In this document: positions 1 through 64,000 of the stretch, piece after piece | How positions within the stretch are numbered: the stretch's first letter is position 1 | Layout of the letters: every line of letters begins with the position of its first letter | Source: Fimbriimonadaceae bacterium | Lineage (GTDB): Bacteria > Armatimonadota > UBA10988 | NCBI GenBank assembly: GCA_020850355.1 | Contig: JADZEX010000050.1 | Span: 124,001 to 188,000, forward strand | Reading direction: 5' to 3' | Length of the DNA stretch: 64,000 nt | The notes under the pieces: model-generated | Told to the model about the DNA's origin: nothing | Database searches by the model: none | The model's input: the letters and a program-made list of their open reading frames with translations, nothing else | Program-made: the position numbers and the translations under genes

Positions 1-1811
1 ACCACCCAGGCACTGTCGCGGGTCAGCCGGGCGCGGGCCGGCGGATCGGTCAGACTGAGCCTGGCGACCTCCTGGCCGCGCCGCAGCAGCCGTGCCTGGC
101 CGGCGGTCAGGCGCAGCGCGTAGCCCTCGCCGCCGCCGCTGAGCAGGTCCAGGGTGGCGTCCCGGTCGAAGCTGAGCAGGCTGACCTGCAGCCCGACATC
201 GCCGGGCGGCGCGTCGCACCAGACGCGGATCGGCTCGTTGCCCCGCGGGCGTCCCGCCAGGTGCGGCCCGCGCTCGGCGTCGTCGTGGCGCAGCGTCCAG
301 CGCTCGCCTTCGGGGCGCAACAGGTCGCCGAGCACCTTCCAGACCTCGCTCTTGCCCTTGCCGGGCACCTCGTCGCGGTCGAAGGCGGTACGCAGCAGCG
401 TCGTCGGCACCACACGCGGGGTGGCCAGCACCAGCAGCCGGTCGACCGCGGCGCTGCCGCGGGTGACAACGGCGCCGCCGCGCAGACCAGCGGTCGCCGT
501 GGCGTCGACGCCCTGCACCTGACCGTTGACCGCCGCCTGCAGCAGCGCGCCGCGGCGGCGGAGCTGCAACTGCGGCGCGCCGCGGCCCGGCTGCTTGCCG
601 CTGGCCAGCACGCTGCCGCCGCGCAGCAGCCGCCAGGTTGCGCCGTCGGTCAGCAGTTGCCAGGTCGTCGTCGCGTCGCGCATCGCCACGCCGGCCTCGC
701 CGCGGAGGCTCGCGATACTGGCGGTGACCTCGCCGTCGTCGAGCAGCAGCCCCGGCGCGGTCAACGTGGCGGCCTGCCGGGTCGCCGTAGCGGAGGCGGT
801 GCCGCGACTCACGCGCCACTCACCAACGGCCTGCCAGCGTCCGGGCAGGCTCGCCGCGAAGTCGTCTTCGCAGAACGTCGCGTCCCGCACGGCGAGGTTG
901 TCGAAGTCGGCACTGCCGCTGGTCCAGGCCCCGACCTGGCCGCTGCTGAGACCACTGACCCGCGCGCTCAGAGCGAACTGGTCGTCCACCGCCGCCCGCA
1001 CCAGGTCGCCGCTCGACTGCACGGTCAGCCGCACCCAGGCGTTGCCGGCCAGCGTCACCGGCGCCGCGGCCAGCCGCTGCTCGCCAGCCGCGGTGACCCG
1101 CAGCAGCTCCAGGCGCGATTCGTTCAGGCGCAGCAGCCCGTAGCCCCGCTCGGATGCCCCGAACACCACGCCGGCCAGCCCCTTGGTCGCGCGCAGGTCC
1201 AGGCTCACCGCCAGGTCGCGCCAGAAGGGCTCGCCGGTCAGCGCCAGCGCTACGCCGTCGGTCGCCTGGCCGGCCAGCCAGTTGGCCTGCGCCGGCAGCT
1301 TGAAGCGGGCCACCAGCGGGTCGCGGTACTGCGCCACGTGCCACCGGCCGCGCTGCGCCCGCCAGCCTCCCAGGTCCTCCTCGGCCCGCTGGAAGTCGTC
1401 GCCGGCGAAGGGCGGCTCCAGCGGCTGCGCCTCGCCCACCTCGACCGGCGGGCTGCCCTTTTCGATGCTCAGCGTGCCCTCGCCGGGCAGCGCGCCGGGC
1501 CAGCAGAGCAGCTCACCCGCGGCGTCGCTGAGTTCGACGCGGTTGGCCAGCCGCGTCAGGCGCAGAGTCTGCGGGCCGGCAGGCCAACCGGTCCGCGGCC
1601 CGCTGGCGCTGGCGCCCGGCCCGCTGGCACTGGCGCCCTGGGCCGTCAGTTGGATCGCCAGCTTGCCGGCCGGTGTGCGGATCACCAGGCCGAGGCGACT
1701 GTTCGCTGTCGCTTGCGCTGTCAGCTCAACGGTCAGCGGCCCGTCCGGCAAGGGGTGTTGGGCACAGGCGATGGTCAGCAGGCAGGGCAGCATCAGGAGG
1801 TAGCGACGCAA
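1..1811 (-). CDS. Secreted protein with LamG/DUF1080-like jelly-roll regions (C-terminus cut off by window edge)
   Basis: An uninterrupted minus-strand frame of about 600 codons runs off the left edge of the window, so the C-terminus is missing. The start chosen is TTG at 1811 with GGAG seven bases upstream; it gives a basic N-terminus (RR), a hydrophobic stretch and an ACA signal-peptidase site near residue 19. The next ATG at 1793 would truncate the signal peptide. The body is beta-rich, and at least two segments resemble concanavalin-like jelly rolls ([15 protein letters not shown] followed by [16 protein letters not shown]). These folds often bind or act on carbohydrate. The gene diverges from the DUF1080 gene at 1909. 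No catalytic motif is recognised, so only a secreted beta-sandwich protein is claimed. Confidence 0.6.
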
Positions 1812-1908
1812 GGCGGGGCTCCAGGCTCCAAGGGTCGCAGACGGCGGGGTCGTCTGTCAAGGCAGGAGATCGCCGCACGGCGGCCAACGGCGCCGGTGGA
1901 GTATCGCG

Positions 1909-3141
1909 ATGGCACGCACGTGGGCAGTTTGGATGGCGCTGCTGCTGGTCGGCCGCGTCACAGCGCAGGAAGAGGGCTTCGTCTCACTCTTCGACGGCCA
2001 GAGCACCCAGGGCTGGATGGGGGCCAAGTACCTCGTCGAGGACGGCAACCTGGTCTGCCCGGCCGACGGCGGCGGCACGCTGTTGACCGAGAAGCAGTAC
2101 GCCAACTTCGTCTTCCGGTTCGAGTTCAGGCTCGGCCCCGGCGGCAACAACGGCGTCGCCATCCGGGCCCCGCGGCAGGGCAACCCGGCCTACGAGGGCA
2201 TGGAGATCCAGATCCTCGACGACGCCGCGGCGCAGTACGCCAACCTCAAGCCGACGCAGTACCATGGCTCGGTCTACGACGTCTTCCCAGCCAAGCGCGG
2301 TGCGACCAGGCCCGCCGGCGAGTGGAACACCGAGGAGATCCTGGTCGACTGGCGCCACGTCAAAGTCACGCTCAACGACCAGGTGATCGTCGACGTCAGC
2401 CTCGACGACGCCAAGGACCCCGAGCTCCTGAAGCGCCATCCCGGCCTGCTGCGCGCCGCCGGCCACCTGGGCTTCATGGGCCACGGCGCCAAGATCGAGT
2501 TCCGTAACCTTCGGCTGAAGGAGCTGCCAGCCCCGCTCAACGTCCCGCCGCCCGGCTTCAGCGCGGCCTTCAACGGCACCGATCTGACCGGCTGGAAGGG
2601 CCTCGTCGCCACCCCGCCGGCCCGCGCCAAGCTGACGCCCGAGCAGCTCGCCGAGGCGCAGGCCAAGGCCGATGAGGCGATGCGCGAGCACTGGAAAGTG
2701 GTCGACGGCTGCCTCGAGTTCAGCGGCAAGGGCAAGGCGCTCTGCACCGCCCAGGACTACGGCGACTTTGAGATGTGGGTCGACTGGAAGATCAAGAAGG
2801 ACGGCGACAGCGGGATCTACCTGCGCGGCTCGCCCCAGGTCCAGATCTGGGAGCGCCCCGGCCTCGGCTCGGGCGGGCTCTACAACAACCAGCAGAACCC
2901 CAGCAAGCCACTCCGCGACGCCGACCGGCCGATCGGCGAATGGAACACTTTCTACATCAAGATGCTCGGCGCCAAGGTCACCGTCTACCTCAACGGCTAC
3001 CTGGTGGTCGATGACGTGGTGATGGAGAACTACTGGGACCGCGGCCAGCCGATCTACCCGACCGGCCAAATCGAGCTGCAGGACCACGGCAATACGCTCT
3101 GGTTCCGCAATGTCTACCTCAAAGCACTGCCGCGCGGCTAG
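1909..3141 (+). CDS. Secreted protein with two DUF1080 (3-keto-disaccharide hydrolase-like) domains
   Basis: The 410-residue product has a short signal peptide ending near residue 19 (VTA-Q). It carries two DUF1080 domains, roughly residues 20-205 (starting [14 protein letters not shown]) and 215-408 (starting [14 protein letters not shown]). Each shows the family marks: the FDG/FNGxDLxGW opening, a GNNGV or GDSGIYLRG strand and a closing FRN strand. DUF1080 is a jelly-roll family annotated as 3-keto-disaccharide hydrolase, acting on 3-oxidised glycosides. It probably works outside the cytoplasm. GGAG lies seven bases before the ATG. A convergent hairpin follows the stop. The single-domain DUF1080 protein at 24675 is a relative in the same window. 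Confidence 0.9.
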
Positions 3142-3166
3142 TCGTGGCGACAGCCGCAGCGTGGCC

Positions 3167-3198
3167 ACACCGGCCCGGTCCTCGGATCGGGCCGGTGT
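3167..3198. terminator. Bidirectional terminator-like hairpin between convergent genes
   Basis: A perfect 11-bp inverted repeat, ACACCGGCCCG (3167-3177) and CGGGCCGGTGT (3188-3198), encloses a 10-base loop. It sits between the convergent ends of the DUF1080 gene (stop 3141) and hicB (stop 3216). There is no long T tract, so efficiency is unknown, but position and stem strength fit a shared terminator. Confidence 0.6.
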
Positions 3199-3215
3199 CG
3201 TTCCGGCGGAGCCGG

Positions 3216-3425
3216 TCAGGCGGCGACGTACTCCACCCGGGTGGTGGGATCGGGGACGGGTAGACCGTCCTCGCGCAACCCCGCCAGGTGCAGGGCGATC
3301 GCGGCCGCCAACTCCCGGCGCACTTCGGCGGGGGTGGCGCCGGTGGCCACGCAGCCCGGCAGGTCGGGAACGTACGCTGACCAGTTGTGGCCGGCCCGCT
3401 CCATCACGGTGGCGTACTGCTTCAT
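3216..3425 (-). CDS. hicB: HicB-type antitoxin (short form)
   Basis: The 69-residue protein matches the partial RNase H-like fold of HicB antitoxins: an N-terminal strand (YATVMERAG), the hallmark VPDLPGCVATGAT, a helix with regularly spaced Ala/Leu, and the tail DGLPVPDP. HicB neutralises the HicA mRNA interferase by direct binding. This copy ends after the core fold and has no C-terminal ribbon-helix-helix or HTH domain, so it may not repress its own operon. It is translationally coupled to the preceding hicA through an ATGA overlap at 3422-3425. The order toxin then antitoxin is usual for hicAB. Confidence 0.9.
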   Translation of the reverse strand: MKQYATVMERAGHNWSAYVPDLPGCVATGATPAEVRRELAAAIALHLAGLREDGLPVPDPTTRVEYVAA

Positions 3426-3616
3426 ACTCGGTCGCTCCAGCCGGCTTGGCGAGCGATGCTGCGCAACGTCCCCGGCGCCAGATCATCCGACTCCTGGCCG
3501 GCGACCGTGACCCGTCCGGGGACCACTGGGTGCTTGAACTGCCGATGGCTCCCGACGGTCTGGACCAGGTACCAGCCGTCCCGTCGGAGTCGCTTCAGAG
3601 CCTCCCGGACCTTCAC
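3422..3616 (-). CDS. hicA: HicA-type mRNA interferase toxin
   Basis: The protein is a 64-residue double-stranded-RNA-binding-like fold. It has the HicA signature: KVREALKRLRRDGW, then GSHRQFKHP with the catalytic histidine at residue 24, then a TVAG strand and SDDLAPGTLRSIARQAG. HicA cleaves mRNA until bound by HicB. I chose GTG at 3616 because family members begin at this KVRE motif and GGGG lies six bases upstream; a longer form from GTG 3628 adds four residues. A possible minus-strand -10 (TACACT, 3663-3658) lies upstream without a convincing -35. Confidence 0.88.
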   Translation of the reverse strand: MKVREALKRLRRDGWYLVQTVGSHRQFKHPVVPGRVTVAGQESDDLAPGTLRSIARQAGWSDRV

Positions 3617-3813
3617 CGCGTGCCCCACAGGCCATGCGCCGCGCCAGGACCACCTGTAGTGTAGCGCATCTGCGACAGCCCGGGCAGGTCCGCCTGGCGG
3701 CCAGGCGCTGCGAGCTGAGCCGGCCGGGTCGGTGTTCGTCGCGGCGCCGCGGTCCCATTGGTCTGGTGGCGCCCGCGGCTATCAAGGCGGCCGGCCCGGC
3801 GGCCCCCCGCGCT

Positions 3814-4860
3814 TCAGGCGTACTGCCCCAGCGCCACCTCCAGGAGGGCGTGGATGTTCTCGGCCGGGACGTCGCCGGTGACGGCGTGGCAGGGGGCCAG
3901 GATGTAGCCGCCGTCGCGACCGATCACGCGGATCCGGGCCTCGGCCTCGGCGCGGACGTCGTCCGGGGTGCCGAAGCTGAGGGTCTGCTGCAGCGAGACG
4001 CCGCCGTGGAAGCTCAGCCGGTCGCCGTGCAGGCGCTTCGCCTCGGCCACGTCTTGCGCTTCGGGTTGGAACGGATTGAAGCAGTCGACGCCCTTCTCGA
4101 TCAGGTCGCCGAAGAGCTCTGCGATGTCGCCGCAGGAGTGGATCCAGACCCACATGTCGTGTTCGTGCACGGCGTCGTACATCCGCTGCACGCGCGGGCC
4201 GATGAACTCATGCCACAGCTTCGGGCCGGTGATCAGCCCGCGCTGCTGCCCCCAGTCGTCGCCGAAGCCGATGCAGTCGAAGTCGTACTTCGCCAACTCG
4301 TGGACGCAGGCCACGTTCCAGTCGCAGATCGCGTCCAGCAGCTCGTGGACGAACTCCGGGTAGAGCACCATGTCCATCAACAGGTTGTCCATGCCGCGCA
4401 GGGTCCAGGCGCGCTCGAACAGCGAGAAGCCCAGGTTGGCCTGCCGGAAGAGGTGCCCACAGGGCGCCAGCGCCGCGGGGAGGTGCTGGTAGAGGGCCGG
4501 GTGGTGGACGTCGGGGAAGGTGTACCCCGCCAGGCTCGGTGCGCTGAGCTGGTACCGGTCGACGATCCCGATGTCCTTGTCCACCGTGCGGTTCCAGACC
4601 ACGCCGAAGGCGTCCTCGGCGTAGCCGGGTCGCGGCTCGGTCCACCGCAGGGCCGGCCCGGCGACGGCGAAGTGGTTGCCGATCCGGCTGGCCCAGTGCG
4701 GGTCGTCGTACCAGGCGGCCATCTTCTGGCGCGAGTGCTGCGTGAAGTGCATCTCGTGCGGGCAGCGGTCGGGCTGCCGATGGTGGAGAGCTTCCAGCAC
4801 CCGCTCGCGGCGGGTCACGCCGTGGTCGTCGACCCGGCAGGGCGGCAGGCTGTGCGGCAT
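3814..4860 (-). CDS. URO-D-family protein (uroporphyrinogen decarboxylase-like / methyltransferase-like)
   Basis: The 348-residue product has the length and layout of the URO-D/MtaA TIM-barrel superfamily: an N-terminal RRERVLEALHHRQPDRCP opening, a central GFGDDWG segment, WIHSCGDI near the barrel core and a closing ILAPCHAVTGDVPAENI. In this group the core His and Cys residues commonly bind zinc or corrinoid-linked methyl substrates. Such paralogs outside haem operons are common in polysaccharide-degrading bacteria and are usually not true decarboxylases. The ATG at 4860 has GGGAAG five bases upstream; GTG at 4818 would begin at the conserved RRERV motif and is an alternative. The gene is divergent from the TIM-barrel gene at 4935. 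The substrate is unknown. Confidence 0.85.
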   Translation of the reverse strand: MPHSLPPCRVDDHGVTRRERVLEALHHRQPDRCPHEMHFTQHSRQKMAAWYDDPHWASRIGNHFAVAGPALRWTEPRPGYAEDAFGVVWNRTVDKDIGIVDRYQLSAPSLAGYTFPDVHHPALYQHLPAALAPCGHLFRQANLGFSLFERAWTLRGMDNLLMDMVLYPEFVHELLDAICDWNVACVHELAKYDFDCIGFGDDWGQQRGLITGPKLWHEFIGPRVQRMYDAVHEHDMWVWIHSCGDIAELFGDLIEKGVDCFNPFQPEAQDVAEAKRLHGDRLSFHGGVSLQQTLSFGTPDDVRAEAEARIRVIGRDGGYILAPCHAVTGDVPAENIHALLEVALGQYA

Positions 4861-4934
4861 GGCTACTTCCCGGCGCTGGCTGCGCCGCGGGAGGGTTGGC
4901 CGGGGGAGGGGCGAACCCTCCCGCGGAGATGCAG

Positions 4935-5774
4935 ATGGTCCCGCTGCGGCTTGGTGCGTCGAGCTACTCGTTCTGGCACTTCACGCCCGACAAGGTCCCG
5001 CTCGAGACGGTCTTCGAGCAGTGTCGCGCGATGGGGCTGGACGGGGTGGAGATCCTGCAACAGCAGATGACCGACACCAGCCCGGCCGCCTGCCAGGCGC
5101 TCAAGCGACGGGCCTTCAGCCTTGGTTTGGACCTCTACGCGCTGTCGATCCACCAAGACTTCGTCTGGCCCGAGGCGGCCAAACGGCAGGAACACATCGA
5201 CCACACCCGCGGCTGCATCGATCAGGCGCACGAGCTGGGCATCCCCTGCATCCGCCTCAACTCCGGCCGCTGGGGCACCTCGGGCACCTTCGACGAGCTG
5301 ATGGCCGCCCGCGGCATCGAGACGCCGTTGCCCGGCTACAGCGACGACGACGCCTTCGGCTGGTGCATCGACAGCATCGCCGCTTGCCTGCCGCACGCCG
5401 AGCAGGCCGGGGTGGTCCTGGCCCTCGAAAACCACTGGGGGCTGACCTTCGCGCCGAGCGGCGTGCTGCGCATCGTCGACGCGCTGCCGTCGCCCTGGCT
5501 GGCCGTGCTGATGGACTGCGGCAACTTCTTGGAGGAGCCCTACGACAGCCTGGAGCTGCTGGCCCCCCGCGCCGTGATGGTGCATGCCAAGACCTACTGC
5601 GGTGGCGGCGAGTGGTACACCCTCGACCTGGACTACCCGCGGATCGCCCGGATGCTGCAACGCGTCGGCTTCCAGGGCTGGGTGTCCCTCGAAATGGAAG
5701 GCCGCGAGCCGGCCGCGACGGCGGTGCCGCAGTCGGTGGCGCTGCTCCGCGCGGCTTTCGCCGCGGCGGACTGA
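4935..5774 (+). CDS. Sugar phosphate isomerase/epimerase-family TIM barrel
   Basis: The protein of about 279 residues belongs to the xylose isomerase-like/AP endonuclease 2 TIM-barrel family. It begins LGASSYSFWHF and carries GLDGVEILQQQ, CIRLNSGRWG, LALENHWG, LMDCGNF, MVHAKTY and a final WVSLEMEG. The Glu, Asp, His and Glu in these strands match the usual metal ligands. Members isomerise or epimerise sugars and cyclitols, and some process 3-keto sugars, which would fit the DUF1080 neighbours. No signal peptide is present, so it is cytoplasmic. I chose ATG 4935 because GGAG lies six bases upstream; starts at 4896 and 4929 are in frame but badly placed. Confidence 0.87.
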   Translation: MVPLRLGASSYSFWHFTPDKVPLETVFEQCRAMGLDGVEILQQQMTDTSPAACQALKRRAFSLGLDLYALSIHQDFVWPEAAKRQEHIDHTRGCIDQAHELGIPCIRLNSGRWGTSGTFDELMAARGIETPLPGYSDDDAFGWCIDSIAACLPHAEQAGVVLALENHWGLTFAPSGVLRIVDALPSPWLAVLMDCGNFLEEPYDSLELLAPRAVMVHAKTYCGGGEWYTLDLDYPRIARMLQRVGFQGWVSLEMEGREPAATAVPQSVALLRAAFAAAD

Positions 5775-5778
5775 GGCG

Positions 5779-5795
5779 GGCGCGGCAGCCGCGCC
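5779..5795 (+). terminator. Short GC-rich hairpin after the TIM-barrel gene
   Basis: GGCGCGG (5779-5785) and CCGCGCC (5789-5795) form a perfect 7-bp stem with a 3-base loop, five bases after the stop codon at 5774 and just before the kinase promoter. No T tract follows. Confidence 0.4.
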
Positions 5796-5801
5796 GGCGC
5801 G

Positions 5802-5810
5802 TGGTATGAT
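5802..5810 (+). promoter_or_regulatory. Extended -10 promoter for the hybrid histidine kinase
   Basis: TGGTATGAT contains a TG extended -10 and a TATGAT hexamer, five of six matches to TATAAT. No good -35 is visible, as is common for extended -10 promoters. The predicted transcript would have a leader of about 80 bases before the ATG at 5901. Confidence 0.45.
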
Positions 5811-5900
5811 GGCGAATCGGGGAAGCTGTCCGCCGGTGTCTGGTGGCACCAGGCATCTGCCGCGCGTTGCCCGGATCGGGCCGCCGCCAACCATAGCGTC

Positions 5901-8900
5901 ATGAACCAGCCAGCTACCAGCCAGCTCGTGTACGTCGTCAACGCGGACCCGGGGCAGCTCGCGGCGCAGACCGGGCTGTTGTCCCAGGCCGGTCTGGCGG
6001 TCCGGGGCTACGCCAGCGCGGCGGCGGCCGTGGCCGACCTCGACGCCACGGACCCGCCTGGGTTGGTGATCACCGACCTGACCCTGGCGGGCCTCGACGG
6101 CTGGCAGCTCTGCCGCCTGCTCCGCTCGCCCGAGTATGCACCCTTCAACGCGGTGCCGCTGCTGGTTGTCTCGGCCACCTTCAGCGGCGATCCGGAGCGG
6201 CTGGCCGCCGAGGTGGGCGCTGCGGCCTTCCTGCCGGCCCCGGTGGACGGCGCCGTGCTGGTCGCCAAGGCCCGCGCCCTGCTGCGCGGCGAGCCGTCGC
6301 GGCCGTCGCCGCGGGCGCTGCTGGTGGTGGCCGACCCGGCCCAGGTGGCGCCGCTGCAGCAAGCCCTGGCGGCCGACGGCTATCAGGTCGGCGCGGCGCA
6401 CACCCGGCCCGACGCGTTGGCAGCGCTGACGGCCACGCCGTACGAGCTGGCCCTGGTCGCCGCCGAGCTGCCCGCTGGCGCCACCGCGGAGGTGATCGAG
6501 GACTGTCGCGCGCAGCGGCCAGACTGCGTCGTGCTGCTGCTGGCAGCCAACCCCACCCCACAGGCCGCGCTGGCCTGGCTCGAGCGCGGGGCCGCCGCCT
6601 GGTTCCGCTGGCCCGGCGACCCGGCCCAGTTGTGCGAGTTGGCCGCCCAGACGCGGCACGAGCAGGCCCTGCGGCGGTCCGCCGACCTGCTGGCAGCCCG
6701 CACCCGGGCCCTGCGGGAGAGCGAGGAGCACCACCGCACGCTGGTCGACGGCCTGCCCGACATCATCATGAGCTTCGACCGGGACGGTCGGCACTGGTTC
6801 GTCTCGCAGAACATTAGCGAGGTCCTGGACTTGGAGGCGGCGCAGTTCATCGGTCTGACGCACGCTGAGTTGGGCTTCCCTGAGGAGCAGTGCCGGTTCT
6901 GGGAGGACGCCATCCGCCGCCCGTTCGAGAGCGGCAGGACCTACGAGACCGAGATCATCGTCCAGGGCAAGCACGGCCCGGTGTACTACGACTGGCGGCT
7001 GGTGCCCGAGCGCGACTCCCAGGGCGAGGTCACCAAGGTGATCGCGATCGCCCGCGACATCACCGCTCGCAAGCAAGCCGAGGAAGAGGCGCGCCGCGAG
7101 CGGGCCAACCGCGAGCTGATCGGCCGGATCGCCACCGCCGCGATTCGGACCGACGATCTGGCACGCTTCCAGGACCATCTGCTGCGCCTGCTCGGCGAGG
7201 CGATGGACGTCAGCCGGACCTACGTCTTCACCCACGGGCCCGAACAGCACACGATGTCGAACACGGCGGAGTGGACGGCGCCCGGAGTCACCGCCCAGAT
7301 CGCCAACCTGCAGGGCATCGCCACCGACAGCCTGCCGTGGTGGCACGACCAGGTCCTGCGCGGCGACGTGATTGGTGTGGACGACATCGCCAGCATCCCC
7401 GATCCGGCGCTGGTGGCGCTGCTGCAGGCGCAGGACATTCGGGCGGTGCTGGCGATGCCGCTGTTCATCGGCACCCGCTATTGCGGCTTCCTCGGCTGCG
7501 ACGAGTGCCGCGACCGCCGGGAGTGGACCGCCCGCGAGCGCGATCTGTTGTCCGAGGCCGCCCGGATCCTGATGGGTGTCTGGGCCGACGAGGACCTGCG
7601 GCAGAGCGAGCGGCGCTTCAAGGGCATCCTGCAGAACGTCCCCACCGTCGCCGCCCGGGGCTACACCCTGGACGGCACCGTGTGCTACTGGAACCGCGCC
7701 GCGGAGACGTTCTACGGCTACACCGCCGAGGAGGCCCTCGGCCGCAACCTGCTGGACCTGCTGGTGCCGGCGGCCAACCGCGCCGAGGTGGCCGCGGCGA
7801 TCCGCTCGATGGCCGCCGCGGGCGAGGCCCGGCCGGCCGCCGAGATGCTGCTGCAGCGGCAGGACGGCTCGCTGATTCCGGTCTACTCGTCGCACGCCCT
7901 GGTGCGCCTGCCGGGCCGCGAGCCGGAGCTGTTCTGCATCGACGTCGACCTCACCGAGCAGAAGCGCAACGAGACCGAGCGGGCGCAACTTCAGGCGCAG
8001 TTCGCCCAGTCGCAGAAGATGGAGTCGGTCGGGCGGCTGGCCGGCGGGATTGCCCACGACTTCAACAACATGCTGGGCGCCATTCTGGGCAACACCGAAC
8101 TGGCGCTGGCCCAAGTGCCGGCCGGCGAGCCGCTGCACACCGAACTGCGTGACATCCAAAGCGCCGCGGAGCGCTCCGCGGAGCTGACCCGCCAACTGCT
8201 GGCCTTCGCCCGCAAGCAGACGGTGGCGCCGCGGGTGCTCGATCTCAACGCCACCGTCGAGAGCATGCTGAAGCTGCTGCGGCGGCTGATCGGCGAGGAC
8301 ATCGCGCTACTCTGGAAGCCCGGGCTGGCCGTCTGGCCAGTGGAAGTGGACCCTGCGCAAACCGACCAGATCCTGGCCAACCTCTGCGTCAACGCCCGCG
8401 ACGCCATCAGCGGCACCGGCGCCGTCACCATCGCCACCAGCAACGTCACCCTGCCCGAGCAGGCCGGTGTCGGACGCGCCGCGCTGGGGCCGGGCGACTA
8501 TGTGTTGCTGACCGTCAGCGATGACGGCTGCGGCATGGATGCCGAGACCACCGCGCACCTCTTCGAGCCTTTCTTCACCACCAAGGAGTTCGGCAAGGGC
8601 ACTGGCCTCGGCCTGGCGTCGGTCTATGGCGCCGTGCAGCAGAACCATGGGCGGATCGACGTCACCAGCACCCCGGGCCACGGGACGACCTTCCGGATCT
8701 ACCTGCCGCGCCACACCGCCGCCGCGCCCGCGCCTGAAGACGCCGCCAGTCCCACCGCGGCGGCCGGCAGTGAGACCATCCTGGTGGTCGAAGACGAGCC
8801 GGCGGTGTTGCGGATGACGACGATGATGCTGGAGCTGCTCGGGTACCGGGTGCTCGCCGCCGACAGCCCCAGTGCAGCGATAGCCCTGGCCGCCGCGCAT

Positions 8901-9143
8901 CATGGCCCGCTGGATCTGCTGTTGACCGACGTGGTGATGCCCGAAATGAACGGCCGCGAGCTGGCCGACGCCTTGCAGGTGTCACGTCCCGGGCTGCGGC
9001 GCCTGTTCATGTCCGGCTACACCGCGGACGTGATCGCCAGACAGGGAGTCCTGGACGCCAGCACCCACTTCCTCGCCAAACCGTTCTCGCTGCACTCGCT
9101 CGGAACGATGGTCCGTGAGGCGCTGGGCGCCGACCCGGCGTAG
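5901..9143 (+). CDS. Hybrid sensor histidine kinase with N- and C-terminal receiver domains
   Basis: The 1080-residue protein reads in order: receiver domain (about 8-130, [14 protein letters not shown], likely acceptor D59); a second receiver-like fold (about 137-250) whose acceptor strand reads LALVAAELP and lacks the Asp; PAS (about 275-390); GAF (about 400-560); PAS (about 570-690); HisKA with [12 protein letters not shown] (phosphorylated H719); HATPase with [17 protein letters not shown] and [13 protein letters not shown]; and a C-terminal receiver ([23 protein letters not shown], acceptor D1010, K in FLAKPF). There is no transmembrane helix, so it senses a cytoplasmic signal. No output regulator is adjacent. 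The orphan Hpt protein at 22173 could take phosphate from D1010, but that is inference. Confidence 0.92.
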
Positions 9144-9219
9144 GTGGCGGCCGGCGGACGCGACCGTTTGGTGGTCGCTGGCAACGGGTAAGCTGGCTGT
9201 CAACCTGGGGCCTCAGCCG

Positions 9220-9807
9220 ATGCGCGTCTACCTCGTGGCCAGCCTCCTGACTCTGCTGCCGGCGGCGGCCGAGGTCACCGTCGATCTGCCGCAGACCACC
9301 CTCGGCGCGGCCCTGCAGGCGGTGGCGCAGCAGGCCGGGCTGACCCTCGAACTGCCCGCCGACCTGCCGCGGGAGCAGCTCCTGCGGGTGGACCTCACGG
9401 CGGTGCCCCCACTGGTCGCCTTGCGCGCGGTGACCGCCGGCCTCGACGGCGCCCGCTGGGAGCTGCGCCAAACCACTGCAGTGCTGCACTGGACGCCACC
9501 CCCTGCCCCGCCGGTCGCGCCTGCGGCCAGCCCGGCCAAGCCCCCAGCGGAGCCGCCCGTTGGCCCCACCGGCCGCCCCGGCGTCGGGTCGGGCCAGTGG
9601 GTGCGCATTCCGGTCTACTACCACGACGCCGCCGCCCTGGCGACGGTCCTGGGCGGCCGCCCGCTCCGCTACGCGGACCTCGATCCCTGGTACGCCGCCC
9701 TGCTCGGCGCCGCGCCCTCGCCAGCCGCCGCGGGCCGCCTGCCGCTGCCGGCCGGGGTCAGCGACCTGGTCGGCGCCGACTGGCTGCGGGGACTGCTGGC
9801 CAGGTAG
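9220..9807 (+). CDS. Short secreted secretin-like protein (STN-like plus N1-like region only)
   Basis: The 195-residue protein has a signal peptide (MRVYLVASLLTLLPAAA), then a domain at about 18-85 resembling the STN/N0 domain of secretins and TonB receptors (DLPQTTLGAALQAVAQQAGL, with alternating strands and helices). A Pro/Ala-rich linker (about 88-128) follows, then RIPVYYHDAAALATVLGG, which resembles the opening of a secretin N1/NolW domain. There is no secretin channel domain; a complete secretin is at least twice this length. It may be a periplasmic accessory or a reduced secretin. The start at 9220 gives the signal peptide; TGGGG lies upstream. It ends exactly where the convergent gene at 9808 ends. 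Confidence 0.6.
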   Translation: MRVYLVASLLTLLPAAAEVTVDLPQTTLGAALQAVAQQAGLTLELPADLPREQLLRVDLTAVPPLVALRAVTAGLDGARWELRQTTAVLHWTPPPAPPVAPAASPAKPPAEPPVGPTGRPGVGSGQWVRIPVYYHDAAALATVLGGRPLRYADLDPWYAALLGAAPSPAAAGRLPLPAGVSDLVGADWLRGLLAR

Positions 9808-10287
9808 TCAGGCGCCGCTGCAGGGCCAACCGCCCTGCTCGGCGGCCTCCGGAGCCAGCACCGTGGTGTGGCCCTCGTCAATGCCGTGCATCCGCCTGAC
9901 CGCCCGAGTCTTGGCACGAAGTACCTGGACCAGCGGCAAGGGAGGCTGCCGGCCGGCGGGTGCCACCAGCAGGATCGCCGTCGGCGGACCGCACAGGTCG
10001 GCCGGCAGCGCCCGGCCACACTGTTCGCCCCAACTGGTTTCGCAACGAACGCAGGCCAGGGCGTGCAGGGAGTCCCGGAACTTGCTGGCCGTCCGCTCCA
10101 GATCGGGGTCTTTCTGAAGGAACGGCGCGGAGACCACCTCGACCAGCACCGGGCCGGTGGCGCCACCTGGGTGGACCAACCAGTCCACCGGCCGCAAGCC
10201 ATCTCCGGTCAGCCGCTGCACGGCCTCCAGCTTCTCAAAGGCGATCTGCTGCATCGTCCGCGCTGCCCTTCTGTGGTCACCGGACAC
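9808..10287 (-). CDS. Cassette A small protein: unknown partner of ABC-type ATPase
   Basis: The 159-residue protein is a clear paralog of the one at 57782. Shared blocks are VDWL, a strand LVEVVSxPF, KDxxLER, KFxDSLHALACVR, TSWG followed by CG, and a later hydrophobic strand (ILLVAPAG here, LLVVVQLSG there). It has no signal peptide or membrane helix. I do not recognise the family. The Asp of VDWL and the Glu of LVEVV recall the start of a PD-(D/E)xK core, but the expected Lys is missing, so a nuclease is not claimed. Its start overlaps the ATPase 3' end by 11 bases, implying coupled translation. It probably works with that ATPase. The C-terminal third (after about 125) is poorly conserved between copies. 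Confidence 0.75.
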   Translation of the reverse strand: MSGDHRRAARTMQQIAFEKLEAVQRLTGDGLRPVDWLVHPGGATGPVLVEVVSAPFLQKDPDLERTASKFRDSLHALACVRCETSWGEQCGRALPADLCGPPTAILLVAPAGRQPPLPLVQVLRAKTRAVRRMHGIDEGHTTVLAPEAAEQGGWPCSGA

Positions 10288-11326
10288 TGGCCGCCGTGAC
10301 GGTCCCCAGCCCGAGATCCTGCTGATAGAGCTGCCAGGCTTGCTGCACGATCGGATTGTCGGGCATGCCCTGCAACAGGTTGTGGAACTGCGCCGACAAC
10401 ACCCCGTCGACCCGCTCCAGAGAGACCAGACCGGTTGACAGCCGATTCTGGCGACTGGCCAGCTCGAGGGCAGTCAGAAACAGGTAAGAGTGCGTCGCCA
10501 GAATCACCTGCACACCGCCCTTCGCCAACTCGACCAGCGCACCGGTGAGCGCTTGCACCGCCGCTGGGTGCAGGTTGCACTCGGGCTCGTCCAGGAGCAG
10601 CACCCCGCCGGACTGCAGGCTGCGGTTCTGAATCAGCCGCTGCAACACGAAGAGCTTCTTGACGCCTTCCGCCACCACCCCGAGTGAGTAGCGCGAGTTG
10701 CCGCGTCTCAGCACAAACTCGTCCTGGTCGTCTTGGACGAACTCGCCCTCATAGCACGCGTCGAGCTGTTCGCGGGCCCGGTCTAGGCCGGCGGCCAATC
10801 GACCCGGCCGCGGCGCGTAGGCGATCTCCTCGGCCAGGTCGTAGTAGGTGTCATCGAAGGCCACCAGCCCGTGTCGCCCGCGAGCCTCGCGGATCGCCTG
10901 TCGCCAGGTCAGGATCTCCTTGGCCGGCAGAAACGTCACGGCCGCCGGCGCGGCGGGCGGCGGCTCAGCGCAGCTACTGATCCGTCGCGTCGTGTCTCGG
11001 CCGAAGGAGAAGTGGCGGTCCTTTCCAGCCGCGGTGAAGTCGACCTGCAGCGGGCCAGTGCCGGCACGGTGGACCAGATCGCCCAGGCCGCGGGGTGAGA
11101 CCAGGCTGTAGGTGCCCTCCAGCTTGGCGGCCAACAGCTCGGCCCAGGTTCGTCGACCGCGCGCCGCAGCGTGGTCCCGCAGGCTGCGCAGCACAGCATA
11201 GAGGAGCTTCAGCAGGTGTGTCTTGCCGGTGTCGTTGAGACCGATCAGCACGTTCAGGCCAGGCTCTGGCTCCCAGCGGAAGTCCACGAATGGGCCGAGG
11301 TTCTGTATCCGGAGCTGCTCCACCAC
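10277..11326 (-). CDS. Cassette A ABC-type (OLD/SMC-like) ATPase, paralog of 56749
   Basis: The 349-residue ATPase has Walker A GLNDTGKT at 29-36, a signature-like stretch VAEGVKKLF, Walker B VLLLDEPECNLHP and the H-loop ILATHS. This is the AAA_15/AAA_21 type found in OLD nucleases and in many two-gene defence systems, but there is no TOPRIM or other nuclease domain after it. GTG at 11326 is chosen because GGAG lies eight bases upstream and the first residues then align with the paralog (LxxxNxGPF). Both copies are exactly 349 residues. The long frame upstream of 11326 belongs to no gene. Role: inferred energy or sensor subunit for the small protein encoded by the overlapping gene. Confidence 0.85.
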   Translation of the reverse strand: MVEQLRIQNLGPFVDFRWEPEPGLNVLIGLNDTGKTHLLKLLYAVLRSLRDHAAARGRRTWAELLAAKLEGTYSLVSPRGLGDLVHRAGTGPLQVDFTAAGKDRHFSFGRDTTRRISSCAEPPPAAPAAVTFLPAKEILTWRQAIREARGRHGLVAFDDTYYDLAEEIAYAPRPGRLAAGLDRAREQLDACYEGEFVQDDQDEFVLRRGNSRYSLGVVAEGVKKLFVLQRLIQNRSLQSGGVLLLDEPECNLHPAAVQALTGALVELAKGGVQVILATHSYLFLTALELASRQNRLSTGLVSLERVDGVLSAQFHNLLQGMPDNPIVQQAWQLYQQDLGLGTVTAASVR

Positions 11327-11347
11327 GCGTGGATCTCCTGACCCAGC

Positions 11348-11356
11348 ATTGTACCA
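11348..11356 (-). promoter_or_regulatory. Extended -10 promoter of cassette A
   Basis: Read on the minus strand, 11356-11348 is TGGTACAAT: a TG element, one base, then TACAAT (five of six to consensus). Exactly 21 bases separate it from the GTG at 11326, the same spacing as in cassette B (56719-56727 to 56749). No -35 is apparent. Confidence 0.5.
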
Positions 11357-11394
11357 CTGCCGCCCTGACCATGCCGCGGAGGCCACCCCTTGAG

Positions 11395-12114
11395 CTACCC
11401 CACCGCCAGCACCTGATTCACCGCTGCCGGCCAGGCACAGTGCTGGGAGTAGTGCATGGTGCGGGCCCGTGGGTCGGCGGACGTCGGCAGCGGGGTCGGC
11501 GCTTGGGCGATGAAGAAGGCGCCGCGGAACTCGTTGAGCGCGACGTAGGCCCAGGCGATGCGGCCCAGCGGATCGGGGTGCGCCGACGCGAAGTCGTAGA
11601 GCGGCACGGGGCCGGTGTCGATCTGGAACACGCCGCGGTCGCGCTGCACGTTCATCGTCTTGATGGGGTACTCCAGCACCGCCGTGACGCCCGTCGCCGC
11701 GTCGCTGGCGGTGGTGCGGGCCACCAGCGGCCGGCCGGCCAAGGTGGCCGCGATCACGGCGGCTTTGGTCGGCAGCGGCGTGGCCTCGACGTAGACGGGG
11801 TGACGCAGCAGGTTGTCGAAGCGGGGGAGCGTGTCGCCGAGGTCGAGCGCGGCGCGGTCGGCGTCGGCCCAGACGCGGTGCAGGCGGTAGCGGCTGGGGC
11901 CGAACAGGCCGGAGAAGTCGTAGTTGTCCTGCCCATCGCGGAAGAGGCCGCTGGCGACGTAGCAGTCCTCGCTCTTGCAGGAGGCAAACATCACGATCTC
12001 CTGCGTCGCCGCGCCCGGCAGAGTGAGCAGCAGGCGGGCCTCCAGTTGCAGGCGGGCCGTGTTGTCGGGCAGCACGAAACTGACGAAGCTGCGGCCATAG
12101 TCGAGGACTTGCAT
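11395..12114 (-). CDS. Unrecognised cytoplasmic protein, 239 residues
   Basis: The start is ATG at 12114 with GGAG six bases upstream. The sequence begins MQVLDYGRSFVSFVLPDN and looks like an alpha/beta or all-beta soluble protein, with no signal peptide, membrane helix or coiled coil. Visible features are a Cys pair in ASCKSEDCYVASGLF, a Tyr/Phe-rich block (NYDFSGLFGPSRYRLHR) and a C-terminal AWAYVALNEFRGAFFIAQAP. I do not recognise the family. It lies on the same strand as cassette A, but the cassette has its own promoter, and it diverges from the beta-helix gene at 12177. Confidence 0.7.
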   Translation of the reverse strand: MQVLDYGRSFVSFVLPDNTARLQLEARLLLTLPGAATQEIVMFASCKSEDCYVASGLFRDGQDNYDFSGLFGPSRYRLHRVWADADRAALDLGDTLPRFDNLLRHPVYVEATPLPTKAAVIAATLAGRPLVARTTASDAATGVTAVLEYPIKTMNVQRDRGVFQIDTGPVPLYDFASAHPDPLGRIAWAYVALNEFRGAFFIAQAPTPLPTSADPRARTMHYSQHCAWPAAVNQVLAVG

Positions 12115-12150
12115 CCAACGCTCCGCCGCGCCGTCGAGGGCCGCGGGTTG

Positions 12151-12159
12151 TGGTAGTCT
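12151..12159 (+). promoter_or_regulatory. Possible extended -10 promoter for the beta-helix gene
   Basis: TGGTAGTCT has the TG extension and a TAGTCT hexamer that keeps the T, A and final T of the consensus. It ends 17 bases before the ATG at 12177, with AGGAG between. The leader would be very short. The match is weaker than at 5802 or 56719. Confidence 0.3.
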
Positions 12160-12176
12160 GACCGCAGGAGCCCCCG

Positions 12177-14942
12177 ATGCCGACCCTCGCCGTGCTGTTG
12201 CTGTGGACCGGTCTGCTGCAGGCCGAGCCGGCGGTGACGCTGCATGTCGCCCTGACCGGGGCCGACACCAGCCCCGGCACCGCCGCGGCGCCCTTCGCTA
12301 CCTTGGAAGGCGCCCGCGACGCGGTCCGCAAACTGCGCCAGGCCGGACCCTTGCCGACTGGCGGGGTCACCGTGCTGGTGCATGCCGGCACTTACCAACG
12401 TAGCGGCCCGCTGCAACTCGGCGCGGCCGACGCTGGGACGGCCGCCGCGCCCATCGAGTACCGGGCGGCACCTGGGGAGCGGGTGGTGCTCACCGGCGCC
12501 CGCCGGATCGTCGGCTGGCAGCCGCATCAGGGGGCGGTGTGGAAGGCTGACGTCGCGGCGCAGGGGTTCCGCGACCGGTACTTCCGGCAGCTCTTTTTGG
12601 ATGGGCGCCGGCAACACCTGGCGCGCTACCCGAACTACGACCCCGGCAACCCCCACGGCGGCGGCTTCGCCTACGTCGACGGCGAGCCGCTCAGCATGTA
12701 CCGCGACCTGCCGACCGAGGAGCTGCGGCAGATCCACACGCGGCCGCCCGACGCCCGGACCTGGGCCCACCCCGAGTTGGCGGAGGTGATCCTGTTCCCG
12801 CGCTACAACTGGATCAACATGGCGCTGCCGGTGACCGCGGCCGATCCGGCGGCCCACACCATCACCCTCGGCCGCGAGGTCAAGTGGGGCAACTTCCAGG
12901 GCATCCGGCCGCTCGACCGCTACTACGTCCGCAACCTGCCCGAGGAGCTCGACGCGCCGGGCGAGTGGTGGCTGGACCGCGAGAGCTGGCAGCTCTACTA
13001 CTGGCCGCCCCAACCGCTGGAGCGGTCCGAAGTGCGCGCGCCGGTCGCCGAGAGCTTGATCGAGTTGAGCAAGGGGGCCGACTGCATCACCATCCGCGGC
13101 TTCGTGATCGAAGGCTGCGACGGCACCGCGGTCAATGTGCGCGAGGCGCAGCACTGCCGGATCGTCGGCAACACCGTCCACGATACGGGCGGCCGCCTGG
13201 GTGGTTCGGCTGGGATCGTCGTGTCGGGCGGCCGCGATGTCGGTGTCGTGGGCAACGATGTCTACGAAGTGTGCAACGACGGCATTCGGGTCGACAGCGA
13301 TGGCGCTGACCGCGAGGCGCTGACCCCGACCGGCCACTTCGTCGACAACAACTACGTCCACCACATCGGCGTCCTCAACGGCCACGGCTGCGGCATCACG
13401 GTGTACGGCATCGGCAACCGGGTCAGCCACAACCTGATCCACGACACCACCCGCTGCGGCATCTACGGCGGCGGCACCGACTGCGTGGTCGAGTACAACC
13501 GCATCCGGCATGTCAACCTGGAGACCGAGGACACCGGCGGCACCTACATGGGAGCCGGTTGGCACGTCCGCGGGATGGTCTACCGCTACAACTTCCTGAG
13601 CGACATTCTGGGCTACGGCCGGACCGGCAACCGCTGGACCAGCCCGCACTTCGCCTGGGGGATCTACCTCGACGACGACCTCAGCGGGGTGCATGTCCAC
13701 GGCAACATCGTCGCCCGCACCACCCTGGGCGGCAGCCACATCCACGCCGGGCGCGACAACCTGATCGAGAACAACATCTTCGTCGACGGGGCCAACCAGC
13801 AGATGCAGTACAGCGGCCACGAGCCGGAGTCCTGGGTCGTCAAGATGCACCTCGCCGAGTTCGAGAAGTGGTTCGCCAGGCCGGCCTGGCAGGCCCGCTA
13901 CCCGGAGCTGGCAGAGACCGACCGCGCAAAGCTCTACCTGATGGCCGGCAACCGCTTCGAGCGCAACATCGTGTCGTACCGCAGCCCCACGGCCTGGCTC
14001 TACCGCTACAGCCGCAACGACGCGCCGGAGACCAACACCAGCGACTACAACCTGATCTGGCACCACGGCACGCCACCCAACCTGGGGCTGCCGAACACCC
14101 CGCTGGAGCAGCAGTGGGCCGCCTGGCAGCAGACCGGGCAGGACGTGCATAGCCAGCTCGGCGACCCGCTGTTTGTCGATGCGGCGCACGACGACTATCG
14201 GCTGCAGCCCAACTCGCCCGCGCTGGCACTGGGCTTCCAGCCGATCCCGGTGGAGCAGATCGGGCCTTACGCCAGCCCCGACCGGGCCACCTGGCCAATC
14301 GTCGAGGCGCCGGGCGTGCGCGAGATCCCGCTGGTGACGACTGTGATCGAGCCGACCCCGCCCGCGGCGCCGGCCCGGCCGCTGGCGGCTGTGCCACGGG
14401 TGCCGCAGCTTCCAGAGGCCGCCACCGGCTGGCCACAGCCGGTCCTGCCGCTGTCCCAGCACCCCGATGGCAGCCCGGTGGCATCGGGGCCGGCGGCACT
14501 GCAGCTCTGCTGGGACGGCTCCGCGCTTGGGGTCCAGGTGACGGTGCCGATCCTGCCCGGCCAGGCCTTGCGGCTGGGCCACACCTGGGAGCAGCACGAC
14601 GCCGCAGAGGTCTGTTGGCAGGATCTCAGCCGACCAGGGGTCGCAGTCTTCGTCTCGCACGGTTACGCCGACGGCACCTGCGAAACAGTGGTTCACGGCG
14701 GCGGTGCCGACCTGGCCTCGCCGCTGCAGGCCGCCACCCGCTTCCGCGCCGCGGTGCAGCCGCAGCAATGGCTCGCCGGCTGGCACCTGCCGCTGACGGT
14801 CGCCGGGCTGACACCGCGAACGGGTCTGCGGCTGGCGTTCAACGTCGGGGTGCGCCGCGCCGCCAGCAATCAATGGTTGCAGTGGTGCGGCTCGGGCAGC
14901 ACTTACAGCGTGGAGCGCGCCGGCATCCTCGAACTCCGCTGA
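12177..14942 (+). CDS. Secreted right-handed beta-helix protein with C-terminal CBM9-like domain
   Basis: The 921-residue product has a signal peptide ending near residue 17 (LQA-E). After the opening LHVALTGADTSPGT, a carbohydrate-type beta-helix runs to about residue 690. Its short turns carry N-rich repeats such as HCRIVGNTVHDTGG, GVVGNDVYEVCNDGI and GVHVHGNIVARTTLGG. From about 755 to the end is a sandwich resembling carbohydrate family 9 binding modules (LQLCWDGSALGVQVTVP, HDAAEVCWQD, LRLAFNVGVRR). Beta-helix proteins of this type are usually polysaccharide lyases or hydrolases; substrate and catalytic residues cannot be read here. AGGAG lies six bases before the ATG. The convergent HicB-Tudor gene ends four bases downstream. 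Confidence 0.85.
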   Translation: MPTLAVLLLWTGLLQAEPAVTLHVALTGADTSPGTAAAPFATLEGARDAVRKLRQAGPLPTGGVTVLVHAGTYQRSGPLQLGAADAGTAAAPIEYRAAPGERVVLTGARRIVGWQPHQGAVWKADVAAQGFRDRYFRQLFLDGRRQHLARYPNYDPGNPHGGGFAYVDGEPLSMYRDLPTEELRQIHTRPPDARTWAHPELAEVILFPRYNWINMALPVTAADPAAHTITLGREVKWGNFQGIRPLDRYYVRNLPEELDAPGEWWLDRESWQLYYWPPQPLERSEVRAPVAESLIELSKGADCITIRGFVIEGCDGTAVNVREAQHCRIVGNTVHDTGGRLGGSAGIVVSGGRDVGVVGNDVYEVCNDGIRVDSDGADREALTPTGHFVDNNYVHHIGVLNGHGCGITVYGIGNRVSHNLIHDTTRCGIYGGGTDCVVEYNRIRHVNLETEDTGGTYMGAGWHVRGMVYRYNFLSDILGYGRTGNRWTSPHFAWGIYLDDDLSGVHVHGNIVARTTLGGSHIHAGRDNLIENNIFVDGANQQMQYSGHEPESWVVKMHLAEFEKWFARPAWQARYPELAETDRAKLYLMAGNRFERNIVSYRSPTAWLYRYSRNDAPETNTSDYNLIWHHGTPPNLGLPNTPLEQQWAAWQQTGQDVHSQLGDPLFVDAAHDDYRLQPNSPALALGFQPIPVEQIGPYASPDRATWPIVEAPGVREIPLVTTVIEPTPPAAPARPLAAVPRVPQLPEAATGWPQPVLPLSQHPDGSPVASGPAALQLCWDGSALGVQVTVPILPGQALRLGHTWEQHDAAEVCWQDLSRPGVAVFVSHGYADGTCETVVHGGGADLASPLQAATRFRAAVQPQQWLAGWHLPLTVAGLTPRTGLRLAFNVGVRRAASNQWLQWCGSGSTYSVERAGILELR

Positions 14943-14945
14943 GCC

Positions 14946-15524
14946 TCAGCGCGTCAGGCGGCAGAACCCGACAGTAGTCCACTCCTGGTCGCCGTCGTCG
15001 TAGACCACGTGGATCCGCTCGCTGCCCTCGGCCAGGCTGACCTGGCCTGGGTAGTACTCGTCGCCGCCCTGCCAGCGACAGTAGACGCGGTCGCCGACCT
15101 CCAAGTCCAGGGGCATCACCCGTTCGGGCACCGTCCACTCCTTGTCGCCGTCGTCGAACTTGACGTAGACCCGGCCCGGCGCGGCCTGGCGCACCGTGGC
15201 GGGGTACCAGAACAGATCGTGGCTCCATTGACAGAGCACGCGGTCGCCGGCCACCCAGTCCGCCGGCGGTGCGCCCGGGCCGGTCGGAAGGGGCGCCAGC
15301 GTCTCGGGACGACTCGCCGGCGGCACCCGACCGCCGGCTTGGAGGGTCTCCGCGATCGCCGCCGCGAGTTGCTGCAACGCCCCCTCCAGCGCTTCGGCTG
15401 GCGTCGCCCCGGCGGCCCGGACGGTTGGCCAGTCGGGGACCAGGGCGATGGCGCCGGCGGGTGGGCCACCGCACAGCACCACCGGGTAGTCGAAGGTCGC
15501 CGGAGGCAGTGGAAGCAGGTCCAC
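14946..15524 (-). CDS. HicB-like domain fused to two tandem Tudor-like domains
   Basis: Start GTG 15524 has GGAG seven bases upstream and lies two bases after the GH20 stop, giving 192 residues. Residues 11-75 follow the HicB antitoxin pattern (FDYPVVLCGG, ALVPDWPTVRAAGATPAEALEG, a long Ala/Leu helix, GGRVPPASRPE), comparable to the HicB at 3216. After a Pro-rich linker come two copies of a Tudor/Agenet-like barrel: 91-138 (GDRVLCQW, WYPATV, VYVKFDDGDKEWT) and 142-190 (GDRVYCRW, YYPGQV, HVVYDDGDQEWT). The aromatic residues W100, W106/Y107, F123, W151, Y157/Y158 and Y175 are placed as in peptide-binding cages. No hicA-like gene is adjacent. Its function and partner are unknown. I know of no established family with this fusion. 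Confidence 0.8.
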   Translation of the reverse strand: MDLLPLPPATFDYPVVLCGGPPAGAIALVPDWPTVRAAGATPAEALEGALQQLAAAIAETLQAGGRVPPASRPETLAPLPTGPGAPPADWVAGDRVLCQWSHDLFWYPATVRQAAPGRVYVKFDDGDKEWTVPERVMPLDLEVGDRVYCRWQGGDEYYPGQVSLAEGSERIHVVYDDGDQEWTTVGFCRLTR

Positions 15525-15526
15525 GG

Positions 15527-18418
15527 TCAGGCTCCGTTCGTCACAGGCTCGTCGTCCAGCAACAGCCACACCTCGCCCTGGCTGTCGGTGCCGCCGCTGC
15601 TGGCGACCTCGGCCAGCAGCTCCAGCGGCGTGGCCGCGCCGGGCGGGACGGTCAAGCTGAAGAGGTTGCCGCTGCTGCCCGAGCCGGCCCAGCCGCGGTG
15701 GCGGTCCTCCGGGCCGGCGACGGCGCCACGCTGCAGGCGGGCTGCCTGGATCACCAGGCCGTGCGCCCCGCGAAGGTACTCGAACTCGACCCGCGCCGCT
15801 GTCCGGCCAGCCAGCAGGGCCGGCTCGATCGCCAGCCGTAGCACGGTGCCGGCCTGGCTCATCTGCGCCGGCTGCCACTCACCCAGGCGGATGGCCCGGC
15901 CGCTTTCGAGCCCCACCTCGCGGGCCGCTGGCAGGTCGCTGCGGCGGCCCGCCGCCAGGTCGGCTGCCAGGCCCTCCAGCCGCGCCGCGAAGCTCTCGTG
16001 GGCGGTCAGCAGGGCGGTCAGCCGCTCGACATCGCCGGCGTAGGCGCCGGTCGCGGTGACCGCTTGCTGGTAGAGGTCGCGCACCTCGCGCAGTTCGGGC
16101 TGCAGGGCCGTCACCGCCACGGCGACCGCGTGCAGCTCGATGGCGGCCGCGGCGGGCGCGCCCGGCAGGCGGCCGAGCGCGCGGATGTAGCCCTGGCTGC
16201 CCTCGGCAGTGACCATCAGCCGCCGCAGCGCATTGCGCTGCAACAGCAGGGCCGCCCGGGCGAAGGGCAGCAGGTCGGCGTTGCGCTGCGCCTGGCCGCT
16301 GAGTCGTTGCAGCCCCTGGAGGGCGTTGTCGAGCGCCATCAAACCGGGCTTGGCGGCCGCGACCAGCTCCGGCTGCTTCAGCCCGAAGTCGCGCCGGACG
16401 CGGTCGGGCGGGCAGACCACCAGGGCGTTCAGCCGCCGCTGATCGGTCAGCGCCGCGCCCGCAACGGCTGCGGGGGTCGGGTCCACCAGCACCTCTCGCA
16501 GCAGCCTCCCGGCCGGGTCCTGGCAGCCCAGGATCTGGTCGGCGTAGCGCCGCTCGAAGTCGGCCGTGGTCCCACGGCCGAGTGACCAAGAGCACTCGGC
16601 GGTATAGAGCATCCCGAGCAGGCTGTTGGCGGCCAGAGCGCCGCCCATCCATTCCCAAGTGGTGGTCATCGCGCCGCGGCAGCCGCGCTCGGCCGCGGCG
16701 CGCAGGAACCCGCGGATGCCGCGGTAGGTGGTGGCATGGTCGGGCCAGAGGCGGCTGTAGCTGACGATCGCCGGCGAGGCCCAGACATCGGCGTAGCCAA
16801 GCTGCTGGTAGGTCGCGATTTCCGGGTAGGCCGCCGGGCCGTGGTAGATCCACTCGGTCGGGATGCTGTCCTTGGGCATCGCCGCGGCGTACTGGATGCT
16901 CATGTTGGACAGCTCCGGCGTCGGGCCGTGATGCGACGGCCAGAAGAGCATCGTGAAGCCGTGGCGGCGGCAGAGCTGGTTGAGCTTCTGGAGGTGCTCG
17001 GTGTAGAGCCCCCCGACGCCACCCGCGGCGACCTTGGCCGCGCAGGCCGGGCACTTGCCGAAGTTCATCTCAAACTCGTCGGCGCCGACGTGGAGGTACC
17101 GGGCAGCCGGGAACTGCTCGCGCAGCTCGCCGTAGACGCGGTCCAGGAACTCCCAGGTGGCCGGGGAGCTGGTGCAGAAGACCCAGGGGTCGCCGGCTTC
17201 GCGCAGCGCGGCCAGCTCGGGTGCCTGCAGGACCGCCGAGGCGTGGCCGAGGGACTCGAACTGCGGGATCAACTGCACGTGGTACCGCCGCGCCACGTCG
17301 GCGAGCTGGCCTGCCTTGGCGGGCGTGAAGGTGCCCGGGCGACCGAGGAAGGGGTACTGCCGAAACTGGTAGTCGTTCTCCCCGTAGATCATCAGCGCGT
17401 TGAGCTTGCTGCGGGCCAGCAGCCGGATCAGGCGGGTCCACCAGGCGACGTCGACCGTCTGTCCACGCGCCACATCGTACTGCAGGCCGCGCAACGGGAA
17501 GGCCGGGCGATCGACGATGCGGCAGTGCGGCAGGCTGCCGTCGGCGCGGACCAGTTGCCCCGCGGTGCAGGCCCCGTAGAACAGCCCGGCGGCGCTGCTA
17601 GCCTCGACCACCACGCCGCTGGCGGTGACGCTGACGCGGTGCTCTTCGGAGTCGGCCGGCAGCGTGGTCACCCGCCGTAGCTGCAGGTCGCCGGCGCGCG
17701 AGGCGCTGGTCACCACCGTCAGCCGCAGCCCGCAACGCTCGGCAATCAGGTCGACCAGCTCAGCCGCCGCCTCCCGGTCCGCCGGCGGCGCCGCCGCGGC
17801 CAGGACCAGGCGGCTGCCCTTGGTCAGGTGCAGCTCACCCGCCAGCAGGCTGATCTCCCGCGGCAGCGGCAACGGGCTAACCCGACGGGTCGCCAGCTCG
17901 GCCAGCAACGCCCGCTCGGCCTGCTGCTCCGGCGTGTCGGCCAGCACCCAAGCCTGGATCGGCCGCTGGTCGTGGTCGCGGTAGAGCGTCCAGCCATCGC
18001 CGCTGACCGTGGCGCTGACGAACAGCGTCAGGTACCCCCGCGCACAGTCGGTCGGACGCACCGCCGCCGTCAGGTCAATCGGGGCGACGTTGCTCTGGTT
18101 CCAGGCGTCGCCGTTGGCGATCACCGGCCCGCGGTGGATCACCTCCCCAGCGGCCGCGTCGCGGCGCAGCACCAACTGGTAGGAGCTGCCCTTGCCCGAA
18201 AACCCGACCACGTTGCCGAGCCCGACGGCCAACGTCAGCGGCGGTTGTGGCGGTAGCGGGAAGCGCAGCTCGACAGTCTCGCCGGACGGCAGATTGCCGA
18301 GATGGCTCTCCCCCTGTGGCGTCGGCGGCAGCGGCCGGACGAGGCTGGCGCCCTCCAGCCCAGCCTGCGCCCAAACCGCCCGAACGCCGAGCAACGACAG
18401 CAGCAGCAAGCGCCGCAT
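15527..18418 (-). CDS. Secreted GH20 beta-N-acetylhexosaminidase
   Basis: The 963-residue protein has a signal peptide (MRRLLLLSLLGVRAVWAQ), a beta-sandwich at about 25-170, a GH20b-type domain (about 195-290: PLPREISLLAGELHL to YGACTAGQLV), then the GH20 TIM barrel from about 300 (FPLRGLQYDVARGQTVDVAWW). The catalytic pair is in LHVGADEFEMNFG at D447-E448, which uses the substrate acetamido group. A helical segment and a C-terminal sandwich follow (about 860-963). It should release terminal GlcNAc or GalNAc from glycans outside the cytoplasm. Its stop is two bases before the start of the HicB-Tudor gene, so the two are co-transcribed. Confidence 0.93.
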   Translation of the reverse strand: MRRLLLLSLLGVRAVWAQAGLEGASLVRPLPPTPQGESHLGNLPSGETVELRFPLPPQPPLTLAVGLGNVVGFSGKGSSYQLVLRRDAAAGEVIHRGPVIANGDAWNQSNVAPIDLTAAVRPTDCARGYLTLFVSATVSGDGWTLYRDHDQRPIQAWVLADTPEQQAERALLAELATRRVSPLPLPREISLLAGELHLTKGSRLVLAAAAPPADREAAAELVDLIAERCGLRLTVVTSASRAGDLQLRRVTTLPADSEEHRVSVTASGVVVEASSAAGLFYGACTAGQLVRADGSLPHCRIVDRPAFPLRGLQYDVARGQTVDVAWWTRLIRLLARSKLNALMIYGENDYQFRQYPFLGRPGTFTPAKAGQLADVARRYHVQLIPQFESLGHASAVLQAPELAALREAGDPWVFCTSSPATWEFLDRVYGELREQFPAARYLHVGADEFEMNFGKCPACAAKVAAGGVGGLYTEHLQKLNQLCRRHGFTMLFWPSHHGPTPELSNMSIQYAAAMPKDSIPTEWIYHGPAAYPEIATYQQLGYADVWASPAIVSYSRLWPDHATTYRGIRGFLRAAAERGCRGAMTTTWEWMGGALAANSLLGMLYTAECSWSLGRGTTADFERRYADQILGCQDPAGRLLREVLVDPTPAAVAGAALTDQRRLNALVVCPPDRVRRDFGLKQPELVAAAKPGLMALDNALQGLQRLSGQAQRNADLLPFARAALLLQRNALRRLMVTAEGSQGYIRALGRLPGAPAAAAIELHAVAVAVTALQPELREVRDLYQQAVTATGAYAGDVERLTALLTAHESFAARLEGLAADLAAGRRSDLPAAREVGLESGRAIRLGEWQPAQMSQAGTVLRLAIEPALLAGRTAARVEFEYLRGAHGLVIQAARLQRGAVAGPEDRHRGWAGSGSSGNLFSLTVPPGAATPLELLAEVASSGGTDSQGEVWLLLDDEPVTNGA

Positions 18419-18471
18419 GACGGGTCTCCGGTCGGCTGCTACGCGCTATTCAACCAGAATCCTGCGGCCGG

Positions 18472-18900
18472 TCAGGTGGTTGCGAGGGCCGTGAAGCCAG
18501 CCGTGGCGAAGTGCTGGTCAACGGTCAGGGCGTCCTGCATCCCACGGGTGCGCATCACGGCGAAGGAGGTGCAGTCGACGAACGAGAAGCGCTGGTCGCT
18601 GAACCGCCGGAACCACTCCGTGGCCGACTGCCAGAGCGCCCGGTCGATGATCACGACCTCCAAGCGGCTGGAGGCGACCATCTGCTCCACCACACTGTGC
18701 AGCGTCATCGCGGCCGCATGGGAGATATCGTAGCGGAGGCGGGTCAACGCCTCGGCCAGCACGAAGTTCGAGGTGACCAAGGGATGGCCCGCGCGACGCA
18801 TCCGATGCATCAGATCGGCCGCCCGCGCGTGGTGCGGGTCGTCCTTGACCAGCAGCGCAAGCCAGGCCCAGGTGTCCACAAAGGCCTCCGCCGGCTTCAC
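18472..18900 (-). CDS. PIN-domain toxin (VapC-like)
   Basis: The 142-residue PIN ribonuclease keeps the acidic active-site residues D9 (AFVDTWAWL), E50 (NFVLAEALT), D109 (FSFVDCTSFAVM) and D128 (TVDQHF), the pattern that binds Mg2+ in VapC toxins. It begins with GTG and overlaps the upstream antitoxin stop as GTGA at 18897-18900, a typical toxin-antitoxin arrangement. Its likely role is cleavage of tRNA or rRNA when released from the antitoxin; the target is not predictable from sequence. Confidence 0.88.
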   Translation of the reverse strand: MKPAEAFVDTWAWLALLVKDDPHHARAADLMHRMRRAGHPLVTSNFVLAEALTRLRYDISHAAAMTLHSVVEQMVASSRLEVVIIDRALWQSATEWFRRFSDQRFSFVDCTSFAVMRTRGMQDALTVDQHFATAGFTALATT

Positions 18901-19160
18901 GACTCACCGCCGTAGAGGGCCTCATCGATGCCCACCGACAGATGCTTGCCACCGCCGCTCACCAGGCCGCGGCACAGCTCGTCCAGAATCGCCTCGCCGC
19001 GCTGCCAGCGCTCTTCGTCGGTCTCGGTGGCCGCGGCCTCCGCCGCCTCGCGCGCCGCCAGCAACTCGGGCTGCTCGGCAGCGTCCAGCGCGGCGCGCAG
19101 GCGCTGGCGTGCGGCGGCGTCCAGCGCCGGCAACTGGGCGATGATCTCGTCGACGCTCAT
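18897..19160 (-). CDS. Antitoxin of the PIN toxin pair
   Basis: The 87-residue protein starts at ATG 19160 with GGAGG six bases upstream. It reads MSVDEIIAQLPALDAAARQRL, a short helical N-terminal module seen in many antitoxins of the DUF2281/addiction-module type, followed by an Ala/Glu-rich helix and an acidic tail (VGIDEALYGGES) that fits a toxin-binding peptide. No classical ribbon-helix-helix or AbrB motif is evident. It is the first gene of the pair, with the 12-bp palindrome at 19186-19197 upstream as a candidate binding site. Confidence 0.75.
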   Translation of the reverse strand: MSVDEIIAQLPALDAAARQRLRAALDAAEQPELLAAREAAEAAATETDEERWQRGEAILDELCRGLVSGGGKHLSVGIDEALYGGES

Positions 19161-19177
19161 GGCGGTCCTCCGAACCC

Positions 19178-19197
19178 ATTGTAATCCGGCCGGCCGG
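19178..19197 (-). promoter_or_regulatory. Promoter -10 and candidate operator palindrome of the PIN toxin-antitoxin pair
   Basis: On the minus strand TACAAT (19183-19178) is a near-consensus -10, 17 bases before the antitoxin ATG. The spacer immediately upstream contains a perfect 12-bp palindrome, CCGGCCGGCCGG (19186-19197), where an autoregulatory toxin-antitoxin complex would bind. There is no consensus -35. In this GC-rich genome CCGG runs are not rare, so the operator is tentative. Confidence 0.4.
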
Positions 19198-19258
19198 CAC
19201 CTGGCGAGTCGCGCAGGGGCCGCTGGATCCAGGCCGAACAGCCGTCCAGGAGCCTCTG

Positions 19259-21511
19259 ATGCGCCTCGCCCTGCTACCCGCGATCCTCTGGCTGACAACT
19301 TTGGCGGCGGCGGTCGCACCGGATCCGAGCGCGCACCTGCCGTTCACGCATCCGACCATCGCCGGGCCGTGGCCGGACCGGCTGAACCTGGACCTGCCGG
19401 CAGAGCTGCGGGCGCAGCCGTTGGCGGTGCTCGGGTACCTGGACGTCACGCAGCCGCCCTTCAGCGCCGACCCGACCGGGCAGCGGGACGCCACCGCGGC
19501 GGTGCAGGCGGCGGTCAACGCCGCGCGCGACAGCCAGTTGGCCTGCTTCTTTCCGCCCGGCGACTACCGGCTCAGCGATACGCTGCACTGCACGCAGCAG
19601 CTCTATCGGCGGAGTAACGGGCGGGTCTTCGGGGCCAACCGGCTGCCCTGCCTGCTGGTCGGCTCGCGGCGCGGGCCGCAACGAGCGCGGTTGCTGCTGG
19701 CACCACGCTCGCCGGGCTTCGGCGACCCAGGCAAACCGAAGGTCTTCGTCTACGTCTGGGCCCGCGGCTACCTCAACAGCACCACCGCCGACCGGGTCGG
19801 CGATGGCCTGGCGCCGACGGTTGAGCAGCCCAACATCTCGATGAACCAGGTGCTCGTCAACCTCGACTTCGTGATTGGTGCGGGCAACGCCGGAGCGGTG
19901 GCGGTGCGGCACCAGGCGGCCGAAGGGTCGGCGATTGAGGACTGCACCATCGACGCCACGCACGGTCTGACTGGCCTGCAGGGCGGCATCGGCTCGGGCG
20001 GCAGCAGCGTCGGCGTGACCGTGATCGGCGGCCGGGTTGGCTTGGACTTCACCGGCTACTTCAACGGCACGCAGCCGACGCCCGTGATCACGGGGTTCAC
20101 GCTGCGCGGCCAGACTGGCAGCGCCATCCGCAGCAGCAGCCGGCAGACGCTGGTGGCCGCCGGTCTGAGCATCGACGCCAGCAGTTGCAGCGGTCCGGTG
20201 ATCGAAGTGCTGCCGAACCTGGTCGCCAACCTCGGCCAGCTTAGTGTGATCGACAGCCAAATCGACTGCGGCCACCGCCCCGACGCCACCGCGATCCGGT
20301 CCAGTCGCGGGGTCTACCTGCAGAACGTCTACCTGCGCGGAGCCGCCACCGTGGTGGACGATCCGCAGCTCCAACGGCGGTTGCCGGGCAATCCCACCGG
20401 CTGGCTGCAGGTACGCCGTTACGCGGCCGGCAGCGCGCCGGTCAGCAACCAGGAGCGGGAGTACCGCTATCCGGTCTACCAGAACGGCCAGTCGGTCGAC
20501 CTGGTCCAGGAGATCAGGGCTGGCGCGGCCCCACCGCCGGACCTGGCGCAGCGCCACCTCTGGGCACCCGACTTTCCGACCTTTGAGACACCGGGCGCCG
20601 CCAACGTCCGAGCCGCGCCCTACGGCGCCGTGGGTGACGGGCAGGCCGACGACACCGCGGCGCTGCAACGGGCGGTCGATGAACACGAGCTGGTCTTCCT
20701 GCCGCGCGGCGTCTACCGGCTGACCGCGCCCTTGGAGTTGCGGCCCAGCAGCAAGCTGATCGGCGTCGGGCAGCACCTCTCGCTGCTGGTGGCAACGGCC
20801 CACGGGGCCTTCGCCGATCCGGCCCGCCCGGCGCCGCTGCTGCGGACCGCGGACACCGCCGCGGCGACCACAGTGGTGGCGTTCCTGGGCCTGATCGCGC
20901 CGCGCGACGTCCCGGCGGTGCAGGCGCTGCACTGGCGCTGCGGCGGCCAGTCGGTCTTCCGGTCGGTGGAGCTCGACGAACTGCCAACCCATGCTTTTGC
21001 GCCGCCGCCCCGCGGGCGGGCGACGCCACCGCCACCGCTCGGGCCGCCGGTGCTGTTGAGCGGTCAGGCTGGCGGCAACTGGTACAACTACCGCGGCACG
21101 CTGCTGACCATCGACGGCGCCCGCGGACCGTTGCGGTTCTACCAGTGCAGCCCGCAGCAGCACGCCAACCAGGTCCGCCGCGCCGGGCAGGTCGAGTTCT
21201 ACGGCCTCAAGTACGAGGGCAACAACCCGGTGCTGACGATCCGCGACTGCGACCAGATGGCCGTCTACGGCCATGGCGGCAACGGCAAGGGGCGGGCCGA
21301 CGCCAGCCTCTACGTGGTCGAGAACACGCGGCGCTTCTTGCTGGCCAACGGCGTCGATGGGCCGACCAAGATCGGCACCAAGTCGCTCAGCTCGTGGGAG
21401 GGCAGCACCGATCCGCTACGCTGGCACTTCCTGATCGACACCAGCGCCCACGGCGTCGGGCCGTTGCCACCGTTGGAGCGGCCGGTGCTGTACTGGCGGG
21501 AGGCGCCTTGA
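19259..21511 (+). CDS. Secreted pectate-lyase-superfamily (GH55-like) double beta-helix protein
   Basis: The 750-residue protein has a signal peptide (MRLALLPAILWLTTLAAAVA). It has two copies of the Pectate_lyase_3 entry motif: DPTGQRDATAAVQAAVNAA with CFFPPGDYRLSDTL (about 70-115), and YGAVGDGQADDTAALQRAV with VFLPRGVYRLTAPL (about 455-500). Each leads into a right-handed parallel beta-helix. Two side-by-side helices with this opening are the layout of GH55 exo-beta-1,3-glucanases and related lyases. The catalytic Glu cannot be assigned by eye, so only a secreted polysaccharide-active protein is claimed. The stop overlaps the next start (TGATG), coupling it to the DinB-like gene. Confidence 0.82.
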   Translation: MRLALLPAILWLTTLAAAVAPDPSAHLPFTHPTIAGPWPDRLNLDLPAELRAQPLAVLGYLDVTQPPFSADPTGQRDATAAVQAAVNAARDSQLACFFPPGDYRLSDTLHCTQQLYRRSNGRVFGANRLPCLLVGSRRGPQRARLLLAPRSPGFGDPGKPKVFVYVWARGYLNSTTADRVGDGLAPTVEQPNISMNQVLVNLDFVIGAGNAGAVAVRHQAAEGSAIEDCTIDATHGLTGLQGGIGSGGSSVGVTVIGGRVGLDFTGYFNGTQPTPVITGFTLRGQTGSAIRSSSRQTLVAAGLSIDASSCSGPVIEVLPNLVANLGQLSVIDSQIDCGHRPDATAIRSSRGVYLQNVYLRGAATVVDDPQLQRRLPGNPTGWLQVRRYAAGSAPVSNQEREYRYPVYQNGQSVDLVQEIRAGAAPPPDLAQRHLWAPDFPTFETPGAANVRAAPYGAVGDGQADDTAALQRAVDEHELVFLPRGVYRLTAPLELRPSSKLIGVGQHLSLLVATAHGAFADPARPAPLLRTADTAAATTVVAFLGLIAPRDVPAVQALHWRCGGQSVFRSVELDELPTHAFAPPPRGRATPPPPLGPPVLLSGQAGGNWYNYRGTLLTIDGARGPLRFYQCSPQQHANQVRRAGQVEFYGLKYEGNNPVLTIRDCDQMAVYGHGGNGKGRADASLYVVENTRRFLLANGVDGPTKIGTKSLSSWEGSTDPLRWHFLIDTSAHGVGPLPPLERPVLYWREAP

Positions 21512-22023
21512 TGGACTACTCCGGCATCCTCACCGAGCTGGCGCTGGGACCGTCGCGGTTCGCCGCGTTGCTGGCCGGCCTGGACACCATGACCGCCGCC
21601 TGGCGGCCACAGCCGGCCAGTTGGTCGGCGCTGGAAGTGGTCTGCCATCTGCGCGACGAGGAGCGTGAGGACTTCCCGGCCCGGCTGGGGCATGTCCTGG
21701 CCCGGCGGCCCGGCCCCTGGCCGCCGATTGACCCCGAGGGCTGGGCCGTCGCGCGGCACTACCAACAGGACGACCTGCCAGGCGCCCTGGCCGACTTCAC
21801 GGCCGCGCGCCAGGCCGCGCTGCGGTGGCTCGCTGGCCTCGCCGCGCCGGACTGGAGCCTGTCGTACGAGGCGCCCTGGGGGCTGCTCAGCGCCGCCGAC
21901 CTGCTGGGCAGTTGGCTGGCCCACGACAACCTGCACCTGCGGCAGTTGATCCGCTGGCAGCGGGCCCGGCTCGAGCTGCTCACCGCCGGCTGCGGGCTGC
22001 AGTACGCGGGCGCCTGGGAGTGA
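21511..22023 (+). CDS. DinB-like four-helix protein
   Basis: The 170-residue cytoplasmic protein has the DinB_2 pattern: an N-terminal helix, WSALEVVCHLRDEEREDF with the first metal-binding His, a long helix (LADFTAARQAALRWLAGL) and LLGSWLAHDNLHLRQLIRW supplying further histidines. DinB-superfamily proteins are metal-dependent four-helix bundles, some of them thiol S-transferases. GGGAGG lies seven bases before the ATG. The gene overlaps the GH55-like gene by one base (TGATG), so it is co-translated, although a functional link to glycan breakdown is not obvious. Confidence 0.8.
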   Translation: MDYSGILTELALGPSRFAALLAGLDTMTAAWRPQPASWSALEVVCHLRDEEREDFPARLGHVLARRPGPWPPIDPEGWAVARHYQQDDLPGALADFTAARQAALRWLAGLAAPDWSLSYEAPWGLLSAADLLGSWLAHDNLHLRQLIRWQRARLELLTAGCGLQYAGAWE

Positions 22024-22172
22024 CCGGCGGGGTGCCCCCAAGATAACGGCTACATCACGGCCAGTTGACGCAGCGGCCGCGTGGTGGAGCCGATGCTGAA
22101 CGGACTCGCTGCCGGATTGCGGGGCGCCGGACCGGCCCGCAGCCTGGTCGCCGAGCATTGGGGCTGGTCAGG

Positions 22173-23186
22173 ATGACGGGTGGCGACGAGCTGCTGAGTT
22201 ACTTGACGGCGGCCGGGCGACTCACCGCCCTGGCGGTGTTGCTGCTGGCGAGCGGTTGGCGGGCCCTTCTTCCGAGGTCCCGCTGGCTGGCCCTGGCGGC
22301 GGCGCTGACGCTGGCGCTGCTGGCCGAACTGACCTGGCTGGTGGTGCACGGGCGCGGCGCTGACGCTGCCTGGGAGCCGCTCGGAACCGCGCTCCGCGGC
22401 GCGGCGGGCGCGACGCTGCTGATCTTCGCCAGTGCGGCCACCGCCCCCACGACGCCCCGCCGTTGGCGGCTGCTGGGTCTGCTGGGGCCGGCTGCCTGGT
22501 GGCTGACGGCCTGCCTGCCCGGGGCGCCGCACGGGGCCTCTCGCCTGTTGTGCAGCGGCGGCGCGCTGGCGGCGGCCGCGGCGTTGGCCTGGCCGGCCGC
22601 ACGCAGCCCCGCCGGTGCGCTGGTCGGCTGGCGGCTGGCAGCCACCGGACTGCTGCTCGGCGCGGTGCAGGCCGGCGCGCTGCTGACCCTGGCCCTGGCG
22701 CTGCTGGTCGGCTTGCTGGGCCAGCGCCGGGCGGTGCTGCAGGCCGAGGGCGCGGGGCGGACCGCCGCGCCAGCCGACGGCGCCGTGCCGCCAGCGGCAC
22801 CGGCGGCGGCGCCCGCGACGGCCGCGGCGGTGTTCGAGCCCAGCGGCATGTTGGAGATGCTCGGCGGGGACGAGCAGTTGGCGGCCGAACTCGTCGGCAT
22901 CTACCTCGCCGAGCTGCCGCCGCTGCTGGCGGCCCTGCGGGCCGCCGCCGAGCAACACGACGCCGCGGCGGTGCAGCGCACGGCGCACGCGATCAAGGGT
23001 TCGGCCGCCAACCTCGGCGGCCAGCGCCTGAGCCTGCTGGCAGCCGCGGCCGAGGACCTGGCGCGGCAGGGCGAGCTGGCCGCCATGGCGGCCCAGGCGC
23101 CGCTGGTGCAGGCGGCCGGCGAGGAGCTGCACGCGGCGCTGCAGGCGTGGCAACCGCAGGCGGCGGCCACGGCGAGCGGCGGTTAG
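22173..23186 (+). CDS. Polytopic membrane protein with C-terminal Hpt phosphotransfer domain
   Basis: The 337-residue protein has about six or seven hydrophobic helices in residues 10-205 (for example LALAAALTLALLAELTWLVV), an Ala/Pro-rich linker, then an Hpt domain from about 225. The Hpt motif AHAIKGSAANLGG places the phosphorylated histidine at H272. Hpt domains relay phosphate between receiver domains. No kinase or receiver domain is present in this protein and none is adjacent; the hybrid kinase at 5901 is the only candidate partner in view. The start at 22173 is chosen from protein content, as the ribosome site is weak. It ends convergently with PL10, the two stop codons overlapping at 23183-23186. 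Confidence 0.78.
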   Translation: MTGGDELLSYLTAAGRLTALAVLLLASGWRALLPRSRWLALAAALTLALLAELTWLVVHGRGADAAWEPLGTALRGAAGATLLIFASAATAPTTPRRWRLLGLLGPAAWWLTACLPGAPHGASRLLCSGGALAAAAALAWPAARSPAGALVGWRLAATGLLLGAVQAGALLTLALALLVGLLGQRRAVLQAEGAGRTAAPADGAVPPAAPAAAPATAAAVFEPSGMLEMLGGDEQLAAELVGIYLAELPPLLAALRAAAEQHDAAAVQRTAHAIKGSAANLGGQRLSLLAAAAEDLARQGELAAMAAQAPLVQAAGEELHAALQAWQPQAAATASGG

Positions 23187-24574
23187 GGTCCCGCCTGGCG
23201 GAGCCAGTCGGCCAAGAGCTGCGCATGGGCGGCGAAGACCGCCGACGAAAGGTAAACCTGGCCAGCGCGCAGACCGGGCTGGCCGACCAGGCGCTCGCCG
23301 TGGTAGACGCTCGGCCAGGTCGCCTCGGGCGTCAACGCCGCCACCACCGCGGCGACTGCCGTGGTCGAGACGGTCGGCTCGACCGGAGCCACGCCAGTCT
23401 CGGCCTGCTGCCAGGCGGCCGCCAGCTCGTCCAGCCCCGCCGGCTGGCGCCAGCCGTAGTGAGCCGGCGCGCTGGTCTCGTCGTAGCTCAGGCGGTACTC
23501 CTGATCCACGTAGAGCGGCCGGTCGGTGTGCAGTTCGTAGAAGCGACTGAGCTGGCCGTCGGGAAGCTGCAGCCGGCGCAAGTAGGCCAGGCTGAGCGGC
23601 ACGGCGGCTCGCAGCCGTGGCTCGTCCAACTCGCGGCTGAGCCGGATCAGCGTCGCCAGCACGTCCTGCGACTCCAGCGAGGCGACCGCCGGCGGCTCGA
23701 ACCGCCGGCCCCAGGCCGGCTGCATCGCGGGGCTGTACTGCTGGCACCAGGCGGGTTGTGGTGCGGGCAGCCGGGCCAGCAGCAGGAAGTCTCCGAGCCG
23801 GCGCAACGCCGCGACGCAGCGCGGGTCACCCCGCAAGTGCCAGGCCAGCAACAGCGTCTCGGCGAGGTGTCCGGCCAGACCGTCGTTGAGCGTCGGCAGG
23901 TCCCAGTAGTTCTTCACCCGGTTGGCCGTCCGCCAGTCCCCCGGCGGATAGCTGGCCGGCCGCGGCGGGTCGCCCGCCACTGGTCCGCGGAAGACCTGCG
24001 GGAAGCCCCCCGCCGCAAACTGCGCCGCCAGCACGGCGTCCAGCGCCACGGTGACCGCCGCGTGCAGTTCCGCGTCGCGACCGGCCAGCGCGGCATCCAG
24101 GCGCAGCAGGAAACGCAGCGCGGCGGTGGTCTGGTCATCGTCGAAGCTGGAAACATCCCAGCTCCCGCCGGGCCGCCGGCGGTACCGCCCCAGCCGCGCG
24201 GCCGGCCCGAACTCGATCACCTGCGTCCAGCCACCGGAGACCAACTGCCCGTCCAGCAACGCCCCGGCGGCCTCCTGTGCCGCCGTCAGGCAGGCGGCGT
24301 CGCCCGTCGCCTGCCAGGCCGCCAGGAACGCCTCGCCGACCGTCGGGGTGCCGGGTGGCTGCACGTAGATGGTGGTCGGACCAGCCAGGCTCTCGCCCCA
24401 GCGCTGCCGGAAATCCGGCGTGTAGTAGTAGACGTAGCCGCCTTGCGTGCTGGCCGCGCCGTGCCAGCGGACGACCGCCCGCTGCAGGGCCTGCGCGACC
24501 GTCGCGCGGTCCAGGTCGGCGGCAGCCACCGGGGACAGGAGGCTGGCCAGGAAGAGCCAGGTCGCCCGCTGCAT
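23183..24574 (-). CDS. Secreted pectate lyase, PL10-like
   Basis: The product of about 463 residues has a signal peptide (MQRATWLFLASLLSPVAAA). It has the alpha-helical toroid pattern of PL10/PelA pectate lyases: GGYVYYYTPDFRQRWGE, PTVGEAFLAAWQATGD, GGWTQVIEFGP, SSFDDDQTTAALRFL, GGFPQVF and NRVKNYWDLPTLNDG. These enzymes cleave polygalacturonate by calcium-assisted beta-elimination, with Asp, Arg and Lys residues in the DDDQTT and NDG regions. ATG 24574 has GGAGG five bases upstream. The gene diverges from the DUF1080 gene at 24675; the 100-bp gap should hold both promoters, though I see no strong boxes. Confidence 0.82.
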   Translation of the reverse strand: MQRATWLFLASLLSPVAAADLDRATVAQALQRAVVRWHGAASTQGGYVYYYTPDFRQRWGESLAGPTTIYVQPPGTPTVGEAFLAAWQATGDAACLTAAQEAAGALLDGQLVSGGWTQVIEFGPAARLGRYRRRPGGSWDVSSFDDDQTTAALRFLLRLDAALAGRDAELHAAVTVALDAVLAAQFAAGGFPQVFRGPVAGDPPRPASYPPGDWRTANRVKNYWDLPTLNDGLAGHLAETLLLAWHLRGDPRCVAALRRLGDFLLLARLPAPQPAWCQQYSPAMQPAWGRRFEPPAVASLESQDVLATLIRLSRELDEPRLRAAVPLSLAYLRRLQLPDGQLSRFYELHTDRPLYVDQEYRLSYDETSAPAHYGWRQPAGLDELAAAWQQAETGVAPVEPTVSTTAVAAVVAALTPEATWPSVYHGERLVGQPGLRAGQVYLSSAVFAAHAQLLADWLRQAGP

Positions 24575-24674
24575 CAGGTCCTCCGCAGAGGTTGTGCCGA
24601 ACGCCGCGGCCGACGTCAAGGGCTGGGAGGCCTCTCCGCGGCGATGGCGAAGAGCCCCGCGCTGGAGATCCGCG

Positions 24675-25460
24675 ATGCGAGTGTGGACGCAATGGCTGGT
24701 GGTCGCGGCGGCGCTGGGTTACCTCGGCGTGCGCAGCGTGGGCGGCGCCGATGCGGCCTGGGTCGACCTGTTCAACGGCCGCGACCTGACCGGCTGGACG
24801 CCCAAGATCACCGGGCAGCCTCTCGGCGAGGACAAGTTCGGCACCTTCCGGGTCACCGACGGCGCCCTCGCCGTGGGCTATGAGAAGTACGACGGGTTCA
24901 AGAACCAGTTCGGCCATATCTTCTACGAGAAGCCCTTCAGCCGCTACCGCTTCCGCTGCGAGTACCGTTTCGTCGGCGAACAGTGTCCGGGCGGGCCGGG
25001 CTGGGCGCTCCGCAACAGCGGGGTGATGATCCACTGCCAGCAGCCCGAGACGATGACGGTCGGCCAGAGCTTCCCGGTCTCGATTGAGGTGCAGCTGCTG
25101 GGCGGCAATGGCAAGGACGCCCGGCACACCGGCAACCTCTGCACCCCTGGCACCAACATCGTGATGGGCGGGCAACTGGTCACCCGGCACTGCACCGACT
25201 CCAGCAGCGAGACCTTCCACGGCGAGCAGTGGGTGACCTGCGAACTCGAGGTCCATGGCGACCAGGTGATTCGCCACCTGATCAACGGGGTCGAGGTCCT
25301 GCGCTACGAGCAGGCCCAGCTCGACCCGAACGACGGGGATGCCAAGCGGCTGATCCAGCCGGGCCAGCCGCTCCTGCTGCGCGGCGGCTATGTCAGCCTG
25401 CAGTCGGAGAGTCACCCGGTGCAGTTCCGCCGGATCCAGGTGCTGGAACTGGCCGACTAA
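24675..25460 (+). CDS. Secreted single-domain DUF1080 protein
   Basis: The 261-residue protein has a signal peptide or anchor (MRVWTQWLVVAAALGYLGV) and one DUF1080 domain. Its marks are DLFNGRDLTGWTPK, YRFRCEYRF, LRNSGVMIHCQ, VSIEVQLLGGN, WVTCELEVHGDQVIRHLINGVEVL and a final GGYVSLQSESHPVQFRRIQVLEL. It is the standard long-loop form of the family annotated as 3-keto-disaccharide hydrolase, unlike the tandem form at 1909. GGAG lies seven bases before the ATG. It probably acts on oxidised glycosides released outside the cell. Confidence 0.9.
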   Translation: MRVWTQWLVVAAALGYLGVRSVGGADAAWVDLFNGRDLTGWTPKITGQPLGEDKFGTFRVTDGALAVGYEKYDGFKNQFGHIFYEKPFSRYRFRCEYRFVGEQCPGGPGWALRNSGVMIHCQQPETMTVGQSFPVSIEVQLLGGNGKDARHTGNLCTPGTNIVMGGQLVTRHCTDSSSETFHGEQWVTCELEVHGDQVIRHLINGVEVLRYEQAQLDPNDGDAKRLIQPGQPLLLRGGYVSLQSESHPVQFRRIQVLELAD

Positions 25461-25595
25461 CGGCGTAAGCCGACCGTCAGGGGGCGTTCGCGCGGCGGTA
25501 AGGGCGAACAGGGAAGGAACCACTCGGCGCACCGCGGATGGTGCGGCGTACGCGGTTCGAGAGGCCGACTGTCGATCCGAGAGACGGGGGCGACG

Positions 25596-28500
25596 ATGCC
25601 GAAGCTGCGACGTGTCTGCCGGTGCCTGTTGGTGCTCGGCCTGCTGTGGGGCGCGGCCAGCGCGCCCGTCTGGCGCCAGTCGGCGCGACCCGCCGTCCGC
25701 CCGACCGTGGCCGCCGCGGTCGACCACCTGCGGCAGCCGCTGCACTTCGAGCCGGCGGTCGACCAGCAGAGCTACGTCTGCGCCGGGCCGGGGTACCGGG
25801 TGCAGGTCACCCGCGACGGGCTGCGCGTGCATCTGGCCAACCGGCACCGCAGCGGAGCGGCACAACCGGTGGCGTTCACCCTCCGCGGCGCCAACCCGGC
25901 CGCCCGCGTCACCGCCAGCGACCCGTTGGCCGGCCGCAGCAACTACTTCCTGGGCAACGACCCCCGCCGCTGGCGGACCGCCGTGCGGCACTACGAAAAG
26001 GTCCGCGTGGCGGCCGTCTACCCGGGCATCGATCTGGTCGTCTACGGCACGGCCGACGGCCGTGTCGAGCACGACTTCGTGGTCGCCCCCGGGGCCGATC
26101 CGTCCCAGATTGCCTTCGATGTCGGCGGCACCCGCCGCCAGCGCGTCGCCGCCGACGGCAGCCTGCGCCTGCCCGTGCCCGGCGGCCAGGTCCAGTTGCT
26201 GCAGCCGGTGGTCTACCAGTCCGGCCCCGCCCGCGAGCCCGTCGCCGGCTCGTTCCACCGCCGCGACGATGGCGCCTGGGGCTTCGCCCTCGGCTCCTGG
26301 GACCGCCGCCGGACGCTGATCATCGACCCGGTGCTCGATTACTCGACGTATCTGGGGGGCAGCAATCACAACGGGCTGCTCTGCACCGCGCTGGACAGCA
26401 GCGGCAACCTCTACGTCGGAGGGTTCACCGGCTCGACCGACTACCCGATCCTCGATGCCTACGACAACAGCTACAACGGCGGCACCTATGACGCAGTTGT
26501 CAGCAAGCTGGATCCTACCGGAGACCTGATCTACTCCACCTTCATCGGTGGCTACGCCCTGGATGATGGCGTGCATCGGCTGGCGGTAACGGCTACCGGC
26601 GACGTCATACTCGCTGGCATCACGGAGTCCACCGACTTCCCCACCACCGTCGGTGCGCATGACCGCAACTACAATGGCGGAAGCATCGATGGCGACGGGT
26701 TCATTGCCAAGCTAGACCCGAGCGGTTCTGCCCTGGTCTATGGGACCTACCTCGGTGGATCAGGCGACGACGTCATCCGAGGCTTGGCGGTCGCCAGCGA
26801 TACGTCAACCTGGATCGTCGGCGCCAGCACGGGGTCGTTCCCGATGGTCGGCGCGCCACAAGCCAGTTACGGTGGCGGCGACCACGATGGCTACATCGCC
26901 CATCTGTCCACCGATGGCAGCACGTTGCTGTCGTCCACGTACCTCGGCACCTCGGGTGATGACTACATCTATGGAGTTGGCCTGGACAGCAGCGGCAACC
27001 CGATCGTCGGTGGAACCGGTGGCAGCGCGACCGGCTGGCCCCTCACGCCCACCACGATTGGTCCACAGGGCGGCCAGGAGGCCCTGGTCGCCAAGCTCGC
27101 GGCCGACGGTGCGTCCTTCACCTGGGTGACATTGATCGGTGGCGGCGACACGGACTGGGTGCTCGACCTGGCTGTTGACAGCTCAGGCAACTCCTACGCA
27201 GTCGGCTCCTCGGCTTCGGTCAACTTCCCGGTCACCGGCGGCGCTCTCCAGCCGACCCATGGTGGCGGCGATGATGGCCTGGCCCTGAAGCTGAACAGCA
27301 GCGGCAGCAACCTCTCGTATGCCACTTACGTCGGGGGCGGCGGGGGCGATGTACTGAATGCGCTGCGCCTGCGCACCAACGGCACGTTGGTGGCCGTTGG
27401 CAGCGCGATCTCGAACAACCTATCCGTGGTCAGCGCGATTCAGACGACCCACGCGGGTGGCCAGGAAGCGCTGATTGTGGATCTGAACGCCACCGCCACC
27501 GCCAGCAGCTTCTTGAGCTTCCTGGGCGGCAACGGTGACGACGTGGCGAGGGCGGTCGACATCGATTTGTCGGGCGGCTACTACGTGACGGGCTTCAGTG
27601 GATCGTCTGACTTCCCGGTGACGCCCACCGCCTACCAGACGACGGAGACTGGATCGCCGACTCTGTATACAGGCTTCGTCTCCAAGATCACCCCCGGAGC
27701 CGTCTACACCGTCACCCGCGCTGCCGACTCCGGGGCGGGCAGCTTGCGGGAGGCGCTGGAGTACTGCAACAGCCACGCCGGCGCCGACACCATCGAGTTC
27801 GACATCGGCGGCACGGGGCCGCACGTCATCGCGCTGCAGTCGACCCTGCCGGTGATCACCGAGACCGTGGTGATCGACGCCACCACGCAGCCGGGCTTTG
27901 TCGCCAACAGCCTGAATGTCGGCACCAACGCCGCGCCCCAGATCGTGCTGGATGGGACCGATCTGGGCGGGGTCTACCGCAGCCCGGTGAACGACACGGG
28001 GCTGCAGATTGAGGCCGACAACTGCGAAGTGCGGGGGCTGGTGCTCCGGAACTTCGCCGAGATTGGGATCCTGATCAGCGGCGTGTCGGGCACCAAGGTG
28101 CAGAGCTGCTTCATCGGCACCGCCGCCGACGGGACCAGCGGTGCGGCCAACGACAAGGGCATCGTGATCAGCAACGGCAGCGGCAACCTGATCGGGGCGG
28201 CCGCCAAGACGACCCGCAACTTGATCTCGGCGAACCGCGTCGGAATCGAGATCAGCGGTTCCAGCGGTGGCGGCAACAAGGTCTTCGGCAACCTGATCGG
28301 CACCACCGCGCCGGGGGACGCGGCGCTCGGCAACCTCGACAACGGCATCGCCATCAGCGGTTCGCCCAACAACGAGATCGGCGGCATCAACGCTGGCGAA
28401 GGCAACGTGATCGCCGCCTCCAGCAGCACCTGGGCGACCGGCGTCAGCATCGGCGGCAGCACGGCCAGCGGCAACAAGCTGCGCGGCAACCGCATCGGTA

Positions 28501-31500
28501 CCAACGCCGCCGGGACCGCCGCGCTGCCCATCCGGTATGTCGGCGTTGATGTCAACAACGCGCCCAACAACCTGATTGGCGACAGCGTCAGCGGCGGCGG
28601 CAACCTGATCTCGGGCTGTCTGGGCGAGGGACTAATCATCACGCAGGCCGGCGCCACCGGCAACCAGGTCCTCGGCAACACCATCGGCCTCAACCTGGCC
28701 GGCGACGCCGACCTCGGCAATGGCGGCACCGGGGTCAACCTCAACCAGTCCTCCAGCGGCACCGTGGTCGGTGGCAGCGGTCTGGCCCGCAACGTGATCG
28801 CCGGCAACGAAGGCCACGGCTGCTGGCTGAACAGCGGCACCAACAACAACACCATTCAGGGCAACCTGATCGGCCTGCGCGCCGACGGTACCGCCGCGAT
28901 TGCCAACTCCGGCCACGGCATCCGGATCGAACAGAGCTCGACCAACACGACGATCGGTGGCGCGCTGGCGGCCCAGCGCAATGTGATCAGCGGCAACGGC
29001 GTGGACGGGGTCCACATCGACAACTCAGCCGACATCACGCTTGAGGGCAACTACATTGGACTGAACGCGGTCGGGGATGCAGCCATCGGCAACGGCGACT
29101 CCGGCGTCTACCTGGTCAGCGCCAGTGACCGTTGCATCCTCCGCAACAACACCATCAGCGGGAACATCAACCACAAGGGGATCCGCTGGGAGGGCGGCGA
29201 CGACGGCCAGATCTTGGGCAACCGGATCGGCACGAACGCCGCGGGAACCGCGGCGTTGCCCAACGCCCTGGGCGTGTGGGTCTCCGGCGGCACCAACCTG
29301 CTGCTGGGCGACCACACAGCCGGCAGCGGCAACCTGATCAGCGGCAACACCGGAGACGCCGTCACCATCAGTGCCAGCGGCGCCTGCGTCTACAACAACC
29401 TGATTGGTCTGGCGGCCGATGGGACCACCGCCCTGGCCAACGACGGCGCTGGCCTGCTGGTGACCGGCGGGGCGACCGGGGCCAAGATCGGCGGTACCGG
29501 GTCGTTGGAGGCCAACCGCATCGCCTACAACACCGGCGACGGCGTCAGCGTGGCGCCGGCCGGGGCCACGCCCAGCGGGATCGAGATTCGCGGCAACCGG
29601 ATCTTCGGCAACACCGGGCTGGGGATCGACCTCGACCCCGACGGGGTCAACTACAACGACCTGGGTGACGGCGACTCCGGCGCCAACCAGCAGCTCAACT
29701 TCCCCGTCTTGACCCACGCCTGGGTCGACGGCAGCGGCCTCAATGCCGAGGGTGATCTCGACGTGCCGGGCGGCGCCTACCCGGTGCAGGTCGATGTCTA
29801 CAGCAATCCCGCCGCCGACCCGAGCGGCTACGGCGAGGGCGAGGTATTCTGCGGCTCAACGACCGTCGCCAGCGGCTCTCGCTTCGCGGTCGGAGCGCTG
29901 CCCAACTCCAGTGTCGGGCAGACCATCACGGTGGTGGCGACCGACCTGAACGGCAACAGCAGCGAGTTCGGCGCGGCCTTGCCCGCCCGCGCCACGGCGC
30001 CCAATGTGGTCACCACCACCGCCGACAGCGGCCGCGGGTCGCTGCGCGAGGCGATCGACTGGTGCAACGCCACCGCCGGCACCCAGACCATCACCTTCGC
30101 CATCAACGGCACCGGCCCGCACAGCATCGTGCCGGCCAGCAACCTGCCGGCGGTGACCGACCCGGTGGTGGTGGACGGCTACAGCCAGGCTGGCGCCAGC
30201 CCGAATACCCAGGCCAGCGGCACCAACGCGGTCTGGATGATCGTCCTGGACGGCCGCAATGTCAGCGCCGGCGGCAGCGGCCTGCACCTCGGGGCCGACG
30301 GCTGCAGCGTCCGCGGGCTGGCCTTCGAGAACTGGACCTCCTACGGCGTCGACGTGCGCGCCGACAACGGCACTGTCGCCGGCTGCCGCTTCGGCTCCAG
30401 CGGCCGCAGCAACGCCACGGCGCTGCGATTCTACAACGCCGTCGGCGGCACCGCCGGGGGCACCACGCTGGCCAGCCGCAACCTGGTCGGCTACAGCACC
30501 ACCGCCGGGGTCAGCGTCGATGGCTGCTCGGACGTCGTGGTGCAGGGCAACCTGCTGGGCACCGACGCCGCCGGCAGCACCGCCAACGCCAACAGCATCG
30601 GCCTGCTGGTCACCAACACCTCGGCCCACGCCGTGCTGCGCAACAACGTGATCAGCGGCAACACCACCGGCGTGCGCCTCACCGGGGCTTACACGACCGG
30701 CAACCAACTGCTCGGCAACCGCATCGGCACGACCGCCGCCGGGACCGCCGCGCTGGGCAACGGGACGGGTATCGAGGTCTCGGCACAGGCCCACAACAAC
30801 GAGATCGGCGGCCCCGGCGGCGGTGACGGCAACCTGATCAGCGGCAACAGCGGCCACGGCCTGACGATCCAGACCTGCACCGGGACGCTGGTTCAGAACA
30901 ACGGCCTCGGCGTGGGCGCCGGGGGGATCGCGCTCGGCAACGGCGGCGACGGCGTGGCGCTCTCGCAGAGCGCGGCCAACAGTGCGATCGGCGGGACGGG
31001 CACCAACGAGGGCAACCAGATCGCCAACAACACCGGGGCCGGGGTGCGGCTGCTGGCCGACGCCGGCAACGGCAACCAGATCGTCGGGAACCGCATCACC
31101 GCCAACGGCGGGCTGGGGATTGACCTCGACCCGTCGGGCGCCAACTTCAACGACACCGACGACAGTGATGGCGGGCCGAACCAGCGGCAGAACTTCCCGG
31201 TGCTCGACGCGGCCTACGACCGTGGCCCCAGCGGCACGCTGCTGCAGTACACCATCGACAGCCCCTCGACTCAGACCACCTACCCGGTGCAGCTTGAGGT
31301 GTTCCAGAACGACAGCGCGCACTGGAGCGGCTTTGGCGAGGGGCAGACCTTCTTGACCCGGCTGGCCGTCAACGCGCCGGGCAGCTACAACGCCAGCCTG
31401 CCGCAACTGGCCGCCGGCACCAGGTTGTCGGCCACCGTCACCGATGCCAACGGCAACACCTCGGAGTTCGCCCACGGGATCGAGGTGATCGGCCAGCCGG

Positions 31501-34500
31501 CGGCGCTGGTCTACACGCAGCAGCCGACCAACGTGGTCGCGGGCAACGCCATCGCGCCGGCCGTGACGGTCGAACTGCGCGACCTCAACGACCGTCTGGT
31601 GGCGGTCGACAGCAGCAGCGTGACGCTCACGCGGGGCGCCGGGCCGAACGGCAGCAGCCTCGGCGGAACGACCAGTGTCAACGCCGTGAACGGCGTGGCG
31701 ACTTTCGACAACTTGCTGCTGCCGCAGGCCGGCGCCGGCTACACGCTGCTGGCCAGCGCCGGGCCACTGGGCCCGACCGCCAGCTCGCCGTTCAACGTCA
31801 CGCCCGGCGCGCCGGCGGCGCTGAGCTTTGGTCAGCAGCCGACCGACCAGTTGGCGACGGTGGCGCTCCAACCCGCGGTGACCGTGCGGATCGAGGACGC
31901 CCACGGCAACCTCTGTGCGACCGCCACCGATCCGGTCAGCGTCTCGTTGACCGGCGGCGGGGGCGGCGCGCTCAGCGGCACCTTGACCCGCAACGCCGTC
32001 AACGGCGTCGCCACCTTCGACGACCTGAGCGTCGACCTGGTGGGGTCCAGCTACCAGTTGCTCGCCGGCTCGGGCGGCCTGACCGGCGCCAGCAGCGCGC
32101 TCTTTGCGATCCTGCCGGGCAATGCGGCGCGGCTGGTGATCGTCAACGAGCCGGGCCCCGGCCTCGTTGGGCAGCCGCTGGCCCCGGCCTTGGAGGTGGA
32201 AATCCACGATGCCGGCGGCAACCTGGCGGCTGGCGCCACCGACAATGTCAACGTCGTGCTGGGCAACAACCCCAGCGGCGCGACGCTTGGTGGTACGGTC
32301 ACCAAGGCCGCCGTCGGCGGGCGGGTGGTCTTCGACAACCTGCTGCTGAACCGGCCGGGCAGCGGCTACACGCTGAACGCCCGAGCGGCTGGAGCGGTCG
32401 GTGCCACCAGCAACGGCTTCGACATCACGGCGGTGGATCCGACCCACCTGGTCTTCACGACGGAGCCCACTGATGTCGTCAGCGGGCAGGTGATGCTACC
32501 GGCGGTGGTGGTTGAAGGGCGGGACGACTCCGACACCGTCTTGGGCGACCACCTGGTCACCCTGACCCTCGGCAACAACCCGGCCGGCGCGCGGTTGGGT
32601 GGGACGGTGTCCCGCCGCCTGGTCAACGGCGTGGCAACCTTCGACAATCTGCGCCTCGACCTGGCCGGGGCGGGCGTCACGCTGACCGCCAGCGCCAGCG
32701 GTCTGGCGCCGGCCGAGAGCGCCGCCTTCGAGGTGCTGCCCGGCAGCGGCCAGCGACTACGGTTCCTCAACAGCCCGGCCTCGGCCACGGCGGACGACAT
32801 TCTGGAGACGGTGCAGGTCGAGGTCGTCGATGCCTTCGACAACCGCGTCACGGGGCAGAGCGGCGACGTCTCCCTGCGGCTCGATTCCAGCACCGTGCCG
32901 CTCCAGGGCACCGTGACCCGGCCGCTGGTCTCCGGCGTGGCAACCTTCGACGACCTGGCGGTCTACAAGGCGCAGGCCGGGTTTGTCCTGGAGGCACTCG
33001 CGGGAGGCCTGACGCCCACCCTGAGCGCGGCGTTCGACATCGGCCCGGGCGCGGTCGATCCCGACCGCAGCACGTTCCGGGCCGCGCCGACCGTCTTGCC
33101 AGCCGACGCCACGGCGGTCGCAGACTTGCTGGTGCAGGCGCTCGACGCCCACGACAACCCGCTGCAGAACCTGCCGGCCGCTGCCCTGAGCCTGACCAAC
33201 GGCGACGGCCTGGGGCCGGCCGACGGCTTCTTCGTCGACCTGCCGACCACCCCGGGCGATGCCAGCGGCCGGCTGCGGGCCGGCGCCCGGTCGGCCCACC
33301 CGCGGGTCGTGCAGCTCACCGCAACGGTCCACGGCGTGGCGTTGACGACCCTGGTGGACCTGACCTTCCAGCCGCGCCGGCCGGATCCGAGCAAGTGCCT
33401 GGTGGCCCTCGACCCGCCCCAGGTGGCCGCCGACGGCAGCGAGACGGCGGTGCTGACGGTGACGTTGCGCGATGCCGCTGACCAGCCGGTCGACGGTCTG
33501 CCGGTCGAGCTGCGGGACCTCCAAATCGACGGCCCGGCTGACGGCGTGCAGCTTGTCGATGCGGGGCAAGACAGTGACGCCGCCGGCGTCTACCGCGTGA
33601 CCTTGGCCGTCGTCACGGCGGGCCGCTACCTGTTGACCCCACGTGTCGGCGCCACGGCGCTGAGCAGCGTCACGCTGACCGGCCGGCTGTGGGCCGACCT
33701 GGTGCTGCCGGCCGGGCTGACCTTCCGAGCGCTGCCGCTGCAGCCCGACCTGGAGCGGCTGCGCGACCTGTTCGTCGAGCCGGGCCTGCAGGTGGCCTGG
33801 TACGACACGCCGGCGAGGACCTACCGCTCGCTGAGCCTGCCCGACCTGTCGAGCCGCAGCGTGCTGCCCGCCTGGCAACTGGCCGGCGCCGGGCTCTGGT
33901 TCCGCAGCGACCGCGACCGGGTGCTGCGGATCACCGGCGACCCGTGGCCCGACGCCCCGTTGACGCTGCGCCTGGCGCCGGGCTGGAACTCCTGCGCCAA
34001 CCCCTACGACGGCCTGTTGGGCTGGGCGCTGGCCGACATTGAGGTCCTGCAGGACGGCGATCCGATCGGCACGCTGGCCGACGAGGCGCTCTGGGATACG
34101 ACCGTGCGGCCCTACGGCTGGACCTGGGGGCCGGGCGGCTACGCGCTGGTCTTCGACCCGGCCCGGCCCGGCTTCGAGGGCGTGGTCGGCGAGTTGGCGC
34201 CGTACCAGGGCATCTGGCTGCAGGCGCGGGCCACGGGCATCAGTCTGCGGCTGCCGCCGCCGGCCGCGGGGCGGACCCGTGCCAAGGCGCTGGCCGGCAC
34301 GCTGCGCGACTGGACTGTCAACCTGCGGGCCACCGCGGGCGCGCAGCAGTCGGGCGCCGTGGTCGGGCTCTCGTCGCGCCTGACTCGGGCGCTGCCGTTG
34401 GTCGAACCGCCGGCGGTCGAGGCGGGCGGCGGGCTCAGTTTGCGGCTGCTGGACCCGGTCGAAGGTCGCCTGGCCGGCATGCTGCAAACCTCGGCGGGCA

Positions 34501-35015
34501 ACCGCTGGCAGTGGCGCGCCGAAGTCAGCGGCACGACCGGCGAGGCGGTCACCCTGAGCTGGCCGAGCCTGCTGCGCGAACTGCCGCGCGGCGTGCAGTT
34601 GGAACTGCGCGACCTGGTCAGCGGCCGGGTCACGGCGCTCAATGCGCGCGGGGCCTACACCTGGCAGCCCGCCGGCGCCGGCGAGACGCGCAGCTTCGAG
34701 CTGACCGCGCGGATCGGCAACCTCAACCGCGCCACGATCGGCAGCCTGACCGTCAGCGCTGCGCGCGGCGGCGGGGCGCTGCTCAGCCTGGTGCTGAGCG
34801 ACGCGGCGGAGGTGGTGGTGACGGTGCGTGGCCTGGGCGGCCGGGTGGTCCGGCAGTTCAGCCGACCGGTCCCGGCCGGCCCGGTCAGCCTGGGCTGGGA
34901 CGGTCTCGACCAGGACGGCCGCCGGGTGCCGCGGGGCAGCTACCTGGTGGAGGCGCTGGCCAGCAGCGCCAACGGAGCGCAGTCGCGGGCCAGCCGCACC
35001 GTGACCATCCAGTAG
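25596..35015 (+). CDS. Giant secreted beta-propeller / beta-helix / Ig-repeat protein (3139 residues)
   Basis: Order of parts: signal peptide (MPKLRRVCRCLLVLGLLWGAASA); an N-terminal domain seen before SBBP repeats (about 40-245); SBBP beta-propeller repeats (about 247-705, recurring STYLGGSGDD and LDSSGN units); two right-handed beta-helices, each opening TVTRAADSGAGSLREALEYCN or the related TTTADSGRGSLREAIDWCN (about 706-1465 and 1469-1965), rich in IGGTGxxxxN and NxISGN turns; five Ig-like repeats of about 103 residues (1967-2485); Big1/invasin-like domains (about 2490-2700); a beta-rich region; and a FlgD-like Ig domain at the end (GYDxDGRxVPxGxYLV-type, here DGLDQDGRRVPRGSYLV). It is probably a surface or released adhesin or polymer-binding protein. 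Third codon positions look less GC-rich in the propeller part than in the rest. Confidence 0.88.
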   Translation: MPKLRRVCRCLLVLGLLWGAASAPVWRQSARPAVRPTVAAAVDHLRQPLHFEPAVDQQSYVCAGPGYRVQVTRDGLRVHLANRHRSGAAQPVAFTLRGANPAARVTASDPLAGRSNYFLGNDPRRWRTAVRHYEKVRVAAVYPGIDLVVYGTADGRVEHDFVVAPGADPSQIAFDVGGTRRQRVAADGSLRLPVPGGQVQLLQPVVYQSGPAREPVAGSFHRRDDGAWGFALGSWDRRRTLIIDPVLDYSTYLGGSNHNGLLCTALDSSGNLYVGGFTGSTDYPILDAYDNSYNGGTYDAVVSKLDPTGDLIYSTFIGGYALDDGVHRLAVTATGDVILAGITESTDFPTTVGAHDRNYNGGSIDGDGFIAKLDPSGSALVYGTYLGGSGDDVIRGLAVASDTSTWIVGASTGSFPMVGAPQASYGGGDHDGYIAHLSTDGSTLLSSTYLGTSGDDYIYGVGLDSSGNPIVGGTGGSATGWPLTPTTIGPQGGQEALVAKLAADGASFTWVTLIGGGDTDWVLDLAVDSSGNSYAVGSSASVNFPVTGGALQPTHGGGDDGLALKLNSSGSNLSYATYVGGGGGDVLNALRLRTNGTLVAVGSAISNNLSVVSAIQTTHAGGQEALIVDLNATATASSFLSFLGGNGDDVARAVDIDLSGGYYVTGFSGSSDFPVTPTAYQTTETGSPTLYTGFVSKITPGAVYTVTRAADSGAGSLREALEYCNSHAGADTIEFDIGGTGPHVIALQSTLPVITETVVIDATTQPGFVANSLNVGTNAAPQIVLDGTDLGGVYRSPVNDTGLQIEADNCEVRGLVLRNFAEIGILISGVSGTKVQSCFIGTAADGTSGAANDKGIVISNGSGNLIGAAAKTTRNLISANRVGIEISGSSGGGNKVFGNLIGTTAPGDAALGNLDNGIAISGSPNNEIGGINAGEGNVIAASSSTWATGVSIGGSTASGNKLRGNRIGTNAAGTAALPIRYVGVDVNNAPNNLIGDSVSGGGNLISGCLGEGLIITQAGATGNQVLGNTIGLNLAGDADLGNGGTGVNLNQSSSGTVVGGSGLARNVIAGNEGHGCWLNSGTNNNTIQGNLIGLRADGTAAIANSGHGIRIEQSSTNTTIGGALAAQRNVISGNGVDGVHIDNSADITLEGNYIGLNAVGDAAIGNGDSGVYLVSASDRCILRNNTISGNINHKGIRWEGGDDGQILGNRIGTNAAGTAALPNALGVWVSGGTNLLLGDHTAGSGNLISGNTGDAVTISASGACVYNNLIGLAADGTTALANDGAGLLVTGGATGAKIGGTGSLEANRIAYNTGDGVSVAPAGATPSGIEIRGNRIFGNTGLGIDLDPDGVNYNDLGDGDSGANQQLNFPVLTHAWVDGSGLNAEGDLDVPGGAYPVQVDVYSNPAADPSGYGEGEVFCGSTTVASGSRFAVGALPNSSVGQTITVVATDLNGNSSEFGAALPARATAPNVVTTTADSGRGSLREAIDWCNATAGTQTITFAINGTGPHSIVPASNLPAVTDPVVVDGYSQAGASPNTQASGTNAVWMIVLDGRNVSAGGSGLHLGADGCSVRGLAFENWTSYGVDVRADNGTVAGCRFGSSGRSNATALRFYNAVGGTAGGTTLASRNLVGYSTTAGVSVDGCSDVVVQGNLLGTDAAGSTANANSIGLLVTNTSAHAVLRNNVISGNTTGVRLTGAYTTGNQLLGNRIGTTAAGTAALGNGTGIEVSAQAHNNEIGGPGGGDGNLISGNSGHGLTIQTCTGTLVQNNGLGVGAGGIALGNGGDGVALSQSAANSAIGGTGTNEGNQIANNTGAGVRLLADAGNGNQIVGNRITANGGLGIDLDPSGANFNDTDDSDGGPNQRQNFPVLDAAYDRGPSGTLLQYTIDSPSTQTTYPVQLEVFQNDSAHWSGFGEGQTFLTRLAVNAPGSYNASLPQLAAGTRLSATVTDANGNTSEFAHGIEVIGQPAALVYTQQPTNVVAGNAIAPAVTVELRDLNDRLVAVDSSSVTLTRGAGPNGSSLGGTTSVNAVNGVATFDNLLLPQAGAGYTLLASAGPLGPTASSPFNVTPGAPAALSFGQQPTDQLATVALQPAVTVRIEDAHGNLCATATDPVSVSLTGGGGGALSGTLTRNAVNGVATFDDLSVDLVGSSYQLLAGSGGLTGASSALFAILPGNAARLVIVNEPGPGLVGQPLAPALEVEIHDAGGNLAAGATDNVNVVLGNNPSGATLGGTVTKAAVGGRVVFDNLLLNRPGSGYTLNARAAGAVGATSNGFDITAVDPTHLVFTTEPTDVVSGQVMLPAVVVEGRDDSDTVLGDHLVTLTLGNNPAGARLGGTVSRRLVNGVATFDNLRLDLAGAGVTLTASASGLAPAESAAFEVLPGSGQRLRFLNSPASATADDILETVQVEVVDAFDNRVTGQSGDVSLRLDSSTVPLQGTVTRPLVSGVATFDDLAVYKAQAGFVLEALAGGLTPTLSAAFDIGPGAVDPDRSTFRAAPTVLPADATAVADLLVQALDAHDNPLQNLPAAALSLTNGDGLGPADGFFVDLPTTPGDASGRLRAGARSAHPRVVQLTATVHGVALTTLVDLTFQPRRPDPSKCLVALDPPQVAADGSETAVLTVTLRDAADQPVDGLPVELRDLQIDGPADGVQLVDAGQDSDAAGVYRVTLAVVTAGRYLLTPRVGATALSSVTLTGRLWADLVLPAGLTFRALPLQPDLERLRDLFVEPGLQVAWYDTPARTYRSLSLPDLSSRSVLPAWQLAGAGLWFRSDRDRVLRITGDPWPDAPLTLRLAPGWNSCANPYDGLLGWALADIEVLQDGDPIGTLADEALWDTTVRPYGWTWGPGGYALVFDPARPGFEGVVGELAPYQGIWLQARATGISLRLPPPAAGRTRAKALAGTLRDWTVNLRATAGAQQSGAVVGLSSRLTRALPLVEPPAVEAGGGLSLRLLDPVEGRLAGMLQTSAGNRWQWRAEVSGTTGEAVTLSWPSLLRELPRGVQLELRDLVSGRVTALNARGAYTWQPAGAGETRSFELTARIGNLNRATIGSLTVSAARGGGALLSLVLSDAAEVVVTVRGLGGRVVRQFSRPVPAGPVSLGWDGLDQDGRRVPRGSYLVEALASSANGAQSRASRTVTIQ
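31500..33050 (+). repeat. Five tandem Ig-like repeats of about 310 bp inside the giant gene
   Basis: Units start near 31500, 31814, 32124, 32438 and 32749. Each encodes an opening strand of the type LVFxxQPT, a central AVxVxxxDxxxN strand, then LGGTxxxxxVNGVATFDNLxL and GxGYTLxAxAGG. The units are diverged, not identical, so this is an old protein repeat and not a recent duplication. Confidence 0.8.
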
Positions 35016-35023
35016 TCCGCCCT

Positions 35024-35052
35024 GGCCGGGCGCAGGAACCCCGCACCCGGCC
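35024..35052 (+). terminator. Hairpin after the giant gene
   Basis: GGCCGGG (35024-35030) and CCCGGCC (35046-35052) form a 7-bp stem with a 15-base loop, nine bases after the stop codon at 35015. It lacks a T tract, so it may be weak and allow readthrough into the gene at 35080. Confidence 0.35.
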
Positions 35053-35079
35053 CCGAAGCGGTCGGCTGGAGAGTCTGAC

Positions 35080-36006
35080 GTGACCAGCATCGCCGGCGTG
35101 GTGCCGATTCTGCCGACCCCTTTCGATCAGTCCGCCGCCGTCGACCTGGGCGCGATGCGGGCGCTGCTCGACTTCGCCGTGGCGGGTGGCGTGCCGCAGG
35201 TCTGTCTGCCGGCCTACGGCAGCGAGTTCTACAAGCTCACCGACCGTGAGAAGCTGGACCTGATCGCGGCCGCGGTTGCGGCCGCCGACGGGCGGGTCAA
35301 GGTGCTCGGGCAGTGCAACCACGGCAGCCCGCAGGTGGCCGCCGAACTGGCCCGGCAGGCCGCGGCGGCGGGGGCCGATCTGATCAGCGTGGCGCTGCCG
35401 CGGCTGTTTCCGATTGGCGAAGAGAACCTGCTGCGCTGGGCCGCGGTGGTCTGCCGCGCGGTCGAGATTCCGGTCCTACTGCAGGACTTCAACCCTGGTG
35501 GCGCGACGGTTGGGCCGGAGTTCTGCGTGCGGCTGCAGCAGCAATGCGGCAACTTCCGGTACGTCAAGCTGGAAGAGCCGCGGATGGCCGCCAAGATGGA
35601 GGCGATCCACGAGGCCACCGGCCGCGCAGTCGGGGTGCTGGAGGGCTGGGGCGGGGTCTACCTGCCAGAACTGATCCCCCGCGGCCTGGTCGGCGTGATG
35701 CCCGGCTTCGTGCTGAGCGACCTGCTGGTGCGGGTCTGGGACGAGTTCTCCACGGGCGATCCAGTCGCCGGGTTTGCGCTGTTCGGTGAGATTCTGCCGC
35801 TGATCAACTTTTCGCTGGAGAACTTCGAGGTCTACCACCACGTCGAGAAGCGGCTGCTGGTGCAGCGCGGCGTGTTGCCACGGGCGGTGGTGCGGGACTT
35901 CACCTGCCCGCCGGACGCCTCGGCCGAGGCCTATCTGGCGTTCCTGGCCGACCGCCTGTGGGAGACCCTGGAGCGCTGGGGCCGGCCACGGCGACCGCTC
36001 GACTGA
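35080..36006 (+). CDS. DapA/NanA-family lyase or synthase with altered active-site Tyr motif
   Basis: The 308-residue TIM-barrel protein matches the dihydrodipicolinate synthase/N-acetylneuraminate lyase family: VVPILPTPFDQSAAVDLGAM, the phosphate/carboxylate-loop position AYGSEFYKLT, and Schiff-base lysine K163 in RYVKLEEP, near the usual position 161. The strand that normally carries the catalytic Tyr (YNxP) reads LLQDFNPGG, so that Tyr is absent. Members with such changes are usually sugar-acid or keto-acid lyases, not lysine-pathway enzymes. It starts with GTG 35080 and GGAGAG upstream. The upstream hairpin at 35024-35052 is weak. A substrate from glycan breakdown is likely but not shown. 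Confidence 0.87.
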   Translation: MTSIAGVVPILPTPFDQSAAVDLGAMRALLDFAVAGGVPQVCLPAYGSEFYKLTDREKLDLIAAAVAAADGRVKVLGQCNHGSPQVAAELARQAAAAGADLISVALPRLFPIGEENLLRWAAVVCRAVEIPVLLQDFNPGGATVGPEFCVRLQQQCGNFRYVKLEEPRMAAKMEAIHEATGRAVGVLEGWGGVYLPELIPRGLVGVMPGFVLSDLLVRVWDEFSTGDPVAGFALFGEILPLINFSLENFEVYHHVEKRLLVQRGVLPRAVVRDFTCPPDASAEAYLAFLADRLWETLERWGRPRRPLD

Positions 36007-36049
36007 GGGCACGAAACCAACTGCTGACATCCCTGACATCGCGGTGGCC

Positions 36050-36077
36050 TTGACGGCTAAGCGGGCGGTGCTAGCAT
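36050..36077 (+). promoter_or_regulatory. Promoter of the potassium-transport operon
   Basis: TTGACG (36050-36055), a 16-base spacer and TAGCAT (36072-36077), the latter preceded by TGC to give an extended -10. Transcription would start near 36084, leaving a leader of about 60 bases before the ATG at 36145. Confidence 0.5.
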
Positions 36078-36109
36078 CAGCAGCCAGTTCTGCTGCGGTG
36101 GGCCGACCT

Positions 36110-36135
36110 CCTGGCCCAGGCAGGGACAGGCCAGG
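36110..36135 (+). promoter_or_regulatory. Leader hairpin just before kimA
   Basis: CCTGGCC (36110-36116) and GGCCAGG (36129-36135) make a perfect 7-bp stem with a 12-base loop, ending nine bases before the ATG at 36145 and covering the place of a ribosome site. A second small inverted repeat, CAGCAG/CTGCTG, lies at 36078-36095. The leader does not match the known c-di-AMP riboswitch as far as I can tell. Confidence 0.4.
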
Positions 36136-36144
36136 CGAATCCCG

Positions 36145-38160
36145 ATGAGGATTGCGGATTACCGAACGCGCACCGGGGCCAGTCGGACAACCTGTAGCAC
36201 CGTCCCCCCCCCGCAAGGACTGCGGCGACTGGTTGGGCGTCCGTTGCCGAGCGCCGATGCCCCCCACCAGACCATCGGCAAGTTCATCGGCCTGGCGGTC
36301 TTTGCGTCGGATGCGCTCAGCTCAACGGCGTACGCGACCCAAGAGATCTTGATGATCCTGGCGTTGGCCGGGGCCGGGGCCTTCAGCCTGGCTTTCCCGA
36401 TCTCGATCGCGATCGTCATCCTGCTGACGATCGTGACCATCTCGTACGAACAGACCATCCACGCCTACCCGGGCGGTGGTGGAGCCTACATCGTCGCGCG
36501 GGACAACCTCGGAGAGGGTCCGGCGCAGACCGCCGGGGCAGCGCTGCTGACAGACTACGTGCTGACGGTGGCGGTGTCGATCTCGTCAGGCGTGGCGCAG
36601 TTGGCCTCGGCTTATCCAGCGCTCTACCCCTACCGGGTGGAGATCTGCGTCCTGTTCGTGGCGCTGATCACCGTGGTCAACCTGCGGGGTGTGAAGGAGT
36701 CTGGGGCGGCCTTCGCCCTGCCGACCTACTTCTTTGTGGTGATGTTGACGCTCACCGCGGGGTGGGGGTTGCTGCAGGTCATCAGGGGACAACTCGGCGT
36801 GGTCGTCGAGCCGCCGTCAGTGCACTATCCGGCAGTGTTGGCCGGGATAACGCCGTTCCTGCTGTTGCACGCCTTCGCCAGCGGGACCGCGGCGCTCACT
36901 GGTGTGGAGGCGATCTCCAACGGCATCACAGCGTTTCGCGAGCCACGCAGCCGCAATGCCGGCACGACGCTGATCTGGATGTCGTGCATCCTCGGCGGGC
37001 TCTTTCTGGCAATCAGCTACTTGGCGGGTCAGGTGTCGGTGGTGCCATCGGAGACCGAGACGGTCATTTCACAGCTCGCCCGGACCATCCATGGCGGGCG
37101 TGGCCCGCTGTACCTGGCCACCATGGCGGCCACCACGGTGATCTTGGTGATGGCGGCCAACACCGCCTACGCCGATTTCCCACGGCTGGGCGCCTTGCAC
37201 GCCGGCGACGGCTTCTTGCCGCGCCAGCTCACCTTCAAGGGCAGTCGGCTCGTCTACTCGCGCGGCATCGTGACCTTGGCGATGGTCTCGGTCGGGCTGA
37301 TTGTTGTGTTCCAGGCGAGCGTCACCAAACTCATCCCGCTGTACGCCATCGGCGTCTTCCTGTCGTTCACGCTTTCGCAGGCCGGCATGGCGGTGCGCTG
37401 GTGGAAGAGCGGTCGGCTGGCCCCCGGCGTGGAAGTCACCGAGCCGGGCTCCGTCCTGGAGCATGACCGCCGCTGGTTGCCGAAGATGCTGATCAACGGC
37501 TTCGGCTGCGTCTGCACCGCAGTGGTGATGGTCATCTTCGCGGTCACCAAGTTCCGCGATGGGGCCTGGGTGGTGCTGCTGCTGACGCCAGCGATGGTGC
37601 TGGTCTTCTTCCGGATCCACCACCACTACCGCGAACTCGCCGAGGACCTCTCGCTGGAGGACTTCGGCCTGCCGGCCGCCTTGCCACGGCACCGCGTGCT
37701 ATTGCCGATCAGCGGCGTGCACCGTGGCACCCTGGCCGCTTTGCAGTATGCCCGCTCGCAGACGGATGATGTGACCGCTGTGTATGTGGCAGTGGACTCG
37801 GACGAAGCGGAGGGGGTGGCTGAGAAGTGGCGGCGTTGGGGCGACAACACGCGCCTGGTCATTGTGGAGTCGCCCTACCGCTTGCTGCTGGAACCGCTCC
37901 TTGCCTATATCAAGGCCGTCGCAGCCGAACGACAGCCGAACGAGGTGATCACCGTGGTGGTGCCCCAGTTCGTGCCGCATCGGTGGTGGCACAATCTGCT
38001 GCATGCCCAGACGGCGCTGTGGCTGCGCCAGGCCCTCTTGCATGAAGCTGGGGTCGTTGTGACCGATGTCCCTTACCAGGTGACCAGGCGCCGTCCGGCG
38101 GTGGCGCCCGTCGGCCCTGACCTGCCAGGCGTGCTGCGCACTCGCGGAGAGACCGAATGA
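36145..38160 (+). CDS. kimA: KimA-type APC-superfamily potassium transporter, first copy
   Basis: The 671-residue membrane protein follows Bacillus KimA (YdaO) closely in its conserved blocks: SSDALSSxAY-like FASDALSSTAYATQEIL, HAYPGGGGAYIVARDNLG, LTDYVLTVAVSISSG, SGTAALTGVEAISNGI, MAANTAYADFPRLGAL and LIPLYAIGVFLSFTLSQAGM. About 12 transmembrane helices are followed by a soluble C-terminal domain (about 515-650, LLPISGVHRGTLAALQYARS). KimA imports K+ with protons and is inhibited by c-di-AMP in Bacillus. The first residues (MRI) match the second copy at 39538, supporting this start. Its last codons overlap the next gene as ATGA. Confidence 0.88.
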   Translation: MRIADYRTRTGASRTTCSTVPPPQGLRRLVGRPLPSADAPHQTIGKFIGLAVFASDALSSTAYATQEILMILALAGAGAFSLAFPISIAIVILLTIVTISYEQTIHAYPGGGGAYIVARDNLGEGPAQTAGAALLTDYVLTVAVSISSGVAQLASAYPALYPYRVEICVLFVALITVVNLRGVKESGAAFALPTYFFVVMLTLTAGWGLLQVIRGQLGVVVEPPSVHYPAVLAGITPFLLLHAFASGTAALTGVEAISNGITAFREPRSRNAGTTLIWMSCILGGLFLAISYLAGQVSVVPSETETVISQLARTIHGGRGPLYLATMAATTVILVMAANTAYADFPRLGALHAGDGFLPRQLTFKGSRLVYSRGIVTLAMVSVGLIVVFQASVTKLIPLYAIGVFLSFTLSQAGMAVRWWKSGRLAPGVEVTEPGSVLEHDRRWLPKMLINGFGCVCTAVVMVIFAVTKFRDGAWVVLLLTPAMVLVFFRIHHHYRELAEDLSLEDFGLPAALPRHRVLLPISGVHRGTLAALQYARSQTDDVTAVYVAVDSDEAEGVAEKWRRWGDNTRLVIVESPYRLLLEPLLAYIKAVAAERQPNEVITVVVPQFVPHRWWHNLLHAQTALWLRQALLHEAGVVVTDVPYQVTRRRPAVAPVGPDLPGVLRTRGETE

Positions 38161-38816
38161 AGATCATCGTGGTCGGCTGTGGCCGGGTCGGCGCGGCGCT
38201 GGCGCAGCGGTTGTTTGAGGACGGGCACGAGGTGACCGTGGTCGACCAGACCTCGGAGGCCTTCCGCGGACTGTCGGCCAACTTCCGCGGGCGCACGCTA
38301 ACGGGCGACATTCTGTCGGAGGATGTGCTCGGCCGCACCGACATGGCCAATGCCGAGGCGGTGGCGGTGGTGACCAACTCGGACACCCTCAACGCGGTCT
38401 TGGCGCATGTCGCCAAGACGGTCTACAACGTGCCGAACGTCGTCGTGCGCAACTTCGATCCGCGCCGCCGGCCGCTGCACGAGGCCTTTGGCCTGCAGGT
38501 GATCAGCTCGACCTCGTGGGGGGTCGAACGGGTGCAGGAGCTGTTGGTGCATCCGGGCCTGCAGAGCCTGTTCGCCGTTGGCCATGGCGAGACGCGAGTC
38601 TACGAGGTGGCGATCGGGGCGGCGCAGGCGGGCCGCAGCGTCGCCGACCTGTTGCCCGCGGGCGAAGCCCTGCCGGTGGCCCTCAACCGCGGCGGGCGGG
38701 CGCTCCTCCCGCGGCCGGATGAGCGGCTCCAGACCGGCGACATTCTGTTGGTCAGCGCCACGGCCGCCGGGGCCAAGCCCCTGGCGGCGCTGTTCACCAA
38801 GGACGAGGAGGCCTGA
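38157..38816 (+). CDS. TrkA/RCK potassium-transport regulatory protein, first of two
   Basis: The 219-residue cytoplasmic protein has an RCK_N Rossmann domain (GCGRVGAALAQRL nucleotide loop at about 8-20, acidic residue in VVDQ after the second strand) and an RCK_C domain at about 135-215. TrkA proteins bind NAD(H) or nucleotides and gate K+ transporters. It overlaps the first kimA gene by ATGA (38157-38160) and is followed after one base by the second TrkA gene. The permease plus two TrkA proteins resembles the permease-ceoB-ceoC clusters known from Actinobacteria. Confidence 0.9.
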   Translation: MKIIVVGCGRVGAALAQRLFEDGHEVTVVDQTSEAFRGLSANFRGRTLTGDILSEDVLGRTDMANAEAVAVVTNSDTLNAVLAHVAKTVYNVPNVVVRNFDPRRRPLHEAFGLQVISSTSWGVERVQELLVHPGLQSLFAVGHGETRVYEVAIGAAQAGRSVADLLPAGEALPVALNRGGRALLPRPDERLQTGDILLVSATAAGAKPLAALFTKDEEA

Positions 38817-38817
38817 G

Positions 38818-39501
38818 ATGTTCGTCGTGATTGCCGGCGGCGGGCGCACCGGGTCGCACCTGGCCTCGGTCCTGCATGGTCAGGGCTACCGCGTGCGCCT
38901 GATTGAGGACCGCGCTGGCTACCTGACGCGGCTCCACCGCGAGTTGCCGACCGAGGTGATCTTCGAAGGCGACCCGACCGATCCGGCGGTGCTGGAAGCA
39001 GCCGGCATCCGCGAGGCCGACGCCCTCGCCGCCTGTCGGCCGCTCGACGCCGACAACCTCGTGATCTGCTACTTCGCCCGCACCATCTACGGCGTCGGCC
39101 GGATCATCGGGCGCATCAACACGCCCTCCAACGGCTGGCTGTACGACCAGAAGTTCTGCGTTGACGTGGCGCTCAGCCAGCCGGAGATCCTGGCGCGGAT
39201 GATCGAAGAGGAGATGGTCCTCGGCGACATGGTCACGCTGCTGAAGCTGCAGCGCGGCGAGTACTCGCTGGTCGAGGAGCGGATCCAGCGCGGCGCGCCA
39301 GTGATCGGTCAGGCGCTGAAAGACCTCAGCCTGCCGGAGCACTGCGTGGTGGTCGCGATTCTGCGCGATGGCGAGGTGGTCGTGCCCCGGGGGCAAACCG
39401 TCTTCGAGGTCGACGACGAGGTCCTGGCGCTGACCGACCGTCCGGGCGCCGAGCAACTGGTGCGGCTGTTCGAAGCGCCGGAGGGTGCCAGCGCCAACTG
39501 A
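38818..39501 (+). CDS. TrkA/RCK potassium-transport regulatory protein, second of two
   Basis: The 227-residue protein starts at ATG 38818, one base after the stop of the previous gene. It has a Rossmann nucleotide loop (GGGRTGSHLASVL), an acidic LIED strand end, NLVICYFARTIYGVGRIIGRIN, and an RCK_C domain in the last 80 residues (GAPVIGQALKDLSLPEHCVVVAILRDG). It probably forms a ring or heteromer with the first TrkA protein and gates the flanking KimA-type permeases. Thirty-six bases separate it from the second permease. Confidence 0.9.
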   Translation: MFVVIAGGGRTGSHLASVLHGQGYRVRLIEDRAGYLTRLHRELPTEVIFEGDPTDPAVLEAAGIREADALAACRPLDADNLVICYFARTIYGVGRIIGRINTPSNGWLYDQKFCVDVALSQPEILARMIEEEMVLGDMVTLLKLQRGEYSLVEERIQRGAPVIGQALKDLSLPEHCVVVAILRDGEVVVPRGQTVFEVDDEVLALTDRPGAEQLVRLFEAPEGASAN

Positions 39502-39537
39502 CGAACCTGCCAGTGGTTCCAGCCGGGGAGACGCGGT

Positions 39538-41535
39538 ATGCGCATCTCAGACGACCGCCCGCGGAGCGCGGTCCGCCAACTGACCTGGCAGCATCAACCG
39601 CGCAAGTCGTGGTACACCCGCCTGGTCGGCCGTCCGTTGCCAACCGCCGATGCACCGCACCAGACCATCAGCAAGGTGGTCGGCCTGGCGGTCTTTGCCT
39701 CCGACGCCCTCAGCTCAACCGCCTACGCGACGCAGGAGATTCTGATCATCCTGGCGCTTGCCGGCAGCGGCGCGCTGAGCCTCGCGGTGCCGATCGCCAT
39801 CGGCATCGCGGTGCTCCTGGCCATCGTCACCTTCAGCTACGAGCAGACCATCCACGCGTACCCGTCTGGCGGCGGCGCCTACATCGTGGCACGCGACAAT
39901 CTCGGCGATCGCCCTTCGCAGATCGCCGGCGCCGCGCTGCTCACCGACTACGTCCTGACGGTGGCGGTGTCCATTGCCTCGGGGGTGGCTCAGATCGTCT
40001 CGGCGGCTCCACACCTGGCCGAGTACCGCGTGCCGCTCTGTCTCGCCTTCATCCTCTTTGTGATGCTGGCCAACCTCCGCGGTGTGAAGGAGTCCGGCGC
40101 GCTGTTCGCCTTGCCGACGTACTTCTTCGTCGCCATCATGTACGGACTGGTCGCCTGGGGGCTCGGACGGGAGTTTGGTGGCACCCTGAGTACGGTGCCG
40201 GCGCCACCGTCCATGGAGCCAGAGATCGCGACTCACACGGTCTCGTGGTTCCTGATCTTGAAGGCCTTCAGCAGCGGCACGGCCGCGCTGACCGGCGTGG
40301 AGGCCATTTCCAATGGCATCCCCGCATTCCGCGAGCCGAAAAGCCACAACGCGGGCATCACCCTGATCTGGATGTCCTGCATCCTGGGAACGCTTTTCCT
40401 GGGCCTGACCTGGCTTGCCCACTTCGTCCACGCCGTCCCGTCGGAGCACGAGACGGTGATCTCGCAGTTGGCCCGCACCATCTTCGGTGGACGGAACGGG
40501 CTGTACTACTTCGCGATCGGCTCCACCACCCTGATCCTGGTGCTGGCCGCCAACACCGCCTTCGCGGACTTTCCGCGGCTGGCAGCCCTGCTCGCCGCGG
40601 ACGGCTACCTGCCACGGCAACTGACTTTCCGCGGGAGCCGCCTGGTCTTCAGCCGCGGCATCCTGGCCCTGGCGCTCTTCGCCATGCTGCTGGTGGTCGT
40701 CTTCCAAGGCAGCGTGACGCACCTGATTCCGCTGTATGCCATCGGCGTGTTCATGTCGTTCACGCTGTCGCAAGCCGGAATGGCCCGCCGCTGGATCAAG
40801 ATCGGGCGACTCAAAGCCGGCGAGAGCATCGCGGAGCGCGGCTCGACGCTTCACGCCGACCCGGGCTGGCGTTGGAAGATGGTCGTCAACGGTGCCGGCG
40901 CCGTGCTGACCTTTGTCGTGATGTGGGTCTTTGCCATCACCAAGTTCACCAGCGGGGCCTGGATCGTGATCTTGCTGCTGCCGGCCCTGGTGCTGATCTT
41001 CTCGGCGATCCATCGCCACTATGAGAACCTCGCGCGCCGGCTCTCGATGGAAGGCACTGGGCTCCCAGCCCGCGCCCGCCGCCAGCGCGTGATTGTCCCG
41101 ATCTCCGGCGTCCACCGCGGCACGCTCAGTGCCCTGGACTACGCGCGGAGCCTCTCCAACGATGTGACCGCGGTGTATGTCTCGATCGACGACGAAGCCG
41201 CCGACGCCGTCCGAAGCAAGTGGAACGCCTGGGGCGACGGCGTGCGGCTGGTGGTCATCGAATCGCCCTACCGCCTGTTGCTCGAACCGCTGCTGGCCTA
41301 CCTCGAGGATGTCGCCGCGCAGCGCCAGCCGAATGAGACGATCACCGTGGTGGTGCCGCAGTTCGTGCCTGGCAAGTGGTGGCACAACGTGCTCCACACG
41401 CAGACCGCCATGTGGTTGCGCCTGGCGCTGATCCGGCGCGCCGGGTTCGTGGTGACGGACGTGCCCTACCTGCTCGAACCCGAAGCCGGCCGCGGCGGGG
41501 GCTCCGACGCCGACTCCTTCATGCGCCCGCAGTAG
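39538..41535 (+). CDS. kimA: KimA-type APC-superfamily potassium transporter, second copy
   Basis: The 665-residue paralog of the protein at 36145 keeps the same blocks (FASDALSSTAYATQEIL, HAYPSGGGAYIVARDNLG, SGTAALTGVEAISNGIPAF, LAANTAFADFPRLAAL) and the soluble C-terminal domain (VPISGVHRGTLSALDYARS, VVVPQFVPGKWWHNVLHTQ). GGGGAG lies eight bases before the ATG. The two copies are far from identical at the DNA level, so the duplication is not recent and both frames are intact. Divergence in the loop after transmembrane helix 5 could reflect different affinity or regulation. Confidence 0.88.
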   Translation: MRISDDRPRSAVRQLTWQHQPRKSWYTRLVGRPLPTADAPHQTISKVVGLAVFASDALSSTAYATQEILIILALAGSGALSLAVPIAIGIAVLLAIVTFSYEQTIHAYPSGGGAYIVARDNLGDRPSQIAGAALLTDYVLTVAVSIASGVAQIVSAAPHLAEYRVPLCLAFILFVMLANLRGVKESGALFALPTYFFVAIMYGLVAWGLGREFGGTLSTVPAPPSMEPEIATHTVSWFLILKAFSSGTAALTGVEAISNGIPAFREPKSHNAGITLIWMSCILGTLFLGLTWLAHFVHAVPSEHETVISQLARTIFGGRNGLYYFAIGSTTLILVLAANTAFADFPRLAALLAADGYLPRQLTFRGSRLVFSRGILALALFAMLLVVVFQGSVTHLIPLYAIGVFMSFTLSQAGMARRWIKIGRLKAGESIAERGSTLHADPGWRWKMVVNGAGAVLTFVVMWVFAITKFTSGAWIVILLLPALVLIFSAIHRHYENLARRLSMEGTGLPARARRQRVIVPISGVHRGTLSALDYARSLSNDVTAVYVSIDDEAADAVRSKWNAWGDGVRLVVIESPYRLLLEPLLAYLEDVAAQRQPNETITVVVPQFVPGKWWHNVLHTQTAMWLRLALIRRAGFVVTDVPYLLEPEAGRGGGSDADSFMRPQ

Positions 41536-41616
41536 CCACCGCCGGCCGCCGCGGACCTTGGCCAAGCCGTTGCAGTCGCTTTAGGCTGGCGTACGGACTG
41601 ACCGCGCGGCCGAAAG

Positions 41617-43947
41617 GTGGCTGAGGTGTTGGAGAGCGACAAGCGTGGGCCGCTGACCCTGTGGTACCGGCAGCCGGCGGCGGCCTGGCTGGAGGCCCTC
41701 CCGCTGGGCAACGGCCGGCTGGGGGCGATGATCTTCGGCGGGATTCCCGACGAGCGGCTGCAGCTCAATGAGGAGAGCCTCTGGGCCGGCTCGCAGCGCT
41801 ACACCACCAATCCCGCGGCGCTGGAGCAACTGCCCGAGGTGCGCCGGCTGCTGGCGGCCGGGGAGCAGGCGGCCGCCGAGCAACTGGCCGACGAGGCGCT
41901 GTTCGGCGAGCCGAAGCGGATGAAGCCGTACCAGACCCTGGGCGACCTGGAGCTGAGCTTCGAGGGCCATGAGGGCGTCACCGCTTACAGTCGCGAGCTG
42001 GACCTGGCCACTGCCCTGGCGCGGGTGCAGTACCGCCTCGGCTACGGCGTCTACGACCGCGAGGCCTTCGTCTCGGCCGTCGATCAGGTGCTGGTAGTGC
42101 GCTGCACGCGCACCAACCTGCGCGCCACCGACTTCCTGCTGAAGACCGGCTGGACCCGCGGCATGAACATCGCCGCCGGCCTCTCCCGAGCCGCCGATGC
42201 CGAGGTCGTCGCGGCCGATGATCACACGCTGGTGATGACCGGTCGGATCGACGGCGGCACCGGCGTGCGGTACGAGGTCCGGCTGACCGCCGTCAGCGAG
42301 TCCGGCACGATCCACTGCGCCGACGGCCTACTGCGCGTCGAAGAGGCCGACGACGTCACCTTCCTGCTGGCCGCCGCCACCAGCTTCCGGGACCGCGAGC
42401 CGGCCGAGCAGACCACCGAGGTGCTCGCCGCTGCCGTGCGCAAGCCGTACGACACGCTCCGCGACAACCACATCGCTGAGCACCGGCGGCTGTTCGAGAA
42501 GTTCAGCCTGACGCTGGCCGGCGAGGACCAGTCCGACCGGCCGACCGACGAGCGGCTCGCCGCGGTCCGCGCCGGCGGCGACGACCCGGGGCTGCTGGTG
42601 CAGTACGCCCAGTACGGGCGCTATCTGCTGCTGGCCAGCAGCCGCCCCGAGTGCCTGCCCGCCAACTTGCAGGGGATCTGGAACGACCGCCTCGATCCAC
42701 CCTGGAACTGCGACTACCACCTCAACATCAACCTGCCGATGAACTACTGGCACGCCGAGGTCACCAACCTCGCCGACTGCCACCTGCCGCTCCTGACGCA
42801 CCTCGACAGCCTGCGCCCCAGCGGCCGTCGCACCGCGCGGATGCACTACGGCTGCAAGGGCTTCACGGTCCACCACATCAACAACATCTGGGGCTGGACC
42901 ACTCCCAGCGACGGCCTCAGCTCCGGCCTCTGGCCGACCGGCGCGGCCTGGCTCTGTCAGCATCTCTGGGAGCACTGGCAGTACGGCGGCAACCGCAGCA
43001 CCCTGGAGCGGCTGTACCCCTGCCTCAAGGAAGCCAGCGAGTTCTTCTTGGGGTACCTGGTTGACGACGGGCAGGGCCGGCTGGTCAGTGGGCCGTCGCT
43101 GTCGCCCGAGAACAGCTTCGTCGCCGCCGACGGCAGCCGCGGGTACCTCTGTCTCGGCCCGGCGATGGACCAGCAACTGATCGCCGACCTGTTCGACCAC
43201 ACTCTCGCCGCGGCCAGCCTGCTGCAGCGTGACGAGGCGCTCCGCGAAGCCATCGCCGCGGCCCGCGCCAAACTGCTCGGGCCACAGGTCGGCAGCGCCG
43301 GGCAACTGCTGGAGTGGGCCACCGAGCTGCCCGAAGCCGAGCCGGGGCACCGCCACCTGTCGCACCTCTACGGCCTCTACCCCAGCGATCAGTTCACCCT
43401 CCGCGGGACGCCCGACCTGGCGCAGGCGGCGCGCGTCAGCCTCGAACGGCGCCTCGCCCACGGCGGCGGCCAGACCGGCTGGAGCCGCGCCTGGGTCGCC
43501 GCGCTCTGGGCGCGGCTCGAGGAAGGCGATCTGGCCGCCGACAGTCTGGCCATTCTGTTGCGCGAGAGCACCGCGGCCAACCTCTTCGACCTGCACCCGC
43601 CGGTGATCTTCCAGATCGACGGCAACTGCGGCGCCACCGCGGCCGTCGCTGAGATGCTGTTGCAAAGCCACGGCGGCGAACTGCACCTGCTGCCGGCCCT
43701 GCCGGCCGCCTGGCGCGAGGGCCAGGTCAGCGGACTTCGCGCCCGGGGCGGTTTCGAGGTCGACCTGGAGTGGTCCACCGGCCGCCTCGACATCGCCCGC
43801 CTGCGCAGCCTGCGCGGCGAGCCGGTGCGGCTCCGCTGCGAGGGCGCCCGCGAGGTGACCATCGCCGGCTACGACGTCCCGTTCCAGCGCGAGGGCGACC
43901 TGCTGGTCTTCGCGACGACCGCCGGGAATGTCTACGATATCGTCTGA
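41617..43947 (+). CDS. GH95 alpha-L-fucosidase (or related alpha-L-galactosidase)
   Basis: The 776-residue protein has the GH95 marks: [15 protein letters not shown] with [11 protein letters not shown] (about 29-60), an N-terminal beta-sandwich to about 260, then the alpha/alpha6 barrel with [32 protein letters not shown], followed by [29 protein letters not shown] and [17 protein letters not shown]. The Asn and Asp residues in the INL and NY segments correspond to the family's catalytic set. There is no signal peptide, so it acts on imported oligosaccharides. GTG 41617 is given; GTG 41626 has a better placed AGGTGG. Known members release alpha-1,2-linked L-fucose or L-galactose. Confidence 0.92.
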
Positions 43948-43952
43948 CATCC

Positions 43953-43982
43953 GGTGCTGCACCCGGCGTGGTGCGGCACCAC
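43953..43982. promoter_or_regulatory. Two tandem copies of palindrome GGTGCnGCACC upstream of hsdR
   Basis: GGTGC-T-GCACC (43953-43963) and GGTGC-G-GCACC (43970-43980) have centres 17 bp apart; the second extends to GTGGTGC-G-GCACCAC (43968-43982). They lie in the 124-bp gap between the GH95 stop and hsdR. Tandem identical dyads suggest a dimeric repressor site controlling the restriction operon, or a terminator for the fucosidase gene. No -10 is clear nearby. Confidence 0.45.
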
Positions 43983-44071
43983 GATCTACCGGCACGAGAT
44001 CGGGCTGACGGGAGGGTTAGCCCAGGCGCACGACCAACTGGGTTGTGGCGTAGTGGTTCGCGGGGGAGCGG

Positions 44072-46831
44072 ATGACACCGGAACAGGAAGCCCGCCTCGA
44101 GATTGACGCACTGCTCGCAGCGTGCGGCTGGCAGGTGCAGGACTTCCGCTCGCTCCACCTGTCCGCCGCCCCTGGCATCGCTGTGCGGGAGTTCCCCTTG
44201 GCCACCGGCCACGCCGACTACCTGCTGTTTGCCCAAGGCAGGGCCATCGGCTCAGTGGAGGCGAAACCGTTCGGCCACTCGTTGACTGGCACCGAGGGGC
44301 AGGCGCGGAAGTACACCGAGGGCCTCGACGCGCAGGTGGCTGCCTACGGGCGGCCGCTGCCCTTCCACTTCGAAAGCACCGGCGTCGAAACGCGCTTCAC
44401 CAACCTGCTCGACCCCGAGCCGCGCAGTCGGGGGCTGTTTGCCTTCCACACCCCCGCTGAACTGATCAGGCTCGCTGGCCTCGACCGCCAGCTTCGCGAT
44501 GCCCTGCAACACCTGCCGCCGCTCAACACCACGGGGCTCTGGCCTGTCCAGGTGCAAGCCGTGCAACGCCTGGAGCAGTCGCTGGCCGATAGCCGGCCGC
44601 GTTCGCTGATCCAGATGGCCACCGGCTCGGGCAAGACCTTCACCGCCGCCACCTTCTGCTACCGGCTGGTCAAGCACGCCGGGGCCAGGCGCATCCTGTT
44701 CCTGGTTGACCGCAACAACTTGGGCCGGCAGGCCCTGCGCGAGATCGGCAACTACCAGGCCCCCGACGCCGCGCGGCCGTTCGCCGAAGAGTTCAACATC
44801 CAGCACCTGCGCTCGCAGACCATCGCCGAACCCAGCCGCCTCTGCATCTCGACGGTGCAGCGGCTGTTTTCGATGCTGCGCGGCACCGAGTTGGACGAAG
44901 CGATCGAAGAGGAGTCCCTGTTCGAGGCGGCGCAGCCCGCCACCAAAGAGATCGAGCCGATCGCGTACAACCCCAGCTACCCGATCTCGACGTTCGACTT
45001 CATCGTCATCGACGAGTGCCACCGCAGCATCTACAACCAGTGGCGGCAGGTGCTCGACTACTTCGATGCCTCCCTGATCGGCTTGACCGCCACGCCCACC
45101 GCGCAAACCATCGGCTTCTTCGACCAGAACCTGGTGATGGAATACGGCCACCAGGCGGCTGTGGCCGATGGCATCAACGTCGACTACCAGGTCTACCGCA
45201 TCCGGACGAAGATCACCGAGCAGGGCGCCACCATCGAAGGCCAGCCCGGCTTCTACATCCCGGTCCGCGACCGGCGCACGCGGCAGGTGCGCCACCAGCA
45301 GTTGGACGACGATCTGGTCTACACAGCGGGGCAACTCGACCGCGATGTGCAGAACCCCAACCAGATCCGCACGGTCATCCGCGCCTTCCGGGAGCGGCTG
45401 TTCACCGACATCTTCCCTGGTCGCACCGAGGTGCCGAAGACGTTGGTCTTCGCCAAGGATGACAACCACGCCGAGGAGATCACCAAGATCATCCGCGAGG
45501 AGTTCGGGCGCGGCAACGAGTTCTGCCAGAAGATCACCTACAAGACCACCGGGGCCAGGCCCGAAGACCTGCTCCAAGCCTTTCGCGTGTCCTATCTGCC
45601 GCGCATCGTGGTGACCGTGGACATGATCTCCACCGGCACCGACGTGAAGCCGTTGGAGTGCCTGCTGTTCCTGCGGATGATCCACAGCGCCGGCTACTTC
45701 GAGCAGATGAAGGGCCGGGGCGTGCGCGTGGTCTCGCCCGATGACCTCGCCACGGTGACACCCCATGTGCGGGCCAAGACCCACTTCGTGATCGTCGATG
45801 CCGTCGGCGTGTGTGAGCACGACAAGTCCGAGTCCCAGCCACTCGACCGCAAGCCCACGGTGTCGCTCAAAGATCTGCTCAGCGCCGCCGCGCAGGGCAG
45901 CGGCAGCGAGGATCTGGCATCGTCGCTGGCCTCGCGGCTGCTGCGGCTCGAACAGGAGATGACCCCGGAGCAGCTCGCCGCCGTCCGCGCGACCGCGAAC
46001 GGCAACGAGCTTGCCCAGCTTGCCGCTGGTCTGCTCGACAGCATCGATCCCGACCGCCAGGCCGCCGCCGCGGAGGCCGCCGCCGCCAGGCTGGGCCGCG
46101 AGTTGACCGAGCGCGAGGCCAACGAGGTGCGGGCCGAACTCGTGCGCGAGGCGCTCACGCCGTTCCACAACCCCGACCTGCGCCAAACCATCCTGGCCAT
46201 CCGCCAACAACTCGAGCAGATCATCGACGAGAGCAACCCTGACGAAGTGCTCGAAGCCGGATTCAGCGCGGCAGCGCTCGACCGGGCGCGGTCGCTCATC
46301 GGGAGCTTCCGGCAGTTCTGCGAGGAGCACAAGGACCGCATTGAGGCCCTGCGAATCCTCTACTCGCGGCCGTACCGCGCTGGCCTGCGCTATCGCCATG
46401 TCCGCGAGTTGGCCGCCTTGCTGAAGGCCAACGCTCCGGCCGCCGAGCCTGCCGCGCTGTGGGCGGCGTACCAGCAGGTTGAGCCCGAGCGAGTGCGCGG
46501 CGTGGGCGGCAAGCAGTTGGCCGACCTGGTGGCGTTGGTCAAACACGCCGTGACGCCTGACGAGCCGCTGGTGCCCGTGGCCGAGACGGTCGAGGAGCGC
46601 TATCGAGCCTGGCTCGGCGAGCAGACCGCCGCCGGAGTCGAGTTCACCGCCGAGCAGCGGGCCTGGCTCGACGCCATCAAAGACCACATCGCCGCCAGCC
46701 TGCATATCGACGAGGAGGACTTCTACGAGGTGCCGTTCAGCCAACTCGGCGGGCTGGGCAAGGTGTACAGCCTGTTTGGTGAGCGGCTGCGGGGCATTCT
46801 GGATGAGTTGAATGGGAGGTTGGCGGCGTGA
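44072..46831 (+). CDS. hsdR: Type I restriction enzyme R subunit
   Basis: The 919-residue motor/nuclease subunit has an N-terminal PD-(D/E)xK nuclease (D in GHADYLLFA, then SVEAKP), Walker A QMATGSGKT near residue 190, DECH box VIDECHRS, motif III LTATPT, and motif VI QMKGRGVRVV. A C-terminal helical region binds the methylase complex. Length is typical of the shorter type I R subunits. HsdR translocates DNA and cuts when the recognition site is unmethylated. The hsdS start overlaps its 3' end (GTGA, 46828-46831). It is the first gene of the locus, 124 bp after the fucosidase gene. Confidence 0.95.
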   Translation: MTPEQEARLEIDALLAACGWQVQDFRSLHLSAAPGIAVREFPLATGHADYLLFAQGRAIGSVEAKPFGHSLTGTEGQARKYTEGLDAQVAAYGRPLPFHFESTGVETRFTNLLDPEPRSRGLFAFHTPAELIRLAGLDRQLRDALQHLPPLNTTGLWPVQVQAVQRLEQSLADSRPRSLIQMATGSGKTFTAATFCYRLVKHAGARRILFLVDRNNLGRQALREIGNYQAPDAARPFAEEFNIQHLRSQTIAEPSRLCISTVQRLFSMLRGTELDEAIEEESLFEAAQPATKEIEPIAYNPSYPISTFDFIVIDECHRSIYNQWRQVLDYFDASLIGLTATPTAQTIGFFDQNLVMEYGHQAAVADGINVDYQVYRIRTKITEQGATIEGQPGFYIPVRDRRTRQVRHQQLDDDLVYTAGQLDRDVQNPNQIRTVIRAFRERLFTDIFPGRTEVPKTLVFAKDDNHAEEITKIIREEFGRGNEFCQKITYKTTGARPEDLLQAFRVSYLPRIVVTVDMISTGTDVKPLECLLFLRMIHSAGYFEQMKGRGVRVVSPDDLATVTPHVRAKTHFVIVDAVGVCEHDKSESQPLDRKPTVSLKDLLSAAAQGSGSEDLASSLASRLLRLEQEMTPEQLAAVRATANGNELAQLAAGLLDSIDPDRQAAAAEAAAARLGRELTEREANEVRAELVREALTPFHNPDLRQTILAIRQQLEQIIDESNPDEVLEAGFSAAALDRARSLIGSFRQFCEEHKDRIEALRILYSRPYRAGLRYRHVRELAALLKANAPAAEPAALWAAYQQVEPERVRGVGGKQLADLVALVKHAVTPDEPLVPVAETVEERYRAWLGEQTAAGVEFTAEQRAWLDAIKDHIAASLHIDEEDFYEVPFSQLGGLGKVYSLFGERLRGILDELNGRLAA

Positions 46832-48432
46832 GTGACCTGCCCGGAACCGAACTGCTAGCACTGCCTGCTACGTGGACTTGGGTGGTCCTCGGGTCGATCG
46901 CCGAAGTGAAGCTCGGGAAGATGCTCTCAGAAGCCGCGTATGCCATTGGATTGGCGCAACTCCCGTACCTGCGTAACCAGAACGTCCGATGGTTCGGCAT
47001 CGACGATGGCGACCTGAAGATGATGGGCTTCGCTGACCACGAGCGCGAACGGTTCGCGGTTCGCACCGGTGATCTTCTGGTCTGCGAAGGCGGTGAACCG
47101 GGTCGATGCGCAGTGGTGCCTGAGCACCTTGACGGGCTGATGTACCAGAAGGCGCTCCACCGGGTCAGACCGTGCGACGGCGTGCTCGAAAGCAGGTTCT
47201 TGCAGTATATGCTTCGGCACTTTGTTGACAGTGGCATTGCCGTGCCGCGAATGTCAGAGACCACCATACAGCACTTGCCACTGGAGAAAGTCCTTCGCTT
47301 GCCGGTGGTGGTAGCGCCGGCCAACGAGCAACGCCGCATCGCCGACAAACTCGACGAGTTGTTCTCGCAGCTCGACGCCGGGGTGGCGGCGCTGGAGCGG
47401 GTGCAGGCCAACCTGAAGCGCTATCGCGCGGCGGTGTTGAAGGCGGCGGTGGCGGGCGACCTGACCCGCGAGTGGCGGGCGCAGCATCCCGAGGTGGAAC
47501 CGGCGTCGGTGCTGCTGGAGCGCATCCTGGCCGAGCGGCGGCGGCAGTGGGAAGCCGCGCAGTTGGCCAAGTTCGAGGCCCAGGGCAAGCGCCCGCCCGC
47601 GAACTGGCGAGCCAAGTACGAAGAGGCCGCGCCGCCGGACACCACCGGCCTGCCGGAGTTGCCGCAGGGGTGGTGTTGGGCGAGTGTTGCCCAGATCGGC
47701 GCGGTGCAAGGCGGGATTCAGAAGCAGCCGAAGAGAGCACCCAAATCCAACGCATACCCATACCTTCGCGTGGCGAATGTGCTGCGGGACAGGCTCGACC
47801 TGAGCGTGATGGAGGCAATGGAGTTATTCGGTGGGGAGCTGGAACGGCTACGGCTTGAGGCTGGCGACCTGCTCATCGTCGAGGGCAACGGCAGCCGGGA
47901 CCAGATCGGGCGAAGTGCTGTCTGGACGGGCAAGATAGGCAACTGCGTTCACCAGAACCACATCATCCGTGTGCGCCCGCGCTGCGGCTCGCCTGCTTTC
48001 CTCAACCTCTACTGGAACTCGCCACTGGGCGCGGGCCGGGTGTTTGACGTGGCCGCCTCGACGAGCGGCTTGTATACGCTCAGCGTCAGCAAGGTCATGT
48101 CGTTGCCGGTTGCCGTGCCGCCAGAGGCGGAGCAGGCGATAGTAGTGGCCGAGGCGGAACGCCTGCTTGCGGCTGCCGAGCACGTCGAGAGGCTGCTATC
48201 GGCGAACGGTGCCCGCGCTGCCCGCCTCCGCCAGAGCATCCTGAAGCAAGCGTTCGAGGGCAAGTTGGTGCCGCAGGATCCGTCCGACGAGCCCGCCGAG
48301 AAGTTGTTGGAGCGTATCGCAGCCGCACGCGGGCAGGCGCCGCCGAAGGCGCGCCGGCCGCGGGAGCGGCGGCCGGGCGAGCAGTCTGCGACCCGTGACC
48401 GACGGACCTGGGCTGACGTAGAATACCGGTAG
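46828..48432 (+). CDS. hsdS: Type I restriction-modification specificity subunit
   Basis: The 534-residue protein has two target-recognition domains (about 1-160 and 275-430), each followed by a long helical spacer. The first spacer carries the conserved EQRRIADKLDELFSQLDAG and LKRYRAAVLKAAVAGDLT; the second carries LRQSILKQAFEGKLVPQDP. Each recognition domain should read one half of a split DNA target. It starts with GTG in the hsdR stop region. The C-terminus ends in a basic tail (PPKARRPRERRPGEQ). A possible promoter for the next two genes lies within its last codons. Confidence 0.93.
   Translation: MSDLPGTELLALPATWTWVVLGSIAEVKLGKMLSEAAYAIGLAQLPYLRNQNVRWFGIDDGDLKMMGFADHERERFAVRTGDLLVCEGGEPGRCAVVPEHLDGLMYQKALHRVRPCDGVLESRFLQYMLRHFVDSGIAVPRMSETTIQHLPLEKVLRLPVVVAPANEQRRIADKLDELFSQLDAGVAALERVQANLKRYRAAVLKAAVAGDLTREWRAQHPEVEPASVLLERILAERRRQWEAAQLAKFEAQGKRPPANWRAKYEEAAPPDTTGLPELPQGWCWASVAQIGAVQGGIQKQPKRAPKSNAYPYLRVANVLRDRLDLSVMEAMELFGGELERLRLEAGDLLIVEGNGSRDQIGRSAVWTGKIGNCVHQNHIIRVRPRCGSPAFLNLYWNSPLGAGRVFDVAASTSGLYTLSVSKVMSLPVAVPPEAEQAIVVAEAERLLAAAEHVERLLSANGARAARLRQSILKQAFEGKLVPQDPSDEPAEKLLERIAAARGQAPPKARRPRERRPGEQSATRDRRTWADVEYR
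48395..48424 (+). promoter_or_regulatory. Possible internal promoter for the PIN module
   Basis: GTGACC (48395-48400), an 18-base spacer and TAGAAT (48419-48424, five of six to TATAAT) lie at the very end of hsdS, 57 bases before the GTG at 48482. It would let the antitoxin-like and PIN genes be expressed apart from hsdR and hsdS. Confidence 0.4.
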
Positions 48433-48481
48433 CGGCGACCGCACCATGTTCCGGACTGTCGAAGCCGAAAGGAGGTGCCTC

Positions 48482-49438
48482 GTGAAGCAGACGATGATAC
48501 TCGCCAACGCCAGCGGACCCGGCAAGCCGTCGCCGCTGCCAGTCGGGCGCTTGCTGACCGAAGTACCGAGTGTGGTTCGGCAGAGCGTGTCGATGGCCTT
48601 CCGTGGCCGCAGTGCGTTCAGTGGCAAGCCCCCGAAGTGGTTGGTGAACGCATCGGATGTACGCCTCCACGCGGTGACCACGAACTGCACACGCACGGAG
48701 CTGGTCTTCGACGCCCCGCCACTTGGCGAGGCAGCGGCGGAGTACTACCAGCAGGCGGCGTTCGAAGGTGAGCACTGGCCGGAGCGCCCGTCGCCCAACG
48801 ACACGGGGTTCGACCTGTTCGGCGACGTTGTGGCGGCGTTGTCGCGCGGTGATGAGGACAGCGACCGCTTTGATACCGGCTTGCTCACCGAGGTGTCGAG
48901 ACTGACCAAGGCCATCCACGGCACCTTCGACGGACTGGTGATCAGCAGTCGGCGCTACCCAGCCAATGGCCCTGACGTGCTCACGAGCAAACTGTGGGAC
49001 ACGGCTCGCACGATGCTGGCCAAGACGCCTCCCGCGAGGCGTACACGGTTGGTTGGCGAACTCGACGCGGTCCGGTTCAGCACTGGCGCGTTCGCGCTCA
49101 GGCTGGACGATGGCCACGAGGTGAAGGGGGTGGTGGAGCCCGAGCAACTCCAGCTGCTTCGCAGATTGGTGGCCAGTGGGGAGCGCGTGCTGGTCCGTGG
49201 CGACGCGGTGTTCAAGCCCTCTGGTCAGCTTCTGCTGATCAACGCTGAAGAAGTGTGCGGTGGAGCGGGTGAGGCCGCTCTCTGGTCGAGGCTGCCGTCG
49301 TTCGCGCAGGGCAGCGTCAAGTCCCAGCGGTTGCACCGGCGACAGACTCAGAAGACCGGGTTGGCGGCGATCATCGGGCAATGGCCAGGCGATGAGACAG
49401 ACGACGAGATCGCCGCCGCGTTGAGAGAGTTGTCGTGA
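48482..49438 (+). CDS. Antitoxin-like protein of unknown family, paired with PIN toxin
   Basis: The 318-residue protein starts at GTG 48482 with a very strong AAAGGAGG seven bases upstream. The body is unrecognised: an N-terminal basic stretch (PSVVRQSVSMAFRGRSAF), an acidic middle, and a C-terminal beta-rich part (ALRLDDGHEVKGVVEPEQL, SGERVLVRGDAVFKPSGQLLLI). It ends IIGQWPGDETDDEIAAALRELS-like; the GxWPGDExDxE tail is common at the C-termini of proteins encoded just before PIN toxins and is the likely toxin-binding peptide. It overlaps the PIN gene start by four bases (GTGA). It is much longer than normal VapB antitoxins. Confidence 0.72.
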   Translation: MKQTMILANASGPGKPSPLPVGRLLTEVPSVVRQSVSMAFRGRSAFSGKPPKWLVNASDVRLHAVTTNCTRTELVFDAPPLGEAAAEYYQQAAFEGEHWPERPSPNDTGFDLFGDVVAALSRGDEDSDRFDTGLLTEVSRLTKAIHGTFDGLVISSRRYPANGPDVLTSKLWDTARTMLAKTPPARRTRLVGELDAVRFSTGAFALRLDDGHEVKGVVEPEQLQLLRRLVASGERVLVRGDAVFKPSGQLLLINAEEVCGGAGEAALWSRLPSFAQGSVKSQRLHRRQTQKTGLAAIIGQWPGDETDDEIAAALRELS

Positions 49439-49875
49439 GCGTCGCCGCCCACGGCCTCCTGGTGCTCGATACGAGCGTGCTGGTGCACTTGGTCCGGCAT
49501 GATGGCACCGGCCAGGCGATCGACAGCGATCTTGGCCTTTCGGCCCGCCACGAACGCCCCTTTTACTGCGTCGTCACCGAAGGGGAGATCCGCGCTCTGG
49601 CCACGGGATGGGCTTGGGGCGCGGCGAAGCTGAGCAAGCTGGATGATCTCCTTCTCGAACTGGTGCCGGTGGACATCGGGTCGCGTGACGTGATCGACTC
49701 CTACTCGGCGCTGTATTCGGCCGCGACCAAGCTGGGCAGGCCCCGTGGCGAGAATGACCTCTGGATCGCCGCCGCCGCAATGGCGACTGGCGCGGATCTG
49801 GTGACCTGCGACACGGACTTCGACTGGATGCACCCCGACTGGTTGGTCGTGCACTACTTCGCCGAGGTGCGCTGA
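49435..49875 (+). CDS. PIN-domain toxin inside the restriction-modification locus
   Basis: The 146-residue PIN nuclease has the acidic residues D12 (LVLDTSVLVHL), E49/E51 (VVTEGEI), D108 (GENDLWIAAAA) and D126/D128 (CDTDFD), so the active site is complete. GTG 49435 overlaps the stop of the antitoxin-like gene. It sits between hsdS and hsdM. It probably cleaves RNA; when and why it is released is unknown. The location suggests a back-up suicide module triggered when the restriction system is attacked or lost, by analogy with anticodon nucleases encoded inside some type I loci. That is inference. Confidence 0.87.
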   Translation: MSVAAHGLLVLDTSVLVHLVRHDGTGQAIDSDLGLSARHERPFYCVVTEGEIRALATGWAWGAAKLSKLDDLLLELVPVDIGSRDVIDSYSALYSAATKLGRPRGENDLWIAAAAMATGADLVTCDTDFDWMHPDWLVVHYFAEVR

Positions 49876-49930
49876 CGCGTCCCCGCCAGCAATCGCGGAG
49901 ATCCGTACTTTGCCGTTTCCGCATGTCGCA

Positions 49931-49957
49931 GGCCGGCGCGGCCCTACCGCGCCGGCC
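49931..49957 (+). promoter_or_regulatory. Strong GC hairpin between the PIN gene and hsdM
   Basis: GGCCGGCGCGG (49931-49941) and CCGCGCCGGCC (49947-49957) form a perfect 11-bp stem with a 5-base loop, 32 bases before the hsdM start and 55 bases after the PIN stop. No T tract follows, so it could be a processing or attenuation element as easily as a terminator. Confidence 0.45.
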
Positions 49958-49989
49958 GCGGAGCGGCCGATGAAGGAAGAGAAGTAGAC

Positions 49990-51480
49990 GTGAGCACTGA
50001 AAGCCAGCAGATCGTCAACCGCGCCTGGAGCTTCGCCCATGTCCTGCGCGACGATGGGCTCAGCTACATGGCCTACACCGAGCAGATCACCTTCCTGCTG
50101 TTCCTGAAGATGGCGCACGAGTTGACCGAGCCGCCTTACAACAAGCCGCCCATCGTGCCGGTCGAGTATGGCTGGCAGAGCCTGCTCGACCGCGACGGCG
50201 ACGCCCTGCTCGACCACTACCGGCACATCCTGGAAGCCCTCGGCAGGCACGGTGGCATGCTGGCCGAGGTGTTCCGCCGGGCGCGGGCCGAGATCCAGAA
50301 CCCGGCGACGCTCCGGCGGCTGATCGTGGAGTTGATCGGCGCGGTGCACTGGTCATCGCTGAACGCCGACGTGAAGGGCGACATCTACGAAGGCTTGTTG
50401 GCCAAGAGCGCCGAGGAAAGCCCGAAGGGCGCCGGGCAGTACTTCACGCCGCGCGCGGTGATCCAGGCCATCGTGAAGGTGATGCGGCCAACGCCCGAGG
50501 AGACGGTCATCGACCCCGCCTGCGGCACCGGTGGCTTCCTGCTGGCTGCGCACGACCACGTGGTCAGCCACTTCGGCCGCGAGCTTGACCCCGAGCAGAA
50601 GCGCCATCTGCGCCACGGCTTCGTGCACGGCGTGGATCTGGTGCCCAACACAGCCCGCCTGTGCATCATGAACCTGTATCTGCACGGCGTGGATGGCGAG
50701 CCCTGCCCCGTCCAGTCGGGCGTGGACTCGCTGGCCGCGCACCCCGGCCGCCACTTCTCGATGGTGCTGACCAATCCGCCGTTCGGCAAGAAGTCGAGCA
50801 TCACCGTGGTGAACGAGGTGGGCGATGAGGAGCGTGAGGATCAGCCGTATGAGCGGGCCGACTTCTGGACGACCACCAAGAACAAGCAGTTGAACTTCGT
50901 GCAGCACTGCCGGTCGATCCTGACCGCGCGCGGCCGGTGCGCGATGGTGGTGCCCGACAACGTGCTCTTCGAGGGCGGCGCGGGCGAGACCGTGCGGCGC
51001 CGGCTGCTGACCCAGTGCGACGTCCACACTCTGCTGCGCCTGCCCACCGGCATCTGGTATTCGCCGGGCGTGAAGGCCAACGTGCTCTTCTTCGACAACC
51101 GCCCCGCGCGCGAGCAGGCCTGGACGGAACGGCTGTGGGTCTATGACCTGCGCACGAACATGCACTTCACCCTGAAGCAGAACCCTATCGGCCCGGACGA
51201 CCTGGCCGAGTTCGTGGACTGCTACCACCCCGCCAACCGCCACGACCGCCGCGAGACCTGGCGCGAAGACCACCCGGCGGGCCGCTGGCGCAGCTACGAC
51301 TACGGCGACCTGCTGAAGCGGGACAAGCTCAACTTGGACATCTTCTGGCTGAAGGATGACAGCCTGGCCGAATCGGAGAACCTGCCCGCGCCGGAAGTCC
51401 TGGCGCAGGAGATCACCGACGACCTTGAGGCCGCCTTGGAGCAGTTCAGCCAGATCCTCCAGGGCCTCCACCAAGGGTAG
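49990..51480 (+). CDS. hsdM: Type I restriction-modification DNA adenine methyltransferase subunit
   Basis: The 496-residue protein has the N-terminal helical HsdM_N domain (about 1-120), SAM-binding motif I DPACGTGGFL near residue 180, and catalytic motif IV TNPPFG near residue 260. GAGQYFTPRAVI precedes motif I as in all type I M subunits. It methylates adenine at the target read by HsdS, protecting host DNA. It starts at GTG 49990 with a GGAAGAG stretch upstream. It is the last gene of the locus, separated from hsdR and hsdS by the PIN module, an uncommon order. Confidence 0.95.
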   Translation: MSTESQQIVNRAWSFAHVLRDDGLSYMAYTEQITFLLFLKMAHELTEPPYNKPPIVPVEYGWQSLLDRDGDALLDHYRHILEALGRHGGMLAEVFRRARAEIQNPATLRRLIVELIGAVHWSSLNADVKGDIYEGLLAKSAEESPKGAGQYFTPRAVIQAIVKVMRPTPEETVIDPACGTGGFLLAAHDHVVSHFGRELDPEQKRHLRHGFVHGVDLVPNTARLCIMNLYLHGVDGEPCPVQSGVDSLAAHPGRHFSMVLTNPPFGKKSSITVVNEVGDEEREDQPYERADFWTTTKNKQLNFVQHCRSILTARGRCAMVVPDNVLFEGGAGETVRRRLLTQCDVHTLLRLPTGIWYSPGVKANVLFFDNRPAREQAWTERLWVYDLRTNMHFTLKQNPIGPDDLAEFVDCYHPANRHDRRETWREDHPAGRWRSYDYGDLLKRDKLNLDIFWLKDDSLAESENLPAPEVLAQEITDDLEAALEQFSQILQGLHQG

Positions 51481-51534
51481 CCCGCCCCCAGCCGTCGCGC
51501 CACCCGAACACCCCTTCCCGCCACCAGTCTGCGT

Positions 51535-51552
51535 CACACTGTCGGCAGTGTG
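51535..51552 (+). promoter_or_regulatory. Hairpin abutting the ribosome site of the Hcp-like gene
   Basis: CACACTG (51535-51541), loop TCGG and CAGTGTG (51546-51552) make a perfect 7-bp stem with a tetraloop. Its last G begins the GGAGG ribosome site (51552-51556) for the GTG at 51563. It may modulate translation or serve as part of an hsdM terminator. Confidence 0.4.
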
Positions 51553-51562
51553 GAGGACAGCG

Positions 51563-52264
51563 GTGACGTGGCAGCGGTTCTGGCCTCTGGCCTGCGGGGT
51601 GGCGGTGTTGTTGGTGCTCGGGGCCTGCGGCGGTGGCTCCGCGAGCGGCGGCTCCGGGCAGCAGAGCGGGCTCAACGACTTCATTGGCAGCGCGGCCCAG
51701 ACGGCCGCGTTCTTGCAGTTCCGGAACACCGCCGGCGGGGACGGGGTCGAGCCGAAAGGGGAGTCGCTCGACGTCACGCACAAGGACTGGATTGAGCTGG
51801 TCTCGGTCAACTGGTCGCTGGTCCGCGAGTTTGCTGAGTCCGCCAAGAGCGGCTCGCAGGACCTGTTCACCGGAGTCACCGAGGTGGGCCCGATTCAGCT
51901 CGTCAAGAACATCGACAAGTCCAGCCCGAAGCTGATGCAGTCCGCCGTCGGCGGCGGCGCCATCAACGGTCCGACCAGCTTCGCGGCGATCACCATCCGG
52001 CCGGCCAACGGTGAGCACGACGTGCTGCGCTTCCTGTTGCAGGCGCCGCTCGTCGCTTCCTGGAAGCAATCGGTCGACGTCGACGGCGGTGGCATCGAAG
52101 AGCTCTCGTTGTGGTTCTACCGCGTCCAACTGGCCTACCGCACGGTCTCCGGAACCACCCCGGGGCAGTGGCAGTACGGCTCCTGGGACCGCGTGCAGAA
52201 CCGCCCCTGGAGCAACGCGCCGACCGAAGCGGCGCGGGCCTGGTTGTTCGGCACCGGCTGGTAG
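51563..52264 (+). CDS. Hcp-family (T6SS tube-like) protein with a lipoprotein signal
   Basis: The 233-residue protein starts at GTG 51563 with GGAGG six bases upstream. It has a lipoprotein signal (hydrophobic run, lipobox LGAC at about residue 21), then a Gly/Ser linker. From about residue 40 it follows the Hcp pattern: AFLQFRN opening, GESLDVTHKDWIELVSVNWS, FTGVTEVGPIQLVKNIDKSSPKLMQ, and a closing GIEELSLWFYRVQLAYRTV. Hcp forms hexameric tubes in type VI secretion but is normally cytoplasmic and has no signal peptide. No other T6SS gene is in the window. This is probably an exported Hcp-fold lipoprotein with a different job. Confidence 0.75.
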   Translation: MTWQRFWPLACGVAVLLVLGACGGGSASGGSGQQSGLNDFIGSAAQTAAFLQFRNTAGGDGVEPKGESLDVTHKDWIELVSVNWSLVREFAESAKSGSQDLFTGVTEVGPIQLVKNIDKSSPKLMQSAVGGGAINGPTSFAAITIRPANGEHDVLRFLLQAPLVASWKQSVDVDGGGIEELSLWFYRVQLAYRTVSGTTPGQWQYGSWDRVQNRPWSNAPTEAARAWLFGTGW

Positions 52265-52303
52265 GCCGGCAACCCACCATTGCCGACGGCACCCGTCGCG
52301 GGC

Positions 52304-54379
52304 TTACGCCGCTGGGGGACGGAGCAGTCTGCGCAGCGCAGCCGGGTCCGTCACCGGCCGCTGACAGGTGAAGCCCCGGCAGAGCCAGGCGGCGGGCTGG
52401 CCGGCGACCAGCCCGCGGCCCTGCAGGGCCAGTGGCAGCTCGGCACTGTCCGCGGCCGCCGGATGCAACAACAGCCGCCGGCGCGGGGCGAAGTCGGCCG
52501 CGGCGACCTGCCGCAGGGCTTCCGCCGCCCGGCCGGCACCGCTGATCACGAGGGTCTCCGGAGGGTGCAGGTAGTCGTCGGCCGCGACGATCAGGTTGGC
52601 CATGCCCCAGGCGTTGCCGCGCATCTCGTCGGCGTAGACCCCGAGCGCTGCCCCGGCGATGTCGCGGTAGCGCGCCTCGCCGCTGAGCTGGGCCAGGCGG
52701 ACCAGCGCGGTCACGGTCAGCGACAGCCCAGCCGGCGTGGCGTGGTCGTGAAGGTCCTTCGGCCGCAGCAAGAGCGGCTCGGCATCGCCGGCGGTCATGT
52801 AGAAGTCACCGCGCTCGGCGTCGCGGAAGTCCTCCAGGAGGGTCTCGACGAAGCCAGCCGCCGCGGTGTACCAGGTCGCCTCGCCGGTCGCGGCGAACAG
52901 GTCAAGCAGCCCGAGACTGACCGCGGCGTAGTCGTCGAGGTAGCCGGCGACGCCGCGCTGGCCAGCCATCCAAACCCGGCACAGGCGCCGCCCGGCGGCC
53001 AGCTCGCGCAGCAGGAACTCGCCACAGGCGCGGGCCGCGGCGAGGTAGCGCGGCTCGCCCAGCAGCAGCGCCGCCTGCGCCAAGGCGCTCAGGGTCAGCC
53101 CGTTCCAGCCTGCCAGGATCTTCTCATCGCGGAACGGCGCCTCGCGCTCGGCGCGGGCTTCCAGAAGCGCGGTGCGCGCCTGCTCGACCGCCGCGGCCGC
53201 CTGCCCGACGGTCCAGCCCCGGCCGGCTGCCAGTTCCTCGAGGGGTCGCACCACGCTGAGCACGGTGGTGCCGTGCTCGAAGTTGCCCGCCGCGGTAATG
53301 CCCCAGTGCTCGCAGGCCAGCCGCGCCAGGGTGGGCTCCAGGACAGCCTCGACTTGTTGCGGGGTCCAGACGAAGTGGATCCCCTCCTCGCCCTCGCTGT
53401 CGGCGTCGGTGGCGCTGTAGAACCCGCCACTGGGATCGCGCATCGCGGTGAGCAGGTAGTCCAAGGTCTCGCGGGCCGTGCGGGCCAGAGCGTCGTTCCC
53501 GCTAGCCTGCCAGGCGGCCAGGTAGACCGGCGGCAGCAACGCGTTGTCGTAGAGCATCTTCTCGAAGTGCGGCACCAGCCACTGCGCGTCGACGCTGTAG
53601 CGGTGGAAGCCGTGGCCCAGTTGGTCGTAGACGCCTCCCGCGCGCATCGCCCGGCAGGCCACCACGACGCGCTCCAGAGCGGCCTCGTCGCCGTGGCCGG
53701 CGGCTCGCAGGAAGACCTGCAGGTTGCACGGGTTGGGGAACTTCGGCGCACTGCCAAAACCACCATTGAGGCGGTCGAAGTTGGCCGCCAGGGTGCGGTT
53801 GGCGCGCGCCAGCAGCTCCGTGTCGAGGCGCCCGCCAGCGGCCGGCTGCTGCACCTCGCGGAGCGCGGCGAGGATCTGCTGGCACTGCTCGACGACCTGC
53901 TCGCGGGCCGTCTGGTAGGCCTCGCTGAGCGCCCGCAGTACCTCGCCGAAGCCGGGGCGGCCATAGCGTTGGTCGGGCGGGAAGTAGGTCCCGGCGAAGA
54001 ACGGCTGCTGCTCCGGCGTCAGGAAGACCGTCAGCGGCCAGCCGCCCTGGCGCGTCAGCAACTGGCAGACGGTCTGGTAGATCGCATCGATCTCGGGCCG
54101 CTCCTCGCGGTCCACCTTGATGTTGATGAAGTGCTCGTTCATCAGAGCTGCGAGCGTCGGGTTCTCGAAGCTCTCGTGCGCCATCACGTGACACCAGTGG
54201 CAGGCGCTGTAGCCGACGCTCAGCAAGATCGGCTTGTCCTGCTCGCGCGCGGCGGCCAGCGCGGCGGGGCCCCAGGGGTACCAGTCCACCGGATTGGCGG
54301 CGTGCTGTTGCAGATAGGGGCTGCGCTCGGCGGCCAGGCGATTGCGCGGATTCGCCGAGCCGCCGCTGGAGCTGGACAT
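52304..54379 (-). CDS. DUF255 thioredoxin-fold / six-hairpin protein (YyaL/SSP411-like)
   Basis: The 691-residue protein has the DUF255 N-terminal thioredoxin-like domain ([24 protein letters not shown], CxxC as C60-HW-C63 in [30 protein letters not shown]). An alpha/alpha barrel-like region follows, with [17 protein letters not shown] and LTSWN-like [14 protein letters not shown]. Length and motifs match bacterial YyaL and animal spermatogenesis-associated protein 20. The molecular function is not established. ATG 54379 has GGGAGG eight bases upstream and is preferred over GTG 54388. A -10-like CATAAT (54409-54404) lies upstream on this strand. Confidence 0.9.
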
Positions 54380-54433
54380 CGTGGTCACCTCCCGGCCACG
54401 GCATTATGGGGCACGGCCCGCCGACCGTCCGTG

Positions 54434-54463
54434 TTGACAGCGTCCGGCGGAGCGCAGTACCCT
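54434..54463 (+). promoter_or_regulatory. Promoter for the zinc-ribbon/enolase-superfamily/GTPase operon
   Basis: A perfect TTGACA (54434-54439) is followed after 18 bases by TACCCT (54458-54463), which keeps the T, A and final T of the -10. It lies 17 bases before the GTG at 54481, in the gap shared with the divergent DUF255 gene. Confidence 0.45.
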
Positions 54464-54480
54464 CGCCGCCGGAGCCTCCC

Positions 54481-54798
54481 GTGAATGTCCCCCTGCGCGC
54501 CGATTGCGCCCACTGCGGCGTGACCAACGAGCTGCCCGCGGCGGCGCTGAGCTACGGTCAGTTCCGCTGCCACGCCTGCGGCCAGGTCAGCCCGGTGCCA
54601 GCCGCGCTGCGGCGGCCGGTCGACCAATCGGTGACCGCTACCGAGCCGGTCCAGGGCATGCCGTCGTTCGTGCCGTCAGAGCACAACACTCCCGAAGCGA
54701 TGCGGCGCGCGGAGGCCGAGGCCAGTCGCATTTCCTGCGCCGTCGCCCTGACTGGCTGGCTGCTGCTGGCCGCGATGCTGTGGGGAGGGATCCGCTGA
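54481..54798 (+). CDS. Small zinc-ribbon protein with C-terminal membrane helix
   Basis: The 105-residue protein starts at GTG 54481 with GGAG seven bases upstream. Two CxxC knuckles, CAHC (about 10-13) and CHAC (about 30-33), make a zinc ribbon. A polar linker of about 45 residues and a single hydrophobic helix at the C-terminus (ISCAVALTGWLLLAAMLWGG) follow. The ribbon should face the cytoplasm. No further family is recognised. Its stop overlaps the next start as TGATG, so the enolase-superfamily gene is translationally coupled. Confidence 0.72.
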   Translation: MNVPLRADCAHCGVTNELPAAALSYGQFRCHACGQVSPVPAALRRPVDQSVTATEPVQGMPSFVPSEHNTPEAMRRAEAEASRISCAVALTGWLLLAAMLWGGIR

Positions 54799-56015
54799 TG
54801 CACCTGCGCAGCCTGACCACCGTGCAACTGCCCGCCCTGCACCGCCTGGCCTTCGTGCGGGTGGAGACCTTCGACGGCGTCGTCGGCTGGGGCGAGACGT
54901 ACGACAAAGCCGCCACCTCGATCGCCGCGATTCACGAGATCGTCGCGCCACTGGTGCTCGGTCGCCGGCTGGGTGACATCAGCGGCCTGAGCCACCTGGT
55001 GCGCGACCAGATCCAGTTCCACGGCCGGGCCGGCGGCGAGATGCGCGGCTGGTCGGCGGTCGAGATGGCGCTCTGGGACGCCCTCGGCCAGGCCACCGGG
55101 CAGCCGCTCTACCAGCTTCTGGGTGGGCGCTGCCGGGAGAGTGTGCCGGTCTACAACACGTGCGTCAGCCACGGCGCCTACCGCGACCATGAGCGCTTTC
55201 TGGGCGACCCCGGCGACCTGGCGACGGAGTTGCTCGCCGACGGCTACACCGCCGCCAAGATCTGGCCCTTCGACCGCGCCAGCGAACGCCACCTCGGGCA
55301 GCGCGTCGAACCGCGCGACCTCGACCGTGCGGTCGCCCCGGTCGCGGCGATGCGTGCGACGGGATTGGAGGTGGGCATCGAGCTGCACGGCCGCTGGACG
55401 CTGCCCGCCGCGGTGGCCGTGGCGCACGCCCTGGAGCCGCACACGCCGCTGTTCCTGGAAGAAGCCCTGCCGGCCGGCCATCCGAACCAGATCCGAGCCC
55501 TGCGGGAGGCGACGCGGATCCCGCTGATCGGCAGCGAGTGGCTGATCAACCGCCAGGACGTGTTGCCCTGGCTGCAGTGCGGCGCGACGCAGATCCTGAT
55601 GACCGACACCAGTTGGAACGGCGGCCTGCTGGAGTCGCTGCGGATCGCCAGCCTGGCCGAAACCTTCGGCGTGCCGCTGGTGTTCCACAGTTGCGGCGGC
55701 CCGCTGACACACGCGGCTTCGCTGCATCTGGCGACGGCGATCCCGAACATCTACGCGGTCGAGACGGTGCGGGCCTTTGCGCAGACCTGGTTCCGGGAGG
55801 TCAGCGACCTCGAGCTGCGAGTGCGCGACGGCCTGACCGCCCCGCCGCCGGAGCGGCCGGGCCTCGGGCTGAGCCTCGCCGACCTGCGGCACTGGCCCGG
55901 CGCCGAGGTGCGCGAGGCCGTCTCCGCGACGGTGCAGGACAGCAGTCGCTACAGCGTCGGCGACTGCTGGGACGACGACGCCTGGGCCGGCAGCGACCCC
56001 GGCCAGGAGACCTGA
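54798..56015 (+). CDS. Enolase-superfamily (mandelate racemase/sugar-acid dehydratase-like) enzyme
   Basis: The 405-residue protein starts at ATG 54798 with GGAGG upstream and a TGATG overlap with the previous gene. It has a capping domain (HRLAFVRVETFDGVVGWGET; GGEMRGWSAVEMALWDALGQATGQPLYQLLGG) and a barrel with K154 (AAKIW), metal ligands E195 (IELHGRW), E221 or E222 (FLEEALP) and E247 (IGSEWL), and H297 (VFHSCGGP) as a base. This set fits the mandelate racemase and mannonate/galactonate dehydratase branch, acting on sugar acids. The exact substrate cannot be told. It is cytoplasmic and would suit sugar-acid catabolism after pectin breakdown. Confidence 0.9.
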   Translation: MHLRSLTTVQLPALHRLAFVRVETFDGVVGWGETYDKAATSIAAIHEIVAPLVLGRRLGDISGLSHLVRDQIQFHGRAGGEMRGWSAVEMALWDALGQATGQPLYQLLGGRCRESVPVYNTCVSHGAYRDHERFLGDPGDLATELLADGYTAAKIWPFDRASERHLGQRVEPRDLDRAVAPVAAMRATGLEVGIELHGRWTLPAAVAVAHALEPHTPLFLEEALPAGHPNQIRALREATRIPLIGSEWLINRQDVLPWLQCGATQILMTDTSWNGGLLESLRIASLAETFGVPLVFHSCGGPLTHAASLHLATAIPNIYAVETVRAFAQTWFREVSDLELRVRDGLTAPPPERPGLGLSLADLRHWPGAEVREAVSATVQDSSRYSVGDCWDDDAWAGSDPGQET

Positions 56016-56016
56016 G

Positions 56017-56709
56017 ATGACCGCCGCCACCCCCCTGCTGACGATCCTGCTACGCGCCGCGGGCCGGCTGCCCGCGTGGGTGGTCCGACTGCTGCTGGCA
56101 GCCCTCGCGGTGCTCGGGCTGCTGGCCTTCGTCAGCCGCCGTCGCGAGGACACCACCGCCGAGGCTGACCGCTTCGAGCTGGAGGCCAGCCAGCCGCTGC
56201 GGCGGCCGGGCCAACGCTTGATACACGTCGCCGGCCCGGCCAAGGTTGGCAAGTCGACGCTGGCCAACGCCCTGCTCGGCGCGTCCATCTTCGGGCCCGA
56301 AGCGCCGCTCGACCAGACCGCGCAGTACCGCGGTCTGTGGCACCTGCACGAGCTGCCGCCCAGCGCCCTGAGCCTCGCCGACGCCGCGCTGCTGCGCGAA
56401 CAGTTGCTCGCCGGCGACGTCGTCGTGCTGCTGCTCGACGAGCAGCTCTACCGCCTCGAAGGCCGCTTTCTCGACCTGCTGCTGGACCAGTTCCCCGACC
56501 TCACGGCGGTCGTGATGGTCAACAAGGAGGACCTCCTGCTGCGCCGCTACACCGCTGCCGAGGCCGAGCTGGTGCGCCAGGCGGTGCGCGCCGAAGTCGG
56601 CCAGCGGATCGGCGCCAGTCGGCTCTGTTGGGGCTCCGCCGCCGGCCCCGACGGCCCCGACCTCGCCGCGTTGCGAACGGTGCTGGACGAGGTGACGGCG
56701 GGGACCTGA
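56017..56709 (+). CDS. Membrane-anchored P-loop GTPase-like protein
   Basis: The 230-residue protein has an N-terminal membrane helix (about 21-40, VVRLLLAALAVLGLLAFV), a short basic linker, then a small G domain. P-loop GPAKVGKS is at 73-80, a hydrophobic strand VVVLLLDEQ at about 135-143, and the guanine-specificity motif NKED at 169-172. No DxxG (G3) motif is evident where expected. The next strand reads YRGLWHLHE, so hydrolysis may be altered. It follows the enolase-superfamily gene by one base and precedes cassette B. Function unknown. Confidence 0.75.
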   Translation: MTAATPLLTILLRAAGRLPAWVVRLLLAALAVLGLLAFVSRRREDTTAEADRFELEASQPLRRPGQRLIHVAGPAKVGKSTLANALLGASIFGPEAPLDQTAQYRGLWHLHELPPSALSLADAALLREQLLAGDVVVLLLDEQLYRLEGRFLDLLLDQFPDLTAVVMVNKEDLLLRRYTAAEAELVRQAVRAEVGQRIGASRLCWGSAAGPDGPDLAALRTVLDEVTAGT

Positions 56710-56718
56710 GGGGCGTTG

Positions 56719-56727
56719 TGCTAGAAT
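56719..56727 (+). promoter_or_regulatory. Extended -10 promoter of cassette B
   Basis: TGCTAGAAT has TG, one base, then TAGAAT (five of six). Exactly 21 bases separate it from the ATG at 56749, the same spacing as in cassette A. GGGAG lies eight bases before the start, again as in cassette A. No -35 is apparent. Confidence 0.52.
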
Positions 56728-56748
56728 CGCGGGGCGGGAGACCGAACG

Positions 56749-57798
56749 ATGTTGGACCGGCTGCTGGTTCGCAACTTCGGGCCGTTCACAACCTGTGACT
56801 GGCGGCCGTGTCGCGGGCTGAACGTCGTGATCGGTCTCAACGACACGGGCAAGAGCTTCCTGCTGAAGCTCGCCTTCGCGACACTGCGGAGCCTTTACGA
56901 CCACGCCCTGGCCAAGCCCGCGCGGCCCTGGTCCGAGTTGCTGGCCGGCCGGCTCGAGAGCACCTTCAGCCTGCAACTGCGCGGCGGCCTCGGCGATCTG
57001 GTGCTGCGCGGCAGCGCCGAGCCGCTGCACGTCGATCTGACCGTCGCCGGGACCAATACCTACTTCTCGTTTGGACGGGACACCACCAAACGGGTTCTGC
57101 ACGCCTCGGATCCGGTCGCCAGCGAGCCACCGGCGGTGACCTTCATCCCCGCCAAGGAGGCGGTCACCTGGCGGCACGCCATCCGTGAGGGCCGCCGGCG
57201 GCACGGCCTCGTTGAGTTTGACGACACCTACCTCGAAGTCGGCGAAGACTTGCTCGACAAGCCCGGCCGCGGGCCGCTCGCCGGGCCGATGCACGCCGCG
57301 CTCAAGCACCTCGGTGACCAGTACGATGGCGAGGTGGTCCAAGCCGACGACGACTTCGTGCTGCGCCGCAACGGCACCCGCCTGGCGATGGGCCACGTGG
57401 CCGAGGGCATCAAGAAGCTCTTCATGCTGCAGCAGTTGATTGCCAACCGCCACATCGCGAAGGGCTCAGTGCTGCTGCTCGACGAGCCAGAGGCCAACTT
57501 GCACCCGCAGGCCGTGGTGGCACTCAGCCGCGCCCTGCTGGAGCTTGAGGCCGGCGGCGTGCAGGTCCTGCTGGCGACGCACTCGTACTTCCTGCTGAAG
57601 GCCCTGGAGATCGCCGCTCGCGCCGCACAACGTGACGTGAGCGTGGTCTCGCTCGAACGCGCCGCGCCAGGCATCAGCCTGCGGCTCGACAACCTCCGGG
57701 ACGGGATGCCCCCGAATCCGATCGTCACGCAGGCGCTGGAGCTCTACGAGGCCGACATGCACCTCCGCCTCGGAGCCAGCGATGTCGCGTCGAGCTGA
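56749..57798 (+). CDS. Cassette B ABC-type (OLD/SMC-like) ATPase, paralog of 10277-11326
   Basis: The 349-residue ATPase matches cassette A along its whole length. It has NxGPF near residue 9, Walker A GLNDTGKS at 29-36, the shared HFSFGRDTT/YFSFGRDTT strand, PAKExxTWRxAIREGRxRHGLV in the middle, AEGIKKLFMLQQLI in the signature position, Walker B D245-E246 (LLLDEPEANLHP) and H278 of the H-loop (LATHSY). There is no nuclease or TOPRIM domain. Such ATPases usually dimerise head to tail around ATP and may encircle or sense DNA. Its last 17 bases overlap the small-protein gene. The two are likely one functional unit. Confidence 0.87.
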   Translation: MLDRLLVRNFGPFTTCDWRPCRGLNVVIGLNDTGKSFLLKLAFATLRSLYDHALAKPARPWSELLAGRLESTFSLQLRGGLGDLVLRGSAEPLHVDLTVAGTNTYFSFGRDTTKRVLHASDPVASEPPAVTFIPAKEAVTWRHAIREGRRRHGLVEFDDTYLEVGEDLLDKPGRGPLAGPMHAALKHLGDQYDGEVVQADDDFVLRRNGTRLAMGHVAEGIKKLFMLQQLIANRHIAKGSVLLLDEPEANLHPQAVVALSRALLELEAGGVQVLLATHSYFLLKALEIAARAAQRDVSVVSLERAAPGISLRLDNLRDGMPPNPIVTQALELYEADMHLRLGASDVASS

Positions 57799-58252
57799 GC
57801 GGCGCGACCTGCAGGTTCGGTGGGACCAACTCGCCGCGGTCTGCCAGTTGAGCGGTCGCGGCATGGCGGCCGTCGACTGGTTGCACTGGTCGGCCAGCGA
57901 GCAGCGGTTCGCTCTGGTCGAGGTGGTCTCTCAGCCGTTTGCCGCCAAGGACGGCGCGCTGGAACGCCTCGTCCGCAAGTTCAGCGACTCGCTGCACGCC
58001 CTGGCCTGTGTCCGGGCCGGCACCTCGTGGGGAGCGGTGTGTGGCGGCGACCTGCCCACGGTGTTCGGCTCCACCGGGCCGGGGCTCTTGGTGGTGGTGC
58101 AGCTCAGCGGCCCGCCGCCGCTCGACCAGGCCGAGGTCCTGTCGCAGGCCCTGCGCTTCGTGTTGCCGCTGCATGGCTTGCGGCCCACCGCCGTGGCGGT
58201 GCTCACCCGGCAGCTTGCGGAGCGTGCCGGGCTGCCGATCGACGCGCCCTGA
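57782..58252 (+). CDS. Cassette B small protein: unknown partner of ABC-type ATPase
   Basis: The 156-residue protein is the paralog of the one at 9808. It shares VDWL, LVEVVSQPF, KDGALER, KFSDSLHALACVR, TSWG and CG in the same order and spacing. The most conserved part is a helix centred on DSLHALACVR, with an invariant Cys and His. It is soluble, with no signal peptide. I do not recognise the fold. It begins inside the ATPase gene (17-base overlap), so it is translated with it. A strong hairpin follows the stop, closing the cassette. It could be the effector of a defence or toxin-like pair, or a specificity factor for the ATPase. Confidence 0.76.
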   Translation: MSRRAERRDLQVRWDQLAAVCQLSGRGMAAVDWLHWSASEQRFALVEVVSQPFAAKDGALERLVRKFSDSLHALACVRAGTSWGAVCGGDLPTVFGSTGPGLLVVVQLSGPPPLDQAEVLSQALRFVLPLHGLRPTAVAVLTRQLAERAGLPIDAP

Positions 58253-58295
58253 GTGCCTCCCGGCCGGCGGCCCGCAGGCCGCCGGCCGGGAGCAC
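58253..58295. terminator. Very strong bidirectional terminator hairpin
   Basis: CTCCCGGCCGGCGGCC (58257-58272) pairs perfectly with GGCCGCCGGCCGGGAG (58277-58292) around loop CGCA. GTG (58253-58255) and CAC (58293-58295) extend it past a bulged C. It fills the 47-bp gap between convergent cassette B and the GH4 gene. No T tract is present. Confidence 0.65.
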
Positions 58296-58299
58296 GTCG

Positions 58300-59631
58300 C
58301 TAGACCGTCAGCTTCTTGAAGTGCGGCAGGTACTGCGCGTTGGCTGCCAGCATCTCGTTGGTCATGTCCGCGGTTTCCTGCATGCTGCAGACCGCCATCG
58401 TCAGGGGGTCGAACAGCACGGCGTGGAAGACCTTGCGGGCATCTCCTTCGATGGCGCCCTCGACCGCCAGCTCCTCGCAGCGGGCGCTGATGTTGTTGAG
58501 GACCGCCAACTGCGCCGGCAGCGGGCCGACATGGACCGCGTCGAGGCCGCGCTGGGTGGCGAAGGTCGGCACCTCGACGCAGCAGCCGGTCGGCAAGTTG
58601 TCGATCAGCCCGAAGTTCGGCACGTTGCCGTTGAACTCGAAGGTCGTGTTGTCGCCGAAGATGGCGTTGAAGATCGAGGCCGCGTACTCGTGGCCACGGT
58701 TCAGGTTGACCGGCTTCTCCAGCTCGCGCTTGATCAGTTCGCGCCAGTCATCCTGCCGCTTCATGTACTCGCCCAGAATGTAGGCGTAGTGGCCGGGGTT
58801 CCAGCCAGTGCCATGGGTGCAGTACTTCTCGATCAGGTCGGGCCGCTTGCGGAACCAGGCGTTGTACTCGCTGTTGTGGCCGCTCGACTCGGTGACGTAG
58901 TAGTCGAGGTGCAGGTACATCTCGTTGCGGACCTGCTCCTCGTTGTAGACTTCCTCGCGCTCGGTGATCGCCTGGCGGATCAGCGGGTAGGCATCCTGGC
59001 CGTTCCACTCGTACTTCAGGTAGAACGCCTGGTGGTTGATGCCGGCGCAGAAGTAGGTGATCTCGTTGTTGGGAGCGCCAATCCACTTCGCCAACATCGC
59101 CGCGGTGCCCTGCACGCTGTGGCAAAGCCCCGTCACCGACAGCTCCGGATAGACCTTCTGCATCGCGCTGCAGAGCATCGCCATGGGGTTGGTGTAGTTC
59201 AGCACCACCGCCTTCGGGCAGACCTCGGAGATGGTCTTGGCGATGTCCAGCATCTCGGGGATCGTGCGCAGCGAGCGGAAGATGCCCGAGGGTCCGCGGG
59301 TGTCGCCGACGTTGATGTCGACGCCGTACTTCTTGGGGATCTCGATGTCGGTCCGGAAGACCTGCGGGCCGCCCTGCAGGATGGTGATGGAAACCCCGTC
59401 CGCGCCTTCGAGCGCCTCGCGGCGGTCCTTGGTGACGGTCAACTTGGCGGGATATCCGCCAGCCTCCAGGATCCGCTCGACGCCCGCCTTGGCGAACGCC
59501 AGGCGCTCGTCGTCGATGTCCATCAACGCGATCTCGGCGTCGCGGAACGCATCGAAGGTCAGCAGGTCGCGGACCAGACCGCGGGTGAAGCCGAAGCTGC
59601 CCGCTCCGATGAACGTAATCTTCTTGCTCAT
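58300..59631 (-). CDS. GH4 NAD- and metal-dependent glycosidase (alpha-galactosidase/alpha-glucosidase type)
   Basis: The 443-residue enzyme has the GH4 layout: a Rossmann NAD site at the N-terminus ([15 protein letters not shown]), an acidic strand end [20 protein letters not shown], the metal-binding Cys in GLCHSVQGT and His in GINHQAFYL, and [21 protein letters not shown]4 enzymes hydrolyse by oxidation at C3, elimination and reduction, using NAD+ and Mn2+. The motif set fits the MelA-like alpha-galactosidase/glucosidase/galacturonidase branch. It is cytoplasmic. AGGAAGGG lies just before the ATG. Its 3-keto chemistry echoes the DUF1080 genes. Confidence 0.92.
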
Positions 59632-59759
59632 GCGCCCTTCCTGTCGCGGCGACCGGCCGATCGCTGCCGCCGAGCCGCCCGGACGACCGCACCCCGCGCC
59701 GGAGTCCGACCGCCACCGGTTGGTTCGTCCTGCAACCCCTTGACCCTCCCCACCAGCCG

Positions 59760-60722
59760 TCAGGGCGCCTGTTGCTGCAGCAGGTCGATCCGCGCCGACT
59801 GGTGCAGCGCCAGCATCTCGTGATCGCTGATCGCCCGGTTGAAGACCGCCAGCGCCCCGAACCGTCCGCGGGTCGCCTCGCCGAGCAGGTCGCCCACCGC
59901 GTAGCGCGCCGCCACGGTGAACGGCGAGGGCGGGATTTTGGTGGTGGCGTGCCGCGCCGGGTCGTAGGTGAAGATCCCGCGGCCGTGGTAGTAGGGGTTC
60001 ATGCCGCGGTCACCCCCAGCGGGCCCTTCGTGGGTGAAGTAGCGGTCGTTGCGCCGGTCGTGCTCGGGATCGAGCGGCCGGGCGTCCAGCAGACCGTCCA
60101 GGTAGGCCCGGATGAACTGCCCGTCGTAGGTGAAGCCGACACTGCACCAGGCATCTTCCGGCACCTCGCGCCGGGTCGCGGCATAGTCGGCGCACCAAGG
60201 AAAGGCCGAGCCGTCGGCCCGTCGGGTGACGCCGCCTTCGCTGGAGATGTGGGGCGTGAGCTGGCGGCGGCCGCCGTAGGTCGGCATGTGCATCAGCAAG
60301 GCGTACTGCCGCGTGCCGCTGTCGTCGTTCGCGCCGCGCCCCTCGCTCCAGACCCCGGCGATGTTACGGCTGTGCTCCAGATCCTCGATCCGGACCACCG
60401 CAAACAGACTGACTTGCGCCGTCGGCCCGCAGATGTTCAGATCACCCAGGTCGGCGTGCTCGATCTTGAGGTACTGCCGTCCGTTGAACCAGGCACTGTA
60501 CCCCGAGAACGGCCCACCCGACACCCGCGCGACGGGCCCGCCAACTTCCTGGAGGTCGTGCTCCGCCGCCGTCCCCACCGACCGCCGCGGCTGTCCGGCC
60601 TCCTCGCCGAAGGTCCAGAACGCCACCAGGCCCGGCGTGCCCAAGACCACCGCCGGATCCCCGGTCGGCTGCGCCGCGGGGAGGGCCAGGGAGGGGAGCA
60701 GGGGAAGCAGACTGTGAAACAC
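59760..60722 (-). CDS. Secreted LamG-like (concanavalin-fold) protein
   Basis: GTG 60722 with GGGAG eight bases upstream gives 320 residues, with a signal peptide ([19 protein letters not shown], first codon read as Met). One laminin-G/concanavalin-like domain fills most of the protein: [65 protein letters not shown] and [22 protein letters not shown] at the end. These domains bind sugar or protein ligands. It starts 17 bases after the stop of the ImmA/IrrE gene on the same strand and could be read through from it, although the functions look unrelated. Confidence 0.8.
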
Positions 60723-60739
60723 GATCTGGGCTCCCGATG

Positions 60740-62140
60740 TCACAGTGTCGCCTGATGCGGCGCAATCTCGTCCAAGAGTTGTCGCAGATGCGCCGATGCC
60801 GGCAGTTGTCCGTGGTTGTACATTCGCCACAAGATCAGCTCTCGGCCCACGCCATACTGATCGGTCAACGCGGTCACCTGCGTCTCCAACTCGGCTTCGA
60901 GCGACGCCAGGGCGGCGACCGATCCGGGCAGCAACAGCTCTGCGGCGAAAGCGTTGGCTCGCTGTTCGTGCCCGTACCGTCGTGCCAGGCCGTTTACCTG
61001 CCCAACCGGCAACTCCGTGTCGCGGTCAAGGAGCAGATGGCAGATCTCGTGCGCGATGGTGGCGCGCCGGCCGGGCATGGTCTGTGAGAAGCGCCCCGTC
61101 GGGTTGATGATCACGCCGGGTCCGTGCTGGTGGCCCCAGAAGCTGACTGCCTCAACCCGGCTGGAGGGCAGCTCCAGTTCCACCACCAGCACCTTCCAGC
61201 GCCCGAGCAGATCGGCGGGCTCCAGTCGCTCCCGCTTGCGGCACAGCCGCAGACGCAGCCAGCGAGCGGCATGATATCCCTGCTGCGCGGGATGCTTGTC
61301 CAAGACCTCTACAACGACTTCTGACGCTTCCCTGGAGAGCGTGTCGAGCTCCGGTGTGAGCATGGCAGGAGCCTGTCGGATCTGATCCGTGACCATCCGA
61401 ACGACACTCACGGGGACCACCTGGCGCAGGCTGCGGGCCGCCATCTGGAGGGAGGTCGCTTGCGGGCTGTGGGGATCGTAGCCCAGGAACTCCGCCAGAT
61501 CGGCGCCGGCTGCCAGCTCGGCCAGATCGTCGGCCGGCAGACCCTGAAACCGGAGGAACTGCGCCGCCGAACGAGTCGCGCGGTCCTGCCAGCGACGCAA
61601 CGCCCGCACGCCACGGCGTTCCTCGCAGCCGTTCAGCCGGGCCGCGAGTTCGTCGCCCACCTGGCGGAGGACGTCCAGAACCTGCCCGGCCGGCAGCACG
61701 ACCCGCGCGTTGGTCTCGGCGCACCCGATCACCATCGTTTGTCCCAGTCGCAGCAGGACCACGTCGGCCAGGCCCAGACCGTTCGGGGCGCCCGCCAGAT
61801 TGTGCTGCGCCCACCAGTCGAGTTGGTCCTGGCTCGGCTCATCCCCCTCGACGCGCCGGATTGCGTCCACCAAACTCGCCGGCTGGTGGGGCAGCAATGG
61901 GCTGTCCGCGGGATACCCCTCGTCGTGCAGTAGCGCCGGCCAACTGTCGCCCAGCCACTCGAGCAGATCCAGCCAGGTCCACTCGAGCGGCTTGGGCCTG
62001 GCGTTGGGCTCCAGGCTGTTCCACGGGTGCGCCGAGTCCAGCCACAGCACCAGGCCGCCGTTGGTCCGCTGCTCATCGCTACCCGCCGGTGGCTGGTCAG
62101 CCCACCGCAACTCGAATCCGAACCTGGTGGTGCCGGTCAT
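60740..62140 (-). CDS. ImmA/IrrE-family metallopeptidase with a long unrecognised N-terminal region
   Basis: The 466-residue protein carries the ImmA/IrrE (COG2856) zinc peptidase core at about 330-445: VSFWGHQHGPGVIINPTGR, HEICH (H364, E365, H368) in RRATIAHEICHLLLD, and EQRANAFAAELLLP supplying the third ligand. Family members cleave repressors or DdrO-like regulators in response to DNA damage, or act as toxins or inducers in mobile and defence modules. The first 320 residues are helical and unrecognised, with no HTH I can identify; a typical member is shorter or fused to an Xre HTH. ATG 62140 overlaps the stop of the preceding small gene as ATGA. Confidence 0.85.
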   Translation of the reverse strand: MTGTTRFGFELRWADQPPAGSDEQRTNGGLVLWLDSAHPWNSLEPNARPKPLEWTWLDLLEWLGDSWPALLHDEGYPADSPLLPHQPASLVDAIRRVEGDEPSQDQLDWWAQHNLAGAPNGLGLADVVLLRLGQTMVIGCAETNARVVLPAGQVLDVLRQVGDELAARLNGCEERRGVRALRRWQDRATRSAAQFLRFQGLPADDLAELAAGADLAEFLGYDPHSPQATSLQMAARSLRQVVPVSVVRMVTDQIRQAPAMLTPELDTLSREASEVVVEVLDKHPAQQGYHAARWLRLRLCRKRERLEPADLLGRWKVLVVELELPSSRVEAVSFWGHQHGPGVIINPTGRFSQTMPGRRATIAHEICHLLLDRDTELPVGQVNGLARRYGHEQRANAFAAELLLPGSVAALASLEAELETQVTALTDQYGVGRELILWRMYNHGQLPASAHLRQLLDEIAPHQATL

Positions 62141-62556
62141 TGGCGGGACCTCTGCTCCAGCCAGCGCTTGCTGGCACGCCGACAGCCAAGCTTGTCGGCA
62201 CGCTCCACCACGATGCTGAGAGCGATGCCTTTGCGATCCAAGTCCCTTCTCAAGATTGGGTAGCCGTGGTAGTCATCGGCCTCGGTCGGGACTGCCAGAT
62301 AGACCACCCCATCGGCGTCGTCGATGCACACCAGGCACCGCGGCCAGGCGTCCTCGTCGTCTGACTCGTAGAAGGCCATTCCAGCGTTGATCAGCTCGCG
62401 GGCCCGGCCAAGTGTCATGCCAGCGGGGCACTTACCAATGACCACGACTCCTTCGGTGACCACTTCGGCACAGGGCTGGTGCCCGACGTGTTTGTGTCGG
62501 TTGGTCCCCTTGTTGTAGCCCAGCCGGCACCGCAGGTCGCCCAGTCGCAGCGCCAT
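62137..62556 (-). CDS. Small protein of unknown family preceding ImmA/IrrE
   Basis: ATG 62556 with GGAG nine bases upstream gives 139 residues. It begins MALRLGDLRCRLGYNKGTN, has a His/Cys-bearing stretch (HKHVGHQPC), KCPAGMTLGRARELINAGM, an acidic block (YESDDEDAWPRCLVCIDD), a strand VVYLAVPT, and a basic C-terminal end (GCRRASKRWLEQRSRQ). No HTH, membrane helix or signal peptide is seen. Its stop overlaps the ImmA/IrrE start (ATGA), so the two are coupled. In this position other genomes usually carry an Xre-type repressor; here it may be the regulator, substrate or antitoxin, but none of these is shown. Confidence 0.7.
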   Translation of the reverse strand: MALRLGDLRCRLGYNKGTNRHKHVGHQPCAEVVTEGVVVIGKCPAGMTLGRARELINAGMAFYESDDEDAWPRCLVCIDDADGVVYLAVPTEADDYHGYPILRRDLDRKGIALSIVVERADKLGCRRASKRWLEQRSRQ

Positions 62557-62648
62557 CCAACCATGCTCCGACGTGGCGATGCTAACAGCGCGGGGCGCCG
62601 CGGTCAATCCGCTGCGCCCCGCACTGCCGCCGATCGGGTTGCCGGCCG

Positions 62649-64000
62649 CTACTTCTCTTCGACCGTCCAGACCCACTGGAACTTGGCCACGTTGCCGACC
62701 GCGTCGCGGACGCGGAGGGTGAGGGTGTACTCACCCGGCTCGGCGGGCAGGTCGGGGCAAGCGACGGTTTCGAAGCGGCTGTCGAAGATACCGTCGACCG
62801 GCTGGATGGCCTTCCACTCGCCGTCGTCGAGGCGCCACTCGGCGCTGCTGAGGTAGGTGCCGTCCTCGCCGAGCTTGATCTGCTTCGGCGGCCGCCCCTC
62901 ACCGGCGCGTTGGGCCGCCAGGTAGGGGCCGGTGTTGTCGACCAGGAACGGCTTCGAGACGCGCTCGGCGGACTTCGGGTCCTCGGGGTTGCGGAGGTCG
63001 TCGTGGGCGACCACCTTCACCTGATAGAACCCGTCGGCCAGCTCGCTGGTGTCCCAGGTCAGGCTGTCCTCGGACAACTTCTCTTCGGAGTCGTCGCTCT
63101 TCTTGGGCTCTTCCTTGTCCTTCGGCGGCTTGTCGCCGCTCGCTTCGGCCTTCGCGGCGCTGGCCTCGTCGGCGACCAGGCGCAGACCGCGCGGCTGGTT
63201 GGCCGCGGCGCGGGCGCCCGTGCGGTTCGGCAGAGCGACCGGCGCGTTGATCCCGGCCATCGTCTTGGCGCCGGTCCGGTTCAGCGCGGCGGCGTCATCC
63301 GAGGCGGGTGGGTCGTCGCTGGCCGGCTCGTCGTCGGTCGGCTCGGAGTCGTCCGGCTCTTCCTCGTCCACCGGCGCCTCGATCTTGGTCCACTCGGCCG
63401 ACCCGGCCTTGGCATAGTAGACGTCGAAGTGTAGTTCGTCCTCGTCCGGGTCCTCAGCCTCCCAGGAGATCTCGACCTCCTTGTTGGCCACCGCCCCTGG
63501 CTCCGGAGCGACGATGGTCACCGTCGGCGGGCGGTTGAAGGTGCGGTAGAAGACGTCAACGCGGTCGAGCCGACAGCCGTCGGCCGGCCCTTCGTTGACC
63601 AGCGTGGCGCGGAACTGCAGGTAGCGGGCCGCCGGCGAGGCGATCTGCAGGCCGCCCGCGGCGCCGCTGACCGCCGCCCAGGGGCTCCAGCCGCGGTCGG
63701 GGTAGGAGGTGTTGCCGCTCCGGGTCTCCATCACCACCCGCTGTTGCGGCGTGGTCAGCGCGCGGTACTGCAAGACGCCCCAGCGCGCGCGCATCTCGGC
63801 GTCGTGGATGGGTGAGTAGAAGTAGCCGCGCTTGTTGTTCTTCAGGTTCAGCTCGACGACTTCGCCGCTGCCGGCAATCGAGGCCACCAGCACGTCCTCG
63901 CTGCGGGCCGCGACGTCCAACATGAACGGCTCGTCGGTCCCGTAGAGCTGTGCCGTGACGTCTTCATCGTCGATCCGCAACAACTGCCCCGGCCCGGCGG
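62649..64000 (-). CDS. C-terminal part of a large secreted or surface protein (N-terminus beyond window)
   Basis: The minus-strand frame stays open to the right edge; no convincing start with a ribosome site is seen, so about 450 C-terminal residues are visible. Parts: a propeller-like end (AQLYGTDEPFMLDVAARSEDVLVASIAGSGEVVELNL); a segment (VVMETRSGNTSYPDRGWSPWAAV) typical of sandwich domains after propellers; a fibronectin/Ig-like domain (PPTVTIVAPEPGAVANKEVEISWEAEDPDED); a long acidic and Ala-rich low-complexity insert (about 63080-63380); and a final Ig-like domain (YTLTLRVRDAVGNVAKFQWVW). It is probably extracellular. Function unknown. Confidence 0.7.
   Translation of the reverse strand, partial: AGPGQLLRIDDEDVTAQLYGTDEPFMLDVAARSEDVLVASIAGSGEVVELNLKNNKRGYFYSPIHDAEMRARWGVLQYRALTTPQQRVVMETRSGNTSYPDRGWSPWAAVSGAAGGLQIASPAARYLQFRATLVNEGPADGCRLDRVDVFYRTFNRPPTVTIVAPEPGAVANKEVEISWEAEDPDEDELHFDVYYAKAGSAEWTKIEAPVDEEEPDDSEPTDDEPASDDPPASDDAAALNRTGAKTMAGINAPVALPNRTGARAAANQPRGLRLVADEASAAKAEASGDKPPKDKEEPKKSDDSEEKLSEDSLTWDTSELADGFYQVKVVAHDDLRNPEDPKSAERVSKPFLVDNTGPYLAAQRAGEGRPPKQIKLGEDGTYLSSAEWRLDDGEWKAIQPVDGIFDSRFETVACPDLPAEPGEYTLTLRVRDAVGNVAKFQWVWTVEEK

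Follow-up and report, generated by a model that had tools for sequence, protein, structure and literature searches.

The window, by which we mean the whole 64,000-nucleotide stretch of Fimbriimonadaceae DNA analysed here, carries two gene pairs, copies A and B, each of which is best explained as a divergent two-gene anti-phage module of the HEC-02 / OLD-ABC ATPase plus PD-(D/E)XK class (probability of this reading as a whole, roughly 65%). The class itself is known, and what is new is a valine/arginine variant of the active site in the small partner protein. Taken part by part, the family-level identity of the pairs is held with high confidence and a role in defence is likely, while the odds that the window partner is still catalytic are even. 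The partner would probably act as an abortive-infection effector licensed by the ATPase, its active site rewired, or else be a pseudo-nuclease; we lean slightly towards catalysis having been rewired rather than lost.

Two ATPase-partner pairs of the HEC-02 type

Inspection of the gene coordinates (Table 1) bears out the first-pass annotation in that the window holds two overlapping ATPase/small-protein pairs in the same order, with ATPases of 349 residues each; only its upper limit of 11356 for copy A overshoots the start codon, by 30 nt. In both copies the genes share a strand, with the ATPase first and the partner second, where the overlap measures 11 nt in copy A and 17 nt in copy B. A perfect 16-nt inverted repeat with a 4-nt loop (window 58257-58292), with no T run after it, lies between the convergent copy B partner and GH4 genes.

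Table 1. Coordinates of the gene pairs, partner active-site residues and nearby restriction genes in the window.
Feature	Position	Strand	Remark
Copy A pair	9808-11326	-	ATPase and small partner, overlapping genes
Copy A ATPase (HEC-02A, OLD/AbiEii-type ABC ATPase)	10277-11326	-	349 aa, GTG start
Ribosome-binding-like CAGGAG (AGGAG-like)	11335-11340	-	8 nt upstream of copy A GTG start; read from sequence
Copy A partner (diverged PD-(D/E)XK-type HEC-02B homologue)	9808-10287	-	159 aa
Copy A D35, motif II acid	10183-10185	-	column D/E in 76/77 partners
Copy A E50, motif III acid, kept	10138-10140	-	column E 76/77, D 1/77
Copy A V52, motif III lysine position	10132-10134	-	K 71, R 4, V 2 of 77
Copy A R65, helix after third core strand, in place of usual E/N/D	10093-10095	-	R in window copies alone
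Copy A K69, motif IV lysine, kept	10081-10083	-	column K in 76/77
Copy B pair	56749-58252	+	ATPase and small partner, overlapping genes
Copy B ATPase (HEC-02A)	56749-57798	+	349 aa
Copy B partner (diverged PD-(D/E)XK-type HEC-02B homologue)	57782-58252	+	156 aa
Copy B D32, motif II acid	57875-57877	+	partner alignment
Copy B E47, motif III acid	57920-57922	+	partner alignment
Copy B V49, motif III lysine position	57926-57928	+	partner alignment
Copy B R62, same helix as K66	57965-57967	+	partner alignment
Copy B K66, motif IV lysine	57977-57979	+	partner alignment
Type I restriction-modification system	44072-51480	+	HsdM ends 5.3 kb before copy B
HsdR	44072-46831	+	type I R-M
HsdS	46828-48432	+	type I R-M
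ORF between HsdS and HsdM	48446-49438	+	
HsdM	49990-51480	+	type I R-M

Each window ATPase matches the PADLOC model HEC-02A, at 6.5e-89 over residues 2-340 for copy A and at 3.6e-81 over the full length for copy B, with the AriA, PtuA, GajA and OLD models far behind for both. Pfam places AAA_21/AAA_15 above the cut-off for the window ATPases (AAA_21 at 2.1e-20 for copy A). The copy A protein contains a P-loop (GLNDTGKT), a signature-like segment (VAEGVKKL), a Walker B motif (LLLDEPE) and an H-loop (ATHSY), and the OLD-family ABC ATPase motifs common to both copies read GLNDTGK[TS], VAEG[IV]KKL, LLLDEPE and ATHSY. Judged by these motifs, the first gene of each copy encodes an intact OLD-type ABC ATPase. 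The labels of PDLC04145 and PDLC04146 in PADLOC-DB look swapped; a 170-position model named HEC-02A matches a small partner (locus L015, 2e-54), and a 344-position model named HEC-02B matches ATPases.

For the partners, a single-sequence search against PADLOC HEC-02B gave 1e-5 over residues 41-108 of copy B; the copy A partner has no direct PADLOC or NCBIfam match and no Pfam match near the cut-off. Comparison by hhalign of both window partners, aligned, with 31 canonical HEC-02B partners returned a probability of 96.2 (E 2.2e-9, 139 columns), and the window partners are therefore regarded as homologous to canonical HEC-02B. On this profile comparison they are remote HEC-02B members, beyond the reach of single-sequence models. 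Neither has a TOPRIM or HNH match in Pfam or PADLOC, and a sequence-profile search against solved structures, solved nucleases included, returned no match for the partner.

The AlphaFold2 model of the copy B partner (pLDDT 90.8, pTM 0.87) is predicted to have the usual PD-(D/E)XK order of core elements, and a canonical partner was modelled at pLDDT 94.1. The better PDB matches returned by Foldseek included FokI, EcoO109I, MunI and BamHI for the copy B model (best E 0.015, TM about 0.4) and BsmI, Hachiman and MUS81 for the canonical model (best E 0.02); for both models the matches are weak and mixed with unrelated folds. A viral structure library likewise returned weak matches only, some PD-(D/E)XK proteins among them. 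Canonical partners have E-S-G in the N-terminal region, followed in order by [DE]-F, E-x-K and a helix whose K is invariant. Together, the weak fold matches and the motifs point to the PD-(D/E)XK superfamily for the partner. For the window partners, membership rests on homology to the canonical partners, because their motif III is not intact.

Taking one genome per species, a scan gave at least 377 relatives, of which the best 80 were kept. These best 80 of at least 377 are 30-39% identical to copy B and come from Pseudomonadota, Bacteroidota, Cyanobacteriota, Bacillota, Verrucomicrobiota, archaea and others. An intact-looking partner ORF lies directly downstream of the ATPase in 67 of these 80 loci, with an overlap in canonical relatives of mostly 4 nt. 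Six-frame profile searches recovered a partial or broken partner in a further 10, of which L035 is weak and several are broken or cut by a contig end, and recovered none in L025, L029 (where the contig ends) and L097. With a partner, intact or partial, in nearly all of the best 80 of at least 377 loci, the survey sustains the proposal of the first-pass annotation that the two genes form a discrete ATPase plus small-effector unit of the anti-phage kind. In three relatives (L039, L085 and L014) the partner is split or cut short, likely by a frameshift, with the ATPase open. In Halochromatium roseum the first pair is closely followed, on its downstream side, by another HEC-02-type pair, which is very divergent (L067, 8051-9660).

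An altered active site in the window partners

The partners were aligned across 77 sequences among the matches listed, both window copies included. Valine stands at the motif III lysine position only in the two window copies, the remaining sequences having K (71) or R (4). At the position of copy B residue 62, 49 partners have E and the others mostly N or D, with R confined to the window copies. The window partners also lack the conserved N-terminal ESG segment, which in canonical partners carries an invariant Glu (E8 of A10), and no upstream start that would restore it occurs in the frame of either copy. A search of 291 genomes of the phylum found no further valine-variant genome, where one extra match (E 6.6e-4) covers the C-terminal half only. 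Three partners (L042, L067 and L123) have E-x-R in place of E-x-K; they cluster in the ATPase tree, and one sits inside a BREX type 2 operon.

Since the signature lysine has become valine, the window partners would either cut in an altered way or not at all. V49 and R62 probably go back to a single ancestral change, and their coupling therefore carries no statistical weight. Other PD-(D/E)XK families offer precedents (PMC1913061), the lysine of motif III having apparently migrated there to the helix of motif IV, frequently as an arginine. We propose, at a little under even odds, a lineage that lost the catalytic lysine and either shifted its charge to a newly gained arginine on the motif IV helix (V49 with R62) or turned the nuclease into a sensor, and that was kept through duplication in one genome beside a canonical copy. 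By analogy with WonAB and PARIS, the ATPase would dimerise on ATP, hold and stabilise the partner, sense an infection cue and license the partner to cut a nucleic acid; cutting would abort infection, apparently by blocking translation as in WonAB. The metal-binding D32 and E47 are kept, and positive charge may come from K66 and perhaps also from the newly acquired R62 of the motif IV helix. Against this reading as a whole count the absence here of the lysine essential in WonB and of the N-terminal invariant Glu, the weak fold matches, the want of a sequence-profile match to a solved nuclease, and the position of both window copies outside any operon with another defence gene.

The losses of the motif III lysine and of the ESG segment, present in both copies, would also follow if the partner were a pseudo-nuclease, a non-cutting fold that either senses nucleotides or nucleic acids or regulates the ATPase, with any effect exerted through the ATPase or another effector such as the canonical pair encoded elsewhere in this genome. 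We consider this possible, if tentative. Loss of function in the K71A mutant of WonB (PMC12137116) is consistent with it, as are the presence of a canonical E-V-K pair in the same genome and the proposal that inactive REases beside NTPases act as sensors in other immune systems (PMC12839542). In contrast, both copies retain the motif II D/E, motif III E and motif IV K although the partners are only 43% identical, and conservation is highest in the nuclease core. Copies A and B are 57% identical in residues 28-92 versus 31% elsewhere, which argues that this region is under constraint.

Should the valine simply be tolerated, the partner would in practice be a canonical HEC-02-type nuclease with nothing else unusual, in which K56 takes the catalytic place. 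K56-D57 is kept in both copies and adjoins the active-site strand, but K56 falls in a loop that is variable or gapped across the family, and motif III is otherwise K or R in 75 of the 77 partners. We regard this as unlikely.

The rewired or sensor lineage proposed above bears on a class that is wide and mostly untested. A natural variant that lacks the residue whose mutation inactivates WonB, and that occurs as a diverged twin set alongside a canonical pair of its own genome, allows a direct test both of whether partner catalysis is always needed and of the extent to which the active site of a PD-(D/E)XK protein tolerates rebuilding. The lysine-loss lineage, if true, would show how an effector class changes its chemistry or role.

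Age and genomic setting of the copies

The ATPases of copies A and B are 55% identical over 340 aa (E 9e-129) and the partners 43% over 150 aa (E 4e-34), and with such E-values the resemblance is homology, not chance. NG86 estimates, near saturation and with dN below dS, put dN at 0.40 and dS at 0.91 for the ATPases, and dN at 0.64 and dS at 1.06 for the partners. Given this identity and a dS of about 1, the copies diverged long ago and have both been maintained; the duplication is not a recent one. Recent amplification was considered and is ruled out by the 55%/43% identity, which, with the NG86 dS of about 1, overturns the first-pass description of the system as amplified. In a quick tree, computed with no bootstrap and with the letter make-up of the window-copy rows flagged as unusual, the window copies group together (99% SH-aLRT), and their shared long branch falls outside nearly all close relatives.

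Within the 6.67-Mb assembly, A and B are the sole close copies, and one more distant pair lies on contig C79. This third pair (L003, 1486-3026) is canonical, with matches to HEC-02A at 1.5e-122 and HEC-02B at 4.3e-54 and an intact E-V-K motif. It is usable as an internal control for the window copies.

That both copies are duplicates on their way to becoming pseudogenes is very improbable. One catalytic residue and the N-terminal segment have been lost, and broken partners occur in several relatives (L039, L085, L014). Against decay, all four genes are open with their overlaps kept, dN is below dS (0.40 versus 0.91 and 0.64 versus 1.06, near saturation), and the same V and R changes are common to both copies.

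Some relatives elsewhere sit beside other defence genes. On a conjugative Polaromonas plasmid (L123), the closest plasmid relative by identity among the matches listed (38.5%), the pair is flanked by pglX and pglZ within a type 2 BREX operon. A Halomonas pair (L090) lies between PglX and PglZ-BrxL, and the pair of L064 immediately precedes PglZ-BrxL. L058, L070, L073 and L085 adjoin type IIG, I, I and IV restriction genes, respectively, and a scan of 222 neighbour ORFs of relatives revealed further restriction and BREX genes. HEC-02-type pairs are thus associated with restriction and BREX genes, a statement of association and not of enrichment.

The window copies lie amid metabolic and signalling genes (a histidine kinase, a GH141-like gene, an MR/MLE enolase and GH4), with no other defence gene in operon with either copy. 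A type I restriction-modification system lies upstream of copy B (Table 1). The ORF at window 60740-62140 on the minus strand encodes an ImmA/IrrE-like peptidase domain (Peptidase_M78, 8e-9) and is weakly similar to the defence-linked capP and RmrA. Among 52 window ORFs scanned, one matches the Pfam family of type VI secretion Hcp proteins (8e-16).

A relative occurs sporadically in the window's phylum, in 12 of 291 genomes, and within the class of the window's genome the sole carrier among five genomes is the window's own, the other four being without one. Viral contigs yielded no close relatives of the partner, and ATPase relatives in phage records reach 24-28% identity only. This distribution bears on whether the pair is instead an OLD-type ATPase and small partner co-opted for a cellular process, as the ordinary metabolic and signalling neighbours might suggest and as the cell-cycle rather than antiviral role of OLD-family ATPases in an archaeon, described in PMC12796447, would allow. 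Such a role is distinctly unlikely here: the pair is not present in the four other genomes of the class, it is sporadic in the phylum, and relatives occur on plasmids and inside BREX operons.

A mobile element at either copy was considered and set aside, with no transposase or integrase among the window genes checked and no long flanking repeat. An empty-site comparison with three genomes of the same family showed the GH4 neighbour alone to be shared (70% at the protein level), with the rest not syntenic, so that an insertion boundary is not drawable. The mobility suggested by the first-pass annotation therefore stands at the family level, where occurrence on conjugative plasmids and inside BREX operons, a patchy distribution and the lack of a relative in the four other genomes of the class speak for it, and is unsupported at the window copies themselves, where no transposase or integrase appeared among the genes checked and no long flanking repeat was seen.

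Comparison with known systems

The closest named system is HEC-02 (PADLOC; Hma-embedded candidate 02), with which the window copies share gene order, a HEC-02A ATPase (337-349 aa) matched end to end, and a small overlapping downstream partner homologous to HEC-02B. The window partners differ from it in lacking the motif III lysine and the N-terminal ESG segment, and the window copies are not embedded in another defence operon. No paper treating HEC-02 itself was found in the literature searched. The small protein had first been taken for an undescribed effector that fits no family; it appears instead to be a remote member of PADLOC HEC-02B, and the architecture of an OLD-ABC ATPase paired with a PD-(D/E)XK nuclease has already been described (PMC12137116, PMC12839542). 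A reference "novel REase" operon comes from Anaerovibrio lipolyticus, and our scan returned an HEC-02-type pair from this species (L075).

Likeness to Septu and PARIS, also put forward in the first-pass annotation, holds for the type of ATPase and fails for the partner, which by Pfam is neither HNH nor TOPRIM. In PARIS (AriA/AriB), an OLD-type ATPase similarly controls a small nuclease effector, with a related scheme of sequestration and release (PMC11455837), whereas AriB is a TOPRIM nuclease and the window partners have no TOPRIM match in Pfam or PADLOC. The window ATPase resembles PtuA of Septu and of retron-linked PtuAB in its ATP-binding core. It is shorter, however, and PtuB is an HNH nuclease, a family with no match among the window partners.

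WonAB of Vibrio cholerae is a tested OLD-ABC ATPase and PD-(D/E)xK pair that aborts phage infection (PMC12137116), apparently by stopping translation (PMC12137116). Both proteins are required, as are ATPase residues and K71 of WonB, where K71A abolishes function, and WonB is toxic only with an active WonA ATPase (PMC12137116). The layout is the same, an OLD-ABC ATPase followed by a small PD-(D/E)xK protein, and the relation is drawn through the published description, not through sequence. WonA appears longer than the window ATPases, judged by residue numbers. Assuming that K71 is the motif III lysine, it has no counterpart in the window motif III, which has valine; the window ATPases retain the lysine of Walker A, the glutamate of Walker B and the histidine of the H-loop. 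The same pairing recurs in the OLD-ABC plus PD-(D/E)XK backup effectors inside BREX (PMC12839542), and relatives of the window pairs lie inside BREX type 1 and type 2 operons. The window copies, in contrast, stand alone.

Follow-up and report, generated by a model that had tools for sequence, protein, structure and literature searches.

A gene of 192 codons in a bacterium of the family Fimbriimonadaceae, phylum Armatimonadota, joins, as judged from sequence and structure models, a HicB-type domain to a tandem Tudor, and its product is a HicB-fold protein outside any hicAB module. The simplest reading of the HicB half, on its sequence, would be a HicB released from its toxin, a solitary ex-antitoxin scaffold being likelier than an antitoxin. 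For the protein as a whole, the reading tentatively favoured here, with somewhat less than even confidence, is a non-antitoxin adaptor in which the HicB fold would dock or dimerise and the Tudor pair would read, on a protein inside the cell, a side chain that is cationic and probably methylated.

The gene and its surroundings

The HicB-tandem Tudor reading frame occupies positions 14946-15524 on the minus strand of the window, by which we mean the whole 64,000-nucleotide stretch of DNA that was analysed, and runs from a GTG start at 15524 to a TGA stop ending at 14946. A Shine-Dalgarno-like GGAG motif (15532-15535, minus strand) stands 7 nt before the GTG, within the 3' end of the preceding gene; the minus strand around the start reads ...AACGGAGCCTGACCGTGG..., and also ...AACGGAGCCTGACC-GTG.... 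All 192 codons lie in one open frame with the junction of the HicB and Tudor halves in-frame, and the codon-position G+C is coding-like in both halves, the HicB half being richer in Ala, Pro and Gly than the Tudor half. The two halves are connected by a Pro/Ala-rich linker, residues 74-88 (15261-15305, minus strand), which was delimited from the sequence and from the model, where residues 74-84 have a pLDDT below 50. A chimeric assembly at the HicB/Tudor joint was considered and is unlikely, since the joint is in-frame and inside a 257-kb contig of the assembly that holds the window (6.67 Mb in 117 contigs), the composition matches and the linker is typical.

The genes adjoining the frame are carbohydrate-enzyme-like. 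On the upstream side, a minus-strand gene at 15527-18418 has Pfam GH20 and GH20b matches and a signal-peptide-like start, and the GTG of the HicB-Tudor frame lies 2 nt past its stop, so that it is, from position alone, the probable operon partner; on the downstream side, a beta-helix gene at 12177-14942 is convergent. In G002, another genome of the host's order, the HicB-Tudor gene was not found after the GH20 homologue, and no operon conservation is therefore seen there. That GH20 homologue (L080:5885-8682 in G002) is broken across two frames, by a frameshift or an assembly error. Separately, the segment 18472-19211 of the window (minus strand) carries, upstream of the GH20-type gene, a PIN-domain (VapC-like) gene at 18472-18900 overlapping the end of a short preceding ORF with no Pfam match, likely forming a VapBC-type pair with it, and a pair resembling this one is present on contig C116 of G002 (L080:14811-15631).

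The HicB half and the HicA genes of the genome

Residues 12-71 (15312-15491, minus strand) were assigned to a HicB-like (partial RNase H) domain from a HicB HMM, a structure model and a fit to the structure 6g1c, and carry, by sequence and model, the partial RNase H signature and a beta-beta-beta-alpha fold. Searched against Pfam, residues 1-79 returned a single family, HicB_lk_antitox (PF15919), at a sub-threshold score (14.4 vs 27 bits, E 0.043); the top PHROGs match of this half was HicB-like (E 0.071), the HicB antitoxins 6u0i and 6hpb were among the phmmer matches in the PDB (E 0.5-0.7), and NCBIfam gave no match for the protein. An HMM of 32 armatimonad HicBs, built without the HicB-Tudor protein, scored residues 12-71 at 33-36 bits (E ~1e-8 at Z=10,000), values that are mildly flattered because some of the 32 came via a profile containing the HicB-Tudor protein, and shuffled controls reached at most 11 bits among 20,000 shuffles. 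The AlphaFold model of this half, made from a 31-sequence alignment that holds HicB sequences and so not independent of them, has strands at residues 16-20, 24-29 and 32-39 and a helix at 42-62, with a pLDDT of about 80 at residues 11-30 and above 90 at 31-70, and VIA-align superposes this model on 6g1c, the N-domain of a Burkholderia HicB, with Z 9.0 and 2.4 Å over 71 residues; modelled from the single sequence, the half formed helices alone, at a pLDDT of 64.5. The HicB-like N-terminal domain that the sequence-only reading had proposed is upheld by these scores, and the modelling, here and for both Tudor barrels below, agrees with the architecture that it described.

The domain is strongly diverged, and 15 of the 35 HicB consensus positions (majority residue) are kept. 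These include a fold signature made of Y13, V15, A27, V29-P30-D31, P33, G39, T41, E44, G64 and P68, while the LPGC loop has lost its L, G and C and has W32, T34 and V35 instead. In the modelled helix alpha-1 (residues 42-62; 15339-15401, minus strand), the near-invariant E51 and A52, present in 91% and 97% of HicBs respectively, are both replaced by Q; in solved HicAB complexes this helix packs on the HicA sheet (PMC10865869). In the tree, the HicB half has the longest terminal branch (2.93, median 0.31) and groups weakly with L005 and L007, both from the same bacterial family as the host, the placement with L007 having a weak support of 90/55 on a long branch.

The closest HicBs (L005/L024, L007/L026 and L004/L025), all from bacteria of that family and 73-76 aa long, as well as the HicB of the window (69 aa), stop where the HicB half stops and have no DNA-binding domain. 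The suggestion that the Tudor pair replaces such a domain is therefore not borne out, and the pair would have been added to a compact HicB; among hicBA operons, HicBs that have no DNA-binding domain are the most frequent type (PMC10865869). The HicB half shares its partial RNase H signature with these compact HicB_lk_antitox proteins (PF15919), its nearest relatives, some of which adjoin a HicA, but the HicB-Tudor protein differs from them in being without a HicA partner, in the changed LPGC loop and near-invariant helix residues, and in its appended 104-residue tandem Tudor. L005/L024 adjoins a HicA (PF07927, E 3e-9), as does L006/L027, from another family, and the L004/L025 and L007/L026 HicBs appear solitary.

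As had been noticed from the sequence, no HicA lies alongside 14946-15524, where the neighbours are the GH20-type and beta-helix genes. HicA matches occur at four sites of the genome, the fourth being partial and below the cut-off; each adjoins a HicB-like ORF, itself weak at the fourth site, and a free HicA without its own HicB was not found in the assembly. The window holds a compact hicAB pair at 3216-3628 (minus strand), with a HicA (PF07927, 3.7e-19) upstream of a HicB (PF15919, 4e-8), and this HicA, at 3422, overlaps its own HicB (3216-3425) by 4 bases. Because of that overlap, and because the HicA-facing helix of the HicB-Tudor protein is strongly changed, service to the HicA at 3422 looks unlikely. 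More generally, the protein could still be an antitoxin that acts in trans on this or another HicA, with the Tudor pair giving targeting or regulation as a DNA-binding domain does elsewhere. The kept core of the fold (the signature above, E44 apart) and the HicA beside the relative L005/L024 speak for such an activity, but with no adjoining HicA, a HicB-like ORF alongside each HicA found in the genome, the near-invariant helix residues lost on a very long branch, and the close relatives L004 and L007 likewise solitary, we regard it as unlikely.

The tandem Tudor and its relatives

In animal and plant chromatin, Tudor domains are readers of methylated proteins. By sequence and model, residues 89-192 of the HicB-Tudor protein are a tandem Tudor with aromatic cage residues in both barrels. 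Tudor 1 (residues 89-138; 15111-15260, minus strand), delimited by Pfam Tudor_3, alignment with 53BP1 and the model, has the predicted cage W100, Y107, F123 and D125, and Tudor 2 (residues 139-192; 14949-15110, minus strand), delimited by Pfam Tudor_5, alignment of the repeats and the model, has W151, Y158, Y175 and D177. Pfam matches include, at residues 93-180, Tudor_3 (E 1.4e-9) and DUF4537 over both repeats (E 4.7e-9), and further 53-BP1_Tudor (5e-5), among others; the protein scores 38 bits against PF18115, and Tudor 1 aligns with Tudor 2 at a score of 100, where shuffles reach a maximum of 49. AlphaFold models both barrels with a pLDDT of 90-96 over most of their length, the top Foldseek matches are the eukaryotic tandem Tudors of BAHCC1, SETDB1 and 53BP1, and in VIA-align the 53BP1 tandem Tudor fits the pair as one unit (Z 14.5, 2.0 Å, 102 residues), with Crb2 at Z 10.6. 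The tandem Tudors and cage that had been proposed from the sequence thus find support in profile, structure comparison and the W, Y, F/Y and D kept in both repeats.

The 53BP1 cage consists of W1495, Y1502, F1519, D1521 and Y1523 (PMC5974088), and in the alignments W100, Y107, F123 and D125 fall on the first four of these and D127 on Y1523. Since the 53BP1 mutation Y1523A leaves H4K20me2 binding unimpaired (PMC5974088), Asp127 need not abolish binding. The two-barrel arrangement is that of the 53BP1/Crb2 tandem Tudor (PF09038, PF18115), with four of the five cage residues in Tudor 1, and the bacterial pair differs in its identity of about 18%, in having a cage in both Tudors, in being more acidic and in the Asp at the Y1523 equivalent. 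The acidity of the pair (pI 4.6, net charge -8, with -12 for the whole protein) fits a cationic ligand and makes a nucleic-acid ligand less likely. Binding of nucleic acid by the Tudor pair, which would make the product a DNA- or RNA-binding HicB-fold protein, would be in keeping with the RNase H-like fold of HicB and with some SH3-fold Tudors that bind DNA (RBBP1 and 53BP1, as cited in PMC5906684), but both this charge and the conserved cages, which point toward a cationic side chain, make it quite improbable.

Among 291 genomes of the phylum, those with a Tudor-pair match numbered 9 by single-sequence search and 13 by profile, the host's own counted. The strong matches are stand-alone armatimonad proteins of 107 aa (L017, L020, L021, L022 and L023; 37-51% identity), alike over both Tudors but without the HicB half, and with no signal peptide, L022 being cut by a contig end. 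W100, Y107, D125 and W151 are invariant in them, positions 123 and 158 hold F or Y, and every complete homologue retains Y175 and D177; two of these proteins have a dN/dS of 0.16 on 14 differences, which indicates that the Tudor pair is a maintained unit. No Tudor-pair homologue was found in the four other genomes of the host's order (G001-G004). An internal GTG at V91 of the HicB-Tudor frame (window 15252-15254) stands at the point where the 107-aa homologues start (MPNVGDRV there, VAGDRV here), and the gene might give two products, the full protein and a stand-alone tandem Tudor; this is very improbable, as a weak GGCGGA alone stands ahead of the internal GTG, and both the match to the HicB profile and the start signal further upstream point to the long product.

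Outside the phylum, genes annotated as 'tudor domain-containing protein' (for example WP_003553546.1 and WP_099516016.1) occur on plasmids of Rhizobium and Microvirga; their products, at 36-40% identity, share the tandem Tudor with YDDGD..E motifs but differ in their signal-peptide-like starts, probably extracytoplasmic location and lack of HicB, and a Flavobacteriales relative of the pair (L019) likewise has a signal-peptide-like start. The hydropathy maximum within the first 35 residues of the HicB-Tudor protein is 1.5, and three proteins that have signal-peptide-like starts reach 2.3-2.6; secretion was rejected on this comparison, made in place of a signal-peptide program, and on the HicB domain at the N-terminus. 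Other bacterial Tudors were met on the way: an unannotated tandem Tudor ORF on the Methylorubrum plasmid pB146-1 (L030:3800-4300), whose inspected part shows no evident signal peptide; a 'hypervirulence associated protein TUDOR' in Asaia (PMC12502724); and a second armatimonad family (L014-L016, L087-L093) of about 190-230 aa, with a helical N-terminus bearing the motifs ..VLARAEEI.. and ..AAEEAGLSREAVLQALRER.., then two Tudor-like repeats and a C-terminal membrane helix that often ends in ..TWLLMR, whose members are apparently membrane-anchored, cytoplasmic Tudor pairs.

The earlier statement that Tudor domains bind methylated peptides mainly in eukaryotes is incomplete, since many bacteria have tandem Tudor-like domains, as secreted proteins, according to Kaur et al. 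2018 (PMC5906684). The chromo-like domains described there resemble the present pair in their tandem copies and aromatic cage, but are reported to be secreted throughout and to occur in fusions with extracellular domains, caspase-like peptidases among them, and HicB is absent from the fusions named in the section on them. The armatimonad 107-aa proteins and the HicB-Tudor fusion, which have no signal-peptide-like start, depart from this secreted pattern.

The fusion itself occurs in one genome among the 291 armatimonads searched, and the proposed search for further examples yielded no second one in these genomes, a genome-contig scan, IMG/VR, phages or plasmids, a result that is sensitive in armatimonads only, the genome-contig scan resting on short peptide patterns, returning Tudor-side relatives only and counting as a weak negative. 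Phages and viral contigs gave nothing convincing for the fusion, with one Bacteroides phage match at E 0.2, and no such protein emerged by title or abstract from literature full text searched for HicB with Tudor, within a coverage that mostly leaves aside subscription journals. A recent, possibly neutral joining of two modules without a selected joint function would agree with this single occurrence, with the high divergence of the HicB half and with the G002 GH20 homologue that has no HicB-Tudor gene after it. Counting against it are a frame that stays open behind a good start signal, a composition typical of coding DNA, two intact Tudor cages and three domains modelled with confidence (pLDDT 90-96 for the Tudors and about 80-94 for the HicB half), and it is judged improbable. 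The protein might also be a phage-sensing regulator, in which the Tudor pair would detect a modification on a protein of phage or host, with the HicB part signalling to a HicA in trans, given that HicA systems have been proposed in defence (PMC10865869) and that TUDOR domains are known from BREX helicases (PMC12839542); with no PADLOC match, no fusion homologue in phages, viral contigs or plasmids, and carbohydrate-enzyme-like adjoining genes, the chance of this appears slight.

A candidate adaptor and what it may mean

According to the favoured adaptor reading, the gene would specify one cytoplasmic protein in which a flexible Pro-rich linker connects a divergent, solitary module of the HicB type (partial RNase H) to a tandem Tudor resembling that of 53BP1. 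This module would most likely be past neutralising a HicA and have a docking or dimerising role instead, and the Tudor pair would bind, via its two intact cages, a side chain of cationic character, probably that of methylated Lys or Arg in an intracellular partner, which would make the protein an adaptor or reader. The analysis shows the reading frame, the two domain assignments, the cage residues, the charge, and the absence of a signal-peptide-like start and of a free HicA in the assembly; that antitoxin activity is lost, that the protein dimerises, what class of ligand it binds and any role in the cell are what we infer from these features. That the protein is a cytoplasmic bacterial protein-methylation reader, in which an ex-antitoxin HicB scaffold bears a 53BP1-like Tudor pair that recognises methyl-Lys/Arg on an intracellular protein, seems to us rather doubtful; a search of the host's own assembly for a possible writer, which covered SET methyltransferases only, found none.

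The HicB-Tudor protein looks like a toxin-freed HicB module reused in a new architecture. Bacterial Tudor-like domains have so far been described as extracellular. The HicB-Tudor protein and its 107-aa homologues appear to be cytoplasmic; they are short tandem Tudors whose cages are intact, which would make it feasible to ask directly, with purified protein, what such domains read and whether bacteria have intracellular methyl-Lys/Arg readers.
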